Positions 1-27,232 of a DNA stretch of 27,232 nt are shown piece after piece. Made by a program: the position numbers and the translations under genes. The stretch lies in IMG/VR virus record IMGVR_UViG_3300045902_000406, positions 1 to 27,232 of that record, one strand, 5' to 3'. The notes beneath the pieces are model-generated. The model did no database searches. It saw only the letters and a program-made list of their open reading frames with translations, and had not been told where the DNA came from. The stretch is from a virus. How positions within the stretch are numbered: the stretch's first letter is position 1; each line of letters starts with the position of its first letter.

Positions 1-2
1 TC

Positions 3-266
3 TCGGCAGAGACCGTCAAGAAGGAAACTTCCGCGTTTCTCGAGACCATCGCAGAAGATCGGAGAGACGCAGCCGCAAAGATTCTGATTAGCTTCGCTGG
101 AACCAAACCGATCGGCGGAATCAAGCAGCTGGAATCGCTGCATGACAAGCTTTCAACCTGGACCGAGAAGTTAGAGGATGAATCGGTCATTCTCAACGCG
201 CTCCTGACCAAGATGCAGAAGCGTATCGACGAACTCCGCGCCGATGCAGACGCGGAAGCATTCTAG
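3..266 (+). CDS. C-terminal part of a coiled-coil protein (cut by window edge)
   Basis: An open frame enters from the left edge and ends at TAG 264-266, giving 87 residues of a longer protein whose start is outside the window. The visible part is charged and helical (for example KLEDESVILNALL and KMQKRIDELRADADAEAF), typical of a coiled coil. No domain is recognised. A good ribosome site for the next gene lies directly after the stop, so the two are probably co-transcribed, and both end before the terminator at 455-486. Codon use (ATC, GAC, CTC, CTG) looks GC-richer than in the late genes downstream, fitting a different transcription unit. Function unknown; it could be a structural or DNA-binding accessory protein. 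Confidence 0.7.
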   Translation, partial: SAETVKKETSAFLETIAEDRRDAAAKILISFAGTKPIGGIKQLESLHDKLSTWTEKLEDESVILNALLTKMQKRIDELRADADAEAF

Positions 267-278
267 AAGGATGCATCC

Positions 279-446
279 ATGTACGAACTGACCATCGTCA
301 GCGGGAAACAATCTCCTGGAGTGCTGACCAGCATTACAACTCCAAACGCTACGACTGTCATTCGACTCTACCGAATGCTGCGAGCCGCAGGGTACGCTTG
401 CCGTGTATGGCACAAGTGCAAAAGCGAGTTAGTGCTACTCGCCTAG
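279..446 (+). CDS. Small hypothetical protein, 55 aa
   Basis: The start ATG at 279 is preceded by AGAAGG about eight bases upstream, and the frame runs to TAG 444-446. The product begins MYELTIVSGKQSPGV and contains a basic, Cys-containing stretch (GYACRVWHKCKSELVLLA). The pattern of a short beta-like start, a central helix (VIRLYRMLRAAGY) and a closing strand suggests a small alpha/beta fold, but no family is recognised. It is the last gene before a strong terminator, so it ends the upstream operon. The ATG at 271 gives only six codons and is not used. Support comes from the ribosome site, tight spacing and terminator rather than from homology. Confidence 0.6.
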   Translation: MYELTIVSGKQSPGVLTSITTPNATTVIRLYRMLRAAGYACRVWHKCKSELVLLA

Positions 447-454
447 CAAGCAAC

Positions 455-486
455 AACCCCCGAATAATCCTCGGGGGTTTTATTTT
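455..486 (+). terminator. Rho-independent terminator
   Basis: A nine-base-pair stem (455-463 with 471-479, core CCCCCGA/TCGGGGG) encloses a seven-base loop and is followed by TTTTATTTT. It lies nine bases after the stop of the 55-aa gene and closes the left transcription unit, separating it from the late operon. Confidence 0.92.
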
Positions 487-524
487 GCCCGCTGATTATT
501 TGTTACATTTTGTTACAAATTTCG

Positions 525-695
525 CCCTCGCTTCGCTCGGGGAAATCGTGAATAACAAGAATGCTCCGCTTCGCTCCGCATTCCATCCACCTGCGAGAGC
601 CGAGAAGCTAATTCCCATCACCTATCACTCATCGCTCATTCTCGCCAGTTTGACGAATGCTCATTCGCTTCGCTCATTCGCCGGCGCAAGCGCCG
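525..695. repeat. Three copies of CGCTTCGCTC inside imperfect palindromes, plus a GC hairpin
   Basis: CGCTTCGCTC occurs at 529-538, 567-576 and 666-675. Each copy sits at the centre of inverted arms: CCC with GGG (525-527/540-542), GAATGC with GCATTC (559-564/578-583), and GAATG with CATTC (655-659/675-679). A clean hairpin, CGGCGC-AA-GCGCCG, follows at 682-695. Same core with different arms suggests a small family of structured non-coding elements. Role unknown. Confidence 0.75.
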
Positions 696-712
696 AGTAG
701 TCAGTTAGACGA

Positions 713-781
713 AGTTCCACCTACCATCATCGGTGCAACTAACAACTAGCTGTGCTAGCCAAACCAGTCGGGTGCAACTAA
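713..781. repeat. Hairpins and direct repeats of GGTGCAACTAA
   Basis: AGTTCCACC (713-721) pairs with GGTGCAACT (732-740) with one mismatch. CTAGC-TGT-GCTAG forms a perfect small hairpin at 746-758. GGTGCAACTAA occurs at 732-742 and again at 771-781, 39 bases apart. The arrangement could be a binding site for a replication, packaging or regulatory protein; nothing in the sequence decides which. Confidence 0.6.
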
Positions 782-936
782 GTAACTCCAACTAACTTCC
801 ACCGCCGCAAGCATGCAAACACCAGGGGGTATAGGAACCTTTTTTAGACTGCGTCCATCAAAACATCTAATACAACCCTCCAAAAAATCTAAATTTTTCA
901 ATTTCACCTTCTCTTTCAGCAAAAATAGAATTAGCA

Positions 937-988
937 GGAATAGAACCATTTTGAATAAAAAGAGTAGGAATAGAATCATTCTGAATGG
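937..988 (+). promoter_or_regulatory. Two direct repeats with 30-bp spacing upstream of the sigma-factor operon
   Basis: GGAATAGAACCATTTTGAAT (937-956) and GGAATAGAATCATTCTGAAT (967-986) differ at two of 20 positions and lie exactly 30 bases apart in AT-rich DNA. They sit about 100-150 bases before the first late gene. A third partial match (AAAATAGAA, 922-930) lies upstream. The spacing is close to three helical turns, so proteins bound to both copies would lie on about the same face. They could be operators or promoters for the phage sigma factor. No convincing sigma-70 promoter pair is seen here. Confidence 0.45.
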
Positions 989-1090
989 AAACATTCTATA
1001 TACTCGCCAATTCCTCTCGTGACAAAACAGGAAGAAAAGAAAGAAAATAAGGAACATAGGTAGCAGAGATCGCAACCGCGGAGGTCCATC

Positions 1091-1384
1091 ATGGCAGGAA
1101 CAGAAAGTCCGGTAAATTGGAAAGATCATTGGGCACCACCGCCAGCAGGTGCTTCGGAAAATCAACTGTATGAATGGAGATTGAGAAATCAAGCAACGGA
1201 TGCTATCAATGCGCAAACAAAAGCAATGAATCAGCAAGTGGAAGAACTTAGAGAGTTGCAAAAAATTCAAAGAGAAGTAATGCAACTTTTGCAGTCGCAG
1301 CAATCCGCGATGCCGAGTGATCGAGTGCGAGAAAGTTTGATCTTCAAAACAATTGACGCGCTCAAACCGTTCACAGGAAAATAA
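1091..1384 (+). CDS. Hypothetical coiled-coil protein, 97 aa
   Basis: ATG 1091 follows GGAGG (1080-1084) at good spacing. The N-terminus is Pro/Trp-rich (VNWKDHWAPPPAGASENQLYEW). Residues about 33-70 form a strongly helical, Gln/Glu-rich stretch (NQQVEELRELQKIQREVMQL) typical of a coiled coil. No family is recognised. It is the first gene of the late operon and ends 12 bases before the sigma factor, so the two should be co-expressed. That position would suit a partner or modulator of the sigma factor, but equally a small virion or packaging accessory; neither is shown by the sequence. Confidence 0.75.
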   Translation: MAGTESPVNWKDHWAPPPAGASENQLYEWRLRNQATDAINAQTKAMNQQVEELRELQKIQREVMQLLQSQQSAMPSDRVRESLIFKTIDALKPFTGK

Positions 1385-1396
1385 TTCTACTTCGCG

Positions 1397-2131
1397 ATGG
1401 ACAAAGATCAGCTGAACAATTTGGTAAAAGAGCATTCTAAATGGGTACGATCGCTTGCATGGAAACGTGCAAGATTGTGCCCAACAAGCATTGATGTTGA
1501 CGATTTGTACCAAATTGGCTTGATCGGATTGCTAGAAGCTGCAGAAAATTTTGATGATACTCAACCAGCAGAGTTCAAAACTTTTGCAATTCATCGAGTA
1601 AAAGGAGCGATGATAGATGCGCTCCGTGCAGAAGATGAATTGTCAAGAAAAACAAGACAAGCAATAAAGCAAATAAATGCAACTGTTGTGGCATTAGAGC
1701 ACAAACTTGGAAGGAAAACAACAGCCGCGGAAGTTGCTAGAGAGCTGCGAATGGCGATAGATACGTATTACAAGCTAGTAACTACCGCCGCAATGCTCAC
1801 GCAAGAGCAAGTAGCAGAGAATTTAGAAGAAGTTCACGAAAGCCAACCAGATACCGAGCTGGAATTCAAAGAGTTGTTTACTATCGCAATAGAGTCAATT
1901 AGCAAGTTTTCAGAAAGAGATCAAAAATTGCTAATTGATTATTATTTCGAAGAAAAAACTCAAGAAGAATTGGCAGCAGAGCATGGAGTAACAGATACTA
2001 GAATCCATCAACGATTGAAAGCAATGATAGAAAAATTGCGACAGCAATTGACGATTCGTACTGTGCCAGCTTTGTCATATCTTCCTACACAAGAACCGTT
2101 GGTAGTTACCGCAAATACTCGCTGGGGGTAA
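1397..2131 (+). CDS. Phage-encoded RNA polymerase sigma factor (sigma-70 family, FliA/sigma-28-like)
   Basis: A 244-aa protein with the domain order of group 3 sigma factors. Region 2 (about 15-80) contains DVDDLYQIGLIGLLEAAENF and FKTFAIHRVKGAMIDALR, the core-binding and -10 recognition helices. Region 3 (about 85-127) contains HKLGRKTTAAEVARELRM. Region 4 (about 160-218) ends in a helix-turn-helix (EELAAEHGVTDTRIHQRLKA) that should read the -35 element. Region 1.1 is absent. About 26 C-terminal residues extend beyond region 4. The start lacks a strong ribosome site (AGGAAA is about 17 bases away), so translation may depend on the upstream gene. By family function it binds host core RNA polymerase and redirects it; its place at the head of the head genes suggests late-promoter specificity. 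Confidence 0.93.
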   Translation: MDKDQLNNLVKEHSKWVRSLAWKRARLCPTSIDVDDLYQIGLIGLLEAAENFDDTQPAEFKTFAIHRVKGAMIDALRAEDELSRKTRQAIKQINATVVALEHKLGRKTTAAEVARELRMAIDTYYKLVTTAAMLTQEQVAENLEEVHESQPDTELEFKELFTIAIESISKFSERDQKLLIDYYFEEKTQEELAAEHGVTDTRIHQRLKAMIEKLRQQLTIRTVPALSYLPTQEPLVVTANTRWG

Positions 2132-2134
2132 CTT

Positions 2135-2668
2135 ATGAAAGAACAAATTTTCTCTTTGCTAGCTAATGGAGTCCAACAAAGCGCAGTCGCGGCTGCGGTA
2201 GGAGTTAGTGAAGGATACGTCAGTCAGCTAGCAAATAGTGAAGAGTATCAAGTATTCGCGGCAAAGCGACAAGTAGATCCGCAACTGGAGCAGCATGACA
2301 AGAAAATTGCGGATTTAGAAGAAATTGCGCTCGCAAAAGTTCATAAGTTGATGGAATTTGAAACGAACATCATGCGAGCATTGAAAGTTTTCCAAGTCGC
2401 GAATGCCGCGCATCGTAGAAGTCAACAAGCGCCTACTCCTGACCAAGGAGCAGTTGTCAGTATTACTCTGCCAAAAGCTATGGAGATGCATCTCAAACTC
2501 ACTACTGACAAACAAGTAGTGGAAATCAACGGTAGATCTATGAATACCATGCAAAGTAGAGATGTGAAAGCACGACTGGAAGCAAAAAGACAAGCTACTC
2601 AGCAGCTAGTAACTGATGTTACTCCTGTCATTTCCAAGAAGGTAGTCAACGAGCTGGCAAAATTCTAA
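2135..2668 (+). CDS. Probable terminase small subunit
   Basis: A 177-aa protein that starts three bases after the sigma factor stop, with GGGGG upstream of ATG 2135. Residues about 10-35 form a helix-turn-helix (QQSAVAAAVGVSEGYVSQLA) like the DNA-binding head of small terminases. A helical middle region (QLEQHDKKIADLEEIALAKV) would suit oligomerisation, and the C-terminal part is basic and helical. The stop overlaps the start of the large terminase gene (TAATG), the usual small-large arrangement. By analogy it recognises the packaging site and loads the large subunit. The assignment rests on fold, size and position; a general DNA-binding protein is the alternative. Confidence 0.75.
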   Translation: MKEQIFSLLANGVQQSAVAAAVGVSEGYVSQLANSEEYQVFAAKRQVDPQLEQHDKKIADLEEIALAKVHKLMEFETNIMRALKVFQVANAAHRRSQQAPTPDQGAVVSITLPKAMEMHLKLTTDKQVVEINGRSMNTMQSRDVKARLEAKRQATQQLVTDVTPVISKKVVNELAKF

Positions 2669-4158
2669 TGGAAGAGCTTGACGTAACAGTTGCCAGAGAC
2701 GAAGCAATAGGTCTGGCGAGAGAAAACATGAATTTTCTGGCTGCTGTAGCGGCGCCAGAAGTGTTTCAATTCATGTTTCCGCCGATCTTTCTAGCGATCT
2801 GGCAATTGATTACCAAAGCTGCAATGGAAGCAAAAGGACAAATAAAACTGGCGATAGGTCTACCTCGCGGATTCGCGAAAACCTTCGTCATGAAACTCAT
2901 ATGTTTGTGGATAATTCTATTCACAAACAGGAGATTCATCCTAATCGTATGCAACACAGAACCGCATGCGCAAAACTTCATTGCTGACGTTACCGATCTG
3001 CTTAGCAATTCTAGCATCATAAGAATTTTTGGTGATTGGAGATTATCGAAAGAAATGGATCAGCAGTTGAAGAAGAAATTTTTCTTTCGTGGAAGAGATG
3101 TAATTCTTGCAGGACTTGGTAAAGGCGGATCTCCGCGAGGATTGAATATCAAATATGTGCGTCCTGACGTGATTCTCATGGATGACATGCAATCACGTGA
3201 GGATGCAAAAAGCCCTGTTCAATCGCAGCATGATCTAGAATGGTTCATGGGCACATTGCTAAAAGCAAACGACAAGCTGCGTTGCTTGTTTGTATACGTT
3301 GGCAATATGTATCCATATGAAGGAACCATTCTAAAGAAACTCAAAGAAAATCCCGTTTGGACCACTTTCATCACAGGAGCAATTCTGGAAGATGGAAATT
3401 CTATTTGGCCCGAGCTGCGATCAGTAGAAGATATTCTACAAGAACTTGATGATGACGAGGCAATGGGATGCCCGGAGATTTTTTACTCCGAGGTAATGAA
3501 TGATGATGTTGCAGGCACGCGGGCAGGAGTAGATATTGGAAGAATAAATTGCTGGAAACCAGATCCGGCAAAACCAATTTTTGCTCATGCAGGGTTTGTA
3601 ATCATTGATCCTTCAGCAGGAAAGAAGAAAAGTGACGATGTAGCTATTGGAGCGATTCATGTATATGATGAAGAGCCAGTGCTAACAGAGTTACTTACAG
3701 GAAAATTTAGCCCGGGCGATCAGTGCAGGGAAGCAATTCGATTGTGCATGAAGCACGGATTCGCGGCAATCGTGGTAGAGGATGTTGCGTATCAAGCAAC
3801 TCTCATATATTGGATGGAACAAGTTTTGCAGCAATTGCAAATCCGCGGCATCAAGATCCTTCCAATCAACCCGAACGGTCTGAGCAAAACATATCGAATT
3901 CTGGAAATGTTGAAACAGCTGACTGCCACAAAACATGGCAGCAGAATTCATATAGCTCCAGAAGTTCGTAGCACTGTGGTTCATCAAGTTACCTATTTCG
4001 ATCCGTCAAAAACAAACAACAAAGATGACATCTTGGATATCCTGGCATATTCCAAACAGGTGGTACATCAATACCGCTTCGAAATATCTATCGTTATGGA
4101 TATGCTAGACGATTTCCCCAAGGCAACCTTCTCTGAAGATCTTCAATTGGAGTTCTAA
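2668..4158 (+). CDS. terL: Terminase large subunit (packaging ATPase and nuclease)
   Basis: A 496-aa protein. The ATPase part has a Walker A-like motif GLPRGFAKT (residues 64-72) and Walker B VILMDD (168-173). The C-terminal RNase H-like nuclease has its first acidic residue in FVIIDPSAGKKKSDD (D314), a second acidic site in AIVVEDVAYQATLIYW, and a third in NNKDDILDILAY (about 451-462). All expected catalytic acids are present and length is normal. It pumps DNA into the prohead through the portal and cuts it at the end of packaging. It starts within the stop of the small terminase gene, so the two are probably translationally coupled, and it is followed directly by the portal gene. Confidence 0.95.
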   Translation: MEELDVTVARDEAIGLARENMNFLAAVAAPEVFQFMFPPIFLAIWQLITKAAMEAKGQIKLAIGLPRGFAKTFVMKLICLWIILFTNRRFILIVCNTEPHAQNFIADVTDLLSNSSIIRIFGDWRLSKEMDQQLKKKFFFRGRDVILAGLGKGGSPRGLNIKYVRPDVILMDDMQSREDAKSPVQSQHDLEWFMGTLLKANDKLRCLFVYVGNMYPYEGTILKKLKENPVWTTFITGAILEDGNSIWPELRSVEDILQELDDDEAMGCPEIFYSEVMNDDVAGTRAGVDIGRINCWKPDPAKPIFAHAGFVIIDPSAGKKKSDDVAIGAIHVYDEEPVLTELLTGKFSPGDQCREAIRLCMKHGFAAIVVEDVAYQATLIYWMEQVLQQLQIRGIKILPINPNGLSKTYRILEMLKQLTATKHGSRIHIAPEVRSTVVHQVTYFDPSKTNNKDDILDILAYSKQVVHQYRFEISIVMDMLDDFPKATFSEDLQLEF

Positions 4159-4160
4159 TC

Positions 4161-6020
4161 ATGGCTACCAGCAATCCTGTCGCAGAAATCCGCACGCAAG
4201 CTGCGCTAGTGAATATTGCAAAAGAAATTCTGCAAGCAAACAGGACGGATGATATCCGCAATCATTTGTTGGGCCGCGATCTTTCATACTACCGAGAAGT
4301 TGATAAAACTGCAAATCATCGGCTAGCGCAACATGCAAATCGCATGGGCGATCCTACGAAACAGCAGAATGTGGTAGTTCCGGTAGTTGCTCCGCAAGTA
4401 GAAACCGCGCTAGCGTATCTGACGGAAGTTTTTCTGTCCAGCTATCCAATCTTTCCAGTGGTTTCTCGCCCGCAATTACAAGATGAAGCATTGATGATAG
4501 AAACCCTGTTGGGCGAATCCGCGGTGCATTATCAATGGGTGCGTCATCTTGGAATGGCACTGCGAGATGGATTGAAATACAATCTAATGGGAGTGGAAGT
4601 CGATTGGAGAGAAGAAAAAATTTGGGCTATCGCGAATGATCCACTCGCGAATCTCTCTCAAGGAACTCCTGTGGAGACTGTATTCGCAGGAAACATGATG
4701 AAGCGGATGGATATGTATAACACGTTCTACGATGAACGTATCAATCCAGCAGAAAATCACATCCGCGGAGACTACGTAGGCTATGTCGAGATGCTTACGA
4801 GAATCGAGCTGAAGAAACTATTTCTCAGTCTTGAGAAAACCAACACAATGAACGCTACTGCGGCATTCCAAGCAGGAACCTCCGGTAGCGAGTTCAACTA
4901 TTACTTGCCAGAAATCAATCCAGTTCAGATTGCTCGCGCTCGCGGATCGCTGGAGCTCGGCAACAGCATGAATTGGTTAGCTTGGGCAGGCGAGGAGCGA
5001 GACAGAAAGATCAACTACAGTGGCATGTATGAAGTCGGCTACTTCTACGTGCGGTTGATTCCAAAAGAAATTCATCTATCGGGTGGCGTGCCAAAAATCT
5101 ACAAATTCATTGTAGTGAATGGCAAAGTTCCAATCTACTTCAAACAAATGACGAATGCTCACGATTATCTTCCGATAATCCTTGGGCAGCCGATTGACGA
5201 TGGATATGGATTGCAAACAAAGAGTTTTGCAGACAATTCTACGCCATATCAGCAACTGGCAACTTCGCTCTACAACAGCGGATTGGCAAGTCAACGGAAA
5301 AAAGTATATGACAGGATTTTCTACAATCCTGCAAGGATCAACAAATCGGATATTGATAAAGTAGATCCGATTGCCAGAATCCCAGTAAAAACGGAACAAT
5401 ATGCAGCAGCAATTACTGATGCGTATTCAATTGTTCCATACCGGGATGATGGAGTAGCAAGCATTTTTCAAATTGGTCGAGAAGTGATTGATATGGCGGA
5501 TATCGCTGCCGGGCAAAATAGAGTCCAGCGCGGACAGTTCCAGAAAGGAAACAAGACGCGCTACGAGTTCCAAGAAACTATGATAAACAGCGATTCGCGG
5601 CAGCGGATGATGGCAATCTTTTTGGAATCAAGTTTCTTCCAACCTATCAAACACATCCTCAAATCTAACATTCTTCAATACCAACCGCCGCAGAAAATAT
5701 ACAATCGACAAACCAAAGCAGAAGTAGAAATTGATCCAGTCGCCCTGAGACAAAAAATTTGGGAATTCCAGGTTGCTGATGGCGTATTACCGGCCGCGCA
5801 ATTGGTGAATCTGGAGCTACTCAATTCTGCCATGCAGCTCGCATTTTCTGCTCCGCAAATGGCGCAGGAATGGGATATTATGGGTATGTTTGCATATTCT
5901 ATGAAACTGCAAGGTGCGAAGTGGGTGGATGATTTCCGTAGGCCGCAAGGAGCACTCGCAAATGGAACCCAACAGAACAACGCCACTCCCACTGCTGCGG
6001 CTAACCCCCCTGCAGCGTGA
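4161..6020 (+). CDS. Portal protein
   Basis: A 619-aa protein directly downstream of the large terminase, with TTGGAG upstream of ATG 4161. The N-terminal half has the usual podoviral portal pattern: a helical start, then VVPVVAPQVETALAYLTEVF (about 71-90) and LRDGLKYNLMGVEVDW (about 134-149). A segment around 450-510 (NRVQRGQFQKGNKTRYEFQE and following helices) matches the wing/stem/crown region of portals. The C-terminus is Ala/Pro/Asn-rich and flexible. It forms the ring through which DNA enters and leaves the head. Its last 59 bases overlap the next gene in another frame. The call rests on size, position and general pattern. Confidence 0.88.
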   Translation: MATSNPVAEIRTQAALVNIAKEILQANRTDDIRNHLLGRDLSYYREVDKTANHRLAQHANRMGDPTKQQNVVVPVVAPQVETALAYLTEVFLSSYPIFPVVSRPQLQDEALMIETLLGESAVHYQWVRHLGMALRDGLKYNLMGVEVDWREEKIWAIANDPLANLSQGTPVETVFAGNMMKRMDMYNTFYDERINPAENHIRGDYVGYVEMLTRIELKKLFLSLEKTNTMNATAAFQAGTSGSEFNYYLPEINPVQIARARGSLELGNSMNWLAWAGEERDRKINYSGMYEVGYFYVRLIPKEIHLSGGVPKIYKFIVVNGKVPIYFKQMTNAHDYLPIILGQPIDDGYGLQTKSFADNSTPYQQLATSLYNSGLASQRKKVYDRIFYNPARINKSDIDKVDPIARIPVKTEQYAAAITDAYSIVPYRDDGVASIFQIGREVIDMADIAAGQNRVQRGQFQKGNKTRYEFQETMINSDSRQRMMAIFLESSFFQPIKHILKSNILQYQPPQKIYNRQTKAEVEIDPVALRQKIWEFQVADGVLPAAQLVNLELLNSAMQLAFSAPQMAQEWDIMGMFAYSMKLQGAKWVDDFRRPQGALANGTQQNNATPTAAANPPAA

Positions 6021-6273
6021 GTATTTGGAAAGAGCGAAAGATGTTTTGCAAGAGCAAAGAGCATCTATTCGCTTCACAGATCCTTCAAAGGATCATGAAG
6101 TAATTCGCTATCATGCCGCTATCTGCGGTAGCATCGAAGCATACGAAAAAATTCTCAATTGGGATGAGTATGTGATAGAAGATGCTCGCAGACAGCAAGA
6201 GCAAAAAATGCAAAACGATCCCCAACAGCCAGCGCTGTTCAGCGAACCACAAGACTCTTCCGAACTCTTTTGA
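5962..6273 (+). CDS. Hypothetical protein overlapping the portal gene, 103 aa
   Basis: The frame is open from 5914, but ATG 5962 has AAGGAG (5947-5952) nine bases upstream and is the better start. Its first 59 bases overlap the 3' end of the portal gene in a different frame. The product begins MEPNRTTPLPLL and then becomes helical and charged (LQREYLERAKDVLQEQRAS, AYEKILNWDEYVIEDARRQQ), with an acidic Ser-rich tail. No family is recognised. Its place between portal and scaffold suggests a small assembly factor or head protein. The strong ribosome site and the continuing composition after the portal stop argue that it is real. Confidence 0.75.
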   Translation: MEPNRTTPLPLLRLTPLQREYLERAKDVLQEQRASIRFTDPSKDHEVIRYHAAICGSIEAYEKILNWDEYVIEDARRQQEQKMQNDPQQPALFSEPQDSSELF

Positions 6274-6286
6274 AAGGTAAAACATC

Positions 6287-6991
6287 ATGTTCAACATTTT
6301 TGCTCCTAAGAATTCCACTCCTGCTCCTGCTCCTGCTCCAGCAGCAGCTCCAGCAGTTCCTGGTGGTACAATGCAACAAAACAATCCTGGAGCAGATCCA
6401 TCAAAGCAGCAAGCGCATTCCCCTCTCGACAGTTTTACTGAACTGCTAAAGAATAGTTCCAACGATCAGGCAACATCTGCCGATCCGTTTTCATCCCCAC
6501 TGTTCACCACAGATCCAAAAAAGATTTCTGAAGTTGCAGGAAACGCAAATTTTCTTGCAAACATTGATCCGGCGCTATTGGAAAAAGCTCAATCTGGGCA
6601 AGATCCTCAAGCGTTTTTGGAAGTGATGAACAAAGTAGGTCAGCAGTCGCTAGCTCTTGCAGTTCAGTTGGCTGTTGGAACTACTGAGCAAGCTGGGACA
6701 AAAATTGGGGAACGCTTCAAAAAAGCGCTTCCCGATTTGCTCAAAGACACTCAGCTTCGCTCCATCAAGTCAGAAAATCCCATTCTCAATCATCCTTCCG
6801 CTGAGCCGATGCTTGTAATGCTGCGGGATCGTATTCGGAGAAATGCTCCGGATATGTCTCCACAAGAAATCAATGCAAAGGCAGAGGAGTATTTGCTTAC
6901 TTGGGCCAAAGAACTTGCTGGCCCGGGAGAATCTTCAACCACTTCTCAATCGGCAGAAACCGATTGGGAGCGTTTTGCTGCTAACCTGTAA
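6287..6991 (+). CDS. Probable capsid scaffolding protein
   Basis: A 234-aa protein immediately before the major capsid protein, the usual scaffold position. GAAAGG lies upstream of ATG 6287. The N-terminus is a Pro/Ala repeat (TPAPAPAPAAAPAVP, residues 11-25) encoded by near-perfect CTCCTG repeats at 6319-6338. It is followed by a Gln/Asn/Ser-rich flexible stretch and, from about residue 75, by acidic and helical segments (IDPALLEKAQSGQDPQAFLE, MSPQEINAKAEEYLLTWAKE). Disordered N-terminus, helical C-terminus and mid-size length fit scaffolds of short-tailed phages, which guide coat assembly and then leave or are ejected. No protease is visible nearby. Confidence 0.75.
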   Translation: MFNIFAPKNSTPAPAPAPAAAPAVPGGTMQQNNPGADPSKQQAHSPLDSFTELLKNSSNDQATSADPFSSPLFTTDPKKISEVAGNANFLANIDPALLEKAQSGQDPQAFLEVMNKVGQQSLALAVQLAVGTTEQAGTKIGERFKKALPDLLKDTQLRSIKSENPILNHPSAEPMLVMLRDRIRRNAPDMSPQEINAKAEEYLLTWAKELAGPGESSTTSQSAETDWERFAANL

Positions 6992-7002
6992 GAGGAACTG
7001 AA

Positions 7003-8208
7003 ATGCCTGTCGCCACCTGGAATACTGCAACTTTTACCCAAGATCTTGCAAAGAAATCTTTTTCTGGCATGATCGTGAAAATTGCCCCGAACGGTCAAGC
7101 GCCTCTTTTTGGCATTACTTCGATGCTGAAAGAAGAAACTGCTTACCAGCCGGAGCACGGGTATTTTGCAAAGCGAATGATCTTCCCGTCGGTTGTGCTG
7201 AACGCAGCAGTCGCGGATGGTGTTGCTACCACGTTCACTGTGGTCAGCACAGAAAACATCGTTCCCGGCATGGTGCTAGAAGCAGATACAACGCGTGAGC
7301 ACGTTCTTGTCACGCAAGTGAACTCTGGAACGCAAATCACTGTACAGCGCGGTTTTGGTACGGTGGCGTCAGGCGCAATCGCGAATACGGTTCGTCTGTA
7401 CATGGTGGGCAATGCTTACGAAGAAGCTTCGGTTCGTCCGCAGTCTCTCGTAATTGTTCCTACTCGCCAGATCAACCTGACGCAAATCTTCCGAAATACT
7501 TGGATGATGAGCGGCACCGCAATGGCTACCAGCGTAATTGCTGGTGGAACCATCGATGCAGAATCTCGCAAGGATTGTGCAATGTTCCATGCGGTGGATA
7601 TTGAAAAAGCGCTGATTTGGGGTCAGACGTTTGCAGGAACTCGCAACAACTTCCCTGTTCGTTGCATGAATGGTCTGATCAATTATGTCACTACGCTGGC
7701 TCCTGGCAATGTGACTACGCTGCTTGCGACTACCAATTGGACTCAATGGGAAGCTGCTATCGATCCGGTTTTCAATGAAATTACCGATGCATCGAAAGCA
7801 AACGAGCGAGTTCACTTCGTTGGCGGTATTGCGCGTCGCGTGATTCACAATATTGCGCGACTGAACAGCGCTTACCAGATTTCCACAATGGAAACCAACT
7901 GGGGCCTGCAGTTCGATCAAATTCGCACCCCTCGCGGTGTTGTGAATCTTGTCGAACATCCGCTGTTCAATGCTTTCCCGGGAGCTTCTTGGAGTCGCAT
8001 GGGACTTACCGTGGATTTGCCAACTTTCTGCCTTGCATACATGACTGGGCGGAAAACGCAAAATCGTGAGTTCAATATGAGCGGTACACCTGTTGATAAC
8101 GGCATTGACGCTGTTGGTGGCACGCTGACCTCGGAACTCACTTGTCTCGTGCGAAATGTGGCCGCAAATGGCGTTTTGTACAACTACACTGCGGGTGCTC
8201 AAGGCTGA
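7003..8208 (+). CDS. Major capsid protein, SU10-type (HK97 fold)
   Basis: A 401-aa protein with AGAGGA upstream of ATG 7003. The segment around residues 185-207 (AESRKDCAMFHAVDIEKALI) and the Thr/Val-rich domain near residues 65-130 match the SU10 major capsid protein family (formerly DUF5309). It has no obvious propeptide, so it probably assembles on the preceding scaffold. All 20 of its Arg codons are CGN, while neighbouring genes freely use AGA/AGG, in keeping with very high expression. A strong terminator follows 15 bases after the stop, which would set a distinct, high transcript level for this gene and those upstream. Confidence 0.92.
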   Translation: MPVATWNTATFTQDLAKKSFSGMIVKIAPNGQAPLFGITSMLKEETAYQPEHGYFAKRMIFPSVVLNAAVADGVATTFTVVSTENIVPGMVLEADTTREHVLVTQVNSGTQITVQRGFGTVASGAIANTVRLYMVGNAYEEASVRPQSLVIVPTRQINLTQIFRNTWMMSGTAMATSVIAGGTIDAESRKDCAMFHAVDIEKALIWGQTFAGTRNNFPVRCMNGLINYVTTLAPGNVTTLLATTNWTQWEAAIDPVFNEITDASKANERVHFVGGIARRVIHNIARLNSAYQISTMETNWGLQFDQIRTPRGVVNLVEHPLFNAFPGASWSRMGLTVDLPTFCLAYMTGRKTQNREFNMSGTPVDNGIDAVGGTLTSELTCLVRNVAANGVLYNYTAGAQG

Positions 8209-8223
8209 TAGTCTTGGGTCGTT

Positions 8224-8257
8224 GCCGGGAGGATAGAAGTATTCTCCCGGCTTTTTT
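8224..8257 (+). terminator. Rho-independent terminator after the capsid gene
   Basis: GCCGGGAG (8224-8231) pairs perfectly with CTCCCGGC (8244-8251) around a 12-base loop and is followed by six T (8252-8257). It lies inside an otherwise continuous plus-strand gene series, so it must be partly read through, or a promoter must follow. Confidence 0.92.
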
Positions 8258-8290
8258 GCAGCTTCGCAGATACAGAGAGAGTAAACGCAA

Positions 8291-8608
8291 ATGGACAACA
8301 CCCCGCAAGATACTCCTAAACCGACACCTGAAAAAGTGCATTTCTTCCATCCGATTGACAACTCGGTAGTTCATATCGACAAAGGTCATGGACTCACCGA
8401 GCAACTGGTATTTCGTGATCGCCACGTAGCAGTAGATTTTGGATCTGATGCACATCGCGCATTGGAAGATACTGTTCTCAAGTGCCCTTATGGGCCTATC
8501 AAGAAAGTTCCTACCACGGAAATTCCTGATATGGCTCTCGCACGGCAAGAAACTATCAATGCCGCGGCCAAAGCAATCCAAAAAATTGCCAATGCACAGG
8601 TGAAGTAA
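8291..8608 (+). CDS. Hypothetical protein after the capsid gene, 105 aa
   Basis: Begins after GAGAGAG upstream of ATG 8291 and ends directly at the start of the tail adaptor gene. The N-terminus is Pro-rich (MDNTPQDTPKPTPEKVHFFH). The middle looks beta-rich (VVHIDKGHGLTEQLVFRDRH) and the end is an Ala-rich helix (LARQETINAAAKAIQKIANA). No family is recognised. Its place between capsid and adaptor genes suggests a head-decoration or head-completion protein. It is the first gene after the mid-operon terminator. Confidence 0.75.
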   Translation: MDNTPQDTPKPTPEKVHFFHPIDNSVVHIDKGHGLTEQLVFRDRHVAVDFGSDAHRALEDTVLKCPYGPIKKVPTTEIPDMALARQETINAAAKAIQKIANAQVK

Positions 8609-9190
8609 ATGGCACTTTGGGACGATTTGTTTGCAGATGTAGTGACATGGACAAATAAACCTGCTTTACAGGCGGAAACTACCATTGCATTGAGGCAAGC
8701 AATTCGTGCTGCGCACAAATCTGGCAAATACTGGAAAGATCTGGCAACAGTTCAACTCACAGGTTTGCCAGCCGATCAAGTTCAACATGTCGATATTGCA
8801 ACAAACTTTCCGCAATTTCGACAAGTTGCATATATCAAATACGCCGGCACCGATCGCTGGTTGAAGCCGCTTGCAGTAGATGATCTGGTAGACGAATGGG
8901 ATAATCCTCGCACGGGTGTCTACTATGGTATTGGTACGGATCTCGTACTTCGGCCAGAGATGCCGACAGAAGATTATGAGGTCTGTTACTACAAGCTGCC
9001 GATAGTTTCTCCTGCTGCGCAAGTAAATACATGGATTGGCATCGAGCACCCAGAAGTTATCGTTCTCTGGGCAGCTTCGACAATTCTCGCGCTCCACGGA
9101 GAGCAAGAAATCAAATCGCGAGTAGATCAACTGTTTGTGATTGCTTTGCAAGATTTGCAGAGTGATAACATTGAAATAGTAGGAAGGTAA
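8609..9190 (+). CDS. Tail adaptor (head-tail connector, T7 gp11-like)
   Basis: A 193-aa protein with AGGTGAA upstream of ATG 8609. The N-terminal third (LFADVVTWTNKPALQAETTI followed by RQAIRAAHKSGKYWKDLA) matches the helical start common in podoviral adaptor proteins. It is followed by beta-rich segments and a helical C-terminus. The length is very near that of T7 gp11 (196 aa). Adaptors form the ring that joins the portal to the tail nozzle. Position downstream of the capsid gene agrees. The call rests on pattern, length and position. Confidence 0.75.
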   Translation: MALWDDLFADVVTWTNKPALQAETTIALRQAIRAAHKSGKYWKDLATVQLTGLPADQVQHVDIATNFPQFRQVAYIKYAGTDRWLKPLAVDDLVDEWDNPRTGVYYGIGTDLVLRPEMPTEDYEVCYYKLPIVSPAAQVNTWIGIEHPEVIVLWAASTILALHGEQEIKSRVDQLFVIALQDLQSDNIEIVGR

Positions 9191-9193
9191 GAT

Positions 9194-10804
9194 ATGTCGT
9201 ACACACCGGTTGCGACACAAACTACCGAGCCTGTAATTACCAGACCTGCTGGCAGCGCGGCAGAAGAATTTCGTGTGTTGAAAGCGTATGTAGTAGCAAC
9301 TCGCGCAATCGCGGATGCTCCTACTTGGGCTAGCATTACCGGAAAACCTACTACTCGTGCAGGTTATGGAATCTCTGATGTTCCAACAGTTACTGGCACT
9401 GATGCAACAGGAACTTGGAATATTAGCATTACCGGAAATGCTGCAACTGCGAATAGCGCATCTAGCGCATCTTCCGTTGCCTGGGCCAATATCAGTGGAA
9501 AACCAAACAGTATTGCAGGCTACGGGATCAATGACGCAGTGCCAACTAGCAGAACAATTTCTGCTGGCACAGGTCTTTCTGGTGGTGGCGATCTTACTGC
9601 TAACAGAACAGTATCTCTTGCAAATACTGCAGTAACTCCAGGAAGTTATGGCAGTAGCGGTGCTGTAGCTACGTTCACAGTAGATGCGCAAGGGCGGTTG
9701 ACTGCGGCATCGCAAGTTACTGTCGCGCCTGCTTGGGCAAACATTAGCGGCAAGCCAACGACAATTAGTGGATACGGAATAACGGACGCAGTTCCTGTTG
9801 GCAGAACAATCACTGCAGGAACTGGCTTATCTGGCGGCGGTGATTTATCTGCTAATAGGACGATAAATCTTGCAAATACCGCAGTAACCGCAGGAACGTA
9901 TGGATCAGCTGCGCAAGTTCCTGTTATTACTGTAGATGCGCAAGGCAGAATTACCGCAGCGTCAACAGTTGCTACGTCCATCAATTTTGCGGATATTGGA
10001 GGAAAACCAACTACTGTTGCTGGATATGGTATCACTGATGCAGTTCCTACCGCCAGAACCATTACTGCTGGTACTGGGCTTTCTGGGGGTGGAAACCTCA
10101 CAGCAGATAGAACCATTTCGCTCGCCAATACCACAGTAACTCCAAATAGTTATGGTTCTTCTTCGCAAGCGCTGACTCTGACCATCGACGCGCAAGGAAG
10201 AATTACTGCTGCATCCGCAGCTGCGCAAACTCCTGCATGGGCGAATATTACTGGAAAACCAGACAGTATCGCCGGCTATGGAATTCTTGACGCAGTTCCT
10301 ACCAGCAGGACTATCTCTGCAGGAACTGGATTGACTGGTGGCGGCAATCTTTCAGCAAACAGAACTATCAGTCTCACGGATACCGGAATCACTGCTGGCG
10401 CGTATGGTTCTGCAACAGCTATCCCTGTGATCACTCTGGATGCACAAGGACGAGTAGTTGCGATAGGAACTTCCGCGCCTACTCCTACTTGGAACAGCAT
10501 CACAGGAAAGCCGGATGTTGCTCTCGGGAGGATTCCGAGAGAAACGTCTGATTTGAGTATTGGCGGATGCTACAGCACTACCGCGAATGTGACAGTCACA
10601 ACTTCCCATCTCAGCGTGGGAGCTGCTTACAGCATCTATAACCGTACTGCAGGAAACATAACCATTGTGCAAGGCTCTGGAGTAACTCTCCGTCTTGCTG
10701 GAACTTCTCTTACTGGAAACCGCACGCTGGCACAAAGAGGGCTTGCTACCATTTGGGTAGAAAGCGCATCAGAAGCGATAATTTCTGGCGCAGGAGTTTC
10801 CTGA
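9194..10804 (+). CDS. Tail fibre protein with tandem repeats
   Basis: A 536-aa protein with GGAAGG upstream of ATG 9194. Residues 1-44 are a likely tail-attachment segment. A partial repeat (45-96) is followed by four complete repeats of exactly 84 residues (97-432). Each has an aromatic-A-[ND]-I-x-G-KP motif, GYGI, RTI-AGTGL-GGG-L-A-RT and VDAQGR. The last repeat start at 433 leads into a different beta-rich C-terminus (440-536), probably the receptor-binding tip. Such repeats occur in trimeric phage tail fibres and give fibre length. No chaperone gene or enzymatic spike domain is evident. The stop overlaps the start of the next gene (TGATG). Confidence 0.9.
   Translation: MSYTPVATQTTEPVITRPAGSAAEEFRVLKAYVVATRAIADAPTWASITGKPTTRAGYGISDVPTVTGTDATGTWNISITGNAATANSASSASSVAWANISGKPNSIAGYGINDAVPTSRTISAGTGLSGGGDLTANRTVSLANTAVTPGSYGSSGAVATFTVDAQGRLTAASQVTVAPAWANISGKPTTISGYGITDAVPVGRTITAGTGLSGGGDLSANRTINLANTAVTAGTYGSAAQVPVITVDAQGRITAASTVATSINFADIGGKPTTVAGYGITDAVPTARTITAGTGLSGGGNLTADRTISLANTTVTPNSYGSSSQALTLTIDAQGRITAASAAAQTPAWANITGKPDSIAGYGILDAVPTSRTISAGTGLTGGGNLSANRTISLTDTGITAGAYGSATAIPVITLDAQGRVVAIGTSAPTPTWNSITGKPDVALGRIPRETSDLSIGGCYSTTANVTVTTSHLSVGAAYSIYNRTAGNITIVQGSGVTLRLAGTSLTGNRTLAQRGLATIWVESASEAIISGAGVS
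9482..10489 (+). repeat. Four in-frame 252-bp tandem repeats in the fibre gene
   Basis: Repeat units begin at 9482, 9734, 9986 and 10238, with the first motif of a fifth unit at 10490. Every unit is exactly 252 bases (84 codons) with no insertion or deletion, although the DNA sequences have diverged at many codon positions. Confidence 0.9.
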
Positions 10805-11226
10805 TGGCTGCAATTCAGCAATTGCTGTTTGCCGGAGAACCTCCAGATTTTGTCGAGCTGACTGACAGATATATCTCTGATCTGGTTTTTGTTCCGGATA
10901 CAGCATTTGCTGCAGTTCGCTTTGAGAATGATGGTAAGTTGTACAGGAAACAAGGAACTAATGCAGTAGAAGTTACTGGCGAGTGGGCTACACAAGCTGT
11001 AGCTGGAGCAGATTACGAAGTTCGAGCAGTTCTATCTTCTGGTGACACTCCTTCAGGTCCAGCATTGAATACTTGGCACAGCATTGGAACTTCTAGAGAA
11101 TGGTCGCTGACACGAACACCTATTGGAATCAGAACTTGTGTTCTTGCAATTGAGATACGGTTAGCTGCTACTTCTCAAGTTCAAGGGGCTGCTTCTATCA
11201 CTCTCGAAGCAATTGTTGAAATATGA
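10804..11226 (+). CDS. Hypothetical beta-rich tail-associated protein, 140 aa
   Basis: The frame is open from 10753, but ATG 10804 overlaps the fibre stop (TGATG) and is the likely start by translational coupling. The product starts MAAIQQLLFAGEPPDFVELT and is mostly beta strand, with a closing domain (SGPALNTWHSIGTSREWSLT, IRTCVLAIEIRLAATSQVQG). No catalytic motif is seen. Small beta-rich proteins right after fibre genes are often fibre-tip or tail-attachment proteins in phages, which is the best guess here. No family is recognised with certainty. Confidence 0.75.
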   Translation: MAAIQQLLFAGEPPDFVELTDRYISDLVFVPDTAFAAVRFENDGKLYRKQGTNAVEVTGEWATQAVAGADYEVRAVLSSGDTPSGPALNTWHSIGTSREWSLTRTPIGIRTCVLAIEIRLAATSQVQGAASITLEAIVEI

Positions 11227-11504
11227 TTACCGAGCAAGAAGCAGATATGCTGTCGAGTAAAATTGCTAGAGCTATGGTAACCGAGCTCAGCAAGAATCCG
11301 CAAGTTATTGGACATGCGGTAGATCTTGCAATCGAGAAATTGCAGCATCCAAAAGTTGCGCAGTCAGTCAGCAATGTGTTTGTCGGAGAACTGCACAAAA
11401 AGATCGGTGCATCAGTATTGGGAGCTTTCTGGGTCATTGCTTCGCTAGTTGGGCTGGTAGTGACGCTCAAGTGGAATGCAATCATTGAGTGGTTGAAAGG
11501 ATAA
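11223..11504 (+). CDS. Small membrane protein with one C-terminal span, 93 aa (holin candidate)
   Basis: Starts inside the stop of the previous gene (ATGA overlap). Residues 1-58 are soluble and helical (MITEQEADMLSSKIARAMVT, then HAVDLAIEKLQHPKVAQ). Residues about 61-83 (IGASVLGAFWVIASLVGLVV and TLK) form one hydrophobic span, followed by a short tail ending WLKG. A single span in a small phage protein fits a class III holin or pinholin, or a membrane-anchored virion factor. No endolysin or spanin lies beside it, which weakens the holin idea. It directly precedes the DUF1800 gene with a six-base gap and may act with that pair. Confidence 0.75.
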   Translation: MITEQEADMLSSKIARAMVTELSKNPQVIGHAVDLAIEKLQHPKVAQSVSNVFVGELHKKIGASVLGAFWVIASLVGLVVTLKWNAIIEWLKG

Positions 11505-11510
11505 TTCATC

Positions 11511-13352
11511 ATGTTGGGCAGAAAAAACGATCAAGCGTATGTTGAATGGACGGATCTAGGTCCGGAAATTGTTGATTCTGCTGGCACTCCTGTGATTTCG
11601 GCAGGACAACTTTCAACGTTGCGCGCAGTCGCGGATGACAGGCCGATCAAGAAAGATACAATGCAGTCGCAATACGCGATTGCTGATGACGTGCGATACG
11701 CAGCAGATCGTATTGGCTCGTTGGAAGAAGCAGCGCACTTTCTTCGCCAGTGCACGATGGGGCCAACTTGGCAAGAAATTCAAGATTGTTTCGCGCTGGG
11801 ATCAAGAAAACTTTGGCTTCGTCAACAACTGGCAAAATCGTTGGATAAATCTTTCATTCAACGATTGGTTGATGAAGCAGGAGTTCCGACGAATGATTGG
11901 AGTACCAGCTTTGCAACGCGCCTTCAGTCCCAACAAGCATGGACTACTGCGTTCATCCTAGATTCTGCTCAATTGCGTGTGAAACTGGTCCATGCATTGA
12001 GCAACATTTTCATTGTCTCGGTGCCCGGCGGTGGCATGAATGATTCGTTTGGTTGGCTGACAGTTGGTTGGTTCGATCGTCTCAATAATGGAGCATTTGG
12101 AAATTATCGCACAATTCTTGAAGATGTTACGTACAGTATGCGCATGGCTCGCATGCTGACGTATTACAAGAATCGTCGAGCTGCTCCTGATGGTTCCACA
12201 CAACCTGATGAAAACTACGCAAGAGAAATCATGCAGCTGTTTACCATCGGGCTGTGGGAAATGAATCTGGATGGTACTTACAAGCTAGATGATCGAGGAA
12301 ATCGCATTCCAACATACAATAACGAAGATATTCGACAACTCGCCAGAGTATTTACCGGATTGGTCAGGCCAAATTCTGCCGCCGTCAACTACAATACACA
12401 AAGTCCTGCTAACGATACAGCGTTTAGCGACGAATGGTTCTTTGGTGGTGGTCCTGGTATCAGCGGCGGCGAGAACGGTTGGACTTACGATAATCCGCTA
12501 TTCCGATTGAAGCATTACGTAGGATTCTACGAGTCCGGAGCAAAATTGTGTCTTGGCGGCAGAATTGATATTCCTGCAGGAACTCCTGGTCCACAGAATA
12601 TCACAATGGCATTGGATGGACTTTTTAGTCATCCCAATGTTGCTCCTTTTGTCAGCATTCGCTTGATCCAAGCATTTGTCACTAGCTCTCCTTCTCCTGC
12701 GTATATTGCACGAGTTGCCTCTGTTTTCAATGATAATGGAAACGGGGTCAAAGGAGATATGAAAGCAGTGATGATGGCTATTCTGACAGATCCAGAAGCT
12801 GCCATGCGAGGAGCGATTTTCGAGAAGCATGGAAGAATTCTTACTGGCTTTGAAGCCGCAATCGCGGATGCGCGCAGCTTGGAACGTAGGTTGAGCACTG
12901 GTCGCTGCGGTATGTCTGACGCGGATCTCATTGGTCTTGGTGGCAGGCCATTCTACCAGCCAAGCATCTTTGGTTTCTACGATCCTTTGTACTCTCCTTT
13001 TGCGAATGGTAGACTTCTGCCAGAAGCGCAAATGTATAATACTGTGCAAGTCATCAACACTCTCAATACGATGAGAAACAGAGTGGTCAATGGTGAATTG
13101 CGAGATACTCCAAATTCAACTAATTTAATGACCAGTAATTACTCGATGGTGGATCTTGCAGGCACTTCTGCTGATCTCATTCAACGATTGAATCTTTTGC
13201 TGGCAGGTGGGCAGCTTTCTGCGCAAGCAAAAGCTGATTTTATCACTGTTGCTGCAGTATTCAACTTGGCAACTGACACAGGCCGTCAAGATAGAATGTC
13301 TGTCGCGTTGAATTTCATCGAGCAATCTCCTGAGTTTCGCGTTCAACTGTGA
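11511..13352 (+). CDS. DUF1800 family protein without signal peptide
   Basis: A 613-aa protein carrying the diagnostic DUF1800 motifs in order: FLRQCTMGPTWQEI (77-90), LRVKLVHALSNIFIVS (155-170), PDENYAREIMQLFTIGL (232-248), NNEDIRQLARVFTGL (270-284), and HPNVAPFVSIRLIQAFVT with SPSPAYIARV and MMAILTDPEA (374-430). DUF1800 proteins are known from bacteria as exported proteins of unknown function, usually encoded beside DUF1501. Here no signal peptide is present; instead about 70 N-terminal residues precede the domain and could attach it to the virion. AAAGGA lies upstream of ATG 11511. It sits between the fibre block and the nozzle gene and ends nine bases before the DUF1501 gene, so the two are surely co-expressed. 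Confidence 0.92.
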   Translation: MLGRKNDQAYVEWTDLGPEIVDSAGTPVISAGQLSTLRAVADDRPIKKDTMQSQYAIADDVRYAADRIGSLEEAAHFLRQCTMGPTWQEIQDCFALGSRKLWLRQQLAKSLDKSFIQRLVDEAGVPTNDWSTSFATRLQSQQAWTTAFILDSAQLRVKLVHALSNIFIVSVPGGGMNDSFGWLTVGWFDRLNNGAFGNYRTILEDVTYSMRMARMLTYYKNRRAAPDGSTQPDENYAREIMQLFTIGLWEMNLDGTYKLDDRGNRIPTYNNEDIRQLARVFTGLVRPNSAAVNYNTQSPANDTAFSDEWFFGGGPGISGGENGWTYDNPLFRLKHYVGFYESGAKLCLGGRIDIPAGTPGPQNITMALDGLFSHPNVAPFVSIRLIQAFVTSSPSPAYIARVASVFNDNGNGVKGDMKAVMMAILTDPEAAMRGAIFEKHGRILTGFEAAIADARSLERRLSTGRCGMSDADLIGLGGRPFYQPSIFGFYDPLYSPFANGRLLPEAQMYNTVQVINTLNTMRNRVVNGELRDTPNSTNLMTSNYSMVDLAGTSADLIQRLNLLLAGGQLSAQAKADFITVAAVFNLATDTGRQDRMSVALNFIEQSPEFRVQL

Positions 13353-13361
13353 GAAATTATC

Positions 13362-14705
13362 ATGGCAAAACCAGCAAGCTATACTGATCCTCAAGTAATC
13401 GCGGATATCACGGCAGCAAAAATTGCGTCAGCGGGGAACTTCAAAGCAATTGTTTGCATTTTTCTGTTCGGCGCAAACGATCATTACAATACAGTCATGC
13501 CGTTGTCTGGACCAAACAGACAGCAGTATGATTTCTATCGGTCTAATCAAACCGACGTAGGAATTCCTGTTGGCCAATCTCCGACAAATCACATTGGTTC
13601 TGACTGGCGATTGCATCACAATCTTCCTGCATTGAAAGGTATCTGGGACGCAGGAAAGTTGGGAGTTGTGATGAATGTCGGTATGCTACACGAACCGACA
13701 GATCGAGCAAAGTATCTGGCAAAAAGTGTCAGCTTGCCTGATCAACTGTTTTCGCATAATTCGCAGCAACAGCAATGGCAAACTCTTCCTCCGAGTGGTG
13801 CGTTGACTACTACGCACGGTTGGATGGGGCGAGCAGCAGATTTGGCAGGAGACATTTACAACGATATTTATATCACTCGTCGTACTTCCAGCATGAGCGT
13901 ATCTGGTGTGCAAGCTCAAATGGTTGGGTACGAAGAAATTCCTGCGTATTTGTCTCCGACTGGCGCAGTTGTGTTGAATGAAGTTGGTGCATTTGGCAGC
14001 ACACTGCTGTCAGGTAATTATCAACAAACTCAACGAGGTCGTAGTCCTTGGGACAACATTGTTCAAGGATTTTTTGGTCCTTTGCAGCTAGCAGCAATTG
14101 CTAGTCAATCGGCACTCAATAGTGTGATTTCTGCACTTCCGGCTACTCCGGATGGCCGATTTACTGCAATTCCAAACAATACGCTTGCGCAGCAATTGAA
14201 AACTGTGGCAAGAGTAATTCATTCGCGAGTAGCATTTGAGCATTTTCGTCAGATGTTTTTTGTGAGTCTCGGCGGATTCGACAATCATTCCAATTTGCGA
14301 GCAAATCATGATCCTCTGATGACAACGGTGAATGATGCTATTAATGCATTCTGGCAAGCAATGGGAGATTTGTCTCTCCAGAATGATGTGGTAGTTTTCA
14401 CTGAAAGCGATTTTGGCAGAACTTTGGTCTCGAATGGATCAAATGGTTCGGATCACGGATGGGGCGGGCACCATTTTTTGGTGGGGAATAAAGTCAATGG
14501 AGGTATTTACAATCTTCCATATGACATGACTGTCAATGGTCCGCAAGATTCTGGGCAAGGAAGATCCATTCCAACGCTTTCTGTTGATCAGTATGTTGCA
14601 ACCATTCTCGAATGGTGGGGAATCCCAGCAAAATGGGCGCATCTGGTTGTTCCCAATTTGCGAAATTTCCAGCAAAAAACAATTCCAGGGCTGTTGACCA
14701 TGTAA
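13362..14705 (+). CDS. DUF1501 family protein (alkaline phosphatase-like superfamily), no Tat signal
   Basis: A 447-aa protein with DUF1501 motifs throughout: IFLFGANDHYNTVMP (33-47), NLPALKGIWDAGKLGVVMNV (87-106), SLGGFDNHSNL (302-312), VVFTESDFGRTLVSNGS (344-360) and GSDHGWGGHHFLVG (362-375). The last block holds the Asp and His residues (D364, H365, H370, H371) expected near a metal site in the alkaline phosphatase superfamily. Cellular members usually carry a twin-arginine export signal; here residues 1-27 hold no RR motif and no hydrophobic stretch. The ribosome site is weak, so translation may depend on the DUF1800 gene. Substrate unknown; phosphate or sulfate ester hydrolysis at the cell surface is only a family-based guess. 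Confidence 0.92.
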   Translation: MAKPASYTDPQVIADITAAKIASAGNFKAIVCIFLFGANDHYNTVMPLSGPNRQQYDFYRSNQTDVGIPVGQSPTNHIGSDWRLHHNLPALKGIWDAGKLGVVMNVGMLHEPTDRAKYLAKSVSLPDQLFSHNSQQQQWQTLPPSGALTTTHGWMGRAADLAGDIYNDIYITRRTSSMSVSGVQAQMVGYEEIPAYLSPTGAVVLNEVGAFGSTLLSGNYQQTQRGRSPWDNIVQGFFGPLQLAAIASQSALNSVISALPATPDGRFTAIPNNTLAQQLKTVARVIHSRVAFEHFRQMFFVSLGGFDNHSNLRANHDPLMTTVNDAINAFWQAMGDLSLQNDVVVFTESDFGRTLVSNGSNGSDHGWGGHHFLVGNKVNGGIYNLPYDMTVNGPQDSGQGRSIPTLSVDQYVATILEWWGIPAKWAHLVVPNLRNFQQKTIPGLLTM

Positions 14706-14709
14706 TGCC

Positions 14710-16347
14710 ATGGCATCTTTGACTTTCAAATTGGTATTGAACTCTGCCAACTTTCCGTTTCTCTACGATGCGGCTGGTAGAGGTGTGCTGATGCCAGAGT
14801 TGGATATCAGTAACAGAATGCCTGGAGGTTTTTCTGGTGGACGCGAAAGTCAAGATTTCAACACCATTCAGCCGTTGTATCTAGAAAACATCCTGCCGGC
14901 AGCAGAAGGATTGTTGTCGGTAGGAATCGCGCCAGAAATTCCTGCAATATCTCCTGCACAAACGGATTTTGATAAGCTTATCATTATCCGTGATGCGCAA
15001 GAAAATATTTTTCTTTTTTCTCCTGCTAGAGGAAAGAATTACGTATACGATGCAACGGCAAATACCTGGGTCAGCAGAAATCCTTTTACTTTTCTTAGTG
15101 GCTTGTCTCTTGTAACTCACGCATATGTAAACGGTGTAACATACATCTTTTACGAAGCTACTAAGGGAATTACTTGGAATGTAACATTGTCTCAATTTGA
15201 TAATGTTACATTTACCTGGCCTACAGGATACACAACTGCTGATATCCGCGGCATTTGTCCAGCTAGCAACTATCTGATTGCTCATACAGAAACAGAGATC
15301 CTGTGGAGCAGTTTGACAAATAATACAAACTTTGCAGATTTGATTGGTGGAGCAGGAAGGCAAACACCAGTAGATCTGCGAGGAAGAATTACTTGTTGCT
15401 TGCCAATTGCTGGTGGTTTCATCATCTACACGCTGAGAAATGCAGTAGCTGCATATTTCACCAACAATCCGGCTGCTCCGTTCTTGTTCAAAGAAATTCC
15501 TAAAGCAGGTGGAGTTGCTGGTCCAGAGCAAGTAAGCTACGAAGCAAACAATACGCATCATTATACCATTGGTGCGTCAGGAATCCAACGAGTAGCGTTA
15601 GACGCAGCAGATACGTATCTGCCCGCAGCCGCGGATTTTCTAAAAGCAAAAGCGTACAATTTGTGGAATGATATTACCGACGAGATTGAACTAATCAAAT
15701 CGGTTCAAGCATTCGCCGCAAAGATTCAATATGTTCAAAGCAGGTATTTGATCATTTCCTTTGCTCCAGATAACGATGGTCATTTCCAGCTTGCTTTGTT
15801 TTACGATGAAGTATTGGATCGTTGGGGCAGAGTTCGTGAGTTGCACGCAGACGCATTTTCTCTGCCAGTAGAACTTGGATTGTCCTATTACACCTATGCA
15901 GCGTTGATGAATGCTAGCTACCAAGATCTGGGAGTGTCTACCTACTTGGAGCTAAATAGTACTGTAACTACCGCGTCTTTGCTGCAAACATCTATCGGAT
16001 TTCTCAAAAAATCCGGAGAGATTACTTTACTAATCACTGATCCTTCTGCGCTAGTATCTGAAGGTATTGCAGTGATAGGGCATATCCAGCTCCGCAGAAG
16101 TCGGAATGTTACAGTAACAGAAGTAGAAGCAGATTTCACGCTAACGGATGATCCTCCGGATGCATTTCTTCTTGTCTCAGAAGATGGCAAGAATCGACAA
16201 GCCGCGATTCCGATGTATAAAATTGGAGACCAAAATACTGCGGTATATCAGTCTAGAATAACTGGGAAGAATATTGATCTGATGTTTCGTGGTAGATTTT
16301 TGCTGACTTCTGCAATAGTGACGGCGGTGATGCATGGCAAGCGGTAA
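14710..16347 (+). CDS. Tail nozzle-like protein (T7 gp12 / tail tubular protein B role)
   Basis: A 545-aa protein that is nearly all beta. The N-terminus (PGGFSGGRESQDFNTIQPLY, about 38-57) and the blade-like repeats that follow (LIIIRDAQENIFLFSPARGK, YLIAHTETEILWSS, HYTIGASGIQRVALDAADTY) suggest a beta-propeller as in podoviral nozzle proteins. A beta-sandwich-like C-terminus follows. It is shorter than T7 gp12 (794 aa). The start has no strong ribosome site; ATG 14710 lies four bases after the previous stop, pointing to coupling. It probably forms the distal tube below the adaptor ring. A tail needle or other stalk protein is the alternative. Confidence 0.65.
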   Translation: MASLTFKLVLNSANFPFLYDAAGRGVLMPELDISNRMPGGFSGGRESQDFNTIQPLYLENILPAAEGLLSVGIAPEIPAISPAQTDFDKLIIIRDAQENIFLFSPARGKNYVYDATANTWVSRNPFTFLSGLSLVTHAYVNGVTYIFYEATKGITWNVTLSQFDNVTFTWPTGYTTADIRGICPASNYLIAHTETEILWSSLTNNTNFADLIGGAGRQTPVDLRGRITCCLPIAGGFIIYTLRNAVAAYFTNNPAAPFLFKEIPKAGGVAGPEQVSYEANNTHHYTIGASGIQRVALDAADTYLPAAADFLKAKAYNLWNDITDEIELIKSVQAFAAKIQYVQSRYLIISFAPDNDGHFQLALFYDEVLDRWGRVRELHADAFSLPVELGLSYYTYAALMNASYQDLGVSTYLELNSTVTTASLLQTSIGFLKKSGEITLLITDPSALVSEGIAVIGHIQLRRSRNVTVTEVEADFTLTDDPPDAFLLVSEDGKNRQAAIPMYKIGDQNTAVYQSRITGKNIDLMFRGRFLLTSAIVTAVMHGKR

Positions 16348-16582
16348 TCTTCCTGCGCTTCCTCCGAACGATATGAAGGAAGCGATTCTTCAACTGTATA
16401 TCTTCATCAATCAGCTTCGCTTTAGCTTGGACAATCAACTAGTCCTCCGAGGAGATCTTGTAATAGATTTGGCTACTCGTGGGCTGATTTTGAAGGATAC
16501 TCAAGGAACTCCGCATTATTGGCGAGTAACTGTCAATAATTCAGGAGTTCTGGTGACCACAGATTTGGGTACTTCCTACTGA
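16334..16582 (+). CDS. Small tail-associated protein, 82 aa
   Basis: Overlaps the nozzle gene by 14 bases in another frame, with GGCGGTG upstream of ATG 16334. Residues about 13-40 are helical (MKEAILQLYIFINQLRFSLD). The end is a short beta domain (LILKDTQGTPHYWRVTVNNS, GVLVTTDLG) of the type seen at the ends of fibre or stalk proteins, where the phrase gives a small beta hairpin. It could be a trimeric plug or tip at the end of the tail. It is the last tail gene before a short non-coding gap and the ejection-protein block. Confidence 0.75.
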   Translation: MASGNLPALPPNDMKEAILQLYIFINQLRFSLDNQLVLRGDLVIDLATRGLILKDTQGTPHYWRVTVNNSGVLVTTDLGTSY

Positions 16583-16589
16583 TTCCCTT

Positions 16590-16606
16590 CTGGCTATTTA
16601 CTTGCT
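16590..16606 (+). promoter_or_regulatory. Sigma-54-like -24/-12 element before the ejection-protein block
   Basis: CTGGC-N7-TTGCT matches the most conserved positions of the sigma-54 consensus (YTGGCACGrNNNTTGCW), with GG and GC exactly ten bases apart. It lies in a 58-base gap and would start a transcript near 16617, with GGAG (16631-16634) as ribosome site. No activator-binding site was identified, and the same bases take part in alternative hairpins (16590-16594 with 16619-16623; 16596-16601 with 16623-16628). Confidence 0.35.
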
Positions 16607-16608
16607 TT

Positions 16609-16620
16609 GCAGTATACTGC
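16609..16620. promoter_or_regulatory. Perfect 12-bp palindrome GCAGTATACTGC
   Basis: GCAGTA/TACTGC is a perfect palindrome centred 26 bases upstream of ATG 16641. It covers the predicted start point of the sigma-54-like element and contains TATACT. It could be a dimeric repressor operator or part of an RNA structure. Confidence 0.4.
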
Positions 16621-16640
16621 CAGTAAATTAGGAGCATTCT

Positions 16641-18224
16641 ATGGCTACACCTCAAATGACTGGCGGAATGGATATCATGTCATTTCTGCTTCAATTGATT
16701 GGCGGGCGGCAATCGGTAGATGCTAATCAGGTGATGCAAAACCTGATGAATACGCTTACCAATAACAACATTGCTCAACAGAGCACAAACAATACTAATC
16801 AGACTACGCAGCAAAATATCAATCGTACTGACAATCTGAATCAAACCACTCAAGGTACGCAAAGTACCAACCAGCAACAAACGCAAAATCAACAAACTAA
16901 CCAACAAACGAGTGGTTCGCAAACAGGTACTCAGACCACTCAAGGTACGCAAAATCAAAATCAAGTAGTCAACACAAATCAAACTGGTACGAATCAAACT
17001 ACCGGTCAAACAAACGCGACTACTCGTACCAATCAAACTGGCACTACGACGAATCAGCAAACAGTAGGAACTACTGGCCAGCAAACACAGAATCTTGTGC
17101 AAAGCAATACCGCGGATATCGCGGGGTTGCAACAGATGTTTCAGCAGCAAGCGCAAGGAGTTACTCCTGACATGCTGCGAGCAATGTTTGCGGAAGGCGC
17201 AAGAGAAGTTCCTCAAATCATTTCCGCGCTGGGAAATGCGGTAGGCGCGCGTGCGATCAACAATGATCCTATCGCGACTAGCCTTGGAGATATGAACACT
17301 CGCATCGTAGCACAAGCGCAGCAAATGGATCGGCAAATGAAAGCCGATGCCGCGAATACTGCTGCCCAGATTGCTGCGAATACTCGTCAGACGCAAACTA
17401 CTGGCACTACCACAGATACACAGCAACAGCAAACTAGCGGTACTCAAACGCAACAGCTGACTTCGGATCAAATTGTTCAACAGCTGATTAGCCAGCTGCA
17501 ACAGAACAATCAACAAACTCAGCAAAATGCGCAAACTGCTACTACGAATCAACAAACACAGCAAAGCAATCAACAAACTCAACAGAATCAAACAACGGAT
17601 ACAATCGGCACCACCGGAATTACCGGAACTACTACGACAAATCAAACTCAAAACACTCAGGGTCAAACGCAACAAGGAACTACTAGCAATCAGCAAACGA
17701 ATCAGACTGGCACACAGAATACACAGCAAACAACCGATACTTCGCAAAACACCAATCAATCACAGAATAGTAATCAAGACATTACCAGCAACATCAACAC
17801 CGGCAATCTTTTGCCGTTGATTCTAGGTGCAATGGGAGTTTCTGGCTTGAATGCAGCAATTCCTGGCGGCATCTCTGGCGGAGTAAATCAAGCAGGCAAG
17901 TGGATTGGAGATTTGTTGAAAGGATTGATCGGAGGAAACGCCAATACTCCTGCTCCTGGCGGAGTAAATTGGGGAGCGCTGTTTCCTGGATATTTGGATG
18001 GATTTGCTGGAACTCCGATAGCTCCAATAAATTGGACCGGTATGGGTCCTGGAATTGACTCTGTTCCGCTTCCTGGAAATGTTTGGAACATCGGAAATGT
18101 CAATTCTGGTGGCGCAATCTATCCAGGAAATGCACAAGTTTCTCCGCTACCTAGCTGGTGGATAGAAGAAGGTTGGATGGATTTTGATTGGGGAGCAACT
18201 GGCGATCCGTACTACGGAGGATAA
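16641..18224 (+). CDS. Gln/Thr/Asn-rich low-complexity virion protein, 527 aa
   Basis: GGAG lies upstream of ATG 16641. Residues 1-45 are ordinary (MDIMSFLLQLIGGRQSVDAN). Residues about 46-152 and 247-383 consist almost only of Q, T, N, S and G. Between them lies a helical, ordered segment (about 155-246; MFQQQAQGVTPDMLRAMFAE). The C-terminus (388-527) is Gly/Pro/hydrophobic (NLLPLILGAMGVSGLNAAIP, WIGDLLKGLIGG) and ends acidic and aromatic (SWWIEEGWMDFDWG). There are no Cys residues and few charges. It lies at the head of the three ejection-type genes and may itself be an internal, ejected protein. No family is recognised; the composition resembles prion-like domains. The minus-strand frame opposite it is a Leu/Ser-rich shadow. 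Confidence 0.85.
   Translation: MATPQMTGGMDIMSFLLQLIGGRQSVDANQVMQNLMNTLTNNNIAQQSTNNTNQTTQQNINRTDNLNQTTQGTQSTNQQQTQNQQTNQQTSGSQTGTQTTQGTQNQNQVVNTNQTGTNQTTGQTNATTRTNQTGTTTNQQTVGTTGQQTQNLVQSNTADIAGLQQMFQQQAQGVTPDMLRAMFAEGAREVPQIISALGNAVGARAINNDPIATSLGDMNTRIVAQAQQMDRQMKADAANTAAQIAANTRQTQTTGTTTDTQQQQTSGTQTQQLTSDQIVQQLISQLQQNNQQTQQNAQTATTNQQTQQSNQQTQQNQTTDTIGTTGITGTTTTNQTQNTQGQTQQGTTSNQQTNQTGTQNTQQTTDTSQNTNQSQNSNQDITSNINTGNLLPLILGAMGVSGLNAAIPGGISGGVNQAGKWIGDLLKGLIGGNANTPAPGGVNWGALFPGYLDGFAGTPIAPINWTGMGPGIDSVPLPGNVWNIGNVNSGGAIYPGNAQVSPLPSWWIEEGWMDFDWGATGDPYYGG
16845..16953 (+). repeat. 19-bp direct repeats 90 bp apart in the Q/T/N-rich gene
   Basis: ACCACTCAAGGTACGCAAA occurs at 16845-16863 and 16935-16953, exactly 90 bases (30 codons) apart. 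Many shorter CAAACT/CAACAAAC repeats surround them. The pattern fits expansion by slippage or unequal recombination in the low-complexity coding region. Confidence 0.75.
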
Positions 18225-18227
18225 TTC

Positions 18228-19157
18228 GTGGAAACTACTTCCGCGGTTCCTAGCACTCCAGTAGCACAAAAAATTCCTAGCCAGCAGCAGCTTGTATTGG
18301 CTAATCTCATGCGCGCTGCAGGAGTTGCTCCGAAGACATTGAAAGCGCAATCGCAAGCTCCTCAACAATCGCAGCCGCAAAAAAGCACCAAGCAAAAAGT
18401 TATTGATTGGAATACTTCTCGCGGGTATTCTGGAGAAGCTGTTCCTACGTATTACCAAGATCCTAACTCTTTCAATAACGAATATAAAGGAGCTGGACCC
18501 GATTGGTTTCCTTGGGAAAAAGTCAAAGGCTCTCAAGACTTTTTTACTCCCGCTCCTGCGCAAGTTTCTGAAAGCATCGCCTCAACGGCCAATGTAGATC
18601 CAATCGCTATGGCGGAATGGGCAAAAAAGAATAAATACGAATTGCATGAAGAAATACTAGATAAAGGATGGACTCGCCGTTGGATCTTTGATGAAAAAGG
18701 AGAGCCAGTAACAGATCCGCATCTTGTTGCTCCCGCCAATGACAGAGATTTTTGGCAAGCTGCCACGCTAGTTGCAGGATCTTTCGCAGGTCCAGCTCTT
18801 TCCGCCGCGTATGGTGGTGGAGCACTAGGAGCCGCGGCTGCTGGAGCTACAATGTCTGGTGCGCTCACATACGCAGAAACTGGTTCTTTGAGAGACGCAG
18901 CAAAAGCTGCAGCAATTTCCGGTGGAGCGCAATTTTTGAATTTCATTCCCGGATTCAGTACGCTACCGCCGATGGCAAAGAATGCTATCGGTGGAGCAGT
19001 GAATTCTGCCCTCCGCGGTGGCAACATGAATCAGGCTTTGCAGTCTGCACTAATTTCTGCAGTCAATACTGGACAGTATACTAACAATCCTACAGTAAAC
19101 AGGATGTTAGGGCAGATGCTTGGGCAACAAATTGCTAGAAAGATGGGGCCTGGCTGA
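18228..19157 (+). CDS. Ejection-type internal virion protein with hydrophobic C-terminal half (T7 gp14 role), 309 aa
   Basis: The start is GTG 18228, chosen because GGAGG (18216-18220) lies at the right spacing and the frame starts just after the previous stop. Residues 1-60 are Pro/Gln-rich and disordered. The middle (about 60-175) is mixed and soluble. Residues 179-214 are a Gly/Ala-rich hydrophobic stretch (LVAGSFAGPALSAAYGGGAL followed by GAAAAGATM), able to enter a membrane, and the rest is Gly/Ala-rich helix. As the first of three adjacent genes of rising size it matches the gp14-gp15-gp16 order of T7 ejection proteins and may form the outer-membrane pore. Function is inferred from pattern and position only. 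Confidence 0.75.
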   Translation: METTSAVPSTPVAQKIPSQQQLVLANLMRAAGVAPKTLKAQSQAPQQSQPQKSTKQKVIDWNTSRGYSGEAVPTYYQDPNSFNNEYKGAGPDWFPWEKVKGSQDFFTPAPAQVSESIASTANVDPIAMAEWAKKNKYELHEEILDKGWTRRWIFDEKGEPVTDPHLVAPANDRDFWQAATLVAGSFAGPALSAAYGGGALGAAAAGATMSGALTYAETGSLRDAAKAAAISGGAQFLNFIPGFSTLPPMAKNAIGGAVNSALRGGNMNQALQSALISAVNTGQYTNNPTVNRMLGQMLGQQIARKMGPG

Positions 19158-21385
19158 TGTTGAAATATCGCATGGCCGATGTGCTGGATCTAGTAAAAGC
19201 GGAAGCAACTCAACAAGGAGTGAATCCGCTGTTGGCGCAAGCTATTGTTATCGCGGAAAACTCTGCTGATGGAAGATACGATCCAAATAGAATTCTAGAT
19301 TTGCAAACTCGTTCTCCTGCAGGAGCTGTTGGTGTTGGACAAATAATGCCAGCAACTCTAGAAGGATTGAAGCGACTGCGATATCTTCCTGATGATATAG
19401 ATTATAATACTCTCGAAGGACAAGTAAAAGCACTTGTTGCGGCGATCAGAGAAAAACAAGATTTGTACAAATCTAGCGATCCGGATCGTATCGCAATTGG
19501 GTACAATGCGTCTGTCGCAGCAAATCGTAGATATGAGCGCGACGGAGTGCTTCCTGGCCAAACTGCTCAATATCGCCAAAAGGTAGCAACTGCCATGAAC
19601 TTCCTAGAAATGAACGATCCAAATGCGCAGCAACCTGGCGGCGTAGTGCAACCTACTGTTGGAGGAGCTGCCAGTACTAGAACTAGCACTAGCGTTTCTC
19701 GAAAAGTTATTCCAACGGATATCAACGCAATGTTGATGGAAGCGCTCAACGAGCATCGAGCAGGTCAACTGGCGTCTAGTGGAGTATTTGCGCAGCTATC
19801 AAGCGCGGTTAGCGAGAATGAGCAAGTTGTAAAAGAAGCGTGGGAGAAACTTTTCGGAGCTACAAAGACCAAAGCAGAAGCAACTACTGCTATCAACCGC
19901 GCAGAGAATCGTCAAAAGGAACAAAATATCAATTTCTTTGGTCTCAATACAGAAGATCCTTCTGCACAAATTGTTCGTGATCGCGCCAGAGAAATTCAAG
20001 CGGATGAAATTCTTCGTCAATTGCAGCCGGAAGTTGATAAAATCAACGCGCTCAATCCTCTGACAGACCCGGTTGGTTGGTTCGTTGGACAAATCCGCAA
20101 AACACAAATTGCCCAACAATGGAATGCTGCAGCAAGACAAAAGGATATTGCTGTTGCAAATCAAGCATCTATCCAAGCGAGAGCCGCAGCGCAAGCAGCT
20201 TTGGTTCCGCAAGTTGCGCAAAGTGAGCGAGACAGAATCATTGAGTCGGAGCTAACTCAAGCAGCCGCGACAATGCAGCTGGAACTTGCAAAGCACCAGG
20301 ATAAAACATTTTCTAGCCGACTAGCGCTGTTGACTAATGAAATGGCGCTTCGCGGGCAGCGCTTCGATCAAGTGTTCAAAGTAGCTACTTTGCTCAGCGA
20401 GCGCGAAGCCAAGAATGAACTCAACGGAGTATCTTTCAAGCCTGGCGAAGAACGCGAATTCAATCTGACTAATCTCGGATTGAAAGCGCTTGGGATGCGT
20501 CCTATAGAAGAAATTGCAGAGTTTCGCAGGTTGGATGGAAAACGAGTTACCGAGCTGATGAAAATTGGCGCTAGCGTGTCAGACTCTGGACAGCTTGCAA
20601 ATACTCCTGCCGATACTTTGGTAATTCTGGAAAACATGGGGGCTCTTGCAAGTCTGGAAAATGCGAATCCTGGCATGGGCGCATTTGCTAGAGAGTATAT
20701 GGCTCTTGTGAGAGAAGCTGCTCAAAAGCCAGTAGATCCGCTAGATCCGCGAGCAAAAATGAAGCCGGGTAGCGAAGAACGCTATCGGTACGAAGCAGCT
20801 AAACTTGCGCAAACTTGGCATACAGAGCTAGGAAAGACTACGCGCGATGCAATGTCTCCAAGCAATCCTCACAGGATGCGAGCTGGTATTTTTGCTTCTG
20901 CTCCTGGATTGGAAAATAATCCTATCGCCAAAGAAGTTACAAGAAAACTGGCAGAAGAAAATCATGAAATGAATGATAAAGAAGTCATTGACTTCGCGAA
21001 ATCGCTCATTGTCAGCAAAACAGTTTCTGCCCAGAAGGTTACTGAATTGTTGATGGATTTCTATCAAAAAGGATTGCATCACCAAAATGGCATGATTGGA
21101 CTGCAGAGTTTTGGCTTTTCTGTCACTGATCCGAATAGCAAGAAGAAAGCCTTGTCGTATAGGCTATCCGCGGATGCGTTTCACAAGAAAGATAATTTTG
21201 TGGCAAACTTTTTTGACAGCGCGGTGGGAGGCATTAGAAAGTTTGCTGGCATTGTTGATCCAGAAGAAATTGACATGTACAATCCTGCGGCAGTGTATAG
21301 AGAATTGGTTATTTCTTCTGCACGAATCATCGCAGATCAAAAGCCTGACTTCAAAAATATTATTAGAATGGAGCGGCCGCAATGA
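19157..21385 (+). CDS. Internal virion protein with N-terminal lytic transglycosylase domain, 742 aa
   Basis: Starts inside the previous stop (TGATG). Residues 1-150 form a soluble lytic transglycosylase (SLT) domain. The likely catalytic Glu is E34 (AIVIAENSADGRYDPN), followed by the signature SPAGAVGVGQIMPAT (53-67) and the YNA motif in GYNASVAANRRY (about 114-125). These residues cut peptidoglycan glycan strands. The remaining 590 residues are long, charged and mostly helical, as in ejected tunnel proteins. Its size equals that of T7 gp15 (747 aa), but in T7 the transglycosylase lies on gp16. It probably opens the cell wall locally during DNA entry. Its stop overlaps the next start (ATGA). 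Confidence 0.9.
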   Translation: MLKYRMADVLDLVKAEATQQGVNPLLAQAIVIAENSADGRYDPNRILDLQTRSPAGAVGVGQIMPATLEGLKRLRYLPDDIDYNTLEGQVKALVAAIREKQDLYKSSDPDRIAIGYNASVAANRRYERDGVLPGQTAQYRQKVATAMNFLEMNDPNAQQPGGVVQPTVGGAASTRTSTSVSRKVIPTDINAMLMEALNEHRAGQLASSGVFAQLSSAVSENEQVVKEAWEKLFGATKTKAEATTAINRAENRQKEQNINFFGLNTEDPSAQIVRDRAREIQADEILRQLQPEVDKINALNPLTDPVGWFVGQIRKTQIAQQWNAAARQKDIAVANQASIQARAAAQAALVPQVAQSERDRIIESELTQAAATMQLELAKHQDKTFSSRLALLTNEMALRGQRFDQVFKVATLLSEREAKNELNGVSFKPGEEREFNLTNLGLKALGMRPIEEIAEFRRLDGKRVTELMKIGASVSDSGQLANTPADTLVILENMGALASLENANPGMGAFAREYMALVREAAQKPVDPLDPRAKMKPGSEERYRYEAAKLAQTWHTELGKTTRDAMSPSNPHRMRAGIFASAPGLENNPIAKEVTRKLAEENHEMNDKEVIDFAKSLIVSKTVSAQKVTELLMDFYQKGLHHQNGMIGLQSFGFSVTDPNSKKKALSYRLSADAFHKKDNFVANFFDSAVGGIRKFAGIVDPEEIDMYNPAAVYRELVISSARIIADQKPDFKNIIRMERPQ

Positions 21386-24300
21386 ATTACACCAACATCG
21401 TATACGCAGCAGATACTCTTCGAGTTCAAGCTGGCGGAAAAAGCATTTTTGAAACTGCTCCTGCCGCGGTTGCTGGAGTGCTTACTAGCGCGTATGCAGG
21501 AATTTATAACACTGCAACATGGTATGCTAGCAAACTGACAAACAGCGAGCACGAGCCGATGGATGTTGCTAAAACGCTGGACAAACTAAATGGATCTTGG
21601 GGAGATTTCTACAGAGAAAACTCTCAAGTCATTGATACTGTCGGCTTCATCGGTGGCGCATTTATTCCTGGCGGCGCTGCATTGAAAGGATTGAAACTGC
21701 TGAGAGCAGGTGCTGCACCAAAAGCGCTTCAACCAATTCTGGGATTTACTGCTACCAAGCAGCAATTCTATCTGGAAAAAGGACTCTCGCAGATTGCTAC
21801 AGAAGGATCTGCTGTATTCTCTACGTTCAATAAGAACAAAGCTCTCTCGATGAGCTGGGGAATGGCAGATAATCTTCTGCAAAGTTTGGTGTTTGAAACC
21901 GCCGCACTGGCTAGCATGCATCAAAGCACGCTGTTTGCGGAAGAATCCAAGAAAGATATGTTCTTGGATCTAACATTTGCTGCGCTCACTGGCGGAGCTA
22001 TGGGCGGTGCGGTTGGGGCAATTTTTACCAACTCTCTGTTCAAGCAAGCTGGGAAAAAAGCAGATGCGCTTTTGCGAGATGTTGATGTAGTCAATGTCCG
22101 CGATGCCTTGAAATTGAACTTCGGCGATAAAGCATTCAGCATTATCGACGATATGCTGACTCTCGGTAAAGGATTGCAAGACAAAGAAATTACTTTTTCT
22201 TTGGGGCAATTCGGAGAAAAATCTTTCAACTTTGCTGCAAAAGATAAAGCACTGGCAGATACCTATCGGACTGCCAGCCAGCGGTTAGAAAAAAGCATTC
22301 GCGAAGTTTCTACTGACGAAACTGTTGGAGCAGGACTGGCAGATTATGTAAAAACATATCTAGCAAAAGCTGCAGAAAAGCAAGCTCCTCCTGAGCAAAT
22401 TCGCAAAGATATGGGAGCTATTCTTTTCGGACTTTCCAAAGTTCGAGGATTATCTCCGACCTTGAAAGAAATGGATTCCGAAATCATGTATTTCGGGCAT
22501 TCTACAGAATCGCTGTTAGATGCAGGATCTTTTGTCCGCCGTAGCGAAGCAGATACTCCGTACAGGGTAGTCGGCGGATGGGATCAAATGAAATCAGGAG
22601 TTCTCGGAGTCGATGCTGCGAATGTTCGAGAAGCATGGGATGCTGGATTTGACTTTTTGGTCAATCCAAAAACTAAAAAGATCCACATAAATCCAGAGTC
22701 TACCAAGCTCATTCGCGCTGGGGAAGAAGAAGATCTGTTCTACCGAGTAATTTTTGACCCGCGCACTGGCCGCCAAAGCGATAGAGTAACGGCGCCTACT
22801 ATCGCGGATATGGCTTTTGGAACTGCTGCTGGTAAGTTGGTTGCTACTCCTACCGGAGTTACTGCAGGAGGAAAAACTTACGCGTTCAAATTTGGCGTAT
22901 ACAACGAATCTACCAACAGCATTGATCAAACTGCTAGATACGTTTGGTCAGCCAATCTCAAGCAAGCTCCATCTTCTTTGCTGATTGACGCAAGAGATTT
23001 TGCGTTGATGGATAATGATCGTTTGCTGAGAAAGATGGGAGATAATACCATCCGCGTTCGCAAGCTGGATGGTACCGTTGTTGCTGCAGAAAATCTCCAT
23101 GCAGTTCGTAGCCTTGCATTCGAAACAAAGATCGCTTTGCTGAAGGACGAAAAATTCATCGCAAAGTATCTTGACAACAACGGTGCATTGGAACTCGATC
23201 GACTGGCTATTGCATTGAATGTCGAACGTGAGTGGCTGGAAAAAGCTATCGAAGAAGGATTTCAAGGATCCAGATTGTTCGATCTTGCTAAGCATCGCCG
23301 AGATCTGACCACTTATAACTCTCGCGAAAACTTGGTTCTTTTGTACGAGAAAGCCGCGCTGGATAATTCACTCGATTATCCTGACATGCTGACTGCTTTT
23401 TACGCCAGACAATATCATGCAGCAGAAGATGCTCGCATGGCAGCTGCAACTGTTTTGGGAGAAGATTATGCGCGACTTCCTGATTCTGTTAGTTCTTTGC
23501 GTACCGGCATTGCTGACGCAACCGGCGCTGGTCCTGGTGCTTTCACTTTTTCGAATGCTGAATACACAGACAAACTCCGTGCATGGGCGCAATCTTCTGG
23601 CGCGGCTGCGCATCTCATTGGCCAAGAAAGAGTAAAAAAAGCAATAGAGTATGTGCAACCCGCATTTCAAAAAATCCTTGCCAATAACAATGTAGAGTTT
23701 GCTGCCGTTTACCAAGCATATCTACGTCACAATGGCCATCTGTTTTTGGATGTAGAAAATAGCCGCTTGGTTGATCTTGCAAGCTATAGAAAGAGCATCG
23801 GCAAAAAAGATGCTACTTTCGAAACCATCATCAAGATTGAAAAGCCGGAGACTCTAGATGCTTTCAAGAAATTTTCGGAAGATCATCGCAGGTGGTTCGA
23901 GCAAAATAAGGCTCTTGCGGTGGCTCGCGGTGAGCACCCTTCTTGGGATCCTGACGCTTTTTATCTTCCTCCTGTAGACACTCGCGCGACTCCATACTTT
24001 GCATTTGTCCGGCATGTTCCTGACAAGATCAACACTTCTAATAGCGAAGTGACTATGATCTTTGCCAGAACTGAAGCAGAACTGCAACGGTTGGCTACAG
24101 AGATTCGTAGCGAATTTGGCGATCAAGTGCAAGTGCTGTTCAAGAATGATACCAAAGATTACTACCAAGCAAAACGCGCTTACGAGTATTCTTCTGGTTT
24201 GCACTCGCCGCAAATAGACTCGTTTCTTCGCAGGCAAGGGAAAGCAAGCAGCGAACTTCCTACTATGGATCCAAAATCTGTGGTGGATACGTTTGTTTCT

Positions 24301-26298
24301 TACATCCAACGCAGAGAACAATCGCTTGTCAGAAAAGCTATTCGCACAAACTACGCAGATACTTTTGCTGAGTTGGATTGGCTAAGCGATCAATACACAA
24401 AAGCTGCAAAGAGCAAGTTTTCTTTTCTTGGCAAAACCGGGGAAGCGAGAATTCAAGATCCTTTTGGAGACTACGAACGGCTGGCATTGAATATCTCCAA
24501 ACGCGATGAATACGAGTTGTGGAGAGTTGTCAATGATTCAGTAGATTATGTTGGTAAAGGTGCGTATCGCGCTGCCGAATCTGCTTACAAATCTGCTGCA
24601 GAAGGAAAAATTTCTTGGGAAGATGCAAACAAAGCTCTTCAAAAGGTAGGTATCTCTGGGCCATTCTCCAGTCAACAGCAATTCTTGGAAGCGCAGATTG
24701 GCTCTGGTCAAGGAAATCTGGCGAAAACACTCGTAGCGAAAGGAAACACGTTTCTCACAAACGTCGGGCTGCGATTGGATACAATGCAAGCGGTTATCAA
24801 CGCTATTTCTACTCCTATCTTGCAAGGAGCAGAATTGAGCGCGATTAGCCGAATGATTTCTAAAGATCCGGAATTGAGCAGAATCTTTGCAGAAGCTACT
24901 TCTGTAACTCATCCGGATGGGTATAAAGTGCCCAGTCAATTCAAGTTGATTGCGCAAGCAATCAAAAACTATTTCGGCCCTGCCGGAAAAGAGCGATTGG
25001 AGCATTACAAGAAACTTGGAGCAGTTCGCGAGCCGCTTCTCCAGCATCATGCAAGTATTGAAGATATTGCGATGCTGCCGAAGATAGATGTCAGCAAATA
25101 CACTGCCGCCATGGATCGAGCCATTGAAACTGGCGCAAAGCTGACAGGGAATAATTTTGTAGAAGAATTCATTCGCTTCATGTCTGCCGATATCATGAAG
25201 CAACTCACTGACCCGGTAGTCGCTGCTGGAAAAATGTCAGTGCGTGAGCAGAATTCTTGGATGCAAATTTTCACCAATCGGGTTCACGGCAATTACATCG
25301 CTTCTCAACGCCCTATCGCTTTCCAAGGAACTGTTGGCGCTGCGCTTAGCTTGTTTCAAACATACCAATTCAACTTGCTGCAGCAGCTGTATCGTCATAT
25401 AGAAAATAAAGATCTTCGCACTATTGCCATCTTGGGATCGCTGCAATCCGGACTCTACGGATTCAACGGCTTGCCATTTTTTGATGCTATCAATACGCAT
25501 CTGATTGGCAATGCCAACATGAATGAAGGCCATCATGATGCATACAGCGCTGTATCAAAACTAGTTGGCAAGGAGGTTGGCGACTTTTTGCTGTATGGTG
25601 CTGCCAGCGCATTGCCGATATTTTCTGAAAAATCGCCAGCGCTATTTACTCGTGGAGACTTGAATCCGCGGCATCTGACAATTCTGCCCAATCCGATGAA
25701 TCCAAGCGAGATTCCAATTTTCGCGATCGGAGGACGCGTGTGGGATGTTGTAAAGAATCTTGGTTCTCAACTGACTGGTGGCGCTGACGCTGGCGCTGCA
25801 ATGCTTCATGCAATGGAGCATCAAGGACTTTCTCGCCCCTTGGCAGGATTGGCTGTTGCGTTGAGAGGAAGTTCAACAACCAGCAAAGGATCGCTGATTT
25901 CTGCCAACCAAGATTTTTTCTCGCTGCAAACTGCTTCAAGACTCGCAGGCGCTAGACCGATGGATGAAGCAGTTGCGCTGAATCATTACTTCCGCTTGAA
26001 TGCATACAAAGCAAAAGATCGTGAACGAGTCGAAAAACTCGGCACGATCATCAAGCAAAAAATGCGAGCAGGAACTTTTACGGAAGATGATGCGCTGGAG
26101 TTTATGAGTAAATACGCCGCTGCCGGGGGTCGTATCGAGAATTACTCACAAGCTATCCAGCGCTGGTTCAAAGCTGCTCATCAAAGCGATATCAATCGTT
26201 TGATGCAAGCACATCGTAGCAGCTATGGGCAGCGGTTGCTAGAAGTTATGGGAGCGGATCCTTTGGAGGATTTATCACCACTTGCTCCTGAACAGTAA
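21382..26298 (+). CDS. Giant internal virion (ejection) protein, 1638 aa (T7 gp16 role)
   Basis: Starts within the stop of the transglycosylase gene. The N-terminal part has Gly/Ala-rich hydrophobic stretches at about 87-100 (VGFIGGAFIPGGAA) and 198-214 (TFAALTGGAMGGAVGAIF), possible membrane-insertion segments. The long middle is charged and helical, without recognised catalytic motifs. The C-terminal part (about 1290-1500) has conserved-looking aromatic segments (LFQTYQFNLLQQLYRHIE, PRHLTILPNPMNPSEIPIFA). T7 gp16 is 1318 aa, so this protein is larger. It is the last and largest of the ejection series and probably helps form the inner-membrane end of the DNA channel. Its final 53 bases overlap a convergent gene on the other strand. 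Confidence 0.85.
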   Translation: MNYTNIVYAADTLRVQAGGKSIFETAPAAVAGVLTSAYAGIYNTATWYASKLTNSEHEPMDVAKTLDKLNGSWGDFYRENSQVIDTVGFIGGAFIPGGAALKGLKLLRAGAAPKALQPILGFTATKQQFYLEKGLSQIATEGSAVFSTFNKNKALSMSWGMADNLLQSLVFETAALASMHQSTLFAEESKKDMFLDLTFAALTGGAMGGAVGAIFTNSLFKQAGKKADALLRDVDVVNVRDALKLNFGDKAFSIIDDMLTLGKGLQDKEITFSLGQFGEKSFNFAAKDKALADTYRTASQRLEKSIREVSTDETVGAGLADYVKTYLAKAAEKQAPPEQIRKDMGAILFGLSKVRGLSPTLKEMDSEIMYFGHSTESLLDAGSFVRRSEADTPYRVVGGWDQMKSGVLGVDAANVREAWDAGFDFLVNPKTKKIHINPESTKLIRAGEEEDLFYRVIFDPRTGRQSDRVTAPTIADMAFGTAAGKLVATPTGVTAGGKTYAFKFGVYNESTNSIDQTARYVWSANLKQAPSSLLIDARDFALMDNDRLLRKMGDNTIRVRKLDGTVVAAENLHAVRSLAFETKIALLKDEKFIAKYLDNNGALELDRLAIALNVEREWLEKAIEEGFQGSRLFDLAKHRRDLTTYNSRENLVLLYEKAALDNSLDYPDMLTAFYARQYHAAEDARMAAATVLGEDYARLPDSVSSLRTGIADATGAGPGAFTFSNAEYTDKLRAWAQSSGAAAHLIGQERVKKAIEYVQPAFQKILANNNVEFAAVYQAYLRHNGHLFLDVENSRLVDLASYRKSIGKKDATFETIIKIEKPETLDAFKKFSEDHRRWFEQNKALAVARGEHPSWDPDAFYLPPVDTRATPYFAFVRHVPDKINTSNSEVTMIFARTEAELQRLATEIRSEFGDQVQVLFKNDTKDYYQAKRAYEYSSGLHSPQIDSFLRRQGKASSELPTMDPKSVVDTFVSYIQRREQSLVRKAIRTNYADTFAELDWLSDQYTKAAKSKFSFLGKTGEARIQDPFGDYERLALNISKRDEYELWRVVNDSVDYVGKGAYRAAESAYKSAAEGKISWEDANKALQKVGISGPFSSQQQFLEAQIGSGQGNLAKTLVAKGNTFLTNVGLRLDTMQAVINAISTPILQGAELSAISRMISKDPELSRIFAEATSVTHPDGYKVPSQFKLIAQAIKNYFGPAGKERLEHYKKLGAVREPLLQHHASIEDIAMLPKIDVSKYTAAMDRAIETGAKLTGNNFVEEFIRFMSADIMKQLTDPVVAAGKMSVREQNSWMQIFTNRVHGNYIASQRPIAFQGTVGAALSLFQTYQFNLLQQLYRHIENKDLRTIAILGSLQSGLYGFNGLPFFDAINTHLIGNANMNEGHHDAYSAVSKLVGKEVGDFLLYGAASALPIFSEKSPALFTRGDLNPRHLTILPNPMNPSEIPIFAIGGRVWDVVKNLGSQLTGGADAGAAMLHAMEHQGLSRPLAGLAVALRGSSTTSKGSLISANQDFFSLQTASRLAGARPMDEAVALNHYFRLNAYKAKDRERVEKLGTIIKQKMRAGTFTEDDALEFMSKYAAAGGRIENYSQAIQRWFKAAHQSDINRLMQAHRSSYGQRLLEVMGADPLEDLSPLAPEQ

Positions 26299-26509
26299 AG
26301 CCTTCAGAAAAAACTTTTTCTAGCGTTTGATCTAGCTTTTGTGTAATGGAATCGAGCAGAAGCAGTTCCTTGTTCAGCTCTTCCCAAAGAGAGCTAGACT
26401 GTATCACTTTGAAATTGAAGTATCTCTGAGCTGCTTGGGTATCGCGAAGAGTCGATTTGACAAGTCTGTACAGCAACCATGCTTCACTATCGGTTAGAGT
26501 GATTCTCAT
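26246..26509 (-). CDS. Hypothetical helical protein, 87 aa
   Basis: The start at 26509 has AGGAG nine bases upstream and overlaps the stop of the MazG-like gene (ATGA). The product is helical (MRITLTDSEAWLLYRLVKST; EELNKELLLLDSITQKLDQT) with a Pro-rich tail. No family is recognised. It is the last gene of the minus-strand operon and ends inside the 3' end of the giant plus-strand gene, so the two coding regions overlap by 53 bases tail to tail. The good ribosome site and helix pattern argue that it is real. Confidence 0.75.
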   Translation of the reverse strand: MRITLTDSEAWLLYRLVKSTLRDTQAAQRYFNFKVIQSSSLWEELNKELLLLDSITQKLDQTLEKVFSEGFTVQEQVVINPPKDPLP

Positions 26510-26946
26510 TGCTCTTTCTCCTGCTTGTCTACTTTCATCATTCTGTCAATGATGACTCTGCCAATATCCGGCGGTTTCCATCCTTCTGGTTTTAGCACCT
26601 TACCGTCGCTGCGAAAGTGGACTTTGCCATCAGCACCGCGCTTGCGCATGTTTGCTGCATGAACTTCGTTCCATGCTTCCTCGAACGGAAAACCCATTGC
26701 GTGGCAAAAATCGAGAAAAACATAGATAGAATCCACGCAAGCATCCAGTAGATCTGCTGCTGTATAGACTTCTGGAAACACGCGGAACGCAACAAGCGCT
26801 TCTTCAAACTCTCTTTGCGCTTCTTCGCGAATAAGATCTACTTGCTGATCAAATTCGTTCGCAGGAATCTTTTCAAACGGCCGCTCTCGTAGCGGCTTTC
26901 CCATTGCTTTGCGAAATTCGCCAACTTGTTGGAAATAGGTGCTCAT
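26506..26946 (-). CDS. MazG-like nucleotide pyrophosphohydrolase (all-alpha NTP-PPase superfamily)
   Basis: A 146-aa protein with AGGAAAGG upstream of its ATG at 26946. It has the superfamily signature: IREEAQREFEEAL (about 39-51, EExxxE metal ligands E42/E46), LLDACVDSIYVFLDF (66-80, D68 and D72) and the helix EAWNEVHAANMRKRGADGK (90-108) with the conserved Asn residues. These enzymes cut NTPs or dNTPs to the monophosphate and pyrophosphate using magnesium. In phages they may clean or adjust nucleotide pools or lower (p)ppGpp-type signals. It overlaps both neighbours by four bases, so three minus-strand genes form one operon, probably expressed early. Confidence 0.85.
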   Translation of the reverse strand: MSTYFQQVGEFRKAMGKPLRERPFEKIPANEFDQQVDLIREEAQREFEEALVAFRVFPEVYTAADLLDACVDSIYVFLDFCHAMGFPFEEAWNEVHAANMRKRGADGKVHFRSDGKVLKPEGWKPPDIGRVIIDRMMKVDKQEKEQ

Positions 26947-27232
26947 GGAATTTCCTTTCCTCGTAGCACGTTCTCATCAATGAAAATGTTTCTCTTGGCA
27001 GAAATGCTAGTTTGTCTTGCAAGGAAGCCTCGATGAGTTCCTTGTAACTGGAGACTCTGGATCTTTCCTGCTTGCTCCAAATTTGCCAGCACTTGCCCAA
27101 GATCTGCCGGTTTTTCCAAATCAGTTCTTACTGCTGGCCATATCTCCTTTACAGTTAGTGGTTTCTTCGCACCATACAATAGCTGCATAACTTTGTTTGC
27201 AGCTTCGCTGGTCTTTGATTTACCTAGTTCGC
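26943..27232 (-). CDS. Possible winged-helix DNA-binding protein (start beyond window edge)
   Basis: The frame stays open to the right edge. An ATG at 27188 would give 81 aa but has no ribosome site, and the residues before it (KTSEAANKV) continue the same helix, so the gene probably starts outside the window. The visible part reads as a small winged helix: a helix ending MQLLYGAKK, then PLTVKEIWPAV, then LGQVLANLEQAGKIQSLQLQ as recognition helix and wing. A basic tail follows (RQTSISAKRNIFIDENVLRG). The fold suggests DNA binding and perhaps regulation, but no family is recognised. Its stop overlaps the start of the MazG-like gene (ATGA). Confidence 0.65.
   Translation of the reverse strand, partial: ELGKSKTSEAANKVMQLLYGAKKPLTVKEIWPAVRTDLEKPADLGQVLANLEQAGKIQSLQLQGTHRGFLARQTSISAKRNIFIDENVLRGKEIP

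Follow-up and report, generated by a model that had tools for sequence, protein, structure and literature searches.

We describe a pair of adjacent genes, encoding a DUF1800 and a DUF1501 protein, in the structural gene block of a podovirus fragment, and we think it rather probable that the two products form a receptor-slot module of the virion tail, in which DUF1501 would be an enzyme acting on host-surface esters and DUF1800 its anchor or partner. Presence in the virion, a physical complex of the two proteins, the anchor role, catalysis and the substrate are those parts of the tail-module reading that we infer. The stretch of DNA analysed (hereafter, the window) is the 27,232 bp at positions 1–27,232 of IMG/VR virus record IMGVR_UViG_3300045902_000406.

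The Gene Pair and Its Locus

The genes and gene sections that concern us are the following (coordinates in the window, strand, product).

2668..4158, + strand: terminase large subunit (TerL; phrog_38, E 1.7e-48)
4161..6020, + strand: portal protein, SU10-type (phrog_15554, E 1.3e-66)
7003..8208, + strand: major capsid protein (MCP), SU10 type (PF17236, E 1.1e-33)
9194..10804, + strand: repetitive tail fibre-type protein (tail fibre and head decoration matches in PHROGs)
10798..11226, + strand: 142-aa protein, first gene of the inserted block (open reading frame)
11223..11504, + strand: 93-aa protein with a single transmembrane stretch, C-terminal by hydropathy, immediately 5′ of DUF1800
11511..13352, + strand: DUF1800 protein of 613 aa, its domain spanning approximately residues 74–613 (Pfam PF08811)
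11511..11729, + strand: N-terminal section of the DUF1800 protein, about 73 aa, without signal peptide or lipobox (alignment, export-signal scan)
13362..14705, + strand: DUF1501 protein, 447 aa, predicted alkaline-phosphatase-superfamily fold (Pfam PF07394, AF2 model)
13362..13433, + strand: phage-type N-terminal segment of the DUF1501 protein (MAKPASY...), which replaces the Tat signal of bacterial DUF1501 (alignment)
14710..16347, + strand: nozzle-like virion structural protein (phrog_16563, E 0.0012, a weak match)

Both family assignments are far above chance. The DUF1800 protein matches PF08811 with E 3.3e-61 and 208 bits (cut-off 26.1) over positions 1–418 of the 419 in the profile, and the DUF1501 protein matches PF07394 in two stretches with E 2.2e-29 and 103 bits (cut-off 27); a custom DUF1501 profile built in this analysis spans residues 4–447 of the latter. 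The first-pass annotation had described full-length DUF1800 and DUF1501 genes, 9 bp apart, at these coordinates, and the open reading frames, which lie on one strand, agree with it, as do the Pfam matches, both above the curated cut-offs. PHROGs, NCBIfam and PADLOC hold no family for either protein, and a sequence-profile search of solved structures returned no relative of either.

The same annotation had placed the pair between the fibre block and the nozzle-like gene; the position holds, but two small genes separate the fibre gene from DUF1800. For the 142-aa protein, family searches including NCBIfam and PADLOC gave no convincing family. The 93-aa protein resembles in layout a 96-aa protein at the slot upstream of DUF1800 in another viral contig (L039), with which it aligns weakly (24%, E 0.09), a match that does not prove homology. 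Since GC content does not change along the region, gene junctions are tight (operon spacing of 4–9 bp) and phage structural genes flank the pair, insertion of bacterial sequence through misassembly is unlikely.

The Carrier Phage and the Corresponding Region in Its Relatives

Judged by its sequence, the window is a fragment of a podovirus, with Polaromonas phage Tiera and the P. aeruginosa phage PaMx43 among its relatives. Its TerL, portal and MCP are about 29–38% identical to those of Tiera, P5, PaMx43 and EBPR3, and they occur in the order seen in podoviruses of the PaP2/PaMx41/Tiera type. The likeness to the PaP2/PaMx41/Tiera/EBPR podovirus 3 group (Fredfastierviridae and kin) comprises these three proteins and the gene order, together with a large protein of 1638 aa. 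The portal and capsid proteins are about 30–37% identical to their counterparts in Tiera, in Aeromonas phage P5, in EBPR podovirus 3 and in the PaP2/PaMx41 group of P. aeruginosa phages. Electron microscopy has shown the short tail of Tiera, and with it a podovirus (PMC9959647).

The four members of this group that were tested differ from the window in lacking DUF1800–DUF1501 and in holding other genes between the MCP and nozzle genes; the pair was not found in Tiera, P5, EBPR3 and PaMx43, nor in six relatives from IMG/VR, a set that includes several fragments. Three relatives, L004, L006 and L007, have fibres with an N-terminal sequence in common with the window fibre (by alignment), and in these the nozzle gene comes directly after the fibre gene, with gaps of 0 to 18 bp. 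Homologues of the nozzle-like protein (25–32%) are found in L004–L007 and L009, in a matching position. The window, by comparison, has fibre and nozzle separated by a block of four genes, those for the 142-aa, 93-aa, DUF1800 and DUF1501 proteins. Elsewhere, the corresponding region contains, within it or nearby, a LamG protein (Tiera) or a weak match to the S74 endosialidase chaperone (P5); in L007, a Gp38-type adhesin lies just 3′ of the nozzle gene, and in PaMx43 a lysis cassette takes up part of the region. Because fibre and nozzle are adjacent in relatives and other genes occur in or near the slot elsewhere, the pair is, on this sequence comparison, part of an insertion at a site that varies among relatives, several of which have receptor-related genes there.

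Recurrence of the Pair in Other Viral Contigs

Searches of viral and genome collections with the single proteins gave no match, because the nearest homologues are less than 46% identical and profiles are needed; the profiles used included plasmid-borne bacterial homologues. Scanned with these, approximately 18 other IMG/VR contigs gave the pair or, where a contig ended, one of its members. Later scans gave a nearly identical set, so that this number is near the limit of the method and is not the true one. The pair is widespread, and not the single curious case that the first-pass annotation implied. Virion or packaging genes were identified beside the pair in 12 other contigs. L127 and L128 are near-identical, so that a comparison of their synonymous and nonsynonymous changes was uninformative.

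L021: TerL, portal
L039: TerL
L026: TerL, portal
L036: TerL
L037: portal, internal virion protein
L033 and L027: internal virion protein
L025: major head, minor tail
L031: minor head, minor tail
L045: virion structural protein
L127/L128: baseplate wedge, TerL
L132: tail fibre, LamG

Since the carriers differ in TerL type and in structural genes, and a baseplate wedge gene is present in L127/L128, they are, by their gene content, phages that are not related to one another and that do not all share one type of tail. The order claimed for the window, DUF1800 and then DUF1501, is indeed found there, in 82 of 84 bacterial cases and in 16 of the 19 untruncated viral loci, where DUF1800 lies immediately 5′ of DUF1501.

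Several phage copies have additional sequence. The N-terminus of DUF1800 in L127 resembles the PHROGs family “baseplate wedge tail fiber protein connector” (phrog_677, E 5e-5) and also weakly matches a tail fibre family, while that of L028 carries N-terminal cadherin/Big and DUF4082 domains. DUF1501 of L021 continues at its C-terminus for 640 aa, and long inserts are present in L037, L036, L032 and L045, being repeated in the last. When the remaining proteins of these phages were examined, the inserts were not seen in them, so that it is their appearance that suggests a tail origin, and the window pair has no recognisable fused tail domain. From sequence, we infer that inserts, fusions and extra N-termini are additions of a virion surface protein.

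The named-phage collection yielded no true member carrying the pair: its sole match, MT837425, was rejected as bacterial, its DUF1501 having the Tat signal SRRGFLGG. A DUF1501 listed in a paper for Pseudomonas phage ZC03 is a weak match in an unrelated protein of 61 aa. A structure search brought up A0A6J5M742 (Foldseek E 8e-21, 20% identity), which BFVD lists under an uncultured Caudovirales phage as a “DUF1501 domain-containing protein” and which is known here as a database record from that search alone. The occurrence of DUF1501 in phages is already in databases, and we found no account in the literature of a two-protein DUF1800–DUF1501 module in phages.

Comparison with the Bacterial Exported Pair

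The bacterial pair is common, with hundreds of matches in one pattern scan. As an operon (PF08811 plus PF07394; e.g., in Agarilytica plasmid pSU2 and Sphingomonas parapaucimobilis), it has the gene order, close spacing and motifs of the window, and its proteins are about 30–39% identical to those of the window. A published study connects bacterial DUF1800–DUF1501 with chitin synthase operons but assigns it no function (PMC5122149).

The bacterial and phage versions differ in their N-termini and their location. In bacteria, DUF1501 bears a Tat signal and most copies of DUF1800 bear a signal peptide or lipobox, whereas the phage versions have neither, start with a phage-type N-terminus and are located in tail gene blocks. 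A twin-arginine motif precedes the domain in all 84 bacterial DUF1501s with an intact start, and the pattern occurs in three of 19 viral ones (Fisher p 4e-16, with related rows counted singly). In two of these three (L026 and L027), the “RR” is not an N-terminal Tat signal; the third (L041, on a 322-kb contig) is a bacterial-type copy with a twin-arginine motif. The phage-type start of DUF1501, M followed by 1–5 residues, P, 1–2 residues and Y/F/W, was found in 13/19 viral against 4/84 bacterial proteins. An alignment of phage DUF1501s only was too divergent for a pattern scan. With DUF1800, a simple hydropathy and pattern scan identified a signal peptide or lipobox in most bacterial copies and in none of the phage ones. 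The window pair carries neither a Tat signal on DUF1501 nor a signal peptide or lipobox on DUF1800, and so the window has the adjacency and order of the bacterial pair but not its export signals.

The DUF1800 tree, which is unrooted, has a branch (SH-aLRT 97.7) with 13 phage rows on one side and 38 others on the other, namely 35 bacterial rows and those of viral contigs L041, L030 and L031. This separation of the phage branch from the bacterial homologues suggests that the phage DUF1800 lineage is old. For DUF1501, the tree unites the window with L021, L039, L024 and L028 (support 96), and another phage group (99) consists of L026, L027, L045, L033 and L032. Since L021 and L039 join the window in both trees, and L026 likewise joins L027, the two genes have travelled together. 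L030, L031 and L041 fall among the bacterial rows and may represent separate uptakes or bacterial DNA. The bacterial set being far larger, a bacterial origin of the pair is the simpler reading of the direction of transfer.

Predicted Structures and Putative Active-Site Residues

The AF2 model of DUF1501, of good quality (pLDDT 89.1, pTM 0.90), is predicted to have the fold of the alkaline-phosphatase superfamily, where Foldseek (E 3e-6) also places it. It matches an NPP-type phosphodiesterase with a VIA Z of 17.9 (rmsd 3.6, 249 aligned), and Z is 17.4 with PafA, 17.2 with choline sulfatase, 16.2 with EptA and 15.9 with MCR-1. Nucleotide phosphodiesterases such as ENPP1 are among its structural neighbours. 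DUF1501 resembles the superfamily (NPP phosphodiesterases, choline sulfatase, PafA, EptA/MCR, LtaS) in fold (Z about 16–18), in a D after the first strand and in the D-x-H and D-H motifs; it differs in that identity is about 8–13% and in that its nucleophile position is not strictly conserved. Conservation was scored over 100 rows (16 viral and 84 bacterial DUF1501s), and the relevant positions in the window are as follows.

13479..13481, + strand: D40, which follows the first core strand and is the first of the predicted metal ligands; kept in 14/16 viral and in 84/84 bacterial rows
13752..13757, + strand: S131-H132, at a helix start, with S131 at the usual nucleophile position; S131 in 12/16 viral and 81/84 bacterial rows, H132 in all rows
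14280..14288, + strand: D307-x-H309, predicted metal ligands; invariant over the 100 rows
14451..14456, + strand: D364-H365, predicted metal ligands; in 16/16 viral and 83/84 bacterial rows, the other having a gap

F351, R353 and N358 are also invariant over the 100 rows. The S131 position is Ala in three and Asn in one of the 16 viral rows, and D40 is Cys in L026/L027; with these changes, activity may not be universal among phage copies of DUF1501. The window copy has Ser at that position and every conserved residue (D40, S131, H132, D307, H309, F351, R353, N358, D364 and H365) is intact in its sequence.

The DUF1800 model, of fair quality (AF2 pLDDT 80, pTM 0.84), is mostly helical. A fold search against the PDB gave no match (best Foldseek E 0.29, best VIA Z 3.0), which in itself does not prove a new fold. 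Because no fold relative was found, the role of DUF1800 as anchor or scaffold is a guess.

Proposed Role in the Virion Tail and Alternative Explanations

In the mechanism that we propose, the phage proteins, related to the bacterial exported pair and both made without export signals, would fold in the cytoplasm and be built into the virion beside the tail fibre and nozzle. The N-terminus of DUF1800 would serve as anchor or scaffold, and DUF1501, as a metal-dependent member of the alkaline-phosphatase superfamily, would cleave or edit phosphate or sulfate esters on a polymer of the host surface at adsorption, in the manner of other enzymes associated with tails. That a cellular surface module was recruited as a tail component had been suggested in the first-pass annotation; indirectly, this is well supported by the lost export signals, the phage-only branch, the repeated placement beside tail and packaging genes in unrelated phages, the fused or inserted tail-type domains and the absence of the cassette from close relatives. 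The action on host surface polymers suggested there is narrowed by the alkaline-phosphatase-superfamily fold, though activity is a prediction from the model. Modification of the host envelope before lysis, also put forward, has become less likely, because the export signals for envelope placement are lost.

The tail position and the domain inserts would also fit a receptor-binding protein, that is, a virion tail component that is not catalytic and whose alkaline-phosphatase-type fold binds a phosphorylated or sulfated receptor. The loss of the putative nucleophile in 4/16 viral members and the change of D40 in 2/16 are in favour of this, but D307, H309, D364 and H365 are retained in all 16 viral rows and the window copy is intact throughout, and we regard binding without catalysis as unlikely. 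Quite unlikely, in our estimate, is a late enzyme outside the virion, which would be active in the infected cell, would act on the envelope at about the time of lysis, or would have nucleotides or signalling molecules as its target. The neighbouring 93-aa protein with its single transmembrane stretch could be holin-like, the corresponding region in PaMx43 is occupied by a lysis cassette, and ENPP1-like nucleotide phosphodiesterases are structural neighbours of DUF1501; such an enzyme would, however, have no export signal with which to reach the envelope, its relatives have fused or inserted tail-type domains, the neighbourhood of fibre, TerL and baseplate genes recurs, and the defence library gave no match. 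The overwhelmingly bacterial nature of the two families, and the bacterial look and Tat signal of MT837425, would suit cellular cargo, whether one phage is the passive carrier of a bacterial operon or the sequence is chimeric through assembly or contaminated with bacterial DNA. The operon spacing of 4–9 bp, the even GC content, the recurrence of the pair in many unrelated phage contigs and the loss of export signals all speak against such cargo, which is largely contradicted by the phage-only branch and to which we give hardly any credence.

The tail-module reading can be taken further. The pair could conceivably be an ancient two-protein enzymatic tail module of podo- and myovirus-like phages, in which a helical DUF1800 scaffold of new fold carries an enzyme of alkaline-phosphatase type, by which phosphate, phosphoethanolamine or sulfate of the host surface is removed or transferred; we put this forward tentatively, as somewhat doubtful. 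If it were true, the bacterial exported pair would be the surface-editing ancestor, or counterpart, of the phage module, and the latter would provide a handle on the function of both DUFs. The bacterial pair has no known function in the papers that we found, and its recurrence in phages, where export signals have gone and tail-type parts have been gained, points to a role at the cell surface and offers a tractable test system.

A tail-borne function of this kind has a precedent, as tail-module phosphodiesterases of another family have been predicted in enterococcal phages (PMC10194240). Tail-associated enzymes, i.e., tailspike depolymerases and these enterococcal glycerophosphodiester phosphodiesterases, resemble the proposed module in having an enzyme fold in a tail module and a presumed surface-polymer target, but they belong to another family and fold, and the window encodes a two-protein module with a partner without a known fold relative. 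We propose as new a tail-associated enzyme from families undescribed in tails in the literature found. It may represent a new enzyme class for phage tails, from a superfamily that spans phosphodiesterases, sulfatases and phosphoethanolamine transferases, and such tail enzymes could reveal which surface chemistry phages need to edit for entry.

Pairs on other contigs and the DUF1800 model

Two DUF1800–DUF1501 pairs, separated by about 30 kb, occur on the 322 kb contig IMGVR_UViG_3300037882_003354: one (L041) is of the bacterial type, with a Tat (twin-arginine) export signal, whereas the other (L045) is of the phage type, without it. This may be a bacterial contig harbouring a prophage. The pair in the viral record IMGVR_UViG_2645728088_000002 (L030) is without export signals and groups with Vibrio-type sequences; the record seems to be derived from an isolate genome, and its host could be a source of a culturable system for the pair.

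The sole match from the named-phage collection (MT837425.1), labelled “Bacteriophage sp.”, was not retained as a phage: with its Tat-bearing DUF1501 and GC-rich surrounding sequence, it looks bacterial. On a further viral contig (L021), a C-terminal part of ~640 aa, for which there was no Pfam match, is joined to DUF1501 (4976-6907).

For the DUF1800 protein of the window (11511-13352), the predicted model is confident across most of the domain and had no match among solved structures.

Other genes of the window

1397-2131, sigma-factor-like protein (phrog_351, E 8e-31)
26506-26946, (-) strand, MazG-like nucleotide pyrophosphohydrolase (phrog_671, E 7.5e-30)

The sigma-factor-like gene lies immediately upstream of the terminase genes. 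The MazG-like gene is part of an opposite-strand block, and the phages Tiera and PaMx43 carry a phosphohydrolase or MazG gene at a similar position.
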